From: Alteromonadales bacterium alter-6D02
GTDB lineage: Bacteria > Pseudomonadota > Gammaproteobacteria > Enterobacterales > Psychrobiaceae
Assembly: GCA_002835545.1 (NCBI GenBank)
Contig: PIZK01000003.1
Span: 62,001 to 126,000, forward strand
Length of the DNA: 64,000 nucleotides
Direction of reading: 5' to 3'
Shown: positions 1-64,000 of the stretch, piece by piece
How the letters are laid out: the number at the start of each line of letters is the position of its first letter
How positions within the stretch are numbered: position 1 is the first letter of the stretch
Position numbers and translations under genes: made by a program
Notes under the pieces: model-generated
Told to the model about the DNA's origin: nothing
The model's database searches: none
Seen by the model: only the letters and a program-made list of their open reading frames with translations

Positions 1-206
1 TGGGTCGTTTCGATATAATCTTTTGTCGAAATGTACTTATTTACTTTTCTCCTGAAGTTAAACGGCAGATTTTTGCCAACTTTGCCAAGGTAGCTAATAA
101 AGATGGCTATTTAATGTTAGGTGCATCAGAGTCAATTAATGGCTTAACAGATGAATTCACAATGAACCGCTGTAAAGCAGGCATTGTTTATCAGGCCAAT
201 AAATAA
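1..206 (+). CDS. cheR: Chemotaxis protein methyltransferase CheR, C-terminal fragment
   Basis: This is the last 67 codons of an open frame that enters from the left edge (first full codon at position 3, TAA at 204-206). The translation begins GRFDIIFCRNVLIYF and continues through LMLGASES, which are the conserved C-terminal motifs of the SAM-dependent CheR family that methylates glutamates on chemoreceptors. CheR next to flgB is the usual order in polar flagellar loci (flgA-cheV-cheR-flgB), so cheV and flgA probably lie just outside. The N-terminal and SAM-binding part is outside the window. Confidence 0.93.
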   Translation, partial: GRFDIIFCRNVLIYFSPEVKRQIFANFAKVANKDGYLMLGASESINGLTDEFTMNRCKAGIVYQANK

Positions 207-233
207 TATATTAAGCACTATCAACTAGTTATA

Positions 234-259
234 GGGTAAGCGTTCGCTTGCCCTTTTTT
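234..259 (+). terminator. Rho-independent terminator after cheR
   Basis: A 9-bp stem (234-242 with 245-253, one G-U type pair, 2-nt loop) is followed directly by six T residues. It lies 28 bases after the cheR stop and before the flgB promoter, separating the two transcription units. Confidence 0.85.
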
Positions 260-291
260 ATTTCCTCATAAAAAATATGTTTTATTGTTTC

Positions 292-307
292 TGGCATAGC
301 TATTGCT
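292..307 (+). promoter_or_regulatory. Sigma-54 promoter of flgBCDE
   Basis: TGGCATAGCTATTGCT has GG at 293-294 and GC at 305-306, exactly ten bases apart, and matches the sigma-54 consensus TGGCAC-N5-TTGC closely. It is 34 bases upstream of the flgB start, so it should drive the flgB operon with an FlrC-type activator. Confidence 0.85.
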
Positions 308-340
308 TTATATATACAAAACCATTGAAGAGACAAAATT

Positions 341-736
341 ATGACGATCTCATTTGATAAAGCATTAGGAATTGCACAGCACACTGTGGGTATTAGAGCC
401 CAGCGTGCTGAGTTAATTGCCAGTAATATTGTGAACGCCGATACTCCGCATTATAAAGCGCGAGATATGGACTTTGCTACAGCGATGCGAAATGCGGAGT
501 CTAATTTATCTTCAAGTATGGCTAGAACTCATGATAAGCACTTTAAAGTCACTTCTTCTGTTGGTGACGGTGTGGCGTATCGTATTCCAAATCAACCTGA
601 TACTGGTGATGGCAATACAGTTGATGTACAAATGGAACGAAACTTGTATATGAAAAACGCATTGGAGTATCAGTCTAGTCTACAATTTCTCGGCGGTAAG
701 TTTAAAGGGCTTAGATTAGCCATTAAAGGATCTTAA
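341..736 (+). CDS. flgB: Flagellar basal-body rod protein FlgB
   Basis: FlgB is a proximal rod subunit assembled in the periplasm after export through the flagellar type III apparatus. The 131-residue length is typical. The N-terminus carries the rod-family motif with ASNIVNADTPHYKARD at about residues 27-42, and the C-terminal helix is the usual FlgB ending (LQFLGGKFKGLRLAIKG). It is first in a run flgB-C-D-E with 2-20 base gaps, downstream of a sigma-54 promoter. Identification is secure. Confidence 0.97.
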   Translation: MTISFDKALGIAQHTVGIRAQRAELIASNIVNADTPHYKARDMDFATAMRNAESNLSSSMARTHDKHFKVTSSVGDGVAYRIPNQPDTGDGNTVDVQMERNLYMKNALEYQSSLQFLGGKFKGLRLAIKGS

Positions 737-738
737 TT

Positions 739-1155
739 ATGAGTTTATATAATATTTTTGATGTCGCCGGTTCTGGAATGAGTGCTCAGTCATTGAGATT
801 AAATGTTACGGCATCTAATCTTGCCAATGCTAATAGTGTCAGTAGCAGCGTCGAAGAGACCTATCGTGGTCGCCATCCGGTTTTTGCCGCTGAGCTACAA
901 AAAGCTGCCGCTAATCAAGAAGAGTCAGTGCCAGTAAAAGTGTTAGGTATAGTTGAAGATCAAGATCCTTTACGCCAAGAGTATAACCCTAATCACCCAT
1001 TGGCAGATGAAAACGGTTATATATATAAGCCGAATGTCAATGTGATGGAGGAGATGGCCAATATGATGTCAGCTTCACGTTCTTATCAAACTAATGTGCA
1101 AGTCGCTGATGCTGCAAAGCAAATGCTAATGAAAACACTGCAATTAGGTAAATAG
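739..1155 (+). CDS. flgC: Flagellar basal-body rod protein FlgC
   Basis: FlgC is the second proximal rod protein. The 138-residue product has the N-terminal rod motif (SGMSAQSLRLNVTASNLANA, residues 12-31) and the C-terminal PNVNVMEEMANMM and SRSYQTNVQ segment shared by rod and hook proteins. It begins two bases after the flgB stop, indicating translational coupling in the rod operon. Confidence 0.97.
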   Translation: MSLYNIFDVAGSGMSAQSLRLNVTASNLANANSVSSSVEETYRGRHPVFAAELQKAAANQEESVPVKVLGIVEDQDPLRQEYNPNHPLADENGYIYKPNVNVMEEMANMMSASRSYQTNVQVADAAKQMLMKTLQLGK

Positions 1156-1166
1156 GGGAATTAGTA

Positions 1167-1856
1167 ATGAGCACAATTGATACTAGTAATGCTTATCTAG
1201 ATTCGATGCGCTGGCAAAAAGAGCCAGTGAAAGTTGATGATGGTTCTAATCAGACATTAGATCAAGAGGACTTTCTTCGCTTATTGACTGAGCAGTTAGC
1301 AATGCAAGATCCATCAAAACCTGTTGATAATGATCAGATGATTTCACAAATGGCTTCCTTTAGTACGGTGGAAGGTATTTCTCAAATGACCAATCAGTTT
1401 GAAGATTTAAATTCGGTTATGACATCTTCTCAAGCATTACAGGCTTCGAGCTTGGTCGGTCAAAAAGTTCTCATTCCTGCGAATGTGGGGCATGTTAAGC
1501 CTGGTGAAAGTATTGAGGCGGTTATTAGTTTACCTGAAGCAACCCCTGGTATGTCAGTTCGTATAGAGAACGAAACGGGTGAGTTAATTAAAACTATCAA
1601 GCTGGCTAATATGCCGGCAGGTAATAATGAATTCACTTGGGATGGCACTAACGAAAAGGGAGAAGCTGTGCCTGAAGGTAATTATTCAATTAAAGCCACT
1701 GGCAGTGTTGGTGGAGAACAACAAGAATTAGCTGTTTCAACATACAGTCATGTAGCGAGCGTTAGCTTAGGGAATTCTGCTAACGGCGTAGTATTAAATT
1801 TAAGAGGGCTAGGCAACATTTCACTGAATGAAGTGTTAGCAGTTGCCGAAGGTTAA
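1167..1856 (+). CDS. flgD: Flagellar hook capping protein FlgD
   Basis: FlgD forms the scaffold cap for hook polymerisation and is later displaced. The 229-residue product has the conserved N-terminal signature LDQEDFLRLLTEQLAMQDP followed by a Gln/Met-rich helix, then a FlgD Ig-like/Tudor-like C-terminal part containing NNEFTWDGTNEKGEAVPEG. It lies between flgC and flgE in the normal order, with short gaps and a GGGGAA ribosome site. Confidence 0.96.
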   Translation: MSTIDTSNAYLDSMRWQKEPVKVDDGSNQTLDQEDFLRLLTEQLAMQDPSKPVDNDQMISQMASFSTVEGISQMTNQFEDLNSVMTSSQALQASSLVGQKVLIPANVGHVKPGESIEAVISLPEATPGMSVRIENETGELIKTIKLANMPAGNNEFTWDGTNEKGEAVPEGNYSIKATGSVGGEQQELAVSTYSHVASVSLGNSANGVVLNLRGLGNISLNEVLAVAEG

Positions 1857-1876
1857 TCTGAAAAGAGGGTTTTAAA

Positions 1877-3193
1877 ATGTCTTTTAATATCGCACTAAGT
1901 GGCATCGCTGCATCAAAGAAAGATTTGGATGTGACGGCCAATAATATTGCTAACGTAAACACTATCGGCTTTAAAGAGTCTCGTGCAGAATTTGCCGATG
2001 TCTATGCCTCCTCATTATTTACTAACTCAAAAACGAAGGCCGGTGACGGTGCAACAACAGCGCAAGTTGCACAGCAATTCCACCAAGGTAGCTTGTCTTT
2101 CACTAATAATGCGTTAGATTTGGCGATTACTGGTCCAGGTTTTTTTGTAACGTCAGATGGCCTTGACTCTAAAGATTTAACGTTTACGCGAGCAGGTGCC
2201 TTTAAATTAAACAATGAAAACTTCATTGTCGATTCAAAAGGTAACTACTTACAAACGTATCCGGTAAATACTGATGGCACCTCAGCTGCCATCAACCTTA
2301 CATCGACTAATGGAATTCAGATCCCTGAAACAGCGGGTGTTCCGGTAATGTCTAGTGAAGTCACCATGTCAGCGAACTTACCTGCAAACGCTACAGCGAA
2401 AGATTTAAGTTTATTCGACCATACAGACCCAACGACTTACAACCACTCAACATCGATTACAATTTATGACTCATTAGGTGAGTCACATGTACAAACCAGT
2501 TACTTTGTAAAGGATGTCTCTGCACCAAATCAATGGGCACAGTTTACTGCAGTTGATGGCATTAAAGTTGATGTTGCTTCAGCGGCTTCTCCAACTGCAG
2601 CGACTGCTGGTACCGGCCACGTTGGAGCATTAATTAATTTTGATACCAGTGGTATTTATCAGCCACCTGCAGCGCCAGCTAGTCCTGATATTGTATTAGA
2701 AGCATTAGGCACACCAGGTGCTGGTGTTTATCCAACAGGTGCTGATGGTACACAAGCGGTTACAATCAAACTTGATGAGCCAACACAATTCTCGTCTGGC
2801 TTTGAAGTGACTTCTCTTGAGCAAAATGGTTTAACGGTTGGTCGATTAACCGGGGTAGAAATTGGCCCAGATGGTTTAGTTAAAGCAACTTACAGTAATG
2901 GTAGTGCTGAGCCACTGGGGCGAGTTGCTATGGCGCGCTTTAGAAATGAACAAGGTTTAACGCAAATTGGTAATACATCTTGGAAGGCGAGTCAAGATTC
3001 TGGCGAGCCATTACCAGGTGAAGGCGATAGCGGCACCTTCGGTACGATTAACTCGGCTGCATTAGAGCAAGCGAATGTCGATTTAACGACAGAGTTGGTA
3101 GACTTAATTACCGCTCAACGTAACTTCCAAGCTAACTCAAGAGCACTAGAAGTGAATCAAACATTATCTCAAACTATTTTGCAAATTAGATAA
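1877..3193 (+). CDS. flgE: Flagellar hook protein FlgE
   Basis: FlgE polymerises into the hook. The 438-residue product begins MSFNIALSGIAASKKDLDVT with the rod/hook N-terminal motif NNIANVNTIGFKESRAEF, has a FlgE D2 domain in the middle (NHSTSITIYDSLGESH), and ends with the C-terminal rod/hook domain (LVDLITAQRNFQANSRALE). It is the last gene of the first flg block; a large hairpin follows before flgF. Confidence 0.97.
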   Translation: MSFNIALSGIAASKKDLDVTANNIANVNTIGFKESRAEFADVYASSLFTNSKTKAGDGATTAQVAQQFHQGSLSFTNNALDLAITGPGFFVTSDGLDSKDLTFTRAGAFKLNNENFIVDSKGNYLQTYPVNTDGTSAAINLTSTNGIQIPETAGVPVMSSEVTMSANLPANATAKDLSLFDHTDPTTYNHSTSITIYDSLGESHVQTSYFVKDVSAPNQWAQFTAVDGIKVDVASAASPTAATAGTGHVGALINFDTSGIYQPPAAPASPDIVLEALGTPGAGVYPTGADGTQAVTIKLDEPTQFSSGFEVTSLEQNGLTVGRLTGVEIGPDGLVKATYSNGSAEPLGRVAMARFRNEQGLTQIGNTSWKASQDSGEPLPGEGDSGTFGTINSAALEQANVDLTTELVDLITAQRNFQANSRALEVNQTLSQTILQIR

Positions 3194-3200
3194 TGACTTC

Positions 3201-3251
3201 AACCATTTGTTTCGTAACACCTTTGTTTGGGTGTTACGAAGTGAAATGGTT
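3201..3251 (+). terminator. Long hairpin between flgE and flgF
   Basis: An 11-bp perfect inner stem (3211-3221 with 3230-3240) is extended by an 8-bp perfect outer stem (3201-3208 with 3244-3251) across a small internal loop. It sits seven bases after the flgE stop. There is no T run behind it, so it is either a 3'-end stabilising/processing hairpin or a weak terminator. Confidence 0.6.
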
Positions 3252-3297
3252 AAATATCTCCTCCCTTTATTTTCACTCTTAATTTTACCCATACTAT

Positions 3298-3313
3298 TGG
3301 CATACCTGTTGCA
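3298..3313 (+). promoter_or_regulatory. Sigma-54 promoter of flgFGHIJ
   Basis: TGGCATACCTGTTGCA has GG at 3299-3300 and GC at 3311-3312 with ten bases between them. It is 60 bases upstream of the flgF start and restarts transcription after the flgE hairpin. Confidence 0.85.
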
Positions 3314-3372
3314 TTTATCTTGTTATGAACTGCTAATCCTAGCAAATTGATAATTTATTGACGGGGTGAAAT

Positions 3373-4116
3373 ATGGATAAATTACTTTATATATCCATGA
3401 GTGGCGCCAAAGAAAACCTCAATGCTACTGCATTGCGAGCGAACAATTTAGCTAATGCCAAAACCACAGGTTTTAAATCTGATATTGAGCAAGCACGCTC
3501 AATGCAGGCTTTTGGCGAAGGCATGCCGACACGAGTGTTTTCGTTGACAGAGCGTCCGGCTCAAGACTTTACTTCGGGTCCTTTAATTTCTACTTCTCGA
3601 GACTTAGACGTTGCTGTTCAAGGCGAAGGTTGGTTAGTCGTGCAAGCTGAGGATGGTTCACAAGCATTGTCTCGCGCTGGATCGTTACAAATTGATAATG
3701 CCGGTATGTTACGTAACGCTGCTGGACAGTTCATTATGGGTGATGGAGGGCCGATAGCACTCCCAATACCGGTTGATGAATTGAATATTGGTAGTGACGG
3801 AACAATCACTGTTAGACCTCAAGGGGCTCCAGCGACAGTAATTGAAGAAGTTGGCCGCTTACAACTGGTTAACCCAGAACGGCAAAACTTGGTCAAAGGT
3901 AATGATGGCTTATTTCGCCTTAAAGATGGTGGCGAGTTCGTGAATGACGCAGAAGTAACGATTGCTAGTGGCATGCTTGAAGGAAGTAATGTTAACTCAG
4001 TCAGTGAAATGGTGGATTTAATTAGCTTACAGCGCCAATTTGATATGCAAGTTAAGATGATGAAAACAGCAGAAGAAGTTGATACATCACAAGATCGTTT
4101 ATTGCGTCTAGGATAA
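3373..4116 (+). CDS. flgF: Flagellar basal-body rod protein FlgF
   Basis: FlgF is a proximal rod subunit joining FlgB/C to the distal rod. The 247-residue product starts MDKLLYISMSGAKENLNATA, carries ANNLANAKTTGFKSD at about residues 28-42, and has the C-terminal MLEGSNVNSVSEMVDLISLQ segment common to FlgF/FlgG/FlgE. It is directly behind its own sigma-54 promoter and 15 bases before flgG. Confidence 0.96.
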   Translation: MDKLLYISMSGAKENLNATALRANNLANAKTTGFKSDIEQARSMQAFGEGMPTRVFSLTERPAQDFTSGPLISTSRDLDVAVQGEGWLVVQAEDGSQALSRAGSLQIDNAGMLRNAAGQFIMGDGGPIALPIPVDELNIGSDGTITVRPQGAPATVIEEVGRLQLVNPERQNLVKGNDGLFRLKDGGEFVNDAEVTIASGMLEGSNVNSVSEMVDLISLQRQFDMQVKMMKTAEEVDTSQDRLLRLG

Positions 4117-4131
4117 TTTAGGAGATTAATT

Positions 4132-4920
4132 ATGCATGCAGCATTGTGGATAAGTAAATCGGGCTTAGATGCTCAACAAACAGATATTGCAACAATTTCA
4201 AATAACTTAGCGAATGCTAGTACCGTTGGCTTTAAGAAGTCTCGAGCGGTCTTTGAAGACTTGCTCTATCAAAACATTAATCAGCCTGGTGGTAAATCAT
4301 CACAAAATACAGAGCTACCAGCCGGTTTAATGTTGGGTGCTGGTACTAAAGTGGTGGCAACTCAAAAAGAGTTTTCGCAAGGTAATATGCTAACCACAGA
4401 AAACCCTCTAGATTTGATGCTTGAGGGTGATGGCTTCTTTGAAATTTTAATGCCCGATGGAAATGTTGGCTATACCCGTAATGGCCAATTTATGTTGAAC
4501 GAAGAAGGGCAAATTGTGACCCCAGGCAGTGGCTATTTAGTCCAGCCTGCAATTACTATCCCTCAAGATGCGGTGAGTATATCGGTATCTTCTGAAGGTG
4601 AAGTGTCTGTACGCCAGCGTGGGCAAGCTGAAAATACTGTAGTGGGGCAATTAACTGTTTCTAACTTTATCAATCCACAAGGATTAGAGCCGATGGGACA
4701 GAACTTATACACTGAAACCGGTGTCAGTGGTGCTCCTATACAAGGAACCCCAGGGCTTGATGGCCTAGGGTCAGTACGTCAAGGAGCACTTGAGACCTCT
4801 AACGTTAATGTGACAGAGGAACTTGTTAATTTAATAGAGTCACAACGTGTTTATGAGATGAACTCTAAAGTTATCTCGTCGGTTGATCAAATGATGAGCT
4901 TTGTTACACAGCAGCTTTAA
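4132..4920 (+). CDS. flgG: Flagellar distal rod protein FlgG
   Basis: FlgG builds the distal rod that crosses the peptidoglycan and outer membrane. Length (262 residues) is the family norm. It starts MHAALWISKSGLDAQQTDIA, with NNLANASTVGFKKSRAVFED near residue 24 and a C-terminal LETSNVNVTEELVNLIESQRVYEMNSKVI split over the rod/hook signature. A 'TTTAGGAGATT' ribosome site precedes the ATG. Confidence 0.97.
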   Translation: MHAALWISKSGLDAQQTDIATISNNLANASTVGFKKSRAVFEDLLYQNINQPGGKSSQNTELPAGLMLGAGTKVVATQKEFSQGNMLTTENPLDLMLEGDGFFEILMPDGNVGYTRNGQFMLNEEGQIVTPGSGYLVQPAITIPQDAVSISVSSEGEVSVRQRGQAENTVVGQLTVSNFINPQGLEPMGQNLYTETGVSGAPIQGTPGLDGLGSVRQGALETSNVNVTEELVNLIESQRVYEMNSKVISSVDQMMSFVTQQL

Positions 4921-4988
4921 GAATTTATATGAAAAGCTAGCTGATGAGCTTATTTGTATAGCACTAGGTTTTTGTAGAGGGTGAAAAA

Positions 4989-5663
4989 ATGAAAAAATTT
5001 TTATTGTTAGCAGGTGTTAGCCTATTGGTTGGTTGTGCCAATACTAATAATAAGCCGATTGCAGATGATCCATATTATGCACCAATTTATCCAGCTACAC
5101 CTCCAAAACAAATTGTTAAGACAGGCTCGCTGTTTGATGTTAATCAGCTAGATAGCTTATATGCCGATGTTAAAGCACGTCGTGTTGGCGATATTATTGA
5201 AGTTATTTTGAGTGAAAGCACCTCAGCAAAGAAAAATGCGAATAGTAATACTAAAAAAGAAAATAGCGTGACGCTATCGCCTGTCACAGGATTAGGAAAA
5301 AACGTCACCATTGGCGGCAACACATTAGATTTTGGTTTAGATCAAGACAGTGAGTTTAAAGGTACAGGTAGTGCAGACCAATCAAATAGTTTAAGTGGAT
5401 CTATTTCGGTGAGTGTGGTGCAAGTGCTAGGTAATGGCAATTTAATTGTACGCGGTGAGAAATGGATAACCATTAACAATGGTGATGAGTTCATTCGCCT
5501 TAACGGCATCGTACGACCACAAGATATTAGTGCGGATAATCAAATCGAATCAATACGCGTTGCAAACGCTAGAATTCAGTATTCTGGCACAGGATCTTTC
5601 GCTGATGCACAAAAAGCTGGATGGTTGGCACGATTCTTTAATAGTAATTGGTGGCCGTTTTAA
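4989..5663 (+). CDS. flgH: Flagellar L-ring lipoprotein FlgH
   Basis: FlgH forms the outer-membrane L ring around the rod. The 224-residue product has a lipoprotein signal with lipobox LVGC, placing the lipidated Cys at residue 16, and the family core [20 protein letters not shown] and [17 protein letters not shown]. It is followed closely by flgI, its P-ring partner. Confidence 0.97.
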
Positions 5664-5692
5664 TCCGTCAATTTTGTGTCAGGAGATTTTTA

Positions 5693-6844
5693 ATGAAAAA
5701 GCTTACTCTAATTACTTACTTTATACTGTTATGCTCTCTATTTTTTGGGTGTGTTGAACAGGCTAAAGCACAAAGAATCAAGGATTTAGCTTCTGTTAAA
5801 GGTGTCCGTTCAAATCAGCTCGTTGGCTATGGCTTAGTCGTTGGCCTACCTGGTACTGGCGAGCAAAGCCCTTTTACTGACCAAAGCTTCATGACGATGT
5901 TACGGAATTTTGGCATATCTATGCCAGCAGGGGTTAAACCTAAGATTAAAAACGTAGCAGCGGTCGCCATTCATGCGGATTTAAATGCATTCGCCAAACC
6001 TGGCCAAAATATTGACATTACCGTTTCTTCTGTTGGTAGCGCTAAAAGTCTACGCGGCGGCACCTTACTTAGGACTTTTTTGAAAGGTCTCGACGGTAAT
6101 GTGTATGCGGTTGCTCAAGGTAGTTTGATGGTGTCAGGATTTAGTGCCAGTGGCGATGACGGCTCTAAAGTGATTCAAAATACCCCAACAGTTGGCCGAA
6201 TCCCTAATGGCGCGATTGTTGAACGTGAGGTGCCTAACTCGTTTGCTCAAGGTGATTACATTACCTTTAACTTACACAACCCTGACTTCACAACAGCTCA
6301 AGCTTTTGCCAGTACGATTAATCAAAAGTTTGGCGGCGGTGTAACGGGCACTACAGATATTGTTGAACCAAGTGCCAATGATGTTGCAAAAGCGATTGAT
6401 GCCACATCAATTAATGTCAGAGCGCCAAGAGACGTATCACAACGTATTTATTTCTTGTCTGTACTTGAAAACTTAGATGTAACGCCAGCAACAGCTGCGG
6501 CAAAAATTATTGTTAACTCACGTACTGGTACTATTGTGATTGGTCAACAGGTTCGTTTAAAGCCTGCGGCGATTACTCACGGCTCATTAACGGTAACCAT
6601 TGCTGAAAACCCAGCAGTCATTCAGCCAAACCCATTGGCGAATGGTGAAACAGCCGTTGAAGATGACACAATTATTGACGTAAACCGTAATGACAGTCGC
6701 ATGTTTAAGTTTATTCCAGGTACGACTCTGGACGAACTCGTCCAAGCGGTAAACTTGGTGGGAGCTTCACCTTCTGATCTTATGGCTATTTTAGAAGCCT
6801 TAAAACAAGCAGGTTCGTTACACGGCGAACTAATCGTTATTTAA
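5693..6844 (+). CDS. flgI: Flagellar P-ring protein FlgI
   Basis: FlgI forms the periplasmic P ring. I choose the ATG at 5693 because an AGGAGA site sits eight bases upstream and the protein then begins with a Sec signal (Lys-Lys, a hydrophobic stretch, cleavage likely after AKA before [11 protein letters not shown]). An in-frame start at 5648 would lie inside flgH and spoil the signal peptide. The 383-residue length and motifs [18 protein letters not shown] and [19 protein letters not shown] are typical. Confidence 0.96.
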
Positions 6845-6857
6845 GGAGGGAATTGAC

Positions 6858-7868
6858 ATGGATTCATTAGCTAAACAATTGATGCCAAGCAATACGCGTG
6901 TTGCGCAATCAAATTATCAAGATGTCGCCTCTTTAGATAATCTTCGTAAAGAAGCTCAACAAGATGAGAAAAAAGCGTTAGAGAAAGTGGCTAAGCAATT
7001 TGAAGGCATCTTCATGAAGATGTTACTTAAAAGTATGCGTGAAGCAAATAAAGCGTTTGAGTCAGACTCTCCGCTTAATAGCCAGAGTAGTGAGACCTAT
7101 CGAAATATGTATGATGATCAAATGGCTCTAGATTTGAGCCAAAACGGAAGCCTTGGCCTCTCAGAACTTATCGTCCAGCAATTAAGCCCGCAAACGTCTA
7201 ATGTAATGCCAGCTGCGGCATTGCGTACTCAAAGTCTGCCTGCGATGGAGGCGACATCGCTAAAAACGTCGAGCCTTGATAGTGATATCCGCAAGAAAAT
7301 AGAGCGTGTATTTTCAGGTAATGACTACGGTAACTTAGCTAGTGCTATTCCAGCGGCAAAATCACAGCCTGAAAAAGTCGAGCAAAGTGCGAATCCATCA
7401 TTTACTTCACCTGCCGACTTCGTTAATCAGTTGATGCCGTATGCTAAAAAGGCTGCCGCTGCATTAGGCGGTTCACCAAGTGTACTTATTGCTCAAGCGG
7501 CATTAGAAACCGGTTGGGGGCAAAAAATAGTCAATAAACCGTCACAAGAATCAAGTTTTAATTTATTCAATATCAAAGCGGATAATCGCTGGCAAGGTGA
7601 GCATGCGACGGTTTCAACTCTTGAATATCGTGACGGTGTTGCAGTTCGTGAAAAGGCCCAGTTCAGGGCTTATGATGGCCTAGAGCAAAGCTTTGATGAC
7701 TTTACTCAGTTCTTACAAAACTCACCCCGTTATCAACCAGCGTTAGAGAAAATTTCAAATCCGGCAAGCTTTTTGCAAGGATTACAACAAGCCGGTTATG
7801 CGACAGATCCAAATTACGCATCAAAGATCATGTCGGTACTGTCCAGGGTCAATCAATTAGCGAACTAG
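6858..7868 (+). CDS. flgJ: Bifunctional rod cap and peptidoglycan hydrolase FlgJ
   Basis: The N-terminal ~110 residues form the rod-capping domain (KQFEGIFMKMLLKSMREAN). The C-terminal half, about residues 185-335, is a glucosaminidase-type muramidase domain with ALETGWGQ, where Glu217 is the expected catalytic acid, and the YRDGVAVREKAQFRAYD segment. This two-domain form is the usual beta/gammaproteobacterial FlgJ. It opens a local gap in the peptidoglycan for the rod. Length 336 residues is normal. Confidence 0.95.
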   Translation: MDSLAKQLMPSNTRVAQSNYQDVASLDNLRKEAQQDEKKALEKVAKQFEGIFMKMLLKSMREANKAFESDSPLNSQSSETYRNMYDDQMALDLSQNGSLGLSELIVQQLSPQTSNVMPAAALRTQSLPAMEATSLKTSSLDSDIRKKIERVFSGNDYGNLASAIPAAKSQPEKVEQSANPSFTSPADFVNQLMPYAKKAAAALGGSPSVLIAQAALETGWGQKIVNKPSQESSFNLFNIKADNRWQGEHATVSTLEYRDGVAVREKAQFRAYDGLEQSFDDFTQFLQNSPRYQPALEKISNPASFLQGLQQAGYATDPNYASKIMSVLSRVNQLAN

Positions 7869-7917
7869 TCATTTAGTTAATCGGTTGTGATGTTTTCTCG
7901 AGGTAAGGAATAAAGTT

Positions 7918-9924
7918 ATGGGCGTTGATTTATTACAACTCGGTGTGAGTGGATTGCTTGCTTCTCAGCAGCAATTAGGCACGACGGGTCATAATATTGC
8001 CAATGTAAATACCGATGGTTATTCCCGCCAACGAGTATTACAAGAAACAACTTTGCCTGTCACCTCGGGCAATGACTTTGTGGGTACTGGTACACGCATT
8101 GCACAGGTCGAGCGTGTCTTTGATGAGTTTCGCTACAATGAGTTAGTCTTTAATCAAACTCTCAATAGCAATGCACAAACCATGGCTGAAAAGATGTTAC
8201 GTCTAGATGAGACGATGTCATTGATTGGACCTAACGTATCCAATTCATTGAATGACTTATTCTCAGCGGTCAACTCACTGGTGGATGTTCCTGGTGATAT
8301 TGGTTTACGGGAAGTTATGTTGTCTAAGGCTAATACTTTTTCGCAAAATGTGCAGTCTGTGCAGCGTACATTAGATGCAGAATACAATGCAGTGAATGAT
8401 GAGCTAGAAACGTCAGTTGAAATGATTAGTGAAATATCAGCTCAACTTGCGAGTCTTAATCGCGATATCGTTAAAGGATCTGCAAATGGGGCAACGCCAA
8501 GTGATTTGCTGGATAAGCGTGATTCGTTAGTCAAGGAACTTTCTTCATATACCAACGTGTCTACCGTACCCACTCAAGATGGCGCTTTAAATGTTTATAT
8601 TGCCAGTGGACAAACACTCGTGACAGGCACAACGTTTTTTTCGGTCAGTGCTAAAATGGGTAACCCGGATCCTCGCCAAACCGAGCTGGCTATTGTTGCC
8701 CCTTCAGGCAGTGAGCAACGCCTTTCGAACGAACAAGTTGGTGGCAGTCTAGGCTCTTTGGTGACTTATCGGGATGGTATTTTAACCGATACAATTAACA
8801 AATTAGGCCAAACCGCAATTACCGTGGCTGATGCTTTTAATACAGTGCAGTCTCAAGGCGTTGATTTAAATGGGTTGCCAGGACAAAATTTATTTGAGGA
8901 CATTAATGCCCTTGAGTCCACTCAACGACGCTTTATGGCAGATCAAGATAATACTGGCACTTTAAGCGGCGCAGTTGAGATTACAGACCCTAACCAGCTT
9001 ACTAGTGATGATTATAAATTAAGCTTTATGGGCGGTACTTATACTTTAACAAACTTAACCGACGGTAGTAGTCAGACATTAACCCCTGATGCGCCAGCAG
9101 CTGTCGGTAGCCGAACGTTTACGACTCCTGATGGTTTTATGTTTAAAGAAGCAGGTGGGACGCCCCTTGATGGCGACGATTTTATAATTCAGCCAACCCG
9201 CCTTGGTGGAGCGAACCTAGATGTAGAGTTAACACAACCATCGCAAATCGCGACATCTTCTGTGGTGGAGGTTTATTCTTCAAAAGATAACGTTAATACA
9301 GCGAAATTAGAAATAACCAGTGTTGATAATACTGCCGCAGCTGGTTTTCCTAGTGCGGGGAGCGCCTTGTCGTTAGAAGTGTATGAAGCGCCTGTTGGAA
9401 CCTTTAATTATCAGGTGCTTGATAGCTCAGGAGTCGCTCAACCTCTTTTTGATAGTAGTGGTACAGCACTTGGTACATCAGCAACTTATACAACTGGACC
9501 GCTGAACTTCTCAACGGCTGGCATGAGTTTTAAGTTATCTGGTCAGCCTTCGGGACAAACAATTAATGCCCCAGAAGTTTATAGTATCGAATACGCATAC
9601 GGTACGGGCAATAATAAAAATGCGTTGGCAATGGCAAGCTTAAGCGAACAAAAACTGGCGAATCAAGGTCGTTCAACAATGAGCGATCTATTTGAAGGTG
9701 CGGTCACTAGCGTGGGCTCTGTAACGGCTACCTCTCGTATTGAGGCTGGCGCAACTCAAACACTTTACACACAGGCAGAAACGAGAATGTCCAACACCTC
9801 TGGAGTTAACCTCGATGAAGAAGCATCAAACTTGTTGCGTTTTCAACAGGCTTACTCTGCCAGTGCTCGAATCATTTCAACAGCAAATGAGATTTTTCAA
9901 ACCTTGCTTCAGTCAGCTAGGTAG
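7918..9924 (+). CDS. flgK: Flagellar hook-associated protein 1 FlgK
   Basis: FlgK is the first hook-filament junction protein. The 668-residue product starts MGVDLLQLGVSGLLASQQQL with GHNIANVNTDGYSRQRV at about residues 23-39 and ends with SGVNLDEEASNLLRFQQAYS, the conserved C-terminal helix region. The central domain is long, as in marine gammaproteobacteria. It precedes flgL by nine bases. Confidence 0.96.
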   Translation: MGVDLLQLGVSGLLASQQQLGTTGHNIANVNTDGYSRQRVLQETTLPVTSGNDFVGTGTRIAQVERVFDEFRYNELVFNQTLNSNAQTMAEKMLRLDETMSLIGPNVSNSLNDLFSAVNSLVDVPGDIGLREVMLSKANTFSQNVQSVQRTLDAEYNAVNDELETSVEMISEISAQLASLNRDIVKGSANGATPSDLLDKRDSLVKELSSYTNVSTVPTQDGALNVYIASGQTLVTGTTFFSVSAKMGNPDPRQTELAIVAPSGSEQRLSNEQVGGSLGSLVTYRDGILTDTINKLGQTAITVADAFNTVQSQGVDLNGLPGQNLFEDINALESTQRRFMADQDNTGTLSGAVEITDPNQLTSDDYKLSFMGGTYTLTNLTDGSSQTLTPDAPAAVGSRTFTTPDGFMFKEAGGTPLDGDDFIIQPTRLGGANLDVELTQPSQIATSSVVEVYSSKDNVNTAKLEITSVDNTAAAGFPSAGSALSLEVYEAPVGTFNYQVLDSSGVAQPLFDSSGTALGTSATYTTGPLNFSTAGMSFKLSGQPSGQTINAPEVYSIEYAYGTGNNKNALAMASLSEQKLANQGRSTMSDLFEGAVTSVGSVTATSRIEAGATQTLYTQAETRMSNTSGVNLDEEASNLLRFQQAYSASARIISTANEIFQTLLQSAR

Positions 9925-9933
9925 GAGGGGTAA

Positions 9934-11184
9934 ATGCGAATTTCAACGAATCAATTTTATCAAAGTAATACGGACAATATTATTAATCGTCAAAGTGATG
10001 TTAATCAGTCGATTGTCAGTATTTCTGAAGGCAAACGCGTGATCACAGCAGGTGATGATTCTGTTGCTGCTATCTCTATCTTAAATATCCGCCAAGAACA
10101 GGCCTTAACTGAGCAATACCAAACAAATATTACCTTTGCTGAATCGCGCATCACAGTACAAGAAAGCGCAATGCAATCAGCAGAAGATGTCATGTTTCGA
10201 GTTAAAGACTTAATGTTACAAGGTAATAGTGTTGCCAATGATCAATCGGCAAGAGACGCTCTTGCCGATGAGTTAGAAGCCCGTTTTGATGAATTGTTGT
10301 CATTAGCAAACACACGAGATGAGTCAGGCAGTTATGTTTTTGGGGGATTTCAAACAGAGACGCCTCCATTTATTGAACAATCCGATAGCAGTGTTAACTA
10401 TGTTGGTGATAAAGGGCAGCGCTTAACCAATGTGGGGTTAGGGGTGCAAGTTGCCACTAGTGACCCTGGTGAAGATGTTTTTATGACGGTGGCAAACAGT
10501 GTAGGCGATTTTAAGCCTGCCTATACATTAAACCCTGCGCATGAAGAAATTGACCGCGCGGTTGTTACTCGCTCAGAAATTGTTGACCGTGCTTCTTATG
10601 TACCTGTAGCAACACCTGATGATTACCAGATTAGTTTTGCGACTATGCCAAGTGGTGAAATGGGCGTTACTGTTACTGATGCGTTAGGCACACAGGTTTA
10701 TCCAACACTGCCATTAACTCAAGCTGTTTATGTTGCTGGAGACTCTATTAGTTTTAGTGGTATTGAAACAGAGATAAATCAAACGCCACAAGAAGGAGAT
10801 TCTATCACTTTATCACCTCAATCAGAAACTGATGTGTTTAGTGTGATGAATGATGCAATTGACTGGCTTAGGGCGTCAAATGGTACCGGCGCTGATGAAG
10901 GGGCACGACAACAAGATTATGGTCATATCATTGCTGATATGGATGAAATTCAAATAAAGTTTAGTAATGTGCGTGCTGAAATCGGCGCGAGGTTACAGTT
11001 GACCGAAAGTCAAAGTGAACGTCATATCGACTATAATTTGACGATTGAAAAATCACGTTCTTCATTAGAGGATCTTGATATGGTAGAAGCTATCTCACAG
11101 TTTGAGCGGCAAAAGTTGTCACTGCAAGCCTCACAAACTGCATTCTCTCAAGTGCAAAGTATGAGTTTATTGAACTTCTTGTAA
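9934..11184 (+). CDS. flgL: Flagellar hook-associated protein 3 FlgL
   Basis: FlgL is the second junction protein, contacting flagellin. The 416-residue product has the flagellin-like N-terminus (MRISTNQFYQSNTDNIINRQ ... SISEGKRVITAGDDSVAA) and C-terminus (DLDMVEAISQFERQKLSLQA). It is coupled to flgK; an AGGAGGGG ribosome site lies at the end of flgK. The transcription unit ends in the repeat-bearing intergenic region that follows. Confidence 0.96.
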   Translation: MRISTNQFYQSNTDNIINRQSDVNQSIVSISEGKRVITAGDDSVAAISILNIRQEQALTEQYQTNITFAESRITVQESAMQSAEDVMFRVKDLMLQGNSVANDQSARDALADELEARFDELLSLANTRDESGSYVFGGFQTETPPFIEQSDSSVNYVGDKGQRLTNVGLGVQVATSDPGEDVFMTVANSVGDFKPAYTLNPAHEEIDRAVVTRSEIVDRASYVPVATPDDYQISFATMPSGEMGVTVTDALGTQVYPTLPLTQAVYVAGDSISFSGIETEINQTPQEGDSITLSPQSETDVFSVMNDAIDWLRASNGTGADEGARQQDYGHIIADMDEIQIKFSNVRAEIGARLQLTESQSERHIDYNLTIEKSRSSLEDLDMVEAISQFERQKLSLQASQTAFSQVQSMSLLNFL

Positions 11185-11191
11185 CCTTTTT

Positions 11192-11315
11192 ATAACTGTC
11201 TTTCTTTCGATAGTGTGACCAACACTGTTCTTCTCGACCACGCACCAACAATTCTTCTTGGCAGCGTATCGACAACGCTTCTCGGTAGCATACTAACAAC
11301 CGTCTTCCCGGCAGT
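11192..11315 (+). repeat. Five imperfect tandem repeats of 24-26 bases
   Basis: Units begin at 11192, 11218, 11244, 11268 and 11292 (lengths 26, 26, 24, 24, 24). Each reads roughly A-Y-N-A-A-C-A/T, then a TTCTT/CTTC core, then a G/C-richer end such as GGCAGCGT or GGTAGCAT. The array starts eight bases after the flgL stop. No coding role is apparent. Confidence 0.6.
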
Positions 11316-11337
11316 CTCTTAGCCGGGAGCTCTGTTT
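11306..11337 (+). terminator. Likely terminator of flgKL
   Basis: A perfect 7-bp G+C-rich stem, TCCCGGC at 11306-11312 with GCCGGGA at 11322-11328, has a 9-base loop and is followed after five bases by TTTT. It overlaps the end of the fifth tandem repeat. The short T run makes it a moderate candidate. Confidence 0.5.
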
Positions 11338-11430
11338 TACATAGTCCCAACCAACCCAATTACATTTATGCATCTTATCTTTAATGAAGTAAGCCGCCGC
11401 TCCTTAAATCATATTGTACAAAATTTGACG

Positions 11431-11460
11431 GTGGCAAAGAGCGGCAATTAGCGGCAAAAG
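11431..11460 (+). promoter_or_regulatory. Three phased GGCAA decamers, possible activator sites
   Basis: Three adjacent 10-base units, GTGGCAAAGA, GCGGCAATTA and GCGGCAAAAG, repeat with exactly one helical turn of spacing. They lie about 140-165 bases upstream of the sigma-54 -24 element of flagellin 1, the right place for an enhancer. Assignment to an FlrC-type activator is inference. Confidence 0.45.
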
Positions 11461-11473
11461 TCAGTTTATTGAC
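11460..11473 (+). promoter_or_regulatory. FleQ/FlrA-like box upstream of flagellin 1
   Basis: GTCAGTTTATTGAC keeps both half-sites GTCA and TTGAC of the known FleQ consensus (GTCA-N-TAAA-TTGAC type). It lies 124 bases upstream of the sigma-54 -24 element. Confidence 0.5.
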
Positions 11474-11596
11474 GAAGTGAAATGCTGTTTTAAGGCATTA
11501 ATGTTTAATTAATTAAAAATAAAAAATCGCTTAAAACTAGCTGCTATCTACGTTTTGCTTAAATTAACTAAGATTAATGTAATTAAGTTTTATAGT

Positions 11597-11612
11597 TGGC
11601 ACACTGGTTGCT
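11597..11612 (+). promoter_or_regulatory. Sigma-54 promoter of flagellin 1
   Basis: TGGCACACTGGTTGCT has GG at 11598-11599 and GC at 11610-11611, ten bases apart, and is a near-perfect consensus. It makes the first flagellin an FlrC-class gene, like flaA of Vibrio. Confidence 0.9.
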
Positions 11613-11702
11613 TTGTATTAATTAGCTAAGCAGAAATATTAATAATTTTACCGACTTGTGGCATCCCTTTGATGCCTTAGTCATTAAAGTGGAGGCTATA
11701 TC

Positions 11703-13166
11703 ATGGCTCTTACAGTACAAACTAACGTTACCTCGTTAAATGCACAACGCAACCTGGGTGCTTCAGGTAACGAGTTAGCGACTTCTATGCAACGATTATC
11801 ATCAGGTTTACGTATTAATAGTGCTAAAGATGATGCCGCTGGTTTACAAATTTCAAATCGATTAACCTCGCAAATTTCGGGCCTAAATGTTGCTGTGCGT
11901 AATGCTGGCGATGGTATTTCATTAGCGCAAACTGCTGAAGGGGCGCTACAAGAATCAACCAATATCCTCCACCGTATGCGTGACCTTTCAATTCAAGCGG
12001 CCAATGGTTCGAATTCACCAGCAGATCGCCGCGCGATTCAGGAAGAAGTCACACAGTTACAACAAGAGTTAACTCGTATTGCTGATACTACTACCTTTGG
12101 TGATCGTAAGTTACTCGATGGTAGTTTCGGTACCGAGAGCTTCCAAGTGGGTGCTAAATCATTTGAAACGATTCAAATGGGCCTCTCTTCATTTGCGGCA
12201 GCGGATATTGGTAGTTATGAGCTCGATATTCAGGGTTTAGCTAATACCACAGGTGCAGCAGGCTTTGGCTCTGTTGGTTCTGTTAATACGACCGCTGCAG
12301 CAACGGTTACTATTACTAGCTCTGAAGGTCCAACTGCGGCCCTGACTGGTGCAAATGCAAAAGCGTTAGAAGCGGCAATCAACGGCAGTGATTCGTCTGC
12401 TAAGGCTGATGCACGTACTTTAACAAAATTAAACTTTGCAGCATTTACGACGGCGACATCAGTATCATTTGATTTACAAGGCTCAAATGGCACCGCGATC
12501 CAACTATCAGCAACAGTAAAAGATGATGATGTTGATTCACTTGTTAATGAGGTCAACAAGATTTCTGGTAAAACAGGGATTACCGCAGAAGCCATAGATA
12601 ATGAAATTGTTTTAACGAGTGAGTCGGGGGACGATATTGTCCTTGGGAACTATACCTCGACGGCTAATACCGTAATGACGGCATTAGATTACGAAGGAAC
12701 AGCTCGTACGGACACCTATACATTAGCCACTGCAACCCCAGATGCCGTAGCGACAGGAGTGGTACGATTGTCTTCTTCACTTAACTACACAGTGCAAGGT
12801 AGTGCGACTAGCATTATGCCTTCAACTGGGGTGGAATCAGCTAATTTAGAGCCTGTTGATCAAATTGATGTTAGTGATGCACTAGGAGCGCAACTATCAA
12901 TTGAGGTCATTGATTCTGCATTAGCCTTTATTGATAGTAACCGAGCAAGTATGGGTGCGATTCAAAACCGCCTTGAGTCAACGATTTCCAACTTAAGTAA
13001 CGTTGTTGAAAATAACTCGGCGGCAAGAAGTCGTATTCGTGATACTGACTTTGCCACTGAAACGGCAAATATGACTAAAAACCAAATCTTGCAACAAGCG
13101 GGTACCTCAATCTTGTCGCAAGCGAACCAAATCCCGCAAGCAGCGGTTCAATTATTGGGCGGTTAA
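11703..13166 (+). CDS. fliC: Flagellin 1 (sigma-54-controlled)
   Basis: This 487-residue filament subunit has the conserved D0/D1 N-terminus ([38 protein letters not shown]) and C-terminus ([20 protein letters not shown], ending QAAVQLLGG). Residues from about 170 to 400 are a Ser/Thr/Ala-rich variable domain, unlike flagellin 2, and are the likely surface targets of O-linked nonulosonic-acid glycosylation. It stands alone between its sigma-54 promoter and a terminator. The AGUGGAGG-type ribosome site is strong. Confidence 0.95.
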
Positions 13167-13193
13167 TCCCCACTATTTAACTCTGCTAGCTGC

Positions 13194-13222
13194 ATAAAAG
13201 CCCACCTTTTTTGGTGGGTTTT
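13194..13222 (+). terminator. Terminator after flagellin 1
   Basis: AAAAGCCCACC and GGTGGGTTTT form a 10-bp stem around a six-T loop (core 13201-13206 with 13213-13218), ending in TTTT. It lies about 30 bases after the stop codon. Confidence 0.85.
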
Positions 13223-13320
13223 GCATTTCTATAGATAAAAAGTTACATTTACTTATGTGTTTACTTATAATAATCCAATATAAAACAGCCTCTTATTGAT
13301 GTTCTTGGTTCTTTTGGATT

Positions 13321-13345
13321 AAAAAAGTAAAAAAAATAAAAAAAA
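13321..13345 (+). promoter_or_regulatory. A-tract cluster upstream of flagellin 2 promoter
   Basis: A6, A8 and A8 tracts start at 13321, 13329 and 13338, so they repeat at nearly one helical turn and end three bases before the -35 element. This geometry is expected of an UP-element or intrinsically bent DNA that boosts promoter strength. Confidence 0.5.
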
Positions 13346-13348
13346 GTG

Positions 13349-13375
13349 TAAAGTTTCTCCACACCGTGCCGTTAA
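13349..13375 (+). promoter_or_regulatory. FliA (sigma-28) promoter of flagellin 2
   Basis: TAAAGTTT at 13349-13356, an 11-base spacer, then GCCGTTAA at 13368-13375 matches the FliA consensus TAAAGTTT-N11-GCCGATAA with one mismatch. It lies about 70 bases upstream of the flagellin 2 start. Confidence 0.9.
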
Positions 13376-13444
13376 GTTAATTAACAGGGATTCATATTCC
13401 TAAACTAATTAACAAAATTAATAGTAAGTAAGCGGAGAATTATC

Positions 13445-14908
13445 ATGGCTTTAACAGTATCAACTAACGTAAGTTCTTTAAACGGTCAACGTAACTTATC
13501 AAAATCTGGTAATGATTTGGCTACTTCAATGCAACGTTTATCATCAGGTATGCGTATCAATAGCGCAAAAGATGATGCCGCTGGTCTGCAAATCTCAAAC
13601 CGTTTAACTTCCCAAATCAACGGTCTAGGTGTAGCACAACGTAATGCGAACGATGGTATCTCGATGGCGCAAACTGCTGAGGGTGCAATGCAAGCCTCTA
13701 CAGATATCTTACAACGTATGCGTGACCTTTCTTTACAATCAGCGAATGGTTCAAACTCTTCAGCTGACCGCGAAGCACTACAAAAAGAAGTTGCAGCACT
13801 ACAAACTGAGTTAACTCGTATCTCTGATACTACTAGTTTCGGTGGTCAGCAACTATTAGACGGTTCTTTTGGTTCTAAGTCTTTCCAAATTGGTGCAAAT
13901 GCTAATGAAACTATTAGTGTGACTCTAAAAAGTACAGCTGCAAGTAAAATTGGTTCAGAGCAACATACGCTTGCTGGTGCGGCTGGTTCTGCAGTAGGTC
14001 TTGGCCGTGCGTCAGCTGCAAGTGCTGCGGCAACGGCTAATGGTGTTGCAGGTGGTGCATTAACAATCAATGGTACTGCACTAACAACTGCGCCAGCAGC
14101 TGCTGATACAGCTGAAACAATTGCTAAGAGCATTAATGCTGAATCTGCAACAACAGGTGTTACTGCTGATGCCCGTAGTCAAGCTGAAATTACAATGACA
14201 GCGACTGGTTCAGCAACATTTGAACTAAATGGTACAGCAATTTCTGCTAGTACTTCTGACATCACAGATTTAGAAGAGCTAACTGCTGCGATTAATGCAA
14301 AATCTGGTGATACTGGTGTAAGTGCATCAAATGAAGGTGGCTCAATTATCCTAACTGATGAGTCTGGTAAAGATATTGATATCGCGAACTTAGCCACTAC
14401 TACTGGTGATATGACAGTTAAAGGTATTGATGCTGCTGGTACTAAGCAAGCTGCTGCGATTACTCTAACTGGTACAGTCGCAGCGACAGACTCAACTGTA
14501 GTTGCTGGAAGTATCAAGTTAACTTCAGTGGATTCATTTGCTGTGGTAACTGCAACTGATGCCGATGCTGGTGCGGATGCGGTATCTACATTGTCTAAAA
14601 TATCTGCTGTTGATTTAGGTACTCAAACTGGTGCTCAAGATGCACTTGATGTTATCGATGGCGCGTTAGCACAAATTGACTCACAACGTTCAACTTTAGG
14701 TGCGATTCAAAACCGTTTTGAACATACTATCTCTAACTTAGCAAACATTGAAGAGAATGTATCAGCCTCTAGAAGCCGTATTCGTGATACTGACTTTGCT
14801 AGTGAAACAGCGATGATGACTAAAAATCAAATCTTACAACAAGCGGGTACTTCGATTTTAGCGCAAGCGAATCAACTACCACAAGCAGCACTAAGCTTGT
14901 TAGGTTAA
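13445..14908 (+). CDS. fliC: Flagellin 2 (FliA-controlled)
   Basis: A second 487-residue flagellin with D0/D1 ends nearly identical to flagellin 1 ([18 protein letters not shown]; ending QAALSLLG). The middle, about residues 185-330, contains two copies of a flagellin IN-type motif (LTINGTAL ... IAKSINAES and FELNGTAI ... LTAAINAKS). Codons are strongly biased to A/T-ending forms (GCT, GCA, ACT, GGT), more uniform than in neighbours, which fits very high expression. It is probably the bulk filament subunit; its own FliA promoter and terminator isolate it. Confidence 0.95.
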
Positions 14909-14944
14909 GGTAGCGTTAACTTCGGCTTAAGTTTGTAGCCTTGA

Positions 14945-14981
14945 CCTTCTAGCTCCCGAACACCTTAGCTAGAAGGCTTTT
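14945..14981 (+). terminator. Terminator after flagellin 2
   Basis: A perfect 10-bp stem, CCTTCTAGCT at 14945-14954 with AGCTAGAAGG at 14967-14976, is followed by CTTTT. It lies 36 bases after the stop codon. Confidence 0.85.
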
Positions 14982-14998
14982 GAAAATTAAGCCGTATT

Positions 14999-15043
14999 AA
15001 TAACCGTTGCCTGTATCATCAGCAGCGGTTATTTGCGTTTTTG
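14999..15043 (+). terminator. Second hairpin terminator before flaG
   Basis: AATAACCGTTGC at 14999-15010 pairs with GCAGCGGTTATT at 15022-15033 (12 bp with one wobble pair), followed by TGCG and five T residues. Two terminators in tandem would strongly insulate flaG from the highly transcribed flagellin gene. Confidence 0.7.
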
Positions 15044-15148
15044 TCAATTGATAAAGCTTGATAGTCGTTTTATTATAAAGGTTATAAGAGACTTGTTAGT
15101 GCTATTGGCTTTACAGTGAAGGTGATTAGATTTAAATGGGAGTAAGTT

Positions 15149-15574
15149 ATGAGTATTGAATTATCGTTGAGCACTCCTGATAGCTCAGGCGTTAGCAATA
15201 ATCAACAAGCGACGAATTCAGCCTATCAACAAAGAGATGCGGTCCAAGCTAGTAAATTAAATGTTTCCCAATTGGAACAAGCTAAGCTCGCTGAGGATAT
15301 TACTTCGAACAACAAATCAGCGTCGGTAAGCGAAGAGCAACCAGCACTTCAAAAAGACCAACTCGAAGCGATGGCGCAAAAACTGCAAGATTTTGTTGGT
15401 TCTTTAAATCGAGGCTTAGAGTTTAGTGTTGATGAAGATTCAGGCCGTGATGTGATAAAAGTCATTGATAAAAACTCTGGTGAAACGGTCCGTCAGTATC
15501 CTTCAGAAGAAGTGCTAGATTTAGTGGCTAGTTTATCGGATGCGGCAGGTACATTTGTTAATGTGAAGGCTTAG
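15149..15574 (+). CDS. flaG: Flagellar protein FlaG
   Basis: FlaG-family proteins (here 141 residues) occur between flagellin and fliD and influence filament length. The C-terminal ~75 residues carry the family core: LNRGLEFSVDEDSGRDVIKV, then VIDKNSGETVRQYPSEEVLDL. The N-terminal half is Gln/Ser/Asn-rich and looks disordered. A GGGAGTAAG ribosome site precedes the ATG. No clear sigma-54 or FliA promoter was found in front. Confidence 0.92.
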   Translation: MSIELSLSTPDSSGVSNNQQATNSAYQQRDAVQASKLNVSQLEQAKLAEDITSNNKSASVSEEQPALQKDQLEAMAQKLQDFVGSLNRGLEFSVDEDSGRDVIKVIDKNSGETVRQYPSEEVLDLVASLSDAAGTFVNVKA

Positions 15575-15671
15575 CCATCCCATTGTAAATTGGTGGAAGT
15601 GCTAATTGGCGACAAAAAGTTACGTGGTAATAAAAGTAGTGTTTGATACTACTAGTGTGAAGAGGTGAGTT

Positions 15672-17120
15672 ATGTCAGGTATTTCATTTACAGGTATTGG
15701 CTCTGGTATGCCTGTACAAGATCTTGTATCAGCATTTGTTGAAGCTGAGCGTGTCCCTTTTCAACAGCGTATCAATAAACAAGGTTCCAAGTTAACTACT
15801 AACATTTCTGCAAACGGTTCATTAAAGGCATCGTTGTCTTCATTAGCCGACTCACTCGATAAACTTAAAGATGCTGAAAATTACCAATTAAGAAAAGCAT
15901 CCGGCAGTGATGACTTTGTTAAGATTGAGTCGGACAAAACGGCTCAGGTCGGTAGCTATGATATAAAAGTTAATAATTTGGCTCAAGCACATAAAGTCAT
16001 GTCGACCCCGTTCGATGAAACGCTTGCTGTGGGTGAGGGAAAGCTGACATTTTCGACCCCTGATGACCCTACTGGCTTCACCTTAGATATTAGTGCCACT
16101 GATACTTTAAGTGACATCAGAGATAAAATTAACGAGTCTACTGACAATGAAGATGTGACTGCGACTATTATTACCGATAGCGGCGGCCAACAAAGCTTAG
16201 TCATGACATCCAATAATACCGGACTCGACAACAAGCTTTCAATTACAGCGACACAAAGTGATGGCACTACACCACTTGATCCTAGTAGTCGTTTAAATGA
16301 CTTATTAACTTATATCGATCCGGCAAGTCGTAGTGGCGATCCTTTGGTCGAGTCAAACCTTATTGAAACCAATGCAGCACTTGACTCTTCTATAACCATT
16401 GATGGCCAAATTACCCTAACTAATGCAACAGACACCTTTGAAAATGCCATTGATGGCATTACCTTGACCGCTAAAAAGGCACAAGATGTCGATGATGACA
16501 ACTCTAAAGTGTCGGTCAGTGAAGATAATGCGTTAGTCGCGAAAGAACTTGGGGCCTTTGTTAAAAGCTATAACGAATATTACAAGGTGGCTAAAGAACT
16601 TGGTCAAGCGGGAGAGGCCGGTGGTGGTCCGTTAGCGGGTGACTCTATGTTACGTGGGATCACGGGAAAATTAAGAAATATGCTAAGCCAATCCTTTGAC
16701 AGTGGTAGTGGCAATACGCTTTCTTTGGCACAACTTGGTGTCGAGTCAGACCAATATGGTGTCTTGTCATTAGACTCCACCATTTTAAATAAAGTGATTG
16801 CTGAAGATCCGAGTGCGGTTCAACAGTTTTTTGTTGGTGATGATTCAACGCCTGGCTTTGCAGCTTCAACCGATACATTAATTGCTAATTACACTGAGTC
16901 TGGTGGGTTAATCGATTCACGCATTAATGGGTATGAAACGCAACTAGATAAACTTGAAGACGATATGACTGCATTTAATCGTAAAATGGAAAATTACGAA
17001 GCACGTTTATTATCACAATACAACGCTATGGATATGCTGGTGGCCAATATGAACTCTACCTCGAGTTATTTAATGGGGCAGTTAGACAACATGCCTGGGG
17101 TGGTTAAGAAAACCAGCTAA
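15672..17120 (+). CDS. fliD: Flagellar filament cap protein FliD (HAP2)
   Basis: FliD caps the growing filament and folds flagellin into place. The 482-residue product has the FliD N-terminal domain (SGISFTGIGSGMPVQDLVSA), a central flagellin IN-like segment, and the C-terminal domain with LRNMLSQSF, LGVESDQYGVLSLD and a terminal coiled helix (YETQLDKLEDDMTAFNRKME). In many relatives fliD is followed by fliT/fliS; here those genes lie 15 kb away on the other strand. Confidence 0.95.
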   Translation: MSGISFTGIGSGMPVQDLVSAFVEAERVPFQQRINKQGSKLTTNISANGSLKASLSSLADSLDKLKDAENYQLRKASGSDDFVKIESDKTAQVGSYDIKVNNLAQAHKVMSTPFDETLAVGEGKLTFSTPDDPTGFTLDISATDTLSDIRDKINESTDNEDVTATIITDSGGQQSLVMTSNNTGLDNKLSITATQSDGTTPLDPSSRLNDLLTYIDPASRSGDPLVESNLIETNAALDSSITIDGQITLTNATDTFENAIDGITLTAKKAQDVDDDNSKVSVSEDNALVAKELGAFVKSYNEYYKVAKELGQAGEAGGGPLAGDSMLRGITGKLRNMLSQSFDSGSGNTLSLAQLGVESDQYGVLSLDSTILNKVIAEDPSAVQQFFVGDDSTPGFAASTDTLIANYTESGGLIDSRINGYETQLDKLEDDMTAFNRKMENYEARLLSQYNAMDMLVANMNSTSSYLMGQLDNMPGVVKKTS

Positions 17121-17150
17121 TTCTGATTAAAAATACCACGCACACATAGA

Positions 17151-17178
17151 GCCGTTCAATTTATTGAGCGGTTTTTTG
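17151..17178 (+). terminator. Terminator after fliD
   Basis: CCGTTCAAT and ATTGAGCGG (17152-17160 with 17163-17171) form a 9-bp stem with one wobble pair and a 2-base loop, followed by TTTTTT. Confidence 0.85.
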
Positions 17179-17214
17179 TTTTTTGTGTAGATATTAATAG
17201 CTAAAACAGGGTAT

Positions 17215-17230
17215 TGGTGTAATTATTGCT
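17215..17230 (+). promoter_or_regulatory. Sigma-54 promoter of the maf gene
   Basis: TGGTGTAATTATTGCT has GG at 17216-17217 and GC at 17228-17229 with ten bases between, 44 bases upstream of the maf start. This places the glycosyltransferase under flagellar sigma-54 control. Confidence 0.75.
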
Positions 17231-17273
17231 TTATAGGTTAAAGTGTCAAATTTCCTTTGAATAAGGTTGCGCA

Positions 17274-19292
17274 ATGAGCGAACAAAATCTTGAGTTGTTA
17301 AGAACGGTATTACAACTTACCTTCCACAAAAATCTCGCCTTTTTTCAACGTAAAAACTCTGAACTCTTTAATGAGTTTGTTAATTATCAACCAGAACAAT
17401 GGGCCCTGGAAATGGATGCCGATGGCTATTTAAACATTGCTGGTAATGGGCAATTTGTTTACCAAGGGGATCCAAAAGAAGTTTCTCAAGAACATATGGC
17501 TCAGTTTATGAAAAAGCCATTTAGTTTCGTTTATAATATTGATAGCTATGACGGTGCCAGTTATGAAAATGCAATGCATGAACATATTCACCCTAATTAT
17601 ATGGATTCGCTACAACAGCTTGCAAAACCATACGTAACACCTCAGCAAGGAAAAGATTGGGAACCTGTTGAGAGCTACCCTCTTGTTTGTGTTACTGGTA
17701 TCGGTTTAGGCTATCACCTTGAGTCATTGGCTAATTCTAATACGGAAATGATAGTGATATATGAGCCCAACAGAGATTTTTTCTACGCTTCACTCCATAC
17801 AATTGACTATGAGTGGTTATTTGAGCAGTTTTCGGTAAATAATCGAGGTATAAGCCTAGTTGTCGGACAGACAATGAAGCATTATTTGGCCGCGATTAGA
17901 CGTGTTGCCGAATTTAGAGGTTTCCATCGGTTAGCATCTCTTCCCATATATCGTCACTATGAAAGTGAGAGTAGTGTTGCTTTAATTGAGCAGTTAGAAG
18001 ATAACAATTCTATTTTGTACTCTGGGTATGGCTTTTGTGAAGATGATATTCAGTCTATTCGCAATAGTATTATTAGTGCCAAGAAGAAAAGAACGTTTTT
18101 AAGGGTACGTCACCATGATGATTACTTAAAGGTTGCCAAGAACATTTTTATTTGTGCATCTGGCCCATCACTAGATCAAAGTTTTGAGTGTATTAAGCAA
18201 CATCGAGAGCAAGCGTTGGTTATTTCTTGTGGTACCTCATTACGCGCACTTTATAATCATGGAATAAAACCTGATTTTCATATTGAAATTGAGCGGACTG
18301 AGCATATTGTTGATTGGTTAGATCAGATTAAGGATGATGATTTTGTAAAAGATATCACTCTCGTTGGTTGTCATACTTTATCGGATAAAGTACTTTCTCG
18401 CTTTAATCACTCGTTGCTTTACTTAAAGCCTTTTGATGCGGGTGGAGAGTTGTTTAAACAATTAGCAAAAAATGTAGAGCTTGTTGAGTTGATGGCTTGT
18501 AATCCGACTGTTGCAAATGGCGCAATGGCTTTGTCTTGTTACTTAGGTGCTGAAAATATTTACCTCTTTGGTGTCGATTTAGGCTTTAAGGATAAAGCTT
18601 ATCATCACTCTAAAGCAACAGCTTACAATGACAGTGACTTTAAGCGAACCTTTAATCGCGAAGAGGTTCCTGGCGATAGAAGTAGAGAAGCAAATTTTGG
18701 TGGAACTATCCGTACGGATGAAGTATTTGATTGGTCAAGAGCATCTCTAGAATCACTCATCGACTCTTGTCCGAATTCTCGTGTTATTAATTGCTCTGAT
18801 GGGATCAAGATAAATGGGGCGGAACCTATGTTTGTATCAGAAGTACAAACCATTGAGCCCTTTGATCGCAAGAGCTATGTTGAATGGTTTTTAGCTGATT
18901 CACTGTTTAGTGATTTCAACTGGCAAGAGGTGGTTACACAAGTCCAAGCGAATAATAAGATTACTGGTGATATGGTCGCATACCTTACTAAAGAAGATCG
19001 TGTTGAGGCAGCGGTGCAAAGTGAAAAGGCGTTATGGGAGTTTTTCTACCTCAACCATATCGCAATAACAAAACAAATGGATGAAGGGAATGCTGTTTGC
19101 TCCAAGTTGTTAGGTGGCAGCCTTAATTCGTTACAAGCGACAATTACGAGTAATGTATTTCGGATACCTTTGGTAAGGGATAGGCTGATATATATAAATC
19201 AAGCTCTTAGTTTGTTTGTTTCCTATTTTCAGGAAATGCTTTGTTTTATTACGGAACGAATTCACCTAGTGAATAAAAAGGAGCGCTCATAA
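17274..19292 (+). CDS. Maf-family flagellin glycosyltransferase (motility-associated factor)
   Basis: The 672-residue product belongs to the motility-associated factor family, which transfers nonulosonic acids (pseudaminic or legionaminic acid) from CMP donors to Ser/Thr of flagellin in the cytoplasm before export. An N-terminal domain contains CVTGIGLGYHLESL and MIVIYEPNRDFFYASLH; the central DUF115/MptE-like domain has CASGPSLD at residues 294-301 and SCGTSLRALYNHGIKPDFHI. The C-terminus is helical. It follows a sigma-54 promoter and is one base upstream of an unrecognised gene. The adjacent legionaminic-acid operon suggests its substrate. Confidence 0.88.
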   Translation: MSEQNLELLRTVLQLTFHKNLAFFQRKNSELFNEFVNYQPEQWALEMDADGYLNIAGNGQFVYQGDPKEVSQEHMAQFMKKPFSFVYNIDSYDGASYENAMHEHIHPNYMDSLQQLAKPYVTPQQGKDWEPVESYPLVCVTGIGLGYHLESLANSNTEMIVIYEPNRDFFYASLHTIDYEWLFEQFSVNNRGISLVVGQTMKHYLAAIRRVAEFRGFHRLASLPIYRHYESESSVALIEQLEDNNSILYSGYGFCEDDIQSIRNSIISAKKKRTFLRVRHHDDYLKVAKNIFICASGPSLDQSFECIKQHREQALVISCGTSLRALYNHGIKPDFHIEIERTEHIVDWLDQIKDDDFVKDITLVGCHTLSDKVLSRFNHSLLYLKPFDAGGELFKQLAKNVELVELMACNPTVANGAMALSCYLGAENIYLFGVDLGFKDKAYHHSKATAYNDSDFKRTFNREEVPGDRSREANFGGTIRTDEVFDWSRASLESLIDSCPNSRVINCSDGIKINGAEPMFVSEVQTIEPFDRKSYVEWFLADSLFSDFNWQEVVTQVQANNKITGDMVAYLTKEDRVEAAVQSEKALWEFFYLNHIAITKQMDEGNAVCSKLLGGSLNSLQATITSNVFRIPLVRDRLIYINQALSLFVSYFQEMLCFITERIHLVNKKERS

Positions 19293-19293
19293 G

Positions 19294-20064
19294 ATGCAAA
19301 AAGTACAACAAGACTTATTGTCAGTTTATGAAGGGCTGCTGAAAAACTTATCAAATGAGTTAGTCCATAGTGAAGATTTGCACGCTAGCTTAAAACAACT
19401 GCCTGACGTTACAGAGAATTTACTTGCCTATGAGGGGCTGGGGTACTTTTCACCTCATGTTGCTTCAACTAATATGATGCAGATATGTAAGCGAATACCT
19501 CCTGAAGTACTCCATGAATTAATTGTGATTTCAATGTTAAGAGCAGCTCTGAGTTTTGAGCTTGAAGAACGAGAGCAACTTGATTGTTGGCATGATGTGG
19601 CAGAATTGACGACTCGATATCATGAATTTTCTCAGCAGTTTTTTGAATTACCAGCTAGTGCCATAACAAGCTCTATTATAACGGTTTTGTGTTACACGAT
19701 AGGCTCGAAATACAATGAATTTACTCGGCAGATATTGACTATTTTAGAGAGGTTTCCTGTTCCTTTATCTATTAATTTAACAATAACGAAGTTACTACAG
19801 GAGCAAAGTCAATTAGCTGATGAAGTTGCTAAAACATATGCTCAATTAAGTGAGCTGGTCCTTGGCTTAACCCTATATGATGGTGGTAAATTGGTAGCGA
19901 AAAAAGTTCAAATAGAAGAGGTAGGCGACTTTACGTTATTGCGAATGTTACTTCATCCAACTTACATAAGGCAAGTTAGTATTCATAAGGGGTTTATTAG
20001 GTTGAACCATTACACTGACTATTTGAATTACAAGCCTTTAGTGCAAAAATTCTTGTATTATTGA
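19294..20064 (+). CDS. Unrecognised protein co-transcribed with maf
   Basis: I do not recognise this 256-residue protein. It starts one base after the maf stop, so it is almost certainly translated from the same sigma-54 message. It is predicted mostly helical and cytoplasmic, with no signal peptide or membrane segment; helices are rich in Glu/Gln/Leu, and a more sheet-like C-terminal ~50 residues contain HPTYIRQVSIHKGFIRLNHY. Context suggests a chaperone or partner of the glycosyltransferase or of flagellin, which is inference only. Confidence 0.7.
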   Translation: MQKVQQDLLSVYEGLLKNLSNELVHSEDLHASLKQLPDVTENLLAYEGLGYFSPHVASTNMMQICKRIPPEVLHELIVISMLRAALSFELEEREQLDCWHDVAELTTRYHEFSQQFFELPASAITSSIITVLCYTIGSKYNEFTRQILTILERFPVPLSINLTITKLLQEQSQLADEVAKTYAQLSELVLGLTLYDGGKLVAKKVQIEEVGDFTLLRMLLHPTYIRQVSIHKGFIRLNHYTDYLNYKPLVQKFLYY

Positions 20065-20073
20065 TATGTATTC

Positions 20074-20112
20074 AAGCTTATGAGCACCAGTAAAGTTCTG
20101 GTGCTTAAGCTA
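20074..20112 (+). terminator. Terminator hairpin between convergent operons
   Basis: AGCACCAG at 20083-20090 pairs perfectly with CTGGTGCT at 20098-20105, extended by AGCTTA with TAAGCT (20075-20080 with 20106-20111) across a two-base bulge. It lies between the 3' ends of the maf operon and the minus-strand hisH2, so it may serve both directions. T runs are weak. Confidence 0.6.
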
Positions 20113-20125
20113 CTAATTTTAAGAA

Positions 20126-20767
20126 TTACTGATTAATAAAAGTGTTTAGGATAGCTAAGCCATCTACTGCACTCTTTTCTGGGTGAAATTGCAGCCCGAT
20201 AACGTTGTTGTGTTTTATAGCTGCTGGAATTGTTAAGCCTTCATACTCACAAGTAGCAAGCAGGTGCTCTGTATTGGCTACTTCAGCTCTAAAGGAATGA
20301 ACAAAATAGAAAAAACTACCTTGTTCTATCGGGGCTAATATCGACTTTTGCCATTTGGAAGCAGGTGATATTGCATTCCAGCCTATATGAGGAATTTTTC
20401 TTATTAGTTCACCATTTGGCGAATGCCTATCTATCGCTTTCACTGTGCCAGAAATTAAACCTAGTCCTTCATGTTCTCCATGTTCAAAGCTTTTATCAAG
20501 TAACATTTGCATACCAAGGCAGATACCCATGAGAGGCTTTCCTGACTGAGCATACTCTTTTATGGCAGGGATTAACTCTAGTTGTATAAGAGCGGACATC
20601 CCTTGTTTGAAAGCACCGACACCGGGTAACACCAGATATTGTGCAGATTTAATTTCTTCTGGGCAGGAAGATAAATTAACCTGTGCTCCAATATGTTCAA
20701 AAGCCTGCTGTACACTTTTGATGTTACCCAATCCATAGTCTATGATTGTTACTGTTGGTCGAGTCAT
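20126..20767 (-). CDS. HisH-type glutamine amidotransferase (HisH2, sugar amidation)
   Basis: This 213-residue class I glutaminase resembles HisH. The nucleophile elbow GICLGMQ puts Cys at residue 83, and LQFHPEKS supplies His195 and Glu197 of the triad. No other histidine gene is present; it instead overlaps hisF2 by four bases (ATGA) and ends an operon with two N-acetyl sugar amidotransferases. The known role of such HisH2/HisF2 pairs is to release ammonia from glutamine for acetamidino groups on nonulosonic or mannuronic sugars. Confidence 0.88.
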   Translation of the reverse strand: MTRPTVTIIDYGLGNIKSVQQAFEHIGAQVNLSSCPEEIKSAQYLVLPGVGAFKQGMSALIQLELIPAIKEYAQSGKPLMGICLGMQMLLDKSFEHGEHEGLGLISGTVKAIDRHSPNGELIRKIPHIGWNAISPASKWQKSILAPIEQGSFFYFVHSFRAEVANTEHLLATCEYEGLTIPAAIKHNNVIGLQFHPEKSAVDGLAILNTFINQ

Positions 20768-21540
20768 GATGCACCCCTCAGACTCTTACTTCGGACAGGG
20801 ATGTTTTTATTGTTGCAGTGCTCTCTAATTTCATCGACAGTGACTTTTTCATAATGGAGTAAATTCGATAGCGCAATTGAATCAGCGCCTCCATCGATTA
20901 CTGCGTCAGAGCAATCATCGAGACAGCCCATTCCGCCATGGGCTATTACCGGAATAGAAACAGCTTCACTGACTGCTTTAATTAATTCAATATCAAAACC
21001 TTTCTTGGTTCCTTCTTTATCTACAGAAGTTAATAGGATTTCACCAGCACCCAATTCTTGTCCTTGTTTAGCCCATGCAATCACATCAATTCCTGTTTTT
21101 TCACGGCCATTGTCATGGTAGGCTTCCCATCCGTTATCTATTCGTTTCGCTTGAATCGCTAACACCATACATTGGCTGCCAAACTTATTTGCAACGTCAC
21201 TGATAAGTTGTGGTGATTTTAGTGCTGCGGTGTTAATCGACACCTTATCAGCTCCAGCTCGAAGGGCTGCAGTAACGTCTTCGATAGTTCTCAGTCCTCC
21301 ACCAACGGTAATTGGAACAAAAATATCATCTGAGGTTTTGCTAATTAACTCTAAAATACTATTTCTTTCATATAAACTGGCAACAATGTCTTCGTAGATT
21401 ATTTCATCTATACCTTGTAAATAGTATTGCCTAGCAAAATCATTAGGGTCACCAAGTTTTCTCAGGCCTTCCAATTGAATGCCTTTTACTAGGTTAGGGG
21501 ACTTTATGTCTAACCTAGCAATGATTCTAATATTACGCAT
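20764..21540 (-). CDS. HisF-type synthase paralogue (HisF2, sugar amidation)
   Basis: The 258-residue (beta/alpha)8 barrel resembles HisF: RLDIKSPNLVKG with Asp11, YEDI with Asp51, ITVGGGLR, SINTAALKSP and LLTSVDKEGTKKG. The catalytic Asp130 of true HisF (in an AIDAKR context) is Gln130 here (AIQAKR), and the usual IPCLD start is IARLD. The enzyme therefore probably does not make imidazole glycerol phosphate and instead channels ammonia from HisH2 to an amidotransferase. It overlaps the preceding gene by eight bases. Confidence 0.87.
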   Translation of the reverse strand: MRNIRIIARLDIKSPNLVKGIQLEGLRKLGDPNDFARQYYLQGIDEIIYEDIVASLYERNSILELISKTSDDIFVPITVGGGLRTIEDVTAALRAGADKVSINTAALKSPQLISDVANKFGSQCMVLAIQAKRIDNGWEAYHDNGREKTGIDVIAWAKQGQELGAGEILLTSVDKEGTKKGFDIELIKAVSEAVSIPVIAHGGMGCLDDCSDAVIDGGADSIALSNLLHYEKVTVDEIREHCNNKNIPVRSKSLRGAS

Positions 21541-22789
21541 TGATTTCGGGCTTACTTAGTACGTGTAAATCATGAATGTTCATATTATCTAACATAGGAT
21601 AAAAACGACTTGCTTTAGTTTCTTTGTCGAACAAGTAGAAACCAGCGTTAAGCATAATATTATTTGTCGTGCCAAATCGTCGGCTCATATACATATCTTC
21701 GCTTAATCCAATATAAAAGAAATTATCATCGCTTGCTAAGCCACGAGCAAAGCCATGAAACTCCCCTGCAATTACTTGGTTTGTAGTGTAGAACCGACCT
21801 CGCATGGAGTCTAGATAGCATAGGTCTCCATTTATTATTTTCGGGCTGTGAGGTTTCCATAAATCTCTTACTAATCTAACAGGGGGCTGCTCTATATCTA
21901 AGAGGTTAAACTCACTAACTCCGCCATCGTAGATACCTTTTTTCCAGTTACCTGAATGGGAGAAATATGACACGTATAACTGATCGTCATAACAACATAC
22001 GTCATTTAAGTGATGCAAACTTGTTTCACCACTTTCGGATTTCGCTGAGAAAAATCGACGCAGTTGAAGTGTAAACGTCTCTCGATCATATAGTGAAATA
22101 GTGTCTTTTCCAGCATTGATTAAAATCAGCAAGTCGTGCTTTTCACTGTACTCTAGGCCGCAGTAGTTAGCGTCATCTAAAGGTTTTGTCTCAATAATAT
22201 TGAAATCGCTATCGAAGATAAATAATTCACAAGCCACATATTCTATGGCATAAAAAAGATTCTTTACTTTTACTATTTGTCTAAACGAGCCTGATATTTT
22301 CTTTTCGTAGGTGTTTGGACCTATGTGATACAGAAAGATACCACCGCCAGCCTTGCTGTACCGTGATTTGTCTTTATCATTGTAATCTGAGCAGCTAACG
22401 ATTAATTGTTGAGTATAATTACGCATATCTTCAAGTAATTGAAAATCACGATATTCAGGGCAGCAACAAAAATCAATGCCTGGTTGAAAGCCATTGTTGA
22501 TCAGTATCTCAACAATCCCCTCATAGACCCCTGAAGTAATCACAACAAAAGGCAGAGCACTTTTTATTGATAGTAGCCTCTCAGGTAAGTAAACACTAAG
22601 ACCTTTATAATCCGTATCGATATATTTAGGGTTTCTATCAATAATGTAGCTTGGCTTGTTTCGAAGCTTCTTTAACGTCTTAGGAATCCAGTCTTCAGAA
22701 CGGCCGTATAAAACCACTTCTCGATTTGAAGTTAATTGATTTACTTCATTCCACGTTTTCCACCAAGTTGCTGTATTTTTTAGTGACAT
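21533..22789 (-). CDS. Unrecognised protein, possibly DUF4915-like propeller, in amidation operon
   Basis: I do not recognise a characterised family. From the ATG ending at 22789 the product has 418 residues; an in-frame ATG ending at 22843 would add 18 Lys-rich residues but overlaps the upstream gene. About residues 20-125 look like a Rossmann-type fold (VVLYGRSEDWIPKTLK, SYIIDRNPKY, FVVITSGVYEG). The remainder shows repeated blade-like strands (GLEYSEKHDLLILINAG, FNLLDIEQPPVRLVRD, FYIGLSEDMY), resembling TIGR03032/DUF4915-like propellers. No signal peptide is seen. Position between an amidotransferase and hisF2 suggests a role in sugar amidation. Confidence 0.65.
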   Translation of the reverse strand: MSLKNTATWWKTWNEVNQLTSNREVVLYGRSEDWIPKTLKKLRNKPSYIIDRNPKYIDTDYKGLSVYLPERLLSIKSALPFVVITSGVYEGIVEILINNGFQPGIDFCCCPEYRDFQLLEDMRNYTQQLIVSCSDYNDKDKSRYSKAGGGIFLYHIGPNTYEKKISGSFRQIVKVKNLFYAIEYVACELFIFDSDFNIIETKPLDDANYCGLEYSEKHDLLILINAGKDTISLYDRETFTLQLRRFFSAKSESGETSLHHLNDVCCYDDQLYVSYFSHSGNWKKGIYDGGVSEFNLLDIEQPPVRLVRDLWKPHSPKIINGDLCYLDSMRGRFYTTNQVIAGEFHGFARGLASDDNFFYIGLSEDMYMSRRFGTTNNIMLNAGFYLFDKETKASRFYPMLDNMNIHDLHVLSKPEINA

Positions 22790-22809
22790 TTTCTTTTTCT
22801 TTTTATTGT

Positions 22810-24123
22810 TTATGGTTGCCAAACAGTTTTTCTTAATTGCCATTGACCATCTTTATACTGCCACAAATGTGGGGATCTAAAGTTGTCGGCAAGTGTATCA
22901 AAATATATTCGATCCATTACTGGTTGTTCGAACATTTTGCTGGCTGCAGGGAATTCTTTTGGATTAATGGTTAAGTATGAAAATAATTCTCTTTCGAAGC
23001 GTCCTGGCCATTCTAAATCAAAACGTTTGACTAATGCACAGCCTTCTTCTCGCGATATCTCGCCAGATCTAATTTCTTGTGCTGCATCTTCTGTTGCCCG
23101 GCCACGGCCAAATTTTATGCCGGTAGTGTAATAATGTAGATCGTCAACTTTATCATCGATACTGCTATATTTACTGTAGGTTCCCGCAGAGCGCTCTGGT
23201 GATGCTTCAAAATCAGAGTTTTCGACAGCATAATAATACGCCCCTTGCGGGTGCCATTTCCTGTAGTAGCCAAAATAACGAACTGTAGTTTTATTTTGAT
23301 ATAGGCGTTCAGGATCTGCTGGCAAATAAGGCTGAAGTTCTGAAGGATCAATCGCAAAATCTGTTATCAGTTGTTTTGCCGCCACCCCAGAAATAAAGAT
23401 ATCATCGATAGATACGCCTGAAAAGAACTTACTGTCTTGCTGACTCATATCATCATTTTCAACGGGTGAGCCATACTCAGCTTCGTGCTCGCCATAAAAG
23501 ACTAGTGGTATCCCCATTGCAGCAGCAAGCTTTGGTGCTGCAGATTTTTGACCAAAAATGAATGGTTGAAAAGGATGAAAGAGGTTGTCGATTGCCAGTC
23601 TAGTTAAGAGGCGGTGAACCTTACCGTTAGGGGTGATTAAGATATTATCTTGACCAGAATTTATCCAAGCGTCAAAATTCTTTCGCCCCCAATCAGTATA
23701 TAGGTGTGGTGCCCAAGTGACAGTTAGGGGGTGCATTCCATATTTATATTTGAGCTCATGGGCTACAAGAATACTATCTTTACCGCCTGAACCTGGCACA
23801 ATGCAGTCGTAACGGCCATCATTGCGGCGATACTTATCGCATAGCTCACGTAACTCCCGTTCGCGTTCTTGCCAATCTATCAGTTGCTCTTTTTGCTCTG
23901 CAACACGACAAGCAGAACATACACCTTCATCATCAAATTGGATTGTTTGCTTTTTTGAATCTGCTTTATGTTTATATTCAATGGTTGTACTAGGTCGTTG
24001 GTTTGACTCTACGCATCGTGTACAAAACTTTATTTCTTCAGGTAGGCCATACTTAGCCGGTAGAGGGCGCTTTAAGCCCGCACTAAACGCGGCTAAGTCG
24101 ACTGCTTTAGGTTGTTTTATCAT
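22810..24123 (-). CDS. N-acetyl sugar amidotransferase, paralogue 2
   Basis: The 437-residue product belongs to the WbpG/PseA/PtmG family that converts an N-acetyl group into an acetamidino group. A zinc-like four-Cys set (CTRC at 34-37, CSAC at 69-72) is followed by the PP-loop SGGKDS at residues 112-117 for ATP-dependent amidation, then GMHPLTVTW. It has an extra N-terminal ~15 residues and a short lysine-rich insert between the Cys pairs relative to paralogue 1. It is 13 bases behind paralogue 1 in the same operon. Confidence 0.88.
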   Translation of the reverse strand: MIKQPKAVDLAAFSAGLKRPLPAKYGLPEEIKFCTRCVESNQRPSTTIEYKHKADSKKQTIQFDDEGVCSACRVAEQKEQLIDWQERERELRELCDKYRRNDGRYDCIVPGSGGKDSILVAHELKYKYGMHPLTVTWAPHLYTDWGRKNFDAWINSGQDNILITPNGKVHRLLTRLAIDNLFHPFQPFIFGQKSAAPKLAAAMGIPLVFYGEHEAEYGSPVENDDMSQQDSKFFSGVSIDDIFISGVAAKQLITDFAIDPSELQPYLPADPERLYQNKTTVRYFGYYRKWHPQGAYYYAVENSDFEASPERSAGTYSKYSSIDDKVDDLHYYTTGIKFGRGRATEDAAQEIRSGEISREEGCALVKRFDLEWPGRFERELFSYLTINPKEFPAASKMFEQPVMDRIYFDTLADNFRSPHLWQYKDGQWQLRKTVWQP

Positions 24124-24136
24124 GGTTTACCTTAGT

Positions 24137-25303
24137 TTATTTGTACCAAATGGCGTTTTTTAACACCCATTGACCGTTTTCTTTCTTCCAAATGTGTGGT
24201 GAGCGCCAGCTATCAATGATTTCATGATACTGCTCTTCACTTACATTTAAATAATCTAGTGTTTCTTTAAAGTGCTTTTTCGGTTGTTCACTATCATATT
24301 TCTTGACCAAAGCTATACCTTCTTCGCGGGTAATTTTGTGATCGCGAATCTCATGTGCGGTATCACTTGTTGCACGTCCAATGCCAAACTTTATAAAGGC
24401 TAGGTGATAGTGTAACCAGTCGGTTTTATCATCTAAACTAGCATATTTTGAATAGGTGCCTTCTGAACGTTCTGGGTTAATCTCAAAGCCATTATGTTCT
24501 GTACAATAATAGAAATTTTCTTGGGGATCCCAAAAATGGTAATATCCCATAAAGTGAATTTCAGTTTTGTTTTCAACTATTTTGTCATATTTAGGGGGTA
24601 AATAAGGGTAAATATCTTTATTTTTTATACCGTGCTCTTCCCAAAATTCAGGTGGTTTTCCTGAAAAATAATGAGAGTCATGATCTTCAATATCGCGAGT
24701 AGGGCGGTGGGCGTTTTTCATATTACCACCATATTCAACTTCGCCATTTTCACCATACATAATTAGTGAAACGTTGTGTTGTACTGCCATTTTTAGTGGG
24801 AAGTTTGTTTGGCCATAAATAAATGGTTGAAAGTTATCCCCCATATGCAGGAATGATAATCGACTTAATTCACGGTGGACCCTACCATTAACAGAACCAA
24901 GCACATTATCGAAGCCACCCATACGAATAAAGTTGTCAAGATTCTTCCTTCCAATATCAGTATATAAGCTAGGTGACCAAGTTACAGTTAATGGATTCAT
25001 TCCGTATTTATATTTGAGCATGTGTGCTACAAAACCACCGTCTTTACCACCACTGACAGGTACAATGACATCGTAAGAGCCGTCGTTTTTACGGTGCTTA
25101 TCACAAAGCTCTCTCAATTCTTGTTCACGAAGGTTCCAGTCGATTTTATTTCTCTTGTATTTGGCAAAATTACAAGCGCTACATACCCCATTCTGGTCAA
25201 AAGTAATTCGGGGACGTTGATTTGATATTGTACATTCTTTACAGAAAACGATTTTTTCTGGAAGGTTATATAAAGCGCGTAAATCGTGTTGTTTAATTGT
25301 CAT
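24137..25303 (-). CDS. N-acetyl sugar amidotransferase, paralogue 1
   Basis: The 388-residue product is a second WbpG/PseA/PtmG-type amidotransferase, with Cys pairs at 21/24 and 41/44 and the PP-loop SGGKDG at residues 84-89. It shares ELCDK..KNDG.YD, KYKYGMNPLTVTW and PERSEGTYSKYASLDDKTD with paralogue 2, so they are ancient duplicates rather than a recent copy. The PP-loop ends in Gly where paralogue 2 has the usual Ser. It likely amidates one position of the legionaminic acid made by the upstream genes. Confidence 0.88.
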   Translation of the reverse strand: MTIKQHDLRALYNLPEKIVFCKECTISNQRPRITFDQNGVCSACNFAKYKRNKIDWNLREQELRELCDKHRKNDGSYDVIVPVSGGKDGGFVAHMLKYKYGMNPLTVTWSPSLYTDIGRKNLDNFIRMGGFDNVLGSVNGRVHRELSRLSFLHMGDNFQPFIYGQTNFPLKMAVQHNVSLIMYGENGEVEYGGNMKNAHRPTRDIEDHDSHYFSGKPPEFWEEHGIKNKDIYPYLPPKYDKIVENKTEIHFMGYYHFWDPQENFYYCTEHNGFEINPERSEGTYSKYASLDDKTDWLHYHLAFIKFGIGRATSDTAHEIRDHKITREEGIALVKKYDSEQPKKHFKETLDYLNVSEEQYHEIIDSWRSPHIWKKENGQWVLKNAIWYK

Positions 25304-25339
25304 TTAAAAACCTTGATTAAGTTTTAATATAATTCATTA

Positions 25340-26044
25340 TTAATTGTGTTCTTTTCTTGCCTGCATTAGAAATTGGGCAAATTCGAAGTCATGTTTAGTG
25401 TCAATATCAACTGATGCTGAGCATGGCATTTTAAAAGCAAAAACTTTGCCAGGAGGGTGAAAAGTTCGATATTTTAATAATGTTTTTACTCTAATGATAT
25501 AAATAGCGCCATTTAAGCGGTAATGTGATGCTAATTGCTGACTTTGCTTAGTTGCATCAGTTGTTGAGTTAAAAAATTGACTCATTGAATCGTTATCTCC
25601 CAACACACCTGTCCATTGGGGAGGGTGCTCTACTGGGCAGACAGAGACTATCGCATCCGCTTCTCTTTCAATTGCTTTTTTTAATGCTTGGTCAATATGT
25701 TCTGCTGTTCTCAGAGGTGATGTTGGTTGTAGTAAAATGAGCCACTCAGGTGAATATTCTTTACATTGTTCTATCGCATGTATTGCTACGTCAACACTTG
25801 AAGCGGTGTCATGGCTTAAATATTCAGGCCTAATAAATGGAACCTTTATCCCTGATTGCCTTGCTAGATTGGCGATTAAATGACAATCCGTACTAACAAT
25901 AACAGAGTCTAGGTAAGCTGCTGATTTAGCTGCTTCGATAGTCCATTCAATCAAAGGTCGTCCATTTAAGGGTAAAGTGTTTTTTTTTGGAAGACGCTTG
26001 CTACCTGCTCTTGCAGGAATAACAGCAAGCACATTAGGTTTCAT
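25340..26044 (-). CDS. legF: CMP-legionaminate synthetase LegF (acylneuraminate cytidylyltransferase)
   Basis: The 234-residue enzyme activates a nonulosonic acid with CTP. It has the signature IPARAGSKRLPKKN, the nucleotide-binding LQPTSPLR segment and VDIDTKHDFEFAQ near the C-terminus. The product would be the donor for the Maf transferase. It overlaps the end of ptmE by 11 bases. PseF is an alternative, but the surrounding genes are of the Leg type. Confidence 0.87.
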   Translation of the reverse strand: MKPNVLAVIPARAGSKRLPKKNTLPLNGRPLIEWTIEAAKSAAYLDSVIVSTDCHLIANLARQSGIKVPFIRPEYLSHDTASSVDVAIHAIEQCKEYSPEWLILLQPTSPLRTAEHIDQALKKAIEREADAIVSVCPVEHPPQWTGVLGDNDSMSQFFNSTTDATKQSQQLASHYRLNGAIYIIRVKTLLKYRTFHPPGKVFAFKMPCSASVDIDTKHDFEFAQFLMQARKEHN

Positions 26045-27098
26045 TATTTAACTCCAATGTTTGAATGTCTATTTGTGCTTTTGAATAATCTGGTAACTGG
26101 CCAATATCGAGCCAATATTCATGGATTGGAAATTTTAAAACGCGTTTGTTTTGTCCTATTAACTTTTTAAATAAGGAAGGTATATCCATAGGAGTATTTG
26201 GTTTTAAACTATGTAAGATACTTGGGTTAATGACGTAAATTCCGGCATTAATAAAGAACCGATGAATTGGTTTTTCTATAATAGTTGTTATTTCGGTACC
26301 TTCACCTTCTACAACACCAAAAGGAACTTGATAGTCATAATCTCTCACGCACATAGTTGCTTCTGACTGTTGTTCCTCATGGAATTCAAGAAGTTTATTA
26401 AAGTCTATTTTTGTTAATATATCACCGTTAATTAAGATTAACGGACGTTGGATTTTTTCCTTCGGAAGCATTCCTAATGCACCAGCGGTTCCTAAGGGGG
26501 AGTTTTCATGAATATATTGGATGTTAATATTCCACTTTTCTCCACTATTAAAATAGCCTTTTATTTTTTCTGGTAAGAAGTGAGTTGAGATATAAAAATT
26601 GTTAAATCCCGCTTTAATGAACCCAAGAATAATATTTTCAAGCATGGGTCTGTCCCCCACTTTTAACATAGGTTTGGGACAGTTTGCGGTTAACTTCTCT
26701 AAACGGGTGCCAAAACCTCCTGCCATTATTAGGACGGGGTTATCATGTTTCGGCCTATTTAAGTTCTCATGTAATGTCTCAAGCCCAACTACTTTACCGT
26801 TTGTTACAAGAGGAATTGAAAAAATTGAATGTTCTTGCATTAATTCAAATAATTGAATTTTTGGAGTTTTAATGTCAGCAGTTAGAGGGTTAGAATTCAT
26901 GATTTCAGTTACAGGGTCCGTTAGGGCTACTCCAGCTAATATCCCTCGGCGAATATCGCCATCATAAACGACTCCTAGAATGAGTTTTTCATCATTGACC
27001 ACAATAGCAATTCGAAGCGCTTGAGTGTCAATCACCCGAAGCGCTTCTTTGATTGTAATGGACGGTGGAATTAGCACACTTTCCCAAACTGATGACAT
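26034..27098 (-). CDS. ptmE: CBS-domain nucleotidyltransferase PtmE (GDP-glucosamine synthesis)
   Basis: The 354-residue protein joins two CBS motifs (about residues 1-115) to a sugar-1-phosphate nucleotidyltransferase domain beginning ILMAGGFGTRLEKLTANCPKP. This architecture is that of Campylobacter PtmE, a glucosamine-1-phosphate guanylyltransferase that commits sugar to the GDP-linked legionaminic-acid route. The CBS pair may sense nucleotides. It lies four bases after the acetyltransferase gene. Confidence 0.85.
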   Translation of the reverse strand: MSSVWESVLIPPSITIKEALRVIDTQALRIAIVVNDEKLILGVVYDGDIRRGILAGVALTDPVTEIMNSNPLTADIKTPKIQLFELMQEHSIFSIPLVTNGKVVGLETLHENLNRPKHDNPVLIMAGGFGTRLEKLTANCPKPMLKVGDRPMLENIILGFIKAGFNNFYISTHFLPEKIKGYFNSGEKWNINIQYIHENSPLGTAGALGMLPKEKIQRPLILINGDILTKIDFNKLLEFHEEQQSEATMCVRDYDYQVPFGVVEGEGTEITTIIEKPIHRFFINAGIYVINPSILHSLKPNTPMDIPSLFKKLIGQNKRVLKFPIHEYWLDIGQLPDYSKAQIDIQTLELNNET

Positions 27099-27102
27099 CG
27101 TT

Positions 27103-27744
27103 TTACTCTCTTTTTTTAAGGTGATTTTTAGCTGAATAGACGATTGTATTCTTTTCTACATGTTGAGTAATTGTAGTACCAGCACCTATTATAGAACCTT
27201 CCCCTATGGACAATTGCTCAATGATATTTGCCCCGGTACCTACGTGGACGAAGTCGGCTGTAGTAACACCTCCACAAAGAGTCGCGGATGGAGCACAGTG
27301 ATTATGCCGACCTATTTGGCAGTCATGTTCAATTATTGTCCCTGTATTTATAATGCAATTGGCTGCTATGGTTGTGTCTGCATTAATGACTGCCCGTGAT
27401 AAAATCTGGACGCCTTCGCCGAGTTTTACAGATGGGGATATTAAAGCGCTTTCACAAACTATGCTAGCAAATTCATAACCATGCTGCTTAAACATATCAA
27501 ATAATTTGCTGCGTAATAATTGATATGGCATTGAGCCAATAGCGTTAACTAATTGAATTTCATCTGTCGAATATTTTAGTATTTCTTTATCTCTTCTTAG
27601 CCAAGATAGTTGAGTAAACATTGTGTTATATGTTGCTTGTTCCGGCGCTGCATAAGCTATTACCTTTCGCCCTTGCCGAGATAAAATATCCATTAGAACT
27701 TTTGCGTGACCACCGGCACCGATTATTACCAGTGGTTTACTCAT
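27103..27744 (-). CDS. NeuD/PglD-type sugar acetyltransferase (LegH role)
   Basis: The 213-residue protein has an N-terminal Rossmann-like part (VIIGAGGHAKVLMDIL) and a C-terminal left-handed beta-helix of hexapeptide repeats. The EHDCQIG motif corresponds to the catalytic His of PglD-like N-acetyltransferases. In this operon it most likely acetylates the 4-amino group made by LegC; O-acetylation of the final sugar, the NeuD role, is the alternative. It overlaps legI by eight bases. Confidence 0.82.
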   Translation of the reverse strand: MSKPLVIIGAGGHAKVLMDILSRQGRKVIAYAAPEQATYNTMFTQLSWLRRDKEILKYSTDEIQLVNAIGSMPYQLLRSKLFDMFKQHGYEFASIVCESALISPSVKLGEGVQILSRAVINADTTIAANCIINTGTIIEHDCQIGRHNHCAPSATLCGGVTTADFVHVGTGANIIEQLSIGEGSIIGAGTTITQHVEKNTIVYSAKNHLKKRE

Positions 27745-28816
27745 GAAGTAAGTCCCCGGGTTGATAATTTTGTTTAGCGTTTGTTCCTAAGTATTGCCAA
27801 TACAGACTCGGACAAATACCGGTGCTTGGTCGAAGAGTTGTCAGGTTTTCTTCTGTTAGCTCTTCCCCTTTTCTTACAGACACTTTTAATGCCAAACTCT
27901 TTCGTGCAATTATCTTAGTTTCTTGTTCACCTATAGAGGGCTGTTTAATCGCTTGTCCTAGACTGTGTTCAACTTGCCTTACTCCTGAAATCATTTGTTT
28001 TAATTCTTGTGGTGACAAAGAGGCTTTATGATCTGGCCCTGGCAGTGTTTTATCAAGCGTAAAGTGTTTTTCGATTATCGTTGCCCCTTTCGCTACGGCG
28101 GCTAGTGAAACGTAAATACCTTGAGTGTGGTCAGAGTACCCTAGCTTTGAGGTGAATTTTTGTCGCATTAGATCTAATGCATTTAAATTGACATGCTCAA
28201 TTGGGGTAGGGTATTCGCTAGTGCAATGGAGAATCGTAACTTTATCTTTTAATAATTTCTGACCTTGTGGGGATAAATAGGCTTGATTGAAGCACATCTG
28301 GCTCTTTGGTTTTTGGCCCTTATTCAATAAGCCAAATGCTAAAGTGCTTAACGCTTGTTCTATCTCTGATAACGTTGCCATACCAGTGGATAATATGACA
28401 TCTAATCCTGTTTGTGCATGAGCTAATATAAAAGGCAAGTTAGTTATTTCACCTGATGGTATTTTTAATCTGTCGACTTTTAGCTGATGAACAAGAAAAT
28501 TTAAACTGGTTAAGTCAAAGGCTGTTGAAAGAAAATCAATGCCTACATCTTGAGCATATTCTTTTAACTTAAAGTGTAAGGAGTGAGAAAGCTCTAATGC
28601 TTTTAACATTTCAAATTGTGTTTGTTCTGGTTGATTGCTATCAATTTGATAAGTTGCTTTCTTAGCTTCGTGTGATGCAATATCTTCAGCTTTGAAAGTT
28701 TGAAATTTTACAGCGTCTGCTCCAGCATCAACTGCTTTATCTATCAGTTGATAGGCAAGGGCTTCGTCACCATTATGGTTTACTCCAGCTTCAGCAATTA
28801 TGTATACCTTTGTCAT
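27737..28816 (-). CDS. legI: Legionaminic acid synthase LegI (NeuB family)
   Basis: The 359-residue enzyme condenses a 6-deoxy-mannosamine derivative with phosphoenolpyruvate to give the nine-carbon sugar. It starts MTKVYIIAEAGVNHNGDEAL, contains AVKFQTFKAEDIAS, YSDHTQG and KHFTLDKTLPGPDH, and ends with an antifreeze-like SAF domain (ARKSLALKVSVRKGEEL). The EAGVNHNG start is of the NeuB/LegI type. It follows legG by ten bases. Confidence 0.88.
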   Translation of the reverse strand: MTKVYIIAEAGVNHNGDEALAYQLIDKAVDAGADAVKFQTFKAEDIASHEAKKATYQIDSNQPEQTQFEMLKALELSHSLHFKLKEYAQDVGIDFLSTAFDLTSLNFLVHQLKVDRLKIPSGEITNLPFILAHAQTGLDVILSTGMATLSEIEQALSTLAFGLLNKGQKPKSQMCFNQAYLSPQGQKLLKDKVTILHCTSEYPTPIEHVNLNALDLMRQKFTSKLGYSDHTQGIYVSLAAVAKGATIIEKHFTLDKTLPGPDHKASLSPQELKQMISGVRQVEHSLGQAIKQPSIGEQETKIIARKSLALKVSVRKGEELTEENLTTLRPSTGICPSLYWQYLGTNAKQNYQPGDLLHE

Positions 28817-28826
28817 GATACTTGCT

Positions 28827-29984
28827 CTACTCCTTTTGATCGTAGAATGCTTTTTGGGGCGAGAAGTTGAACTCTTTTAGTGCGTCTATGATCTTTTGAC
28901 TGGTATCGCCTTGCCCATATGGATTCGTTGTTCTGGATATTTTACTCTTAAAGCTTGGTGAAAGAACTTGGGTAATGGCGTTAACTATAGAATCTTTATC
29001 GGCCTTACAGTGTAAAACAGAAGAGCTGGCTAAACGACTTTTTTGGCGGCTACCTATATTGACTGTGGGAGTCTCTAAAGATGGAACTTCTATTATTCCG
29101 CTTGAGGAGTTACCTATAACGGCAGAGGCATGCTTTGCTGCAGAGAAGTACCGTTTTTGACCTAAAGACTTTATGAGGAAAACTCGCTCTTCATTTGCAT
29201 TTTTATACTGTTCTAGCAATTTGATAATTTTTAACCCCCCGCTATCGGCATTAGGGTAAGTCAAAATTACTTGGTATTGACTAAATTGTTCTAATGCTTC
29301 TAATAATGCTTTAGTTGTTGTTTGAGGGCACTCATTTGCTAGAGTTACTGCGTGGTAGGTAACCAATAAAAAAGGTTTATTTAATGGAAAACTAATCGAT
29401 TCGATTAACTTTTCTTTATCCATTACTTTCTCTCTATGCAGGTGTTCTAGGCTCAGTGCGCCAACGCAATGCACTCTTTGAGGGGCTTCTCCTAACTGAA
29501 TTACACGTCGAGCATACTCTTGGTTTGCTGTAAAATGGAGGGTACTCATTTTGGTAATAGCATGGCGAATATTATCATCCAAGGCTCCTTCAGTTAATTC
29601 CCCCCCGTGGAGATGAGCAATAGGTATTTTCATTAACATTGCACTTTGAGCTATTGCTAATGCTTCATACCTATCACCTAAAATGATGATGAGATTTGGC
29701 GATAGCCTCGTTAGTGATTGTGAAAAACCGACTAAGGCGACTCCCATGCTTTTTACTATTGATGCTGTGTCATCTGTTGCTGATATCATCTCCACTGTTT
29801 CATCAATATGAAAACCGTCATTGATGATTTCGTTAATAGTTGAACCATGTTGTTGGGATAGGTGTGTGCCCGAGACAAGTAACTGTAGGTTACAAAAATC
29901 AGATTTTTTAAGGTCTTTTAATAACCAATATAAAATACCGTATTCAGCTCGGGTGCCAGTGAAAACTGTTATATTTCTTTTCAT
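28827..29984 (-). CDS. legG: Hydrolysing nucleotide-sugar 2-epimerase LegG (NeuC family)
   Basis: The 385-residue protein starts MKRNITVFTGTRAEYGILYW, the NeuC/LegG signature, and has LGDRYEALA, AHLHGGELTEGA and GNSSSGIIEVPS, typical of UDP-GlcNAc 2-epimerase folds. In the Leg route it epimerises and hydrolyses the GDP-linked diacetamido-bacillosamine to the manno sugar used by LegI. It lies 31 bases after legC. Confidence 0.88.
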   Translation of the reverse strand: MKRNITVFTGTRAEYGILYWLLKDLKKSDFCNLQLLVSGTHLSQQHGSTINEIINDGFHIDETVEMISATDDTASIVKSMGVALVGFSQSLTRLSPNLIIILGDRYEALAIAQSAMLMKIPIAHLHGGELTEGALDDNIRHAITKMSTLHFTANQEYARRVIQLGEAPQRVHCVGALSLEHLHREKVMDKEKLIESISFPLNKPFLLVTYHAVTLANECPQTTTKALLEALEQFSQYQVILTYPNADSGGLKIIKLLEQYKNANEERVFLIKSLGQKRYFSAAKHASAVIGNSSSGIIEVPSLETPTVNIGSRQKSRLASSSVLHCKADKDSIVNAITQVLSPSFKSKISRTTNPYGQGDTSQKIIDALKEFNFSPQKAFYDQKE

Positions 29985-30015
29985 AATTTAGTAGGTGTTT
30001 AAATTGGTATGTATT

Positions 30016-31155
30016 TTATTTTACCGAGCTCGGTAAATTAACCAAGCATTGTTCGAGCCAAAGTGAGTTTTTAAGGTTATCACGTAGCGCTGATTTATAC
30101 ATCGGCAACTTATGCATCAGTTGCCAAACGGGCCTAGTCATGATGTTGGCCCCGTTCGTTTGTTGCAACAGACTATCTCTCACTTTTTTATTTGGACAAA
30201 TTATGGCGTTTAACCAGTAATTGGAGTGTGCGTAGTCAGGCTCGGCGACAAACTGGAAGTCACTATCGCTAAAAAAGTTTTGGTATTGTTCTGCTATTCG
30301 CCTTTTGCTTGCGAGTATAGTCGGGAGCTGTTCAAGTTGGGCACAGCCTAACGCGGCATTTAAGTTTGGCATGCGATAATTGAAACCTAACTCATCATGA
30401 AAGAATTCATAAGGGTGAGGTGTTTTCGCTGTTGTAGTAATATGCTTCCCTCGATGGCCGGTCTCTGAGCTTTTAGTCAACAACATGCCGCCTCCGCCTG
30501 TGGTAATAACTTTATTCCCATTAAAGCTTAAAGCAGCAAAGTCTCCGAGTGTGCCAGTATGTTTGCCTTTATAAAATGAGCCTAAACTTTCAGCAGCATC
30601 TTCAATTAAAGTTAAATTCCACTGTGTGCAAACTTGGGTGAGTTCGTCGAGTAATGCGGGGTGACCAAAGGAATGCATTGGTACAATAGCTTTTATTTTT
30701 TGTTTGGTCTTAGAGTGTATGCATTGACCTTTACCGTCAATGAAGGCGTTGTCAGTCAGGTAAGTCTCTAATGCTTCAGGACATAGGCTAAGACTGGTTT
30801 TGGAAACATCAATAAATAGAGGTTGCGCCCCCAATTGAGCAATACAATTACACGTGGCTACAAAGGTGAGTGCTTGAGTGATAACTAGGTCATTTGTAGT
30901 AACACCAGCAAGGTAGAGCGCAGTATGAAGGGCAGCGCTGCCACTGTTTGTGGCTACGGCGCAATTAGCTTGGGTATATTGGCTTATTTTATCTTCAAAT
31001 TGTGAGACGTACCGACCCACACTCGACACGAATGTACTCTCAATAGTTTCAGCGACATATTTTTGTTCATTACCATTAAAGATTGGGGCATGCAGTGGTA
31101 TAGGCTGATTTGTCTGATAAAGCCCTTGAATAAAGCTAATGATTTTATCGTTCAC
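30016..31155 (-). CDS. legC: LegC-family PLP aminotransferase
   Basis: The 379-residue DegT/DnrJ/EryC1 aminotransferase has TNSGSAALHTALYLAG (phosphate binding), IEDAAESLGS with Asp186, and SFNGNKVITTGGGG with Lys215 as the Schiff-base lysine. It should aminate C4 of the 4-keto-6-deoxy sugar made by the preceding dehydratase. Its ATG overlaps the dehydratase stop, so the pair is translationally coupled. Confidence 0.87.
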   Translation of the reverse strand: MNDKIISFIQGLYQTNQPIPLHAPIFNGNEQKYVAETIESTFVSSVGRYVSQFEDKISQYTQANCAVATNSGSAALHTALYLAGVTTNDLVITQALTFVATCNCIAQLGAQPLFIDVSKTSLSLCPEALETYLTDNAFIDGKGQCIHSKTKQKIKAIVPMHSFGHPALLDELTQVCTQWNLTLIEDAAESLGSFYKGKHTGTLGDFAALSFNGNKVITTGGGGMLLTKSSETGHRGKHITTTAKTPHPYEFFHDELGFNYRMPNLNAALGCAQLEQLPTILASKRRIAEQYQNFFSDSDFQFVAEPDYAHSNYWLNAIICPNKKVRDSLLQQTNGANIMTRPVWQLMHKLPMYKSALRDNLKNSLWLEQCLVNLPSSVK

Positions 31156-32345
31156 TACATTTTCCCGTCTAAGTATTTGCCTAGCTCATGGTGTTCAAAA
31201 TCCGGCAATAGCTGCTTGAATAAGTCGACAATCTGTTGCTTGTTCCAATGACCTTGGCTGAGTAATTTTTCAATACCTTGCGTGAAACTCTCTAACTTTT
31301 CAGATCGTTTTTGCTGATCCTGTTTAATTATGCCGACCCCAGTGAATCGTGTCATGTCTAATAGTTCTGATTCAGTATAAAACTCTTCAAAATCTTTTTC
31401 ACCAGTAGTGTCGCTAGGAGTGAATAAGCACGGCCACTCACCTCGCTTGATTAATGGTGTTACTAGTTCTCTTGCTTCATCTTCTGTGTGGCATAAGTGA
31501 GGGTTGAAACCTTGTGCAAGTACATATTGCTTTGCAATATGAGAAAACGTTTGTAAATGAAGGTCGGGGGTTAATTTAGGAAAAAATATTTCTCGGTTGT
31601 TACCTAGTATACAGGAGAGCAAACAAAGCTGTCCTGATTCCTGCTGTGTAACAAAGTACCGCTTGACGTCATCTGGTGCGACTATTGGTTGTCGCTTTTG
31701 CATTCGTTGATTAAAGCTATGTAACAGGGAACCATCTGAAAACGCTACGTTAGCAAAACGTGCCGTTGATATGTTGATTGAGCTGCTCGCTCTATTTAGA
31801 AATTGCTCCATAATCGACTTAGAGGCCCCCATCATATTGACAGGGTTTGCTGCTTTATCTGTTGACACGCAAAAGTACTTTTTAACTCCCGCATTAATAG
31901 ATTGATTGAGGGTCTTTTCGGTATTTAAAATATTGACCTTAACCATACGCATTAGGGTGTAGGGATCTTTTTCACTTCGAACATGCTTAAGCGCTGAAAG
32001 GTTTAAAACATAGTCATATTGACCGTCACTGTTAATAAAAGCGTCATACTCTGCTGAGCCAATATCTAAGGTTAGTGCTTTGAACTCGCCATCGATGTAG
32101 CCTATTGTACTGCGTAGATCTCTAACTAATTCTGTTAAGTTATTTTCGCTAAGATCAACCGCATGCAATTTCTTTGGTTGGCGTTTAAAAATCTCTTTAA
32201 CTACGGCCTGACCAATGGTCCCAGCTGCGCCAAGAACTAAAAAGCGAGAAGATGAAACCCCCGACAGTAAAGTTTGTTCAATGGTGTCTAGATCTTGGTC
32301 AAATAATGATGAGCTACGGCCAATTAACGCTAAGGTTGAGTCCAT
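31155..32345 (-). CDS. Nucleotide-sugar 4,6-dehydratase (LegB role, CapD/FlaA1-like)
   Basis: The 396-residue short-chain dehydrogenase has a Rossmann motif GAAGTIGQA at about residues 38-46 and the Polysacc_synt_2 signature NLSALKHVRSEKDPY and VSTDKAANPVNMMGASKSIM. The catalytic Y-x3-K of ordinary SDRs is M-x3-K here, as in CapD-like dehydratases, so TDK supplies the acid/base groups. It would make the 4-keto-6-deoxy sugar that starts legionaminic-acid synthesis. It is longer than usual LegB proteins because of N- and C-terminal extensions. Confidence 0.82.
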   Translation of the reverse strand: MDSTLALIGRSSSLFDQDLDTIEQTLLSGVSSSRFLVLGAAGTIGQAVVKEIFKRQPKKLHAVDLSENNLTELVRDLRSTIGYIDGEFKALTLDIGSAEYDAFINSDGQYDYVLNLSALKHVRSEKDPYTLMRMVKVNILNTEKTLNQSINAGVKKYFCVSTDKAANPVNMMGASKSIMEQFLNRASSSINISTARFANVAFSDGSLLHSFNQRMQKRQPIVAPDDVKRYFVTQQESGQLCLLSCILGNNREIFFPKLTPDLHLQTFSHIAKQYVLAQGFNPHLCHTEDEARELVTPLIKRGEWPCLFTPSDTTGEKDFEEFYTESELLDMTRFTGVGIIKQDQQKRSEKLESFTQGIEKLLSQGHWNKQQIVDLFKQLLPDFEHHELGKYLDGKM

Positions 32346-32373
32346 AAGTGATTCCGATGTCTTTTGAAGTTGC

Positions 32374-32694
32374 CTATTTTAAATAAGCACTCGCCGCTTT
32401 GGTATTCTTTTTTTGCTTAATAACTTGTTGTGCCATTTGAGCTTTGGTCGATTGAGAAGTTTGTTGTAGCTGTTGGTCAATGTCGGCTATTTTTTGTAAT
32501 CGTTCTTGATTTGGTGCTAACTCTTCATGACTGTATTCATTGAAGAGTGTTTTTATCGCTTTATCTCTTGCGTTAGATAGAATTGTTAGCTGTTCTAGAG
32601 TGTCGTTAGTAGCTTCATTGCTCGCTACGGTTTCTATCACAGCAAGGAGTTGCTGTGATAGTTCAATGATTACGTCTAGTGATCTTTGTATCAT
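32374..32694 (-). CDS. fliT: FliT-like flagellar export chaperone
   Basis: This is a 106-residue, entirely helical protein downstream of fliS. Length, position and the heptad-like N-terminus (SLDVIIELSQQLLAVIETVA) fit FliT, the chaperone of the filament cap, but FliT is poorly conserved so the call rests largely on context. The 28-base gap to the dehydratase gene joins flagellar and sugar genes in one transcript. Confidence 0.7.
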   Translation of the reverse strand: MIQRSLDVIIELSQQLLAVIETVASNEATNDTLEQLTILSNARDKAIKTLFNEYSHEELAPNQERLQKIADIDQQLQQTSQSTKAQMAQQVIKQKKNTKAASAYLK

Positions 32695-32735
32695 ATGAGG
32701 TCACCGATACTTATTATCATAAATCAACTTAAAGG

Positions 32736-33140
32736 TTACTCACTAAAGTCGACTTTGTTCTGTTCTTCAGTTGGGATCTGTTCCCATGCTGAACGTAGTG
32801 GCAATAGTAATTGAATCGCTTCATCTAATTCCGCATCACTGTTGTTAGCATTGGCTTTAAATAAAAGTTGAATCACATACTCATAAAGCGAAGCAAGGTT
32901 GTTTGAGATATCTCCCCCTTGATCGAAATCAAGAGAACCGTCTAAAACACCGATGAGGGTGATGGCTTTGTTGAGTAATTCGTTGCGTTTTTCAATATCA
33001 TTTTGTGCGATGGCACCTTTTGCAGCAGCAATATTGCCAAGGACTTGTTTGAATATCTCCAAGACTAATTGATACGGACTCTCTTCAGCTTTCGTATTTA
33101 CACTGGCTTGGCGATACTTTTTTATTGATAATCGAGTCAT
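32736..33140 (-). CDS. fliS: Flagellin export chaperone FliS
   Basis: The 134-residue helical chaperone holds flagellin unfolded before export. Family features are KKYRQASVNTKAEESPYQLVL split near the N-terminus, then MTRLSIKKY at the start, ELLNKAITLIGVLDGSLDFDQG and NLASLYEYVIQLL. It is the first gene of the minus-strand operon that continues into legionaminic-acid synthesis, behind a sigma-54 promoter. Confidence 0.94.
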   Translation of the reverse strand: MTRLSIKKYRQASVNTKAEESPYQLVLEIFKQVLGNIAAAKGAIAQNDIEKRNELLNKAITLIGVLDGSLDFDQGGDISNNLASLYEYVIQLLFKANANNSDAELDEAIQLLLPLRSAWEQIPTEEQNKVDFSE

Positions 33141-33301
33141 ACTTAATCCTACGTATTATATTTAAATCAATGACTTTCATTGATTCTTAATTAGCGTTTA
33201 CTGTCGATAGTAACTGACTGTTTAGAGTATTTATTTTAAGTTACTAATAATGTTATCGACGGTAATTTAAATAGCTTTAGTGTTAACTATACCTTTTTAA
33301 A

Positions 33302-33317
33302 GGCAAGTAATATGCCA
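33302..33317 (-). promoter_or_regulatory. Sigma-54 promoter of the fliS-fliT-leg operon
   Basis: Read on the minus strand, TGGCATATTACTTGCC has GG (33316-33315) and GC (33304-33303) with ten bases between, a near-perfect sigma-54 element. It is about 160 bases upstream of the fliS start. Confidence 0.85.
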
Positions 33318-33361
33318 TATATTAAATATAGTTTAATAAAATTATTAATCGACATCAAAAA

Positions 33362-33375
33362 GTCAATAAATTGAC
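33362..33375 (+). promoter_or_regulatory. Perfect FleQ/FlrA-type box
   Basis: GTCAATAAATTGAC is exactly the palindromic FleQ consensus described in Pseudomonas. It lies 45 bases upstream of the -24 element of the fliS promoter and 130 bases upstream of the flrA ATG, so it could activate fliS and autoregulate flrA. Confidence 0.75.
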
Positions 33376-33505
33376 TGTTGCTAATTTTTTGTATTGCCAG
33401 TTAGAATAACCTATATAAATAAAACTAGTAAATGACTTTGTTTTATTAAGTTATTTTTAATATTTAATGTGTTTAAGTCATTATATGAAAAGGTAGTTGT
33501 TTAAG

Positions 33506-34948
33506 ATGCAAGTTTCTGACTCTATTCTAATTTGTAGCGATAATGCTCAACGATTAGAAAAATTGGTCACAATTTTAGAATTTATTGGTGAATCTGTTGA
33601 ACAAGTAACGCAACTTCGTGAGGTTACTGAACGCATCAAACAGCAGGGTAACTTTCGTAGTGTGATCTATGATGGTGAATTAGTCGACCTCAGCGCTGAC
33701 TTTTTTGCTCAACATGCCACTCAGGCAATGTTGATTGTCGGTGATTGCGACAAAGCCTTTATTGAACAAATACCGAACTTGATCGGTTGTATTGATTTTC
33801 CTTTTAGCTATGCTCAGCTCACTCAAGAGCTTCATAACTGTCAAGACTTTTGCAATAAGCGACCTGGCAGCACTGTTAATGCAGGATCTTCATCGATGTT
33901 GTTTCGCAGTTTAGTGGGTCGCAGTGAAAATATTCAAGATGTACGTGTTTTAATTGAACAAGTCGCAACAACTGATGCTAATGTTCTGGTACTTGGTGAG
34001 TCCGGTACAGGTAAAGAAGTTGTTGCTCGTAATGTTCACTATTATTCTAAACGTCGGGAAGGGCCGTTTATTCCAGTAAACTGTGGTGCTATCCCGCCAG
34101 AGCTTTTAGAAAGTGAATTGTTCGGTCATGAGAAGGGGGCTTTCACTGGTGCATTTACAGCCCGAAAAGGGCGCTTTGAACTTGCGCAGGGTGGTACTTT
34201 ATTTCTTGATGAAATTGGAGATATGCCCCAACCGATGCAAGTTAAATTATTACGTGTCTTGCAAGAGCGAACATTTGAACGAGTTGGTGGCAATAAGACC
34301 TTAAATTGTGATGTTCGTATTGTTGCTGCAACTCATCAACATCTTGAAACGCGTATTAAAGAAGGTAAGTTCCGCGAGGATTTATTCTATCGCTTGAATG
34401 TATTCCCGATTGATATGCCTGCACTGCGTGAACGTAAAGGTGATATTCCCCTGTTACTTCAAGAATTAGTCACACGCATGGAGACAGCCTACAATACATC
34501 AATTCGTTTCACTCAGCGCTGTATGGAATCATTGATGATGCATGATTGGTTAGGTAACGTGCGTGAGTTGAGTAACTTAGTTGAGCGTTTAGTCATTCTT
34601 TACCCGAATAACTTGATTGATGTTAACGATTTACCGGCTAAATATCGCCATTTAGATGTTCCTGAGTTTCAACCTGACTATCCTGAAGAGCAACAAGAGC
34701 AAGATGCCTTTGCTGCAATTTTCAGCGGTGAAGAAGAAATTGAAATCCCTGAAAAGACGCTTCTTACTGAGCTTCCTGCGGAAGGTGTTAACCTCAAAGA
34801 GATGTTATCTGAGCTGGAGATTGATTTAATTGGCCAAGCGTTAGAGCAACAAGATTATGTTGTCTCGCGTGCGGCTGAAGTACTTGGCATGCGCAGAACA
34901 ACCCTTGTTGAGAAAATGCGTAAATACGGTATGTCTAAAGACGGTTAA
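33506..34948 (+). CDS. flrA: Flagellar master regulator FlrA (FleQ family)
   Basis: FlrA is the sigma-54-dependent activator at the top of the polar flagellar hierarchy. From the ATG at 33506 it has 480 residues: an atypical receiver-like FleQ domain (1-~120), an AAA+ domain with Walker A GESGTGKE (164-171) and the sigma-54-contacting GAFTGA loop (211-216), and a C-terminal Fis-type HTH ([20 protein letters not shown]). A TTG at 33497 is an alternative start but sits only three bases after the AAGG. The FleQ box upstream implies autoregulation. Confidence 0.95.
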
Positions 34949-35282
34949 TAGACCAGAGTGTCGCCCTGAATTTTACAGAGTCAGGGTGACAATAGCTTGC
35001 CATTTAAGCATTGCTATCGCTAAGTTCTCCCATTTATAAAGAGGCACTGCATATAGGTCCTCAATTAAAGTATTTTAAGCAACCTGTGTCGCTTCTTTCA
35101 AATCACAGTTCCTGCAGTCTCTTAGACGAAACCTCTCGTTGATATCAATTATATTGGAAATAACAGCAAAGTACATCAAATTACCCTTCCTAACTGATTG
35201 ATATATAATTAAAATAAAGTTGGCACATTAACTGCATTTCTCGTTGTATTAGTTTTTAAGACAAATATTTGACGAGGCTGTT
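34949..35282. other. 334-base non-coding region between flrA and flrB
   Basis: No gene seen. A 10-bp hairpin with one wobble pair (GTCGCCCTGA at 34960-34969 with TCAGGGTGAC at 34981-34990) follows flrA without a T run. A 12-base motif GCAGTCTCTTAG at 35114-35125 is identical to 11311-11322 in the flgL-flagellin gap. The flrB promoter is at 35221-35236. Confidence 0.75.
35221..35236 (+). promoter_or_regulatory. Sigma-54 promoter of flrBC
   Basis: TGGCACATTAACTGCA has GG at 35222-35223 and GC at 35234-35235, ten bases apart, 46 bases before the flrB start. FlrA-driven flrBC expression is the known second tier of this hierarchy. Confidence 0.85.
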
Positions 35283-36341
35283 ATGGCACTAAACTCACCA
35301 AACAATCAACACATCGGCGCACAAGTGTCACAAAATCGTTTGGCACATTTAGTCGATATTCTACCATCAGGGGTAATTATTCTAGATGGCAATGGTCTGG
35401 TTTCAGAAGCAAATAAGATGGCGGTGAGCTTTCTCGGTCAAGAAGTGATTGGTCAGCGCTGGTTCAATGTGATTAATGAGGCGTTTCAGCCGCGTGCCGA
35501 TGATGGTCATGAGGTGTCATTAAAAGATGGTCGCCGACTTAAAATTGCGATTTCGTCATTAGAGCCAGAAGACGGTCAATTGATTTTGCTCACTGATTTA
35601 ACTGAAACACGTCAAATGCAAAATAACATGGCACACATGCAGCGTTTATCAGCGTTAGGGAAAATGGTTGCGTCACTTGCACATCAAGTAAGAACACCGC
35701 TTTCAGCAGCGATGCTTTATGCCGCAAACCTGAAAAACAAAGCGATGCCCGATCATGCTAAAACTCATTTTCACGACAAGCTTTTAGCACGATTGAAAGA
35801 TTTAGAGCAGCAAGTAAACGATATGTTGATGTTTGCTCGTAGCGATAATGGTCAAATAGCCACAGAACTATCTTTGCAAGAACTATTAACGGAAGTTGAT
35901 GCCTCTAGCGAAGCGATGATGCAACAACATAAAGCTAAGATGATGGTGACATTACCCGATCCAGATTTATTGATATTAGGTAACCGCACGGCACTCAGTG
36001 GTGCTGTTACTAACCTAATACATAATGCGATTCAAGCTAAGCCTCAAGGCTTGTTGCTGCATTTGATCGCCAGACGCTTTGGTGACAATGAAGTTGAAAT
36101 TTCACTTATTGATAATGGACCAGGGGTCTCGTTAGCCCAACAACAAAAAATATTCGAACCGTTTTTTACCACAAAAAGTCAGGGAACGGGATTAGGGCTA
36201 GCAGTAGTTCAGTCTGTAGCTAAGTCTCACAATGGCAAATTAAACTTAGTATCTAAGCAGGGGCAAGGTTCGTGTTTTTCATTAATACTTCCACTTCAGC
36301 GTGAAGCCGCTGTAGTGATTAAACATGCGATGGGGAGTTAA
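35283..36341 (+). CDS. flrB: Sensor histidine kinase FlrB
   Basis: FlrB phosphorylates FlrC. The 352-residue protein is cytoplasmic (no membrane segment): a PAS domain at about residues 20-110, a HisKA domain with LAHQVRTPL placing the phosphorylated His at 134, and an HATPase domain with NLIHNAIQA, DNGPGVS and the G2 box GTGLGLAVVQ. It is followed after three bases by flrC. Confidence 0.95.
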   Translation: MALNSPNNQHIGAQVSQNRLAHLVDILPSGVIILDGNGLVSEANKMAVSFLGQEVIGQRWFNVINEAFQPRADDGHEVSLKDGRRLKIAISSLEPEDGQLILLTDLTETRQMQNNMAHMQRLSALGKMVASLAHQVRTPLSAAMLYAANLKNKAMPDHAKTHFHDKLLARLKDLEQQVNDMLMFARSDNGQIATELSLQELLTEVDASSEAMMQQHKAKMMVTLPDPDLLILGNRTALSGAVTNLIHNAIQAKPQGLLLHLIARRFGDNEVEISLIDNGPGVSLAQQQKIFEPFFTTKSQGTGLGLAVVQSVAKSHNGKLNLVSKQGQGSCFSLILPLQREAAVVIKHAMGS

Positions 36342-36344
36342 CTC

Positions 36345-37697
36345 ATGACAAGTAATAAAATTTTAGTCGTAGAAGATGACGCAGGCTTAAGAGAAGCCTT
36401 AGTTGATACACTAATGTTAGGTGGCTATGAGTGTGTCGAATGTGAAAGTGGTGAAGAAGCGTTATTAACCTTAAAAACAACCAAGGTTGCTTTAGTTGTT
36501 TCGGATGTTCAAATGGGTGGTATGTCAGGGCTATCTCTGCTTCGCAGTATCAAAGCAAAGTGGCCAGATTTACCGATGCTATTAATGACAGCTTATGCCA
36601 ACATTGATGATGCTGTGAGTGCGATGCGTGAGGGTGCTGCAGATTATATGGCGAAGCCGTTTGCACCAGAAGTCTTATTAAATTTAGTCAGCCGCTACAT
36701 GCCAGTGCCAGAACTCGATGTTAATGATCCTGTTGTTGGCGATGAGAAATCGATTAAATTATTAGAGCTGGCTAAGAAAGTTGCGCAAAGCGATGCATCG
36801 GTGATGATCAATGGACCCTCTGGATCAGGTAAGGAAGTGTTAAGTCAGTATATTCATAATCAATCAAGACGAAGTGATAAGCCGTTCGTAGCGATAAATT
36901 GTGCAGCAATTCCTGAAAACATGCTTGAGTCTACCTTATTTGGTTATGAAAAAGGGGCATTTACTGGGGCTCTACAAGCCTGTCCTGGCAAATTTGAGCA
37001 GGCTCAAGGAGGAACAATTTTACTCGATGAAATCACAGAGATGGATATCAGCCTGCAAGCGAAGTTGCTTCGTGTATTACAAGAGAAAGAAGTTGAGCGT
37101 TTAGGTTCACGCAAAACCATTAAACTCGATGTTCGAGTGCTGGCAACATCAAACCGTGACTTACGCCAAGCAGTGAATGATAAAGAGTTTCGCGAGGATT
37201 TATATTACCGGCTTAACGTATTTCCATTAACGTGGCCGCAGCTATCGCAACGTAGTGGGGATATTCTACCACTGGCAGAACATTTATTAGCCAAGCATTA
37301 TAGCGGCCTGGGCCAGCCTCCCGCTTTTTCTACAGATGCTAAATTGATGCTACAACGTCATCAGTGGCCTGGAAATGTTCGAGAGTTGGATAATGTTATA
37401 CAACGTTCATTGATTTTATGCAGTGAGGAAGAGATCACAACCGATGACCTTATTCTTGAGTCGTTTTCAATGGAGCCTGTCCAAGAGGTGCAGTCAGTAC
37501 AGATTAATGAAGCAAGTGTCAGCGAACCGTTATTGGGCAATGAATTAAAGCAACAAGAGAATCAGATCATAATTGATACGCTTGCTGCATGTAACGGATC
37601 ACGTAAAGCTGTAGCAGAAAAGCTGGGTATCAGTCCTCGTACCTTAAGGTATAAATTGGCGAAAATACGTGATATGGGTATTCCTTTACCCGCGTAG
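36345..37697 (+). CDS. flrC: Response regulator FlrC, sigma-54 activator
   Basis: FlrC activates the middle sigma-54 genes (rod, hook, flagellin 1). The 450-residue protein has a receiver domain with acidic pair near residue 10-12 and phospho-acceptor Asp54 (VSDVQMGGMSG), an AAA+ domain with GPSGSGKE and GAFTGA, and a C-terminal Fis-type HTH (RKAVAEKLGISPRTLRYKLA). It is coupled to flrB and ends at a terminator. Confidence 0.95.
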   Translation: MTSNKILVVEDDAGLREALVDTLMLGGYECVECESGEEALLTLKTTKVALVVSDVQMGGMSGLSLLRSIKAKWPDLPMLLMTAYANIDDAVSAMREGAADYMAKPFAPEVLLNLVSRYMPVPELDVNDPVVGDEKSIKLLELAKKVAQSDASVMINGPSGSGKEVLSQYIHNQSRRSDKPFVAINCAAIPENMLESTLFGYEKGAFTGALQACPGKFEQAQGGTILLDEITEMDISLQAKLLRVLQEKEVERLGSRKTIKLDVRVLATSNRDLRQAVNDKEFREDLYYRLNVFPLTWPQLSQRSGDILPLAEHLLAKHYSGLGQPPAFSTDAKLMLQRHQWPGNVRELDNVIQRSLILCSEEEITTDDLILESFSMEPVQEVQSVQINEASVSEPLLGNELKQQENQIIIDTLAACNGSRKAVAEKLGISPRTLRYKLAKIRDMGIPLPA

Positions 37698-37730
37698 TTA
37701 AAATTTTAAAAATCTATTTACTTGAAATAT

Positions 37731-37760
37731 AAGCCAAACATTAATTTTGTTTGGCTTTTT
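37731..37760 (+). terminator. Terminator after flrBC
   Basis: AAGCCAAAC at 37731-37739 pairs with GTTTGGCTT at 37749-37757 (9 bp, 9-base loop), running into TTT. Confidence 0.85.
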
Positions 37761-37778
37761 GGGTTGAGTTTCATTTTG

Positions 37779-37794
37779 TGGATCATTTCTTGCT
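37779..37794 (+). promoter_or_regulatory. Sigma-54 promoter of fliE
   Basis: TGGATCATTTCTTGCT has GG at 37780-37781 and GC at 37792-37793, ten bases apart, 51 bases before the fliE start. Confidence 0.8.
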
Positions 37795-37844
37795 TTTATT
37801 GATTATACGCATGAAAAAGTCAAAAAAACGTCGAGGACAACATT

Positions 37845-38174
37845 ATGAATATTAACGCTGGTTCAATGTATAACGATATGCAAAGCATGATCTCTAAAGC
37901 TCAAATGAATACTCCGGGCATAGAAAGTGCTAAACCTGCTGCTGCGCAATCAGCCGATTTTTCATCGATGTTAAAAGCCGCTGTTGATAATGTGAATGAT
38001 CTGCAAAAAGCCTCAAAAGAGATGCAAATTGCCGTAGAAATGGGCGATCGTTCAGTGAGCATTTCAGATGCGATGATCGCATCACAAAAATCAAGCGTTG
38101 CATTTTCTGCAGCCGTTGAAGTCCGTAATAAGTTCGTTGAAGCGTATAAAGAAATCATGAGTATGCCTGTTTAA
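37845..38174 (+). CDS. fliE: Flagellar MS-ring/rod junction protein FliE
   Basis: FliE connects the MS ring to the rod. The 109-residue protein has the family C-terminus: SVSISDAMIASQKSSVAFSA followed by AVEVRNKFVEAYKEIMSMPV. The N-terminus (MNINAGSMYNDMQSMISKA) is variable as usual. A 166-base gap with its own promoter separates it from fliF. Confidence 0.95.
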   Translation: MNINAGSMYNDMQSMISKAQMNTPGIESAKPAAAQSADFSSMLKAAVDNVNDLQKASKEMQIAVEMGDRSVSISDAMIASQKSSVAFSAAVEVRNKFVEAYKEIMSMPV

Positions 38175-38283
38175 TACAGTGTTCTGTATTTTCATCATAT
38201 TTTTATGTAAACAAACTGAGAATATGAGAATATAGGCTGTACGTCGTATTTTGATTATGATGATAGTGTAATATTGATGGTGT

Positions 38284-38299
38284 AGGTGCTTATTTTGCG
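38284..38299 (+). promoter_or_regulatory. Probable sigma-54 promoter of fliF
   Basis: AGGTGCTTATTTTGCG has GG at 38285-38286 and GC at 38297-38298, ten bases apart. The -24 part is off consensus (AGGTGC), so it may be weaker than the others. It is 42 bases before the fliF start. Confidence 0.6.
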
Positions 38300-38340
38300 T
38301 AATAAGTAGCACCCTAAGATGAAAATAAAGGTTAGTAATA

Positions 38341-40080
38341 GTGGCTGAAGCGAGTAACTCAACAGACATGACGGTGAATGAAGACCCTCACCCAATAACG
38401 TCAGCGGGATCTAATGATATAGAAGAAACCAAGACCGGTGTACTCGCGGGGTTAGGTGACGGTGATACTTTACGTCAAGTTATCATGATTCTGGCGCTTG
38501 CTATCTGTTTAGGTATTGCCGTCATGGTACTTTTTTGGGCACAAGAACCTGAGTATCGACCATTAGGAAAAATGGATACTGAAGAGTTTACAACAACTCT
38601 TGACTTCCTTGACCAAAATAAACTTGAATACAAAATCGACGGCACTACCATTATGATTGCCGAAGAGAATTATCAACAAGTCCGTCTTGCTTTAACGCGT
38701 GCAGGTATGGCTAATGCACCTGCAAACGGTGATGATATCTTGATGCAAGATATGGGTTTCGGTGTCAGTCAGCGCTTAGAGCGCGAACGACTGAAGCACA
38801 GCCGTGAGCGCCAACTATCTTCAGCTATCGCCGAATTAAAAAATGTTGCGAGAGCGAAAGTCTTATTAGCGATTCCTAAAGAGAATGTGTTTTCTCGTCG
38901 TGATAAAAAAGCTAGCGCAACTGTGGTTGTTACTTTAAATCGAGGTCGCCAACTCGGCCAAGAAGAAGTGGATGCAATTGTTGATATTGTCGCTTCAGGG
39001 GTTGATGGTTTAGAACCCGGTCGAGTATCCGTTGCTGACCAAAACGGTCGTTCATTAAAATCAGGCAATGAAGACCCATCAAGCGTGCGTAATCGTAAAG
39101 AGTTTGAACAGCAGCGAAAACAAGAAACGGAATACTTAGAAAAAATTGACTCTATTTTGATCCCTGTTGTGGGCATTGGTAATTACACTGCTCAAGTCGA
39201 TGTTGCAATGGACTTTACTGCCGTTGAAGAGACTCAACAGCGCTACAACCCAGACCTTCCAGCTATCCGCAGTGAACGGACAATGGAAAATAAAAACATC
39301 GGTGATCTCGTCGGTGGCGTCGCTGGCGCATTATCAAATCAGCCTCCGTTAGAGTCAGATATCCCCCAAGAAGTTGATAAGCAAAAAGTAGGTGATATTA
39401 CGACGACGAAAAATGGACGTTTCCAGAAAGAAGCAACCAGAAACTATGAGCTAGATACCACTATTAGCCATATACGTCAGCAAGTAGGTATCATTAAAAA
39501 ACTCAGTGTTTCTGTTGCGCTAGATTACACAACAACACCAGCGGCAGAAGGCGGAGAGCCTATTACAGCACCGCGAACACAAGCAGAGCTGTCTAATATC
39601 ACGCGCCTTTTGCAAGGTAGTATTGGTTATAACCAAGCCCGAGGTGATATTTTAGAAGTTGTGACAATTCCATTCCATAAGGAATCTGTTGAAGAACTTG
39701 CCGACTTGCCTATATGGGAGCAACCGTGGTTCTTGCGTGTTGTGAAAATGGTGTTAGGTGCATTGGTCATTATTGTGATTATCTTCGGATTAGTGAAACC
39801 AATGCTGAACCGCCTCATCTACCCAGAGGTTGAGGAAGAGGATCTTGATGTCGCTGAAGGTGATTTAGCTGACTTTGATGACCAGTTTGCTGCTGATACC
39901 GTTGATATGCTTGCTGCGGCGGACAGTGACTATACTTATGCTGACGATGGTTCAATTCAAATACCAGATTTACGTAAAGATGATGATTTGTTACGCGCGG
40001 TTCGAGCGCTGGTCTCAAATGAACCTGATTTATCAATTCAGGTAGTTAAGAACTGGCTATATAAAGACAATCAAGGTTAA
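38341..40080 (+). CDS. fliF: Flagellar MS-ring protein FliF
   Basis: FliF makes the inner-membrane MS ring. The 579-residue product starts at GTG with AAAGG nine bases upstream. It has membrane segments near residues 52-70 (IMILALAICLGIAVMVLFW) and 465-485 (MVLGALVIIVIIFGLV), the RBM domain region with LALTRAGMANAP and ARAKVLLAIPKENVFSR, and a C-terminal FliG-binding tail. It heads the fliF-G-H-I-J run. Confidence 0.96.
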   Translation: MAEASNSTDMTVNEDPHPITSAGSNDIEETKTGVLAGLGDGDTLRQVIMILALAICLGIAVMVLFWAQEPEYRPLGKMDTEEFTTTLDFLDQNKLEYKIDGTTIMIAEENYQQVRLALTRAGMANAPANGDDILMQDMGFGVSQRLERERLKHSRERQLSSAIAELKNVARAKVLLAIPKENVFSRRDKKASATVVVTLNRGRQLGQEEVDAIVDIVASGVDGLEPGRVSVADQNGRSLKSGNEDPSSVRNRKEFEQQRKQETEYLEKIDSILIPVVGIGNYTAQVDVAMDFTAVEETQQRYNPDLPAIRSERTMENKNIGDLVGGVAGALSNQPPLESDIPQEVDKQKVGDITTTKNGRFQKEATRNYELDTTISHIRQQVGIIKKLSVSVALDYTTTPAAEGGEPITAPRTQAELSNITRLLQGSIGYNQARGDILEVVTIPFHKESVEELADLPIWEQPWFLRVVKMVLGALVIIVIIFGLVKPMLNRLIYPEVEEEDLDVAEGDLADFDDQFAADTVDMLAAADSDYTYADDGSIQIPDLRKDDDLLRAVRALVSNEPDLSIQVVKNWLYKDNQG

Positions 40081-40094
40081 GAACGGTTTATCTC

Positions 40095-41141
40095 ATGGCT
40101 GAAGAAGTTGCAACACAAGAAGAAAAAAAAGAAGAGTTTGATGTTACTACCTTAACAGGGTTAGAGCGTACGGCTTTATTATTGTTAAGTCTTAAAGAGG
40201 AAGATGCCGCGAGCATCCTTAAATCGCTTGAACCAAAAGAAGTACAGTATGTTGGTCAAGCGATGGCTCGTTTTGATGACTTTACTCCGGCGAAAGTTCA
40301 GGCTGTGCTGCGCTGCTTTCTCGATGATATTCAAGAGCTATCTTCTATTGGTCTTAATTCTGAAGACTTTATCCGTAAAGCTTTAATTGAAGCTTTAGGT
40401 GAAGATAAAGCCTCTAATATCATTGACCAGATTATTTTAGGTGGTAGTGCTAAAGGTCTAGAATCGCTCAAATGGATGGACGCGCGTCAAGTTGCCAATA
40501 TCATCGTGAGTGAGCACCCGCAGATTCAGACCATCGTATTGTCATATTTAGACCCTGAGCAATCTGCTGAAATTTTATCGCAATTCCCTGAGAAAATTCG
40601 TTTAGACTTAATGATGCGTATTGCAAACCTTGAAGAAGTTCAACCTGCGGCATTGCAAGAGTTAAACGATATTATGGAAAAACAATTTGCAGGACAAGCG
40701 GGTGCACAAGCGGCGAAAATGGGTGGTTTAAAATCTGCTGCTAATATCATGAACTACCTTGATAACAATGTTGAAGGTCAGTTAATGGACTCTATCCGTG
40801 ATACGGATGAGGAGATGGCGCAAAAACTTCAAGACTTGATGTTCGTCTTTGAGAATTTAATCGACGTTGATGATCGTGGTGTCCAAGCAATTTTACGTGA
40901 TGTACAAACGGACGATCTGATGAAAGCGCTTAAAGGTGCTGATGAAGCACTTAAAGATAAGTTTCTTAACAATATGTCCAAACGCGCTGCTGAAATGTTG
41001 GTGGATGATCTTGAAGCTATGGGGCCAATTCGTGTTAGTGAAGTCGAAGTGGCACAAAAAGAAATTCTTGCTGTGGCAACTCGCTTGGCCGACTCAGGTG
41101 AAATCATGCTTGGCGGCGGCGGTGGTGACGAGTTCTTATAA
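40095..41141 (+). CDS. fliG: Flagellar motor switch protein FliG
   Basis: FliG is the rotor protein that contacts the stator. The 348-residue protein has the N-terminal FliF-binding domain (LTGLERTALLLLSLKEEDAA), the middle EHPQ motif (VSEHPQIQTIVLSYL) and the C-terminal torque helix with charged residues (MSKRAAEMLVDDLEAMGPIR). The C-terminus ends in a Gly-rich GGGGGDEFL tail. Confidence 0.97.
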   Translation: MAEEVATQEEKKEEFDVTTLTGLERTALLLLSLKEEDAASILKSLEPKEVQYVGQAMARFDDFTPAKVQAVLRCFLDDIQELSSIGLNSEDFIRKALIEALGEDKASNIIDQIILGGSAKGLESLKWMDARQVANIIVSEHPQIQTIVLSYLDPEQSAEILSQFPEKIRLDLMMRIANLEEVQPAALQELNDIMEKQFAGQAGAQAAKMGGLKSAANIMNYLDNNVEGQLMDSIRDTDEEMAQKLQDLMFVFENLIDVDDRGVQAILRDVQTDDLMKALKGADEALKDKFLNNMSKRAAEMLVDDLEAMGPIRVSEVEVAQKEILAVATRLADSGEIMLGGGGGDEFL

Positions 41142-41170
41142 TTCGTTAGCGGCATAGGTAAAGGTTAAAA

Positions 41171-42097
41171 ATGGCGAATGAAATGTATAAACCCTCTACT
41201 GAAGAGTTAGAACTGCTAAAACGATGGTACGCACCAGATGTTACAGAAAAAGTTGCCGAAGACCGCACTAATGCACTAGGAATGAATGTCGCGGAATTAA
41301 GCCAAAAAAAAGCGGTGGTGGAAGAGGAAGTCGTTACTGAAGATGTGCAGGCTCCGAGTGCATTATCAGCACAAGAACTTGAAGAAATTACACAGCAAGC
41401 TCAGCAACAAGGATTTGAGCAAGGGCTAGAGAAGGGGATTGCACAAGGTATCGTTCAAGGTCATGAAGAAGGGTACAAGCAAGGTGTGGAACAAGGCGTT
41501 GAGGAAGGACGCGAGCAAGGGCTTGCCACAATTCAACCTGAATTGGAACACAAACTCGCATTGATTGATAGTTTACTCGAACGCTTACAAACTCCTCTTG
41601 CCAAACAGGAGCAAGAGATTGAACAATCATTGCTGCATTTGGCGATGGTTTTGGCAAAGAAAGTTATTCATACTGAAGTTAAACAACACCATGAGCCGAT
41701 TGTGCAAGCGGTAAGTGAAGCCCTTGTCTTATTAAAAGACTCTTCGCCATTAACATTGCGTTTAAACCCTCAGGATACAGAGTACCTCAAACAAGTGTGG
41801 ACTGAGGATGAGATAAGTCAGCGTCATATTACTCTACAGCTTGATCCATCATTATCAGATGGGGACTGTGTTATTGAATCACCAAGTAGCTCTGTATCAT
41901 CAGTTTTGACAGAACGGATTGAGCATGTTTTTGAAGATTTTAAGTCTCAAGAGCGCCCAAACACCCAATATACTGATAGCCAAGTTTATTCAAATGAAGA
42001 GCAAACCTTGGCCGACTCATCCCACCATGACCAAACAATAGAGCAAGCTCAAGCCCCTGAAGGAAGCCCTAGGGAAGGTGGTAATGAGCATGGCTAA
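41171..42097 (+). CDS. fliH: Flagellar export ATPase regulator FliH
   Basis: FliH is the peripheral stalk of the export ATPase. The 308-residue protein has an N-terminal KRWYAPDV motif, a Gly-x3-Gly repeat helix at about residues 80-115 ([19 protein letters not shown]), and a C-terminal FliI-binding domain ([20 protein letters not shown]). The last ~50 residues are an acidic Gln-rich tail. It overlaps fliI. Confidence 0.94.
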
Positions 42098-43433
42098 TCT
42101 GCCTCGTGTGCCCAATTGGTCCAAGCTGCTAACAGATTACAGTGAAAGCGTTAATCAGTTTCAACCTGTTATGTCTGGAAAATTAAGGCGCGTTGTTGGT
42201 TTAACGATGGAAGCCGTTGGTTGTCGTGCCCCCGTAGGAAGCCTCTGTCGTGTTGAAACGTTAAGTGGTTACATAACTGCTGAAGTGGTAGGCTTTAGCG
42301 GTGAAGTGTTGTATTTAATGCCTAGTGAGGAATTACAAGGTGTTCTGCCTGGAGCGAAGGTTGAGCCTTTATTAGGTCAAAAGGGCTTACCGGTTGGCCT
42401 AGATTTATTGGGGCGTGTGATTGATGGTGTTGGTAAGCCGCTCGACGGTTTAGGGCCTATTAAAGCGAAACAACATATGTCTGGCAAAGCAGAGCCAATA
42501 AATCCATTAGCCAGAAGGCCGATTTCCCAGCCATTAGATGTGGGGATACGGGCGATTAATACGCTAATCACAGTCGGAAAAGGCCAGCGGATGGGCTTGT
42601 TTGCTGGCTCAGGTGTGGGTAAAAGTGTATTACTTGGCATGATGACCCGTGGCACGAGCGCCGATGTTATTGTGGTTGGGCTTGTCGGGGAGCGTGGTCG
42701 TGAGGTTAAAGAGTTTATAGAAGAAATATTGGGTGAAGAGGGTCGTAAACGATCGGTTGTAGTGGCCGCACCCGCAGATACCTCACCGCTAATGCGCTTA
42801 AAAGCCTGTGAAACAGCTGTATCAATTGCCGAGTTTTTTCGAGATCAAGGAATGGAAGTGTTATTGCTAATGGACTCGTTAACTCGATTTGCTCAGGCGC
42901 AGCGTGAAATTGCATTGGCTATTGGTGAGCCTCCTGCAACAAAAGGCTATCCCCCGTCAGTATTTGCAAAGCTTCCTCAGCTGGTGGAGCGTGCTGGTAA
43001 TGGTAGTGACACTCAAGGTTCAATTACTGCATTCTATACGGTGTTAACTGAGGGCGATGATCTACAAGACCCTATTGCTGATGCTTCCCGAGCAATTTTA
43101 GATGGGCATATTGTGTTATCCCGCAAGCTCGCTGAGTCGGGTCATTACCCTGCCATTGACGTAGAAGCATCGATTTCTCGTGTAATGCCGATGGTTGTGA
43201 GTGATCAGCATGTTCAGTATGCTCGACTCGTGAAGCAAAATTATTCGCTGTACCAGCAGAATAAAGACCTCATTTCTATTGGTGCTTATATCCAAGGCGC
43301 AGATCCTAAAGTGGATAAATCAATTCAATTCTATCCAGTGATTGAAGCGTTTTGTCAGCAGACGATGAAAGAAAGCCATCCGTATGATGAGTCACTCACG
43401 GCATTGTCACAACTTGGTGACGCGTTACAATAA
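42084..43433 (+). CDS. fliI: Flagellar export ATPase FliI
   Basis: FliI is the F1-beta-like ATPase of flagellar export. I prefer the ATG at 42084 (449 residues) because GGGAAGG lies five bases upstream; a GTG at 42078 and an ATG at 42090 are alternatives. Walker A is [15 protein letters not shown] and Walker B is [35 protein letters not shown] is family-diagnostic. It overlaps fliH by 14 bases and fliJ by one. Confidence 0.96.
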
Positions 43434-43885
43434 TGGCTGATATCAAGCAACTACTCATCGTCAAAGAAATGGCGTCTAAGAAAGAGCAAGAGCAGTTGCG
43501 AATGTTAACGGCGGCTCAGCAGCAATTAAATCAACTAAAGCAGCAAATGGATTCATTGATTCAATATAAAAAAGACTATTTAAGGCAGATGAAGCCCGAT
43601 CCAACTGTTCCTGTCAGTGCTGATAAGTTAATTTTGTTGCAGGGCTTTTTAGCTAAAATAGATCAATCAATGAACCAGCAGCGTGATGTGATTGCTAGAG
43701 CGTCGATTGCGGTTGACTCAAGGCGACAGGATTGGAGTAAAGCCAAACAATACGTCGACTCAATTGAGTTTTTAATTAACAAGCAACAACAACAACACGC
43801 TGAAAAAGAAGAGAAACAACAGCAAAAGCTCTCCGATGAGTTTGCGATGATGTCCTATTACCGTAAAAATAACCCCTCCTCATAG
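43433..43885 (+). CDS. fliJ: Flagellar export chaperone FliJ
   Basis: FliJ is the coiled-coil central stalk of the export ATPase. The 150-residue product is almost all helix, rich in Gln, Lys and Glu, with EQEQLRMLTAAQQQLNQLKQ at about residues 18-37. Its ATG shares a base with the fliI stop (TAATG). The next gene, fliK, has its own promoter. Confidence 0.92.
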   Translation: MADIKQLLIVKEMASKKEQEQLRMLTAAQQQLNQLKQQMDSLIQYKKDYLRQMKPDPTVPVSADKLILLQGFLAKIDQSMNQQRDVIARASIAVDSRRQDWSKAKQYVDSIEFLINKQQQQHAEKEEKQQQKLSDEFAMMSYYRKNNPSS

Positions 43886-43993
43886 TTTATTCAAAGCCCT
43901 CAAGCCATAATAGGGGCGCGATAACGCTATTTATTAGTCCCTATTTCGTTGTGCTCAGTGAACAAAAAAATAAAGTCCCAACTTGTTATATTT

Positions 43994-44009
43994 AGGTACG
44001 CTTATTGCA
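43994..44009 (+). promoter_or_regulatory. Sigma-54 promoter of fliK
   Basis: AGGTACGCTTATTGCA has GG at 43995-43996 and GC at 44007-44008, ten bases apart, in the 260-base gap between fliJ and fliK. It heads the fliK-L-M-N-O-P-Q-R-flhB run. Confidence 0.75.
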
Positions 44010-44145
44010 TTTTATTTATCAAAAGTAGATCAAGTTTAATGCGATTTACTAATAGCGTAGCCCGTGAACGGCTTAAGTCTAAATAATATGATGAAATATA
44101 ACGTTTTTTGTTGGTGTTGTATTATTTGAAGTGTTGAGGAATATT

Positions 44146-46740
44146 ATGCTCGAAAGTCTATCTTCTGGTTTGCTAGGTGTTAGTCGTGATAATTCGGCAA
44201 GCTTTGCCGCCATGGCAACCAATAATAATGCGAAATCTGACTCTTCGTCGTCTGTAACAGAGTATGCTGGGGCTGGTAAAGCAGTTAGTAATGAACATGA
44301 TGATGTCTCATTTTCTGATATTCTTAACCAAGAGATTGAGAGTGGTTCTGGTCGCACGAAATCAACGTCTCAAACTGAGAATACCAACGCAGAACAGACT
44401 CAGCCACCAGCCGATAAAGAAAATAAAGAGCAGCGCCTTTCGTCTGAGCAAAGTGAGAAAGTTGCTGAGGAAATTATTGATAAATATCTTGCCGACGTAG
44501 ATCTTAACAAAGAATTTGATGAAGAGAGCGCAAGAAATCAAACAGCACCTGCTGTAACTGCACCCACTTCATCGATGGATGACGCGCCAGCCAGACAGGG
44601 AATGACACCTTCTACTGAGCAAAAAAATACAGAGGCTCAAATAATCGAAGAAAGCGCTGAGCCTTCACTAGAGCAACCGTCAATGACTCGCGTCAGTCAA
44701 GATAAGGGTATCGAACCTCAGACTCAGGGTATCATAGCAACGAATAAGGCTATTGTTGAAAGTGAAGCGGTGACATCTCATGAAAGTAAGATGGATAAAG
44801 CGTCTGATGAGTATGAACACGTTGGAAAATCGGATACTGAATCTCAAGCTGTTACACAGAACTCTATTGACATTCGAGACAATGCACAGGGATTGGTTAC
44901 TGATAAAGAGAAAGTCTCCTCTGAGTTCAGTAAGAGTCAACCTTTAGTGGAAAACGAATCGGTGACCGAACGCTCAGCCGTAGGAGCGTCACCTTCATTA
45001 GTATCTGAGCAGCAGGCTGTTGATAGACAAGAACCCACGAAGCAAACTCAGGCCGCTCATGATATTAATCGCACCAACGAACAAGAGCGTTCAAAAGAGA
45101 TAAGCCAAGAGGGTGAAACTGGAAGTGTTCAAACTCAGCAGAAACAAACGACCCAAGTTCAAGGTGACACTCAATTTCAAAGAGATATTGCCAGTCAAGT
45201 CGACACAAAAGAGAGAGTAGCTGAACATTCCGCTGCCACCTTGAGCTCAAAAGAAGCATCTAATGATAGCTCTGTCAAAGCCAGTGGTGAAGTAATTAAC
45301 AGTCCAATGCTTGGCAAGCAAGAGAGTAAGAGCAGTGAACCGGGTCTGGTTGAGAGTGATGATAGTCGGGAGAGCGGTCAACCCTTATCTGTTGCAAAAA
45401 GTGCTCACGGGCATGACAGCGTAGGGGCTGATACGACACCAATCAAACAGCTTGTTAATACATTAGAGGCTATGTCTGGGCAATTAGCCGATAAGCCAGA
45501 ATTAAAGAAAGCATTGGAACAAGTGATTGCTAAACTTGAAGCTTTAGAGCCGGTTAGAAATGGACAGATTGTGTCTAGCGAGAAGGGGTTGCCTTTTGAA
45601 ATCTCTGCGTTGGAAAAAGCCATGAACCAGGCATTAAAGCAGCCGCAATCTGACACCAATATAACCGATGTTAAGCAACAATTAACCAATGTGATAATGC
45701 AACTGCCGCCTAAACAACAGAGTCAGTTGGTCGCATTTACCACTGAGGTAGTGATGGATTCGCAAGAGTCGTCTATTGATGAAAACGATATTAATTTGGT
45801 TAACAACGGTCTACGAGTGGCAGATGTTGCTAATGCTTCTACTACGCCCGCTGAAAAGGGGACTCAAGCTGCTCAACAACTGCTTAATCAAATTAATCAA
45901 TCTAAACTCAGTACCTTAACTGGCGGAGAAACGGTGGTTGAAACGGCCAATCAAGCTGCTAATACCACAGCACAAGATGGCACTTCAAAAATAGCCGCAC
46001 ACGCAGTTGCTAGCCCTATTTTAGGGGAACAAGTAATAAAGGCTAAAGGTAGTGCTGTTGATAATGAGCTTAAATTAGCCAGTGAAGAACAATCATTAAC
46101 GGATGAGGTTAAAGTGGCAGAGGCCGCCACGACTCCAGCCACAAAACAGTCTTTATTCGAATCATTATTAAAACAAGTTGATGCGCAGGGGCGTCAGGCG
46201 CAAATTGCGGCTACTAATACCGAACAACCTAATTCTGCGGTTAATGCTAGACTTGATCAACAAGAGCTATCGACACAGTCGACTCCATCTCAGCCATTAA
46301 CCCCAAAACAGCTATCTGAGCAATTGCAGCAAAAATTACCACTCCATGAGCAGTTTGCGGCGACACAATTGAAAGAACGGATTACGATGATGGCAAATGG
46401 AGGTGTGTCTAATGCAGTCATTCACTTAGACCCTGAAGAACTCGGTGCTATGTCAGTGCGTATTCAAATGCAGCAAGATCAACTGAACGTTCAGTTCCAA
46501 GTGCAAAATCCAACGGCTAAAGATATGTTAGAACAAGCAATGGTTAAGCTCAGAGATATGCTACAAGAGCAAGGTATTGCGCTTAACCAAAGTGATGTTC
46601 AGCAGCAACAACAGGGTGATTCTAATGAACATGACGCGTGGCAAGGTGGTGAAAGCGATGATGATTTTGAGTCTGACCAGAGTGCCGTGACCCTTACATT
46701 GCATAAACAATCTGCCAATGGCATAGATTATTATGCTTAA
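44146..46740 (+). CDS. fliK: Flagellar hook-length control protein FliK
   Basis: FliK measures hook length and switches export specificity. I choose the ATG at 44146 (GAGG seven bases upstream); an in-frame GTG at 44131 overlaps that site. The product has about 864 residues, roughly twice the enteric length. The first ~600 residues are Gln/Ser/Glu-rich and look disordered. The conserved hook domain is near the C-terminus (NAVIHLDPEELGAMSVRIQM, then FQVQNPTAKDMLEQAMVKLR). The added length lies in the ruler part. Confidence 0.93.
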   Translation: MLESLSSGLLGVSRDNSASFAAMATNNNAKSDSSSSVTEYAGAGKAVSNEHDDVSFSDILNQEIESGSGRTKSTSQTENTNAEQTQPPADKENKEQRLSSEQSEKVAEEIIDKYLADVDLNKEFDEESARNQTAPAVTAPTSSMDDAPARQGMTPSTEQKNTEAQIIEESAEPSLEQPSMTRVSQDKGIEPQTQGIIATNKAIVESEAVTSHESKMDKASDEYEHVGKSDTESQAVTQNSIDIRDNAQGLVTDKEKVSSEFSKSQPLVENESVTERSAVGASPSLVSEQQAVDRQEPTKQTQAAHDINRTNEQERSKEISQEGETGSVQTQQKQTTQVQGDTQFQRDIASQVDTKERVAEHSAATLSSKEASNDSSVKASGEVINSPMLGKQESKSSEPGLVESDDSRESGQPLSVAKSAHGHDSVGADTTPIKQLVNTLEAMSGQLADKPELKKALEQVIAKLEALEPVRNGQIVSSEKGLPFEISALEKAMNQALKQPQSDTNITDVKQQLTNVIMQLPPKQQSQLVAFTTEVVMDSQESSIDENDINLVNNGLRVADVANASTTPAEKGTQAAQQLLNQINQSKLSTLTGGETVVETANQAANTTAQDGTSKIAAHAVASPILGEQVIKAKGSAVDNELKLASEEQSLTDEVKVAEAATTPATKQSLFESLLKQVDAQGRQAQIAATNTEQPNSAVNARLDQQELSTQSTPSQPLTPKQLSEQLQQKLPLHEQFAATQLKERITMMANGGVSNAVIHLDPEELGAMSVRIQMQQDQLNVQFQVQNPTAKDMLEQAMVKLRDMLQEQGIALNQSDVQQQQQGDSNEHDAWQGGESDDDFESDQSAVTLTLHKQSANGIDYYA

Positions 46741-46811
46741 GGTAATATCTTCATAGGATCAAAAAGTAATTTATGTTAGTTTTAACAAAATTTTTATCGT
46801 GAGGAAATATC

Positions 46812-47354
46812 ATGGCAGATGATGCAGTTGAAAATGAAGAAGCCCAAGGGGGCGGCAAAAAGAAAATGATAATTATCATTGCCGCAGTACTAATTATATT
46901 GATTGGTGGCGGTGCTGGTGCTTACTTCTTTTTGATGGGAGGCGATGAACCTACGACTGAAATGGTAGATGGAGAGACTTTACCAGGCGAGGAAGTTGAA
47001 CCAGAAGAACAAGAAGCTGAAGAAGCTACTGTTGGTGATGCTTTCTATGTTGGAATGCCACGACCATTTGTTTTTAATGTGCCGGGCTATGGCCGCGACC
47101 GTTTAGTTCAAATTAAAGTTCAGTTATTGGTACGTGGTGGAGAAAATGATACTGCAGCGCGTAAACACATTCCTTTGATAGAAGATACTTTATTAACTGT
47201 CTTTAGCAGTTCAAATGCAGAAAAACTATCAACAAATATTGGTAAGCAAGAGTTAAGACAAAACGCTCTAGAAGCGGTTCAAAAAGCGCTAGAGCCGATT
47301 GTTGGTAACTCAGTGGTAGAACAAGTGCTATTTATTGGCTTTGTAATGCAATAA
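46812..47354 (+). CDS. fliL: Flagellar basal-body-associated protein FliL
   Basis: FliL stabilises the stator around the motor. The 180-residue protein has one membrane segment at about residues 19-41 (IIIIAAVLIILIGGGAGAYFF), a long acidic Glu-rich periplasmic linker, and the FliL domain ending VVEQVLFIGFVMQ. A GAGGAAAT ribosome site precedes the ATG. Confidence 0.95.
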   Translation: MADDAVENEEAQGGGKKKMIIIIAAVLIILIGGGAGAYFFLMGGDEPTTEMVDGETLPGEEVEPEEQEAEEATVGDAFYVGMPRPFVFNVPGYGRDRLVQIKVQLLVRGGENDTAARKHIPLIEDTLLTVFSSSNAEKLSTNIGKQELRQNALEAVQKALEPIVGNSVVEQVLFIGFVMQ

Positions 47355-47391
47355 ATTGCTGCTTTACAGCGGTTTGTTATTTTTTATTAAT

Positions 47392-47417
47392 AGTTACCGT
47401 CACGTTTGCCGGTAACT
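47392..47417 (+). other. Hairpin just before the fliM ribosome site
   Basis: AGTTACCG at 47392-47399 pairs perfectly with CGGTAACT at 47410-47417, leaving a 10-base loop. It ends immediately before the AGGTAGGGA ribosome site of fliM, so it may shape fliL/fliM stoichiometry. No T run follows, so it is not a classical terminator. Confidence 0.5.
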
Positions 47418-47433
47418 CAGGTAGGGATATAGT

Positions 47434-48459
47434 GTGAACGATCTACTCAGTCAAGATGAAATCGATGCGTTACTTCATGGTGTTGACGATGTCGATGAAG
47501 ATGAAGTTGATGAAGGTGGCGGCGGTGATAGTGCTGCGGAGTATGATTTTTCTTCACAAGATCGCATCGTACGTGGTCGTATGCCAACGCTTGAAATGGT
47601 TAACGAGCGGTTTGCGAGACACTTGAGGATCAGTCTTTTCAACTTAATGCGTCGCACTACTGAAGTATCAATCAATGGTGTTCAGATGCTGAAGTTTGGC
47701 GAATATATTCATACATTGTTTGTGCCTACCAGTTTAAACATGGTCCGTTTTCGCCCTCTCAAAGGCACGGGCCTAATCACGCTAGAAGCACGTTTAGTGT
47801 TTATTTTAGTTGATAACTTTTTTGGTGGGGATGGCCGTTACCCTGCGAAAATAGAAGGCCGTGAATTTACGCCTACTGAGCGCCGAATTATTCAATTATT
47901 GTTAAAAATAGTTTTTGAAGACTATATGGAAGCTTGGGCTCCGGTGATGGATGTTGAGTTTGAGTATTTAGACTCTGAAGTGAACCCTTCAATGGCTAAT
48001 ATAGTGAGCCCGACAGAAGTTATTGTTGTATGCTCATTTCATATCGAACTCGATGGTGGTGGCGGAGATTTTCACATCGCATTGCCTTACTCGATGCTTG
48101 AGCCAATCCGAGAGTTGCTCGATGCTGGTGTACAAAGCGATAAAGAAGATACAGACCAACGCTGGAGTGCGGCACTAAAAGACGAGATCATGGATGTTGA
48201 AGTTGAGCTTGAAGCCAATCTTGGTGAAATTGATCTCACACTTCGTCAAATCATGGAAATGAAAGCGGGTGATGTGATCCCATTTGAAATGCCCGATGAG
48301 CTTGTTATAAAAGCCGAGGAGCTTCCTTCGTTTCGTGGTAAGCTAGGCCAAGTAAATGATAATTATGGTTTAAAGGTGACCTCAATTATTCCTCGGCCAG
48401 AATCGCAAAAATCAGAGTTTCAACTACTTCAACGAAAAGTGTCTGAAGATAAAGAATAG
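47434..48459 (+). CDS. fliM: Flagellar motor switch protein FliM
   Basis: FliM is the C-ring protein that binds phosphorylated CheY. The 341-residue product starts at GTG with the CheY-binding peptide MNDLLSQDEIDALLHG at residues 1-16, then an acidic linker, the middle CheC-like domain (FFGGDGRYPAKIEGREFTPT) and the C-terminal SpoA domain. The N-terminal peptide resembles four repeats found in CheA of this window. Confidence 0.97.
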   Translation: MNDLLSQDEIDALLHGVDDVDEDEVDEGGGGDSAAEYDFSSQDRIVRGRMPTLEMVNERFARHLRISLFNLMRRTTEVSINGVQMLKFGEYIHTLFVPTSLNMVRFRPLKGTGLITLEARLVFILVDNFFGGDGRYPAKIEGREFTPTERRIIQLLLKIVFEDYMEAWAPVMDVEFEYLDSEVNPSMANIVSPTEVIVVCSFHIELDGGGGDFHIALPYSMLEPIRELLDAGVQSDKEDTDQRWSAALKDEIMDVEVELEANLGEIDLTLRQIMEMKAGDVIPFEMPDELVIKAEELPSFRGKLGQVNDNYGLKVTSIIPRPESQKSEFQLLQRKVSEDKE

Positions 48460-48471
48460 AGAGATGTCATA

Positions 48472-48858
48472 ATGAGTGATATGGATGATTGGGCTGATGC
48501 CCTCGCTGAACAAGCTGAACAAGAGTCTAAAGATGCCGAACCCGTAGAGTTAGAACAACTGGATGGGGACGGTGCTGGTGGTGAAAGCACGACAGGAAAC
48601 GAAAAGCTAGATGCTATTTTAGATATTCCTGTAACAATCTCTATGGAGGTTGGACGCTCAAACATTACTATCAGGAACCTGTTGCAATTAAATCAAGGGT
48701 CGGTAATTGAACTTGATCGTGTGGCTGGTGAATCACTGGATGTGTTGGTTAATGGCACCTTGATTGCTCATGGTGAAGTGGTCGTTGTAAATGATAAATT
48801 TGGTATTCGCTTAACAGATGTTATTAGTCAAACTGAACGTATTAAAAAATTGCGCTAA
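48472..48858 (+). CDS. fliN: Flagellar motor switch protein FliN
   Basis: FliN forms the base of the C ring and docks FliH. The 128-residue protein has an acidic N-terminal part and the SpoA domain ([56 protein letters not shown]). The end of the gene overlaps the start of fliO by 41 bases. Confidence 0.97.
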   Translation: MSDMDDWADALAEQAEQESKDAEPVELEQLDGDGAGGESTTGNEKLDAILDIPVTISMEVGRSNITIRNLLQLNQGSVIELDRVAGESLDVLVNGTLIAHGEVVVVNDKFGIRLTDVISQTERIKKLR

Positions 48859-49234
48859 GGTATTATTTTTATCAGCTGGCCTATGTTCTTCGGCATACGC
48901 TGCAGAACAAGCTGCTCCAGACTATCTAAATATGATAGCTTCTTTGGCTATTGTGCTTGGTTTGATTTTTGCCTTAGCTTTTATGGTGAAGAAACTAAAG
49001 TTAAGTCCAACAAGTCAACGTTTGATTCGCTTGGTTGCAAACTTACCGTTGGGAACAAAAGAGCGAGTTGTCGTTGTTGAAGTCGATGGTAAACAATATC
49101 TACTTGGTGTCACGGCTCAACAGGTAAACTTACTTGAGAAGCTTCCAAATAAAATCACCGATGAAGAACCAAAAGTGGACCAAAAACTCAATGTTAGTGC
49201 TATTTTAGCTGCTGTGAAAAAGGAAAAGTCATAA
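48818..49234 (+). CDS. fliO: Flagellar biosynthesis protein FliO
   Basis: FliO assists assembly of the FliP pore. The 138-residue product has an N-terminal hydrophobic signal-like segment ([14 protein letters not shown], possible cleavage before AEQ), one membrane segment ([20 protein letters not shown]) and a small cytoplasmic domain. The only in-frame ATG that keeps the signal segment is at 48818, inside fliN. Its last base pair overlaps the fliP start. Confidence 0.9.
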
Positions 49235-49968
49235 TGCGTTTTGCGCTAATACTGATCGCGTTATTTATCTCTCCGTCATTACTGGCAGACACTGGCTTAC
49301 CGGCGGTTACGGTGATCCCTAATGATGATGGGACGCAAAGTTATAGTATAACTTTGCAGGTACTCGCATTAATGACGGCGTTAAGCTTTATCCCTGCCGT
49401 CGTTATTATGATGACATCCTTTACTCGTATCGTTGTGGTATTATCAATTTTAAGACAAGCGTTGGGTTTGCAACAGTCGCCATCGAATCAAGTGATTATC
49501 GGATTAGCGTTGTTTCTAAGTTTATTTATAATGTCGCCAGTGTTAGATAAGATTAATCAAACGGCTTTACAGCCGTATGTTAATGAGCAAGTTGGTGCGT
49601 TACAGGCTCTAGAGCTTGCTCAAGGGCCTATTCGAGAGTTTATGTTGTCGCAAACACGCGATAGTGACATAAAAACCTTTTTAGAGATTGCAAACCGCAA
49701 TGACGTAACGTCACCAGAACAAGCTCCGATGACAGTACTTATTCCGGCGTTCATTACCAGTGAGCTTAAAACAGCTTTTCAGATAGGCTTTATGTTATTT
49801 ATTCCATTCTTGGTGATTGACTTAGTTGTTGCCAGTGTCTTGATGGCCATGGGTATGATGATGTTATCGCCAATGATTGTATCATTGCCATTTAAATTAA
49901 TGCTATTTGTCTTGGTTGATGGCTGGTCATTAGTCATGGGAACATTAGCTAATAGTTTCGGCTTGTGA
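49234..49968 (+). CDS. fliP: Flagellar export gate protein FliP
   Basis: FliP forms the core of the export gate with FliQ and FliR. The 244-residue protein has a cleavable signal ([20 protein letters not shown]), the motif [20 protein letters not shown], and four membrane segments, ending [10 protein letters not shown]. It overlaps fliO by one base. Confidence 0.97.
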
Positions 49969-49992
49969 CGAAAAGTCTTGTAAGGAGTCATT

Positions 49993-50262
49993 ATGTCACC
50001 TGAAGTTTTTGTCGATATATTTAGGCATGCACTCTATATTGTGATGCTGTTAGTTGCGGCGATAGTCGTTCCAAGTTTGATTATCGGCCTTATCGTCGCT
50101 GTGTTCCAAGCGGCTACATCCATCAATGAACAAACATTAAGTTTCCTACCGCGTTTGATTGTAACCTTATTGACACTGATTGTTGGTGCGCATTGGATAA
50201 CGCAGACACTGATGGACTTTACTATTGGCATGATTAAAGAAATCCCGATGGTTATTGGCTAA
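49993..50262 (+). CDS. fliQ: Flagellar export gate protein FliQ
   Basis: The 89-residue protein has two membrane hairpins (VMLLVAAIVVPSLIIGLIVA and LIVTLLTLIVGAHWI) and the family motif FQAATSINEQTLSFLPR. It is preceded by AAGGAG and followed two bases later by fliR. Confidence 0.97.
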   Translation: MSPEVFVDIFRHALYIVMLLVAAIVVPSLIIGLIVAVFQAATSINEQTLSFLPRLIVTLLTLIVGAHWITQTLMDFTIGMIKEIPMVIG

Positions 50263-50264
50263 TT

Positions 50265-51050
50265 ATGACACTGTATGAAAGTGAGATTATGATGTGGGTA
50301 GCCAGTTACTTTTGGCCCTATTGTCGAATCGCGGGCATGTTTATGGTGATGGTTGGTGTCGGTAGCAAAAACCTTTCTACACGCATTCGCTTACTTTATT
50401 CAGTTGCTGTTACTATCGTCGTTGCACCCACGCTAGGCCCGATGCCTGAAGTTGATCTGTTTTCGATATCAAGTTTTATTATTGTTGTACAGCAAGTGCT
50501 AATCGGCGTTGCTTTAGGTTTTATTTCTGTGCTGGTGATGCAAGCATTTGTCGTTGCGGGACAGGTCATTGGTATGCAAACCAGTTTAGGTTTTGCGTCT
50601 ATGATTGATCCTGGCTCGGGTCAAAATGTTCCTGTTGTTGGTCAGTTTTTTTTATTATTAGCTACCTTGATGTTTTTCGCAGTGGATGGTCATTTAGCAA
50701 TGATCAAAATGGTGGTTTTGAGCTTTGATACATTACCGGTGGGTGTTGATGGCTTGACTCGAGTGACTTTTGAGAAAGTGGCGCGATGGGGGGTGTGGAT
50801 GTTTACTGCTGCATTGGCGATGTCAATATCTGCGATGGTTGCACTATTGGTGATTAACTTTTCATTCGGTATTTTGACGCGTGCTGCACCACAGTTAAAT
50901 ATTTTTTCTATTGGTTTTCCTGTCACCATGTTAGCGGGCTTGTTAGTATTATGGTTAACATTGGATACTGTGATGTCTCATTTTGACTCGCAATGGATTC
51001 GAGGTATTGAGATGATGTGTCAGGTTATCAATACTCGTTGTGATTTTTAA
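50265..51050 (+). CDS. fliR: Flagellar export gate protein FliR
   Basis: FliR completes the FliPQR pore. The 261-residue protein has about six membrane segments and family features GQVIGMQTSLGFASMIDPGS and NIFSIGFPVTMLAGL. It is coupled to fliQ. Confidence 0.96.
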   Translation: MTLYESEIMMWVASYFWPYCRIAGMFMVMVGVGSKNLSTRIRLLYSVAVTIVVAPTLGPMPEVDLFSISSFIIVVQQVLIGVALGFISVLVMQAFVVAGQVIGMQTSLGFASMIDPGSGQNVPVVGQFFLLLATLMFFAVDGHLAMIKMVVLSFDTLPVGVDGLTRVTFEKVARWGVWMFTAALAMSISAMVALLVINFSFGILTRAAPQLNIFSIGFPVTMLAGLLVLWLTLDTVMSHFDSQWIRGIEMMCQVINTRCDF

Positions 51051-51080
51051 ATGTTGTTTGGCTAAGATAACGAGGCGTAA

Positions 51081-52211
51081 ATGGCAGAAAGTAGCGGTCA
51101 GGAAAAAACAGAACAGGCCACCCCCAAGAAGCTGCAACAAGCTCGTGACAAAGGGCAGGTGCCGCGTTCAAAAGAGTTAGCAACGGCTGCTGTTCTGATT
51201 GCATCTGCTGCATCGATGTATATTTTTGGTAGTGCGATTGCAATGTCGCTTTATCATGTGATGAAAAATATGTTCACCATCAAGCGTGAACAGGCCTTTG
51301 ATACAAGCCAGTTTGGTTTGATGTGGGCTGAAGTGTTTACTTTAATAAGTTGGCCGTTACTTGGCTTTATTATCACTCTGTTTATTTTTGGCTTTATTGG
51401 TAGTACCACTCTTGGCGGAATTACATTCAGTTTTGATGCTGCTAGGCCAAAACTATCAAAAATGAGTCCCGTTCAGGGTTTTAAGCGAATGTTTGGTACT
51501 CAGGCACTCGTTGAGTTATTAAAGTCTTTAGGGAAATTTGCGGTTATATCAACACTCGCTTGGCTTTTACTCACCTTTTATTTCCCCAGTATCTTACAAT
51601 TAAGTCAAACTAACTTCCCCCTTAATGTGATTGAAGCCTTAGATATCCTATTGTGGATATTTATTATTTTGTGTAGTTCATTATTACTTATTGCAGTGAT
51701 CGATGCTCCTTATCAAATCTTTAAACATAAAAAAGAGCTTAAGATGACACTGCAAGAGGTGAAGGATGAGTTTAAAAACACTGAAGGTAAGCCTGAAGTT
51801 AAAGGCAGGCAGCGTCAGCTACAGCGTGAAGTGTCTCAACGGCGAATGATGCAAGATGTCCCAGATGCTGATGTGGTTATTACCAACCCCACTCACTTTT
51901 CTGTAGCATTGAAATACGATACTGAGGGAAGCCGAGCACCAATTGTAGTCGCTAAAGGGGTCGATCAAGTTGCTTTTCGGATCAGAGAAGTTGCGCGAGA
52001 AAATAATGTTTCGCTAGTCGCTAGCCCCGCATTGGCCCGCGCTATATATCACACAACTGAAATTGATGAGCAAATTCCAGATGGATTGTTTGGGGCTGTT
52101 GCTCAAGTCTTAGCTTATGTTTTTCAATTAGAGCAGTTTCAAAAACGAAAAGGGCGTAGGCCGACTAAACTCCCTAATGAATTCGACATTCCAGATGACC
52201 TGAAGCATTAG
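51081..52211 (+). CDS. flhB: Flagellar export switch protein FlhB
   Basis: FlhB controls the export specificity switch with FliK. The 376-residue protein starts with the soluble MAESSGQEKTEQATPKKLQQ, has four membrane segments, and carries the self-cleaving NPTH motif at residues 269-272 followed by the C-terminal FlhB domain. It ends this long run. Confidence 0.97.
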   Translation: MAESSGQEKTEQATPKKLQQARDKGQVPRSKELATAAVLIASAASMYIFGSAIAMSLYHVMKNMFTIKREQAFDTSQFGLMWAEVFTLISWPLLGFIITLFIFGFIGSTTLGGITFSFDAARPKLSKMSPVQGFKRMFGTQALVELLKSLGKFAVISTLAWLLLTFYFPSILQLSQTNFPLNVIEALDILLWIFIILCSSLLLIAVIDAPYQIFKHKKELKMTLQEVKDEFKNTEGKPEVKGRQRQLQREVSQRRMMQDVPDADVVITNPTHFSVALKYDTEGSRAPIVVAKGVDQVAFRIREVARENNVSLVASPALARAIYHTTEIDEQIPDGLFGAVAQVLAYVFQLEQFQKRKGRRPTKLPNEFDIPDDLKH

Positions 52212-52333
52212 CTTATTTAACCATCACTTAAGTGGTCAATTAGAATGCTGAGATGACGTGGTATTTCTCTATAATTGTTGTATGTGGTTGTTGCGACAAC
52301 GCTTTCATATTCACACAACACCAAATTGACTGT

Positions 52334-52347
52334 GACAAGTTATTGAC
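52334..52347 (+). promoter_or_regulatory. Degenerate FleQ/FlrA-like box upstream of flhA
   Basis: GACAAGTTATTGAC keeps 10 of 14 positions of GTCAATAAATTGAC, including the full TTGAC half. It lies 78 bases upstream of the -24 element, and further TTGAC half-sites follow at about 52363 and 52370. Confidence 0.4.
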
Positions 52348-52424
52348 GCAGGTTGATGAGTCCTTGACTATTGACTAATTGCTTGTTATTTCTATGTTAA
52401 TAATATTTATATCATATATTTTAT

Positions 52425-52440
52425 TGGCTTGTTTATTGCT
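52425..52440 (+). promoter_or_regulatory. Sigma-54 promoter of flhA
   Basis: TGGCTTGTTTATTGCT has GG at 52426-52427 and GC at 52438-52439, ten bases apart. It should drive flhA-flhF-flhG-fliA and perhaps the che genes. Confidence 0.82.
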
Positions 52441-52529
52441 ATTATGGGTTGTTTACTTAATAGTTATACCAATGTGATTTATTGGTATTGCTCTATTTAA
52501 TAGTCATCTGTGTAGGTACCCATTAGACA

Positions 52530-54635
52530 ATGGATTTAAAAGCAAAACTATCGCAAGTTGCTTCTGATAACTCGGCGATATTCAAAGGCATTGCAACACC
52601 TTTACTCGTGTTGGCAACATTAGCAATGATTGTATTGCCGATGCCCACTTTTCTGCTCGACTCATTATTTGCTTTTAACATTTCTCTTTCTCTTGTTGTT
52701 TTACTTGTCGCCATTTACGCACTACGCCCGTTAGACTTTGCGTCATTTCCGAGTGTACTCTTAATTGCCACACTATTACGCCTCGCATTAAATGTTGCTT
52801 CAACACGTCTGGTGTTACTTGAAGGGCATGAAGGCGGAGACGCCGCAGGTAAAGTAATTGAAGCCTTTGGCTCTGTAGTTATTGGCGGAAACTATGCCGT
52901 AGGTTTAGTTGTTTTCCTTATTCTTGTGATTATTAATTTTGCGGTAGTGACAAAGGGGGCTGGACGTATCTCGGAGGTGAGCGCTCGTTTTACGCTAGAT
53001 GCAATGCCGGGCAAACAAATGGCCATCGATGCCGACTTAAATGCTGGTATTATTGATCAAGATCAGGCTAGAGATCGTCGTGCAGAGGTGACGAAAGAGG
53101 CTGATTTTTATGGTTCAATGGATGGTGCATCTAAGTTCGTAAAAGGTGACGCAATCGCTGGCATCTTAATATTAGTAATTAATATTTTAGGCGGGTTTGT
53201 CATCGGGATGGTTCAGCATGGCTTAAGCTTTGGTGAAGCGGTTGAGATCTATACTTTGTTAACGATAGGTGATGGCTTAGTCGCTCAAATTCCTTCGCTA
53301 TTATTATCGATTGCCGCGGCATTAATGGTGACTCGTCAAAATGAATCTGAAGACATGGGTACTATCGTTTATAGCCAAATGTTGGGTAACCCAAAGGCCT
53401 TATTAGTCTCTGGTGGTTTATTATTCGTAATGGGTATCGTACCGGGAATGCCTCATTTTGCGTTTTTATCTATGGCGTTTATTTCATTAGGAATTGGTTA
53501 TTTCTTGTATAAAAAGCAACATCAACTACAAGCAAAAGGTGAGCTTGCGACCAGTCCTGACGGAAAGCCAGTGCCCAAAGCGACTGAACCGGTTAAAGAG
53601 TTGGGTTGGGATGATGTAAATCAAGTTGATGTTGTTGGACTTGAAGTAGGCTATCGTTTGATTCCGTTAGTAGACGTTGGTCAGGGCGGTGAATTATTAT
53701 CGCGTATTAAAGGGGTCCGAAAGAAATTATCTCAGGAATATGGTTTCTTAGTTCCTGCAGTACATATTCGTGACAATTTGGACTTAAATGCGAATAGCTA
53801 CCGAATCTCATTAATGGGCGTGACTATCGGTGAAGCGGAAATCCGACATGATTGTGAACTAGCAATCAACCCAGGTCAGGTTTTTGGTCAAGTTGATGGT
53901 GTTAAAACAACGGATCCGGCATTTGGCTTAGAGGCGGTATGGATCATGCCTGAGCAACGGGAACATGCGCAAACGCTAGGCTATACTGTGGTTGACCCTG
54001 CAACAGTTGTTGCTACACACATCAGTCAATTATTGACTAATAACGCATCGCAGTTATTAGGACATGAAGAAGTTCAAAACCTGCTAGATATCTTGCAGCG
54101 TCAATACCCTAAGTTAGTTGAAGGTCTTGTGCCAGATATTCTGCCATTAGGTGTCGTTGTTAAAGTGATGCAAAACTTGCTACACGAAGGCGTGCCTATA
54201 AGAGATCTGCGAACAATTATTCAGACACTTGTTGAATATGGCGCAAAAAGTCAAGAGCCTGACGTTTTAACTGCGGCGGCAAGGATCGCGTTAAAACGAC
54301 TAATAGTCCAAGAAATCAATGGGGTAGAGTCTGAATTAGCTGTTATAACACTAGCGCCAGATCTGGAACAGATGTTGCACCAATCTATGCAGGCTACTGG
54401 TGGAGACGCCGCTGGGATGGAGCCTGGTTTGGCTGAACGATTACAAACATCTTTAGCAACTGCCACAGAACAGCTAGAATTAGAGGGAATGCCTGCTATC
54501 TTATTGACTTCAGGTGTATTAAGATCAACATTATCACGGTTTGTTAAAAACACGATACCAGGATTAAAAGTATTGTCTTATCAAGAAATTCCAGACGACA
54601 AGCAAATTAAAGTTGTTAGTTCGGTAGGGCAATAA
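52530..54635 (+). CDS. flhA: Flagellar export gate protein FlhA
   Basis: FlhA forms the nonameric export gate ring. The 701-residue protein has about eight N-terminal membrane segments, the FHIPEP-type region (LRLALNVASTRLVLLEGHEG and the loop MPGKQMAIDADLNAGIIDQD), and a cytoplasmic C-terminal domain from about residue 350 that binds chaperones. It heads the flhA-F-G-fliA unit. Confidence 0.97.
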   Translation: MDLKAKLSQVASDNSAIFKGIATPLLVLATLAMIVLPMPTFLLDSLFAFNISLSLVVLLVAIYALRPLDFASFPSVLLIATLLRLALNVASTRLVLLEGHEGGDAAGKVIEAFGSVVIGGNYAVGLVVFLILVIINFAVVTKGAGRISEVSARFTLDAMPGKQMAIDADLNAGIIDQDQARDRRAEVTKEADFYGSMDGASKFVKGDAIAGILILVINILGGFVIGMVQHGLSFGEAVEIYTLLTIGDGLVAQIPSLLLSIAAALMVTRQNESEDMGTIVYSQMLGNPKALLVSGGLLFVMGIVPGMPHFAFLSMAFISLGIGYFLYKKQHQLQAKGELATSPDGKPVPKATEPVKELGWDDVNQVDVVGLEVGYRLIPLVDVGQGGELLSRIKGVRKKLSQEYGFLVPAVHIRDNLDLNANSYRISLMGVTIGEAEIRHDCELAINPGQVFGQVDGVKTTDPAFGLEAVWIMPEQREHAQTLGYTVVDPATVVATHISQLLTNNASQLLGHEEVQNLLDILQRQYPKLVEGLVPDILPLGVVVKVMQNLLHEGVPIRDLRTIIQTLVEYGAKSQEPDVLTAAARIALKRLIVQEINGVESELAVITLAPDLEQMLHQSMQATGGDAAGMEPGLAERLQTSLATATEQLELEGMPAILLTSGVLRSTLSRFVKNTIPGLKVLSYQEIPDDKQIKVVSSVGQ

Positions 54636-54648
54636 TTGAGGAATAACG

Positions 54649-56190
54649 GTGAAGATTAAACGTTTTGTCGCAAAAGATATCCGCTCAGCGCTTGATGAAA
54701 TCAAGATCGCGTTAGGGCCTGATGCGATAATTATGTCTAACAAAAAAGTTGATGGCGGTGTTGAGATTGTTGCTGCAGTTGATGAAGACAATAACGCAGT
54801 ATTACCTAAAGCTTCGCCGAAACCTGCTTCGTCACAGACAGTTGCTGCTCCAAGCGAAGTTATGGCAGATCGTTTTGAGCAAGCTGAACAGCCTGTGGCT
54901 AATTTCTCTGCACAGGCACAAGCACAAATTGCTATGCAACAATATGGCGCAGGGAACTCACAGAGCAATAATAGTCGCCAGCCAAGTGATGATCAACTGT
55001 CACTATCAGGGTTTCAGCAGCGTTTAATTAAGCAACAAGCACAGCAGATAGCAAATAATCAAATGCCAATTAATGCAATGTCTGGGCAGGGCGCAAGTTC
55101 AGCTGACAACCAGCCAACAGAACCTGTCACAGCTACATTGCCAAATACTGTCGCGGATAACCTGCCTGAATGGGCGCAAGCTTTACAAAAGCCAGCTTCA
55201 ATATCGCCACAGACGGCGACCAGTCAGGCATATGAGCGCGAACCAGCAATTCAACAAGAAAACCCCGCCATTGAAGAGTTGCGTGCTGAAATGGCATCAA
55301 TGAGACAATTATTGCAACATCAAGTCAGTGGGCTGATGGAGCAAGATGTTAATCGTCGAGACCCGTTAAGAGCCATGCTTACTGCAGAACTTTGTGATAT
55401 GGGTTTTGAGGCTGATGTTGCGCAGCAACTGGTTGTTGATGTGCGTCCTGACGCTACGTTTGAACAGGCGAAACAAATTATTGCTAGTACGTTGCTCAAA
55501 CGTATTTCGACAACGAATAATGACGTACTTGAGCAAGGTGGTGTCGTCGCGTTATTAGGTCCAACAGGTGTTGGAAAAACGACCACAGTGGCAAAGCTTG
55601 CTGCAAGGTTTGCAATGCAATATGGTAGTGACCAAATCGCGATGATAACGACAGATAGTTATCGTATTGGCGCATATGAGCAGTTGAATACCTATGGAAA
55701 AATTCTAGGGTGTCCAGTTAAAGTAGCCAAAGATGCACAGCAACTAGCCGATGCGATTTACCAATGCCGTCAAAAACGACTCGTGCTAATAGATACTGCT
55801 GGTATGGGGCAACGAGATTTACGTTTAAGTGAACAGCTTGCGACCCTGATGAACTCCAGTCATGTCAATATCAGAAGTTATTTGGTTTTACCGGCGACTG
55901 CCCAGCGTAAAGTACTGCAGGAAGCTATTATTCAGTTTAGAAAAATGCCATTAGCAGGCTGTATCATCACTAAAATGGATGAAGCTATTGGCGCAAGTGA
56001 AATTTTAAGTGTGGCGATTGGCCATTCATTACCTATTGGTTATTTGACAAATGGGCAACGAGTGCCTGAAGATATAGGTGTAGCCGATCTCAATAGTTTA
56101 ATTAACAATGTGATAGAGCAATTAAGTCAGGTTCAAGATAAAATGACAGCAAATAATGACTCTTCATCATTCTCCAGTTTTAATAGATAG
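54649..56190 (+). CDS. flhF: Polar flagellar GTPase FlhF
   Basis: FlhF sets the polar site of flagellum assembly. The 513-residue product starts at GTG with GAGG eight bases upstream. It has the B domain (MKIKRFVAKDIRSALDEIKI), a long Gln/Ala-rich linker to about residue 200, and an SRP-type NG GTPase domain with GPTGVGKTTTVAKLA, TTDSYRIGAYEQL and DTAGMGQRD. It is upstream of its partner flhG. Confidence 0.95.
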   Translation: MKIKRFVAKDIRSALDEIKIALGPDAIIMSNKKVDGGVEIVAAVDEDNNAVLPKASPKPASSQTVAAPSEVMADRFEQAEQPVANFSAQAQAQIAMQQYGAGNSQSNNSRQPSDDQLSLSGFQQRLIKQQAQQIANNQMPINAMSGQGASSADNQPTEPVTATLPNTVADNLPEWAQALQKPASISPQTATSQAYEREPAIQQENPAIEELRAEMASMRQLLQHQVSGLMEQDVNRRDPLRAMLTAELCDMGFEADVAQQLVVDVRPDATFEQAKQIIASTLLKRISTTNNDVLEQGGVVALLGPTGVGKTTTVAKLAARFAMQYGSDQIAMITTDSYRIGAYEQLNTYGKILGCPVKVAKDAQQLADAIYQCRQKRLVLIDTAGMGQRDLRLSEQLATLMNSSHVNIRSYLVLPATAQRKVLQEAIIQFRKMPLAGCIITKMDEAIGASEILSVAIGHSLPIGYLTNGQRVPEDIGVADLNSLINNVIEQLSQVQDKMTANNDSSSFSSFNR

Positions 56191-56199
56191 GCAATTTAA

Positions 56200-57069
56200 G
56201 TGGATCAAGCAAGCGGTTTAAGAAAAATGACTCAACCAAAAATGATTAAAGTAATTGCAGTTACTGGCGGTAAGGGCGGTGTTGGTAAAACCAACGTGTC
56301 GTTAAATCTTGCAGCGGCTCTTGCGCAACAAGGTAAACGAACCTTGGTGCTGGATGCTGATTTAGGCTTAGCTAATGTTGATGTAATGTTAGGCTTGCGC
56401 GTGCAAAAGAATCTGTCACATGTGTTATCAGGTGAGTGCGAGCTCGATGATATTATTGTTCATGGTCCACAGGGGATAAGTATCATTCCTGCGACATCGG
56501 GTTCACAATCGATGGTTGAACTTGAGCCTGCCCAGCATGCTGGCTTGATTCGTGCGTTCAGTGAAATGCGCCATGACTTTGATGTATTAATTGTTGATAC
56601 TGCCGCAGGCATTTCTGACATGGTGGTCAGTTTCGCTCGAGCTTCTCAAGATGTAATTGCAGTTGTTTGTGATGAACCTGCCTCAATCACTGATGCATAT
56701 GCTTTAATTAAACTATTATCACGTGAGCATGGTGTGTTTAGAATTAAAGTTGTTGCAAACATGGTACGTAATTTACGAGAAGGTCAGGAATTATTTGCTA
56801 AGCTTACAAGAGTAACGGATCGATTCTTGGATGTGGCCTTAGAGTTATGTGCAACGATTCCATTTGATGAGAATGTTCGACGCTCGGTGAGAAAGCAAAA
56901 ACTGATAACAGATCTGTTTCCTCAATCACCAGCATCGTTAGCATATAAAAGTTTAGCTAATAAAGTGCAAAGTTGGCCTATACCAAATCAGCCTGGCGGT
57001 CATCTGGAGTTCTTTATTGAGCAATTAGTTGATAACCGTTCTAATAACAGAGACGTTTCTGGTGAGTAA
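56200..57069 (+). CDS. flhG: Flagellar number regulator FlhG (FleN)
   Basis: FlhG is a MinD-like ATPase that limits flagella to one at a pole and restrains FlrA. The 289-residue product starts at GTG; the deviant Walker A is VTGGKGGVGKTNVSLNLA and the family motifs VLDADLGLANVDVMLGL and DTAAGISDMV follow. The C-terminal end overlaps fliA by eight bases. Confidence 0.95.
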   Translation: MDQASGLRKMTQPKMIKVIAVTGGKGGVGKTNVSLNLAAALAQQGKRTLVLDADLGLANVDVMLGLRVQKNLSHVLSGECELDDIIVHGPQGISIIPATSGSQSMVELEPAQHAGLIRAFSEMRHDFDVLIVDTAAGISDMVVSFARASQDVIAVVCDEPASITDAYALIKLLSREHGVFRIKVVANMVRNLREGQELFAKLTRVTDRFLDVALELCATIPFDENVRRSVRKQKLITDLFPQSPASLAYKSLANKVQSWPIPNQPGGHLEFFIEQLVDNRSNNRDVSGE

Positions 57070-57781
57070 AGCAGCGGCATACGCTCAAACATCTCAGAAC
57101 AATGATCAGTTAGTGATAGCTCATGCTGGTCTAGTGAAAAAAATAGCACATCATTTAAAAGGAAGACTTCCTGCCAGTGTGTTGCTAGACGATTTAATTC
57201 AATCAGGAATGATCGGGTTACTCGAAGCTGCGAAAAACTTTGACGGTTCTAAAGGTGCAAGTTTTGAAACTTTTGCTGGTATAAGAATACGCGGTGCAAT
57301 GCTTGATGAAATAAGACGTGGCGATTGGGTTCCTCGTTCGGTACACCGAAATAGTCGAGCAGTACAAAAAGCAATCGACGAGGTAGAAAAAGAGCACGGA
57401 AGGGATGCTAAAGAGCATGAAATTGCAGAAAAATTAGGAATTAACCTAGACGAATATGCACAAATGCTTAATGATATAGCATCAGGAAAAATAATCGGCA
57501 TGGACGATCTGGGTGTGTCTGAAGATGTATTGGTTGTTGATGGACAGGCTGAATCGGATGACTCTTATTCCCATGCTGTGTCTGGACGTTTTCAGACAGC
57601 ATTAGCTGAAGCGATTAAAGGGTTACCTGAAAAGGAAGCGTTAACCTTATCATTGTATTACGATGAAGAATTAAACCTGAAGGAAATAGGGCAAGTTTTA
57701 AATGTGAGTGAGTCACGAGTGAGTCAAATTCACTCGCAAGCAATGGTTCGTCTGAAAGGGCGTTTAAATAATTGGAGCTGA
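57062..57781 (+). CDS. fliA: Flagellar sigma factor FliA (sigma-28)
   Basis: FliA directs late genes, here at least flagellin 2. From the GTG at 57062 the product has 239 residues, the usual length; an in-frame TTG at 57029 would add 11 unlike residues. Region 2 is DDLIQSGMIGLLEAAKNFDG and FETFAGIRIRGAMLDEIRRG, and region 4 is the HTH ELNLKEIGQVLNVSESRVSQ. It overlaps flhG by eight bases. Confidence 0.95.
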   Translation: MSKAAAYAQTSQNNDQLVIAHAGLVKKIAHHLKGRLPASVLLDDLIQSGMIGLLEAAKNFDGSKGASFETFAGIRIRGAMLDEIRRGDWVPRSVHRNSRAVQKAIDEVEKEHGRDAKEHEIAEKLGINLDEYAQMLNDIASGKIIGMDDLGVSEDVLVVDGQAESDDSYSHAVSGRFQTALAEAIKGLPEKEALTLSLYYDEELNLKEIGQVLNVSESRVSQIHSQAMVRLKGRLNNWS

Positions 57782-57807
57782 TTGCATAAGGAATTGCAGT
57801 TTGAATA

Positions 57808-58206
57808 GTGGAGAGCGTTTTGGATAAAAACATGAAAATACTGGTTGTTGATGATTTTTCAACAATGAGACGAATTATTAAGAACTTATTAAGAGATCTT
57901 GGTTTAACAAACACCCAAGAAGCTGATGATGGTGCGACTGCACTACCTATGCTTAAAGAAGGTGATTTTGACTTTGTAGTGACCGACTGGAATATGCCAG
58001 GTATGCAAGGAATTGATTTGTTAAAGCATATTCGTGCTGACGAAAAGCTAAAGCATCTACCTGTATTAATGGTAACGGCAGAAGCAAAACGTGAACAAAT
58101 TATTGCAGCGGCTCAAGCAGGTGTAAACGGATACATTGTTAAACCATTTACTGCTGGGACATTAAAAGAAAAGCTTGATAAGATTTTTCAACGAATTGAA
58201 TCTTAA
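57808..58206 (+). CDS. cheY: Chemotaxis response regulator CheY
   Basis: CheY carries the signal from CheA to FliM. With the GTG at 57808 it has 132 residues and an N-terminus like that of Vibrio CheY; a TTG at 57820 with GGAGAG six bases upstream is a serious alternative. The acidic pair [10 protein letters not shown], phospho-acceptor Asp60 ([12 protein letters not shown]), and IVKPFTA lysine are all present. Confidence 0.95.
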
Positions 58207-58226
58207 GCTATAACACGGATATTCTT

Positions 58227-58964
58227 ATGACTGATAATGAGAATTCTTATATCTCGTTAGAGCAGGCTAAATCACTTGTTTCTGCGTTAGAGCAGGGGCA
58301 GGTTGCGTCTGCTAATGAAATTATTGAACAAGCTAGCCATAAAATGCAGCAAGACATCTTTGTTGGTGTCGGCAAGTTAACTCGTCAACTGCACGACTCA
58401 TTGAGTAATATGAGTATTGATGAGCGCTTTTCATCATTTGTTTCATCGTCATTGCCGGATGCAAAAGAACGTCTGTCTTATGTCGTTGAGATGACCTCTC
58501 AAGCGGCAAACCAAACAATGGATGCAGTTGATGAGTGTATTCCGTTAGCTCAGAAGCATCAGGCCACAGTTAATGAGATCTTACCATCTTGGGAGCGTTT
58601 GAAAGATTGTAAGATTAAAGTGGATGAGTTCAGGATGCTTTGTACTACTTTAGATAAGTATTTTTCAGAATCAGTTAACGATGCTGAACAATTAAATACC
58701 AAGCTAAATGACATTGTGCTCGCTCAAGGTTACCAAGATTTAACCGGGCAAGTACTTCACAAAATAACTGATTTAGTAAAAGATGTTGAAGAGAATTTGA
58801 TTGGTATTTTAAAGCTATTTGGTCATTACGATGACGAACAGCAATTAGATCGCGTTGATAACTGTATTGAAGCTGAAGGGCCCGTTGTCGCAAAATCAAA
58901 ACAGCATGATGTTGTTTCAGGACAAGATGATGTTGATGATTTGCTTTCTAGCCTAGGATTTTAA
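58227..58964 (+). CDS. cheZ: CheY-P phosphatase CheZ
   Basis: CheZ dephosphorylates CheY-P. The 245-residue helical protein has the catalytic motif QGYQDLTGQVLHKI with the key Gln, and the C-terminal CheY-docking helix DDVDDLLSSLGF. It is 20 bases after cheY and 13 before cheA. Confidence 0.95.
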   Translation: MTDNENSYISLEQAKSLVSALEQGQVASANEIIEQASHKMQQDIFVGVGKLTRQLHDSLSNMSIDERFSSFVSSSLPDAKERLSYVVEMTSQAANQTMDAVDECIPLAQKHQATVNEILPSWERLKDCKIKVDEFRMLCTTLDKYFSESVNDAEQLNTKLNDIVLAQGYQDLTGQVLHKITDLVKDVEENLIGILKLFGHYDDEQQLDRVDNCIEAEGPVVAKSKQHDVVSGQDDVDDLLSSLGF

Positions 58965-58977
58965 AAGGACGCAAACT

Positions 58978-61179
58978 ATGTCGTTTGATGTTGATGAAGA
59001 TATACTCCAAGATTTCCTGATAGAAGCGGGTGAAATATTAGAGCTTTTACAAGAACAGCTTGTTGAGCTAGAAAATAACCCGGAAGATTCTGATTTATTA
59101 AATGCTATTTTCCGAGGCTTTCACACCATCAAAGGTGGTGCAGGCTTTATGTCGTTAAAAGAGCTTGTTGATGTTTGTCACGGCGCTGAAAATATCTTTG
59201 ATTTGTTAAGAACAGGTCAACGAAGTGTCACGCCAGAGTTGATGGATGTCATTCTTGAGGGTCTTGATACTGTCAACGACATGTTTACCTTGGTTAAAGC
59301 ACGCGAAGAATTAAGCCCTGCGGAGCCTCGGTTACTTGAAGAACTTGAAAGGCTAAGCAAACCGGAAAGTGCTGAAGAGCCAGCACCGGAACCAGAGCCT
59401 GAACCTGAACCTGAACCTGAACCTGAACCAGAGCCGGAGACAGTTGCTGTCGAAAGTAATGGCGATGAAATAACTGACGATGAATTTGAAGCATTATTAG
59501 ATGAGCTAGAGGCAGGTAAGAAACAACCTATCGTTAAGGATGAGTCCACTGATGTTCCTGCTTCTGATGACGAAATTACCGATGATGAATTTGAGGCCTT
59601 ACTCGATGAGCTTCATGGCGCTGGCTCTCCAACTGCTGCTAAAGCTTCAGTCACTCCAGCATCGTCGGACTCCGAAGAAATTTCAGATGAAGAGTTTGAA
59701 GCTTTCCTCGATCAGCTTCATGGTGAAAAGGGTTCGCCATCTTCAGTTGAAAATACTGTAAACCAGGTACACACCAAGCCTGTTGCTGAATCAGCGAAAT
59801 CAAAGACAGATGATGAAATCGATGATGCAGAATTTGAAGCACTACTCGATGAGCTACAGGCGGCTAAAAAGAACGAACCAACACCTAAAGCTATTTCGCA
59901 AGCGACACCCACTGTAGCAGCACCTTCACCAGCCCCGGCACCGAAAAAGGCTCCTGTGGCCGCTGCTCCGAAGAAAGCATCCGCAACTGCGCCGAAAAAA
60001 GCAGCTGCTACACCACAAGCAGAAACAACCGTTCGCGTTGATACCGCAAGGCTCGATGAGATCATGAATATGGTTGGTGAGCTAGTATTAGTTCGGAATC
60101 GGTTAGTTAGCCTTGGTTTAACCAGTGGCGATGAGGAAATGTCTAAAGCGGTTGCTAATCTCGATAATGTTACAGCTGATCTACAAGGGTCAGTGATGAA
60201 AACTCGCATGCAGCCGATTAAGAAAGTTTTTGGGCGCTTCCCTCGAGTCGTTCGAGATATGGCGAGAACACTTAAAAAAGATATCACTCTCACGATGGAG
60301 GGTGAAGATACCGATCTAGATAAGAATTTAGTTGAAGCGCTTGCAGACCCGCTAGTTCACTTAGTAAGAAACTCGGTCGACCATGGTATTGAGATGCCGG
60401 ATGATCGTGAAGCTAATGGTAAACCACGTAACGGTACTGTCGTATTATCAGCCTCACAAGAGGGTGACCATATTTTGCTCGCCATCACTGATGACGGTGC
60501 TGGTATGGATGCTGAAAAGTTAAAATCAATCGCAATTTCTCGTGGTGTACTTGATGAAGAGTCTGCTGCACGGATGAGTGATGAAGATGCTTATGCATTA
60601 ATTTTTGCGCCCGGTTTTTCAACCAAGACTGAAATCTCTGATATTTCTGGTCGCGGTGTGGGGATGGATGTTGTTAAAACAAAGATTACCCAGCTTAATG
60701 GTACCGTTAAGATTCAATCTGAAAAAGGTGTGGGGACGACATTAAAAATCACAGTGCCATTAACATTAGCAATCATGCCGACACTAATGGTTCAATTGGG
60801 CGAGCAAACCTTTGCGTTGCCTTTAGCAGCGGTCAACGAAATATTTAATCTTGACCTAACTAAAACAAACATTGTTGATGGTCGTAAGGTTGTTGTAGTC
60901 CGTGATAAGGCAATTCCATTGTTTTATCTCGATGAATGGTTAAGTAAAGGCTATGACCCTAGTCACGAAAGAACAGAAGGGCATGTTGTTATTGTCCAAA
61001 TTGGTCAACAAGACGTTGGCTTCGTGGTTGATGGGTTAATTGGTCAAGAAGAAGTGGTTATCAAGCCATTGGGTGCATTGCTTCATGGAACTCCAGGAAT
61101 ATCTGGTGCAACAATAACAAGTGACGGTAGTATCGCCTTGATTGTTGATATAGGAAGTTTATTAAAACAATATGCATAA
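58978..61179 (+). CDS. cheA: Chemotaxis histidine kinase CheA with four acidic repeats in place of P2
   Basis: The 733-residue kinase has a P1 domain (1-~110) with His49 in FRGFHTIKGGAGFM, then about 235 residues of linker, then P3 dimerisation (TARLDEIMNMVGELVLVRNR), P4 ATPase (HLVRNSVDHGIE, DDGAGMD, GRGVGMDVVK) and P5 CheW-like domains. The linker contains a Pro-Glu tract, four copies of a (D/E)EIxDxEFEALLDEL motif starting at residues 163, 198, 233 and 279, and an Ala/Pro/Lys tract. I see no recognisable P2 CheY-binding domain. Confidence 0.94.
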   Translation: MSFDVDEDILQDFLIEAGEILELLQEQLVELENNPEDSDLLNAIFRGFHTIKGGAGFMSLKELVDVCHGAENIFDLLRTGQRSVTPELMDVILEGLDTVNDMFTLVKAREELSPAEPRLLEELERLSKPESAEEPAPEPEPEPEPEPEPEPEPETVAVESNGDEITDDEFEALLDELEAGKKQPIVKDESTDVPASDDEITDDEFEALLDELHGAGSPTAAKASVTPASSDSEEISDEEFEAFLDQLHGEKGSPSSVENTVNQVHTKPVAESAKSKTDDEIDDAEFEALLDELQAAKKNEPTPKAISQATPTVAAPSPAPAPKKAPVAAAPKKASATAPKKAAATPQAETTVRVDTARLDEIMNMVGELVLVRNRLVSLGLTSGDEEMSKAVANLDNVTADLQGSVMKTRMQPIKKVFGRFPRVVRDMARTLKKDITLTMEGEDTDLDKNLVEALADPLVHLVRNSVDHGIEMPDDREANGKPRNGTVVLSASQEGDHILLAITDDGAGMDAEKLKSIAISRGVLDEESAARMSDEDAYALIFAPGFSTKTEISDISGRGVGMDVVKTKITQLNGTVKIQSEKGVGTTLKITVPLTLAIMPTLMVQLGEQTFALPLAAVNEIFNLDLTKTNIVDGRKVVVVRDKAIPLFYLDEWLSKGYDPSHERTEGHVVIVQIGQQDVGFVVDGLIGQEEVVIKPLGALLHGTPGISGATITSDGSIALIVDIGSLLKQYA
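59386..59439 (+). repeat. Hexanucleotide Pro-Glu tract inside cheA
   Basis: Four perfect GAACCT units (59401-59424) are flanked by near-identical variants (GAGCCT, GAACCA, GAGCCG), encoding alternating Glu-Pro. Slippage by whole units would change linker length without breaking the frame. Confidence 0.75.
59464..59857 (+). repeat. Four in-frame repeats in the CheA linker
   Basis: The coded unit is (D/E)EI(T/S/D)D(D/E/A)EFEA(L/F)LD(E/Q)L, followed in copies 2 and 3 by HG. Copies start at CheA residues 163, 198, 233 and 279. DNA of the copies has drifted by synonymous changes, so they are old. Confidence 0.8.
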
Positions 61180-61226
61180 CTTTCAATTATTAAAAGTATA
61201 AAGAAAGTTATAAGAGGTTAGTTTAT

Positions 61227-62360
61227 ATGGGCATCAAAGTATTAATCGTTGATGATTCACATTTTTTTAGACGATGTATTGGTGAGATTGTCACCAAAGC
61301 CGATGGTTTAGAAGTACTTGACTATGCAAAGAACGGTCAAGAAGGTGTTGAAAAGGCGTTATCGTTAAAGCCGGACGTAGTGATGATGGATATCGAGATG
61401 CCTGTTAAGAATGGCATTGATGCGACTCGTGAGATAATGTCTAAACAGCCAATGCCAATTCTAATGTTTTCATCGTTGACCCATGAAGGAGCGAAAGCCA
61501 CATTAGATGCCCTTGATGCCGGTGCAGCTGACTTTTTACCTAAAAAGTTTGAAGAAATAGCTGGTTCAGGAAAGGTCGCTTCAGAGCTAATTACCAAAAG
61601 AATCAAAGCCATTGCAAGACGTACCATTCGAACACGTCCTGCAGCTAGCCCTGCATCAAGACCGCCACCTAGTTCGTTACGGTCTACGACTACAACCCCA
61701 CTAAAGCGCCCACTAGAACGAACCCCGACGACTAATCGGGTCAATAGCCGAGCCGTTGACCGTAATGCTAGCGTTACTAAAGCGAGTGGAAAACGATATA
61801 ACATGCTTGCGATAGCATCGTCTACTGGTGGTCCGGTAGCACTCCAAGCGGTACTGAGCAAGTTGCCAGCAAATTTCCCTTATCCGATCTTGCTTGTTCA
61901 ACATATGCCAGGGGCTTTTACAGGTGCCTTTGCTGAAAGGCTTGACCGTTTGTGTAAAATTAAAGTTAAAGAAGCCACCAATGGTGACATTGTTAAGCCT
62001 GGTCATGCATATCTTGCCCCTGGTGGTATGCAGATGCTTTTTGAGCGAGGTAACCGACTTAAAGTGACTGAAGGCCCTTCCCATTTAAACTACAAACCTT
62101 GCGCTGACGTTAGCTTTGCTTCTATCGCTAAAAATCATGAAGGGAATGTCATGACCTTAGTACTTACTGGTATGGGGGCTGATGGCTGTGATGGGGCTAA
62201 GTTATTAAATACCAAAGGAGCAACGGTCTGGGCGCAAGACGAAGCGACCTCTGTTGTCTATGGTATGCCTCAAGCGGTAAAACGTGCTGGATTAACTAGC
62301 AAAGTTTTACCGCTTGAGACCATTGGTGAAAGTTTAGTAAAAGAGATGCTGCATGGATAG
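61227..62360 (+). CDS. cheB: Chemoreceptor glutamate methylesterase CheB
   Basis: The 377-residue protein has an N-terminal receiver domain with Asp55 (VVMMDIEMPVKNG), an Arg/Thr/Pro-rich linker of about 60 residues, and a C-terminal methylesterase domain with ASSTGGP (Ser), VQHMPG (His) and GMGADG (Asp). It acts opposite to CheR. The stop overlaps the next gene by eight bases. Confidence 0.96.
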   Translation: MGIKVLIVDDSHFFRRCIGEIVTKADGLEVLDYAKNGQEGVEKALSLKPDVVMMDIEMPVKNGIDATREIMSKQPMPILMFSSLTHEGAKATLDALDAGAADFLPKKFEEIAGSGKVASELITKRIKAIARRTIRTRPAASPASRPPPSSLRSTTTTPLKRPLERTPTTNRVNSRAVDRNASVTKASGKRYNMLAIASSTGGPVALQAVLSKLPANFPYPILLVQHMPGAFTGAFAERLDRLCKIKVKEATNGDIVKPGHAYLAPGGMQMLFERGNRLKVTEGPSHLNYKPCADVSFASIAKNHEGNVMTLVLTGMGADGCDGAKLLNTKGATVWAQDEATSVVYGMPQAVKRAGLTSKVLPLETIGESLVKEMLHG

Positions 62361-63105
62361 ATTAAGCATATTTGGTTTGGTGTTAGCCTTTGTGGCTATT
62401 CTTGGTGGACAATTATTAGAAGGGGGGGCGCTAGCCACACTCTATAATGGACCAGCCTTACTGATAGTGCTTGTAGGGACACTTGCCGCGGTGATGATTC
62501 AAACGCCATGGCATCAATTTGTTCGTAGCTTTACCATGCTTAAATGGGTGGTTTTTCCGCCAGAGTATGACGTTGAAGAGCGTATTAATACCTTGCTTCG
62601 CTGGGGGCACATCTCTCGTGCGGAAGGCTTCTTACCGTTAGAAAATGAATTGGATAATGAAAAAGATCCGTTGATTAGAGAATGTTTGATGCTCTTAATC
62701 GACGGTGCGGAAGTTGAACACATTAGAGAAACTATTGAAACCCGGATTTACTTTCAACGAGATGAATATGGTCATAGTGCTAAAGTGTATGAGGCAATGG
62801 GGGGTTATAGCCCAACATTAGGCATCTTAGGTGCTGTATTAGGCTTGATTCAATCTATGCAGTACTTAGATCAACCGACTCAATTAGGTGGTGGTATAGC
62901 AACGGCTTTTGTTGCGACCATTTATGGCGTCGGCTTTGCCAACCTCATTTATTTACCAATTCACTACAAGTTACGTCGTCAAGTTTTTCAAACCGCTCTT
63001 TATTATGAAATGATTTTAGAAGGGGTCCTCCTAATTAACCGTGGAGAAAACCCTAACAGTATTGAGCGACGGCTAGAGGCTTATAAGATCGCGTATGCTA
63101 AATAG
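62353..63105 (+). CDS. motC: Flagellar stator protein, MotA family (MotC-like)
   Basis: The 250-residue protein has four membrane segments (around residues 5-20, 28-48, 145-167, 178-200), a cytoplasmic loop, and the MotA signature MGGYSPTLGILGAVLGLIQS. The position after cheB and before a MotB-like gene matches motC-motD of Pseudomonas rather than the separate motAB operon. It forms the ion channel with the next gene product. Ion preference cannot be read with confidence. Confidence 0.88.
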   Translation: MDRLSIFGLVLAFVAILGGQLLEGGALATLYNGPALLIVLVGTLAAVMIQTPWHQFVRSFTMLKWVVFPPEYDVEERINTLLRWGHISRAEGFLPLENELDNEKDPLIRECLMLLIDGAEVEHIRETIETRIYFQRDEYGHSAKVYEAMGGYSPTLGILGAVLGLIQSMQYLDQPTQLGGGIATAFVATIYGVGFANLIYLPIHYKLRRQVFQTALYYEMILEGVLLINRGENPNSIERRLEAYKIAYAK

Positions 63106-64000
63106 CCGACGTAGAAGTAGTGGGGTAACAGACGATACGCACTTGGATCGCTGGTTAGTGTCTTATGCCGATTATATGACACTGCTTTTTGCCTTATTTG
63201 TTGTTTTATATGCCTTTGCGTTAGTAAAAGAAGAAAAACATACAATTTTATCAGATTCGTTAGGTGAAATTTTACACCTTGTAGATGATAAAAAAGGCAG
63301 TCAGGGTAGTGTTCAACAAAATAGCAGTGACGAAATTCTTACTTCTGGTGATAAAATCTCTGAAATGGACCAATACAATAAGGGCCTCCTTCAAGAAGTC
63401 GGTACTGAACCTGTAGAAGGTGATAGTCAGCTAGTTGAAACTGATGCCAAATTATTAGGTACGCCCTTTTCTTCGATGAAAGAGAAATTAGCCGAAGACT
63501 TACTTGAGGTTTTAGAGGATGGCTACGCTAAAATAGAACAGGATGATAATTGGTTAACAATTGAGTTCAGTAGTGGTTTACTATTTGATAGCGGTAGTGC
63601 AGCAACCCGAGATGAAACAAAGGAGGTCTTAGCTAAAGTTATTAATACTATTGCCCCTGCAAATAACTTTGTTCACGTCCGCGGTTATACAGATAATCAA
63701 CCAATCAATAATGAGCAGTTTCAATCGAATTGGCAACTGTCATCTGCTAGAGCTAGTGCTATTGTACAAGAATTGCAACGTTTGAATGTTGAACCACAAC
63801 GATTAGCCATAGAAGCATATGGTGAATATAAGCCTAAGAATGCTAATGATACTGCTGTAAATAGAGCGCGAAACCGCCGTGTCGTTATTGCGATTAGCCG
63901 GTTCGGTTGGCGTAAACCCACACCTCAGGTATTAACGACTAGTGAGCCTCAAGAGGAAGCTTCTTCGGCGAGTAATATTTCTGGCCAAAGCGGAGCCAAT
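63095..64000 (+). CDS. motD: Flagellar stator protein, MotB family (MotD-like), 3' end outside window
   Basis: An open frame from the ATG at 63095 runs off the right edge (302 codons, no stop). It starts with a basic N-terminus, then one membrane helix with the conserved ion-binding Asp in SYADYMTLLFALFVVLYAFA, an acidic linker, and an OmpA-type peptidoglycan-binding domain (VRGYTDNQPINN, LSSARASAIVQEL, NRARNRRVVIAI). The tail is Ser/Glu-rich. It overlaps motC by 11 bases. Confidence 0.9.
   Translation, partial: MLNSRRRSSGVTDDTHLDRWLVSYADYMTLLFALFVVLYAFALVKEEKHTILSDSLGEILHLVDDKKGSQGSVQQNSSDEILTSGDKISEMDQYNKGLLQEVGTEPVEGDSQLVETDAKLLGTPFSSMKEKLAEDLLEVLEDGYAKIEQDDNWLTIEFSSGLLFDSGSAATRDETKEVLAKVINTIAPANNFVHVRGYTDNQPINNEQFQSNWQLSSARASAIVQELQRLNVEPQRLAIEAYGEYKPKNANDTAVNRARNRRVVIAISRFGWRKPTPQVLTTSEPQEEASSASNISGQSGAN

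Follow-up and report, generated by a model that had tools for sequence, protein, structure and literature searches.

The CheA kinase encoded in the window, by which we mean the whole analysed stretch of 64,000 nucleotides, has no P2 domain that could be found between P1 and P3, and carries in that place four copies of a short motif resembling the CheY-binding motif of FliM. Docking of response regulators such as CheY by this array of helical motifs is the likeliest main function of the repeats, with a probability of about 0.6 on the sequences and structure models considered. The observations beneath this reading are the repeats themselves, their conservation, their helicity in the models, the lack of any sign of P2, the match to FliM, and their persistence in genomes without detectable ParP; from these we infer CheY as the ligand, its binding by the repeats and the multivalency of the array. 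Most of the relatives in the set analysed share this design, which may show how such kinases hold CheY.

Domain layout and linker of CheA

The features referred to in the text are the following.

47446..47475, + strand: CheY-binding motif of FliM, LSQDEIDALL, within fliM (47434-48459)
57808..58206, + strand: cheY, encoding the ligand proposed here; its alpha4-beta5-alpha5 region is conserved among relatives
58923..58961, + strand: C-terminal tail of CheZ, QDDVDDLLSSLGF
58978..61179, + strand: cheA, 733 aa; P1 (Hpt), repeat-bearing linker, P3, P4 and P5, with P2 not found
58999..59274, + strand: P1 domain of CheA, residues 8-99 (Pfam Hpt)
59464..59520, + strand: repeat 1, DEITDDEFEALLDELEAGK, residues 163-181; predicted helix 167-179
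59569..59625, + strand: repeat 2, DEITDDEFEALLDELHGAG, residues 198-216; predicted helix 202-213
59674..59730, + strand: repeat 3, EEISDEEFEAFLDQLHGEK, residues 233-251; predicted helix 237-248
59812..59868, + strand: repeat 4, DEIDDAEFEALLDELQAAK, residues 279-297; predicted helix 283-297
60025..61170, + strand: P3, P4 and P5 of CheA, residues 350-409, 457-596 and 603-731 (Pfam H-kinase_dim, HATPase_c and CheW)
61227..62360, + strand: cheB, receiver and methylesterase, second possible ligand (exploratory covariation)

The gene order around this CheA is presumably cheYZAB-motCD-parC-parP-cheW, and parC- and parP-like genes were found downstream of cheA (locus L003). Over the best segment, the protein shares 56-73% identity with the CheA proteins of 80 named loci (the best 80 of 593 confirmed), Vibrio, Pseudomonas and Shewanella being among them. 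Gene order and identity to named loci suggest that it belongs to the F6 class. The genome also encodes a second CheA (695 aa; L001/L004, G000 contig C4, around 51567), which adjoins a CheY-like gene, contains a P2-like domain and is without repeats. It constitutes a natural control within one cell.

The initial annotation had described four repeats between P1 and P3 within 59464-59857 (CheA residues 163-293), and the linker does contain four copies of a 19-residue motif. Its proposed consensus, DEI-x-D-x-EFEALLDELHG, fits repeat 2 fully, while the other three differ from it in the tail or at one to two core positions. When the whole genome was searched in six frames with a model of the motif, four sites were obtained at E ≤ 2.7e-4, all of them in CheA, and the next had an E of 1.25. 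Among 4,220 shuffled linkers the highest score was 1.2 bits, far below the threshold of 12 used for repeats. One repeat, taken as query against solved structures, gave no match at E 10.

P2 is a folded domain, and the claim that no such fold is recognisable in this CheA is supported by Pfam, AlphaFold, Foldseek and a local P2 model. Pfam at E 10 gave no P2 family for CheA, the matches between Hpt and H-kinase_dim being below cut-offs and to unrelated families, and PF07194 was absent from the genome; this is weak evidence, since in two other CheA proteins considered here, which are among the five seeds of the local model, a P2-like domain likewise goes unseen by Pfam. These seeds were P2-like domains of other CheA proteins in these loci, picked by eye and including that of the second CheA. 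The local model matched no motif-bearing CheA; its five strong matches were its own seeds, so that its reach to other P2 domains may be limited, and the two remaining ones were short chance frames (E 1.1 and 3.2).

The structure of CheA residues 1-361 was predicted with AlphaFold from 44 sequences (mean pLDDT 71.5, pTM 0.45). P1 was modelled as helices (residues 7-126) with a pLDDT of 94-97 in most blocks, and beyond residue 126 the model contains one helix per repeat, apart from a turn at 130-132. In ten-residue blocks, the pLDDT is 71-88 on the repeats and 43-60 between them, and no strand is present anywhere in the model. A Pseudomonas orthologue (L077, 30 sequences) was likewise modelled with helices on its four repeats (155-165, 184-195, 226-237 and 271-281), two further helices (131-134 and 348-357) and no strands. 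The fold search for a hidden P2 that the initial annotation had proposed gave, with the first model as query, 14 Foldseek matches at E ≤ 0.001, which are CheA P1 domains and designed four-helix bundles. The top match, 2lp4 (P1-CheY/P2), includes a P2 as well; it superposes with an rmsd of 20.8 over 233 columns, and is therefore read as a match to P1 only. A hidden P2 in the linker was rejected on the combined results of Pfam, the local P2 model, the two AlphaFold models and Foldseek. Outside the repeats, the linker (126-349) comprises 148 residues, of which 79.7% are P, A, E, K, S or T, and its content of ILVMFWYC is 9.5%, against 38.4% in P1. According to the models, it is probably a disordered, low-confidence tether with four isolated helices on the repeats.

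The motif in related CheA proteins

A class-wide search found relatives of CheA in 290 of 369 genomes. The set examined, taking the best CheA per locus, comprised 211 proteins: 30 from the class-wide search, 80 from named loci (the best 80 of 593 confirmed), 100 further ones (from 120 matches listed without a locus, of which 20 were not used) and this genome's own second CheA. For scoring, a position matrix was derived from 165 distinct repeats, which had been collected from the named loci by a pattern requiring the central F. At least one repeat (1-8 copies) is present in 202 of the 211, including CheA from Vibrio, Pseudomonas, Shewanella and Pseudoalteromonas, counts which are not natural frequencies since the set was ranked by likeness to this CheA. 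The comparison of the linker across relatives, which had been asked for in the initial annotation, indicates that the array presented there as a trait of this CheA is family-wide instead.

The number of copies is 2-4 in the 30 class-wide proteins and 3-5 in the best 80 of 593. The 100 further CheA proteins have none (8 proteins), one (7), two (45), three (38), four (1) or eight (1), and the median spacing between repeats is 42 residues (24-83, n 375). The nine proteins without repeats are the second CheA of this genome, seven less similar ones (L207-L213), and that of L204, which has two degenerate copies. The motif model was also run on 249 genomes from across the phylum and had matches in 31; the frames matched are 625-870 aa long, thus CheA-like by size alone. 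The exceptions are a weak one in G421 (573 aa, E 0.006) and two in G482, which lie on different contigs and are 226 and 531 aa long.

Some loci deserve separate mention. The most copies seen, eight, are in an open frame of 1073 aa (L156, genome G033). In L204 (genome G025), the CheA whose repeats have decayed occurs together with another that has a P2-like domain, and the CheY of this locus differs at K91, N104 and K117. Two of the less similar CheA proteins (L208:3526-5751 and L208:13537-14799) have arrays of GFGFFD-type motifs between P1 and P3, five in the first and three in the second as counted by eye. Motif arrays in place of P2 may have arisen more than once.

That many CheA proteins are without P2 is already in print (PMC4742279, in its accessible text). 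The motif array is apparently the new part, no description of it having been found in the literature searched, which was thin in subscription papers and did not include preprints. Among the accessible passages of other sources, a review mentions a P2 domain in Vibrio CheA (PMC7534058) and P2 is assigned in the CheA of Pseudomonas putida (PMC11978298); the Vibrio and Pseudomonas CheA proteins of our set have the motif array and no sign of P2.

Likeness to FliM and the partner of the repeats

The N-terminus of FliM, (V)NDLLSQDEIDALLHG, and the C-terminus of CheZ, QDDVDDLLSSLGF, are as the initial annotation had given them. The excerpts available from PMC5677366 describe LSQxEIDxLL as a widely conserved CheY-binding motif of FliM, and report that changing its I-D pair abolishes binding of the CheY-like protein CleA. 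When windows were scored against LSQDEIDALL with BLOSUM62, the top window of the entire protein coincided with a repeat, without any shift in register, in 200 of the 202 motif-bearing CheA, and 558 of 577 repeat positions were among the top windows. The best matches outside CheA, among 8,775 six-frame open reading frames of at least 100 aa in these loci, include FliM, many CheZ tails and a few unrelated frames. A relaxed pattern, [LIVM][ST]xxE[ILVMF][DE]xLL, which was widened after the repeats were known, has 466 matches in CheA linkers (194 of 211 proteins), none outside the linker in the 210 CheA checked, and none in 10,550 shuffled linkers. It has four in 8,373 other six-frame frames (1.78 million residues), of which two are FliM. 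It misses all 191 CheZ, although CheZ is a known CheY ligand. In this CheA, repeats 1 and 2 match the relaxed pattern and repeats 3 and 4 are each one residue short of it; no repeat matches the strict LSQxEIDxLL, the Q being absent in all of them.

A profile built from eight FliM N-termini finds FliM in this genome at E ≤ 10, and neither the repeats nor CheZ. The suggestion that the motifs were copied in style from FliM is thus not borne out, and convergence is as likely as copying. The likeness to CheZ that had also been pointed out exists and is much weaker: with the CheZ tail as the model, the best window is a repeat in 63 of the 202 CheA, against 200 for FliM. What stands of the proposal that the array captures CheY in place of P2 is the P2 not found, the four helix-forming motifs and a FliM match far above background; an origin from FliM is no likelier than convergence, and the uniqueness to this protein does not stand.

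If the array does dock CheY, the P2 docking domain would have given way in this class of CheA to a disordered tether bearing short linear motifs that form helices. Each repeat would fold as an amphipathic helix of 12-15 residues, with an [IL]-[ST]-x-x-E-F/I cap at its start, and would dock on the alpha4-beta5-alpha5 face of CheY, or possibly on the receiver of CheB. Docking beside phosphorylated P1 would raise the local concentration of response regulator, in a multivalent manner. Kinase and motor would then be rivals for CheY, both using one type of peptide, the copy number would be an evolvable dial for docking strength, and the P2-less CheA proteins noted in the consulted part of PMC4742279 would have one explanation.

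The CheY proteins of these loci are compatible with such a face. In 191 of them (E. coli numbering), I95, Y106 and K119 are present in all, Q94 in 187, V103 in 189 and K117 in 164. As far as the accessible text of PMC7184735 goes, a CheY taken over from F6 by F7 acquired the P2-facing changes R92K, Q94N and V103A, together with K117E in the FliM-binding helix. If F6 CheA is without P2, as appears here, these P2-facing positions must meet something else in F6 systems, and the repeats would be their natural candidate partner. In an excerpt of PMC7355467, phosphorylation is stated to raise the affinity of CheY for the FliM peptide about 20-fold; a plain FliM mimic on the kinase would hence hold the product, which sits badly with a role in docking the substrate. 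The preference may be shifted by the F-E pair and the tail, in which the repeat differs from FliM, or the array may store CheY~P.

The partner was also approached through covariation. The divergence of whole repeats follows the CheY face no further than phylogeny (n 184, partial r 0.085, 12/300 permutations; 0.19 for the rest of CheY), and there is little to correlate because this face is almost invariant. In the ParP-bearing genomes only (n 135), the value is 0.194 with ParP and 0.045 with the CheY face. The initial annotation had left out ParP and the LID, the known interaction of this region in Vibrio CheA. The LID is the ParP-binding segment, placed between P2 and P3 and limited to species with ParC/ParP in the accessible parts of PMC7534058 and PMC5706961.

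It is possible, and we put it forward tentatively, that the repeat has two parts, a FliM-like core docking CheY or CheB and a D-x-L-H-G-x-G tail docking ParP, so that one tunable array of 1-8 copies both feeds the messengers and moors the array at the pole, in place of P2, while other motif arrays (GFGFFD) dock in other CheA classes. Half-repeat covariation is a lead for this model and not proof: it is exploratory, with small effects, 18 and 10 comparisons, and phylogeny corrected by distance alone. The tail has a partial r of 0.210 with the AIF domain of ParP given CheA P3-P5 (n 131, 0/200 permutations), which is 0.188 given four other protein regions too, and 0.105 with the CheB receiver. 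For the core (n 131), the values are 0.202 with the CheB receiver, 0.182 with the CheB effector half, so that the two halves are hardly separated, and 0.155 with ParP; given the other four regions, that for the receiver is 0.104. A smaller run, with 38 CheB obtained by a strict pattern and 26 tested, gave the opposite ranking for the core (ParP 0.337, receiver 0.253). Covariation therefore links the tail weakly to ParP, and suggests no link specific to CheY.

We regard it as rather unlikely that the repeats are simply the LID, binding the CheW-like AIF domain of ParP and tethering the array to the pole, with CheY engaged via P1 alone. The repeats lie, as the LID does, between P1 and P3 of a CheA whose gene has parC and parP nearby, ParP is encoded in the fetched stretch of 142 loci, all of them motif-bearing, and in ParP-bearing genomes the divergence of the repeats, and of the tail above all, tracks the AIF domain best. 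However, 31 motif-bearing loci are without ParP in the stretch. Twenty of their genomes were searched whole, which revealed ParP elsewhere in four and nothing above 37.6 bits in the remaining 16; the search also covered G025 and three comparison genomes, and recovered the known positive G197. Judged by gene order, the absence is fairly firm in 11 of the 16 and ambiguous in the other five. Of the 11, six have no clear parC beside cheA (L131, L167, L181, L197, L199 and L200), and in five the gene after parC is cheW, so that a ParP-like gene is missing from the interval (L141, L151, L163, L172 and L191). A very divergent ParP could escape detection in these 11 genomes. Their weak matches score higher as CheW than as ParP, except for one frame of 165 residues in G267, the genome of L151 (28.3 bits as ParP, 13.1 as CheW), which might be a diverged ParP.

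The FliM-like core is as good in these 11 genomes as in 39 divergence-matched ParP-bearing ones (medians 35.2 and 35.8, p 0.51). As the LID reading would have it, they score lower for the best tail (17.8 bits, 25.3 in the matched genomes; p 0.009 without correction, two of the ParP-less genomes sharing a genus), though not for the mean tail (17.5 against 17.9, p 0.22). In L181 and L197, cores of the ITDDEFEALL or ITDEEFE-LLL-like type are kept and the tail is lost. Since the repeats persist where ParP is not detectable, the LID is unlikely to be the whole story, and it leaves the match to FliM unexplained.

Two further observations were made on ParP. Many of its N-termini (e.g. L003:2876-3631) carry a short AL..YLDALLxE-like motif, present in loose form in 92 of 142, at the end said to bind ParC. 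ParP is encoded beside cheA in Pseudomonas loci such as L077 and L096, P. aeruginosa not being among those examined; that species is stated to be without related genes in the available text of PMC12410967.

The [IL][ST]xxE[FI] pattern at the start of the repeat is a generic helix cap with a hydrophobic staple, and is common. The C-terminus of CheW, KLLSDDEWDDMASF (L003:3652-4152), has the same kind of helix start as the CheA repeat, and a similar tail is found in 102 of 152 CheW from these loci. The match to FliM may consequently be partly generic, and the repeats could serve another partner (CheV, CheB only, the protein's own P4/P5, or array assembly), the likeness to FliM being mere helix capping. 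Of the five regions compared, the CheB receiver covaries most with the core, by a slight margin (0.202), which would fit this. We consider it improbable, because the match runs past the cap (E-[FI]-[DE]-x-L-L) and is as rare outside CheA as described above. Least credible by far is a linker that is a mere spacer with repeats as functionless products of slippage: the rest of the linker is indeed of low complexity and variable length, but repeats 1 and 2 share all of 15 residues while 8 of the 15 codons differ synonymously, as expected of old copies under selection on the protein, and this codon pattern largely refutes it. The retention of the motif in 202 of 211 CheA also speaks against it.

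Comparison with known systems

The docking array that we favour can be set against four known elements. It shares with the P2 domain of CheA (E. coli and Thermotoga types) the place between P1 and P3 and the proposed job; P2 is a folded domain, whereas this linker is predicted to be a disordered tether with separate helices, and no match between the two was found in sequence or in fold. With the LID of Vibrio CheA it has in common the region, the kind of CheA and the position beside parC and parP. The LID is defined by ParP binding and is compared here by its description in the accessible sources, and the repeats occur also without detectable ParP. The tail of CheZ shares with the repeat an acidic - hydrophobic - acidic - x - L - L - x - x - L order, which is a weak likeness. 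With the FliM motif the repeat shares the order hydrophobic - S/T - x - x - E - hydrophobic - acidic - x - L - L, aligned in a single register, and in both proteins the short motif lies on a flexible segment. The CheA repeat differs from it in being present in 1-8 copies, in having mostly F-E for I-D and D for Q, in an extra conserved turn, D-x-L-H-G-x-G, and in its location on the kinase rather than on the motor.
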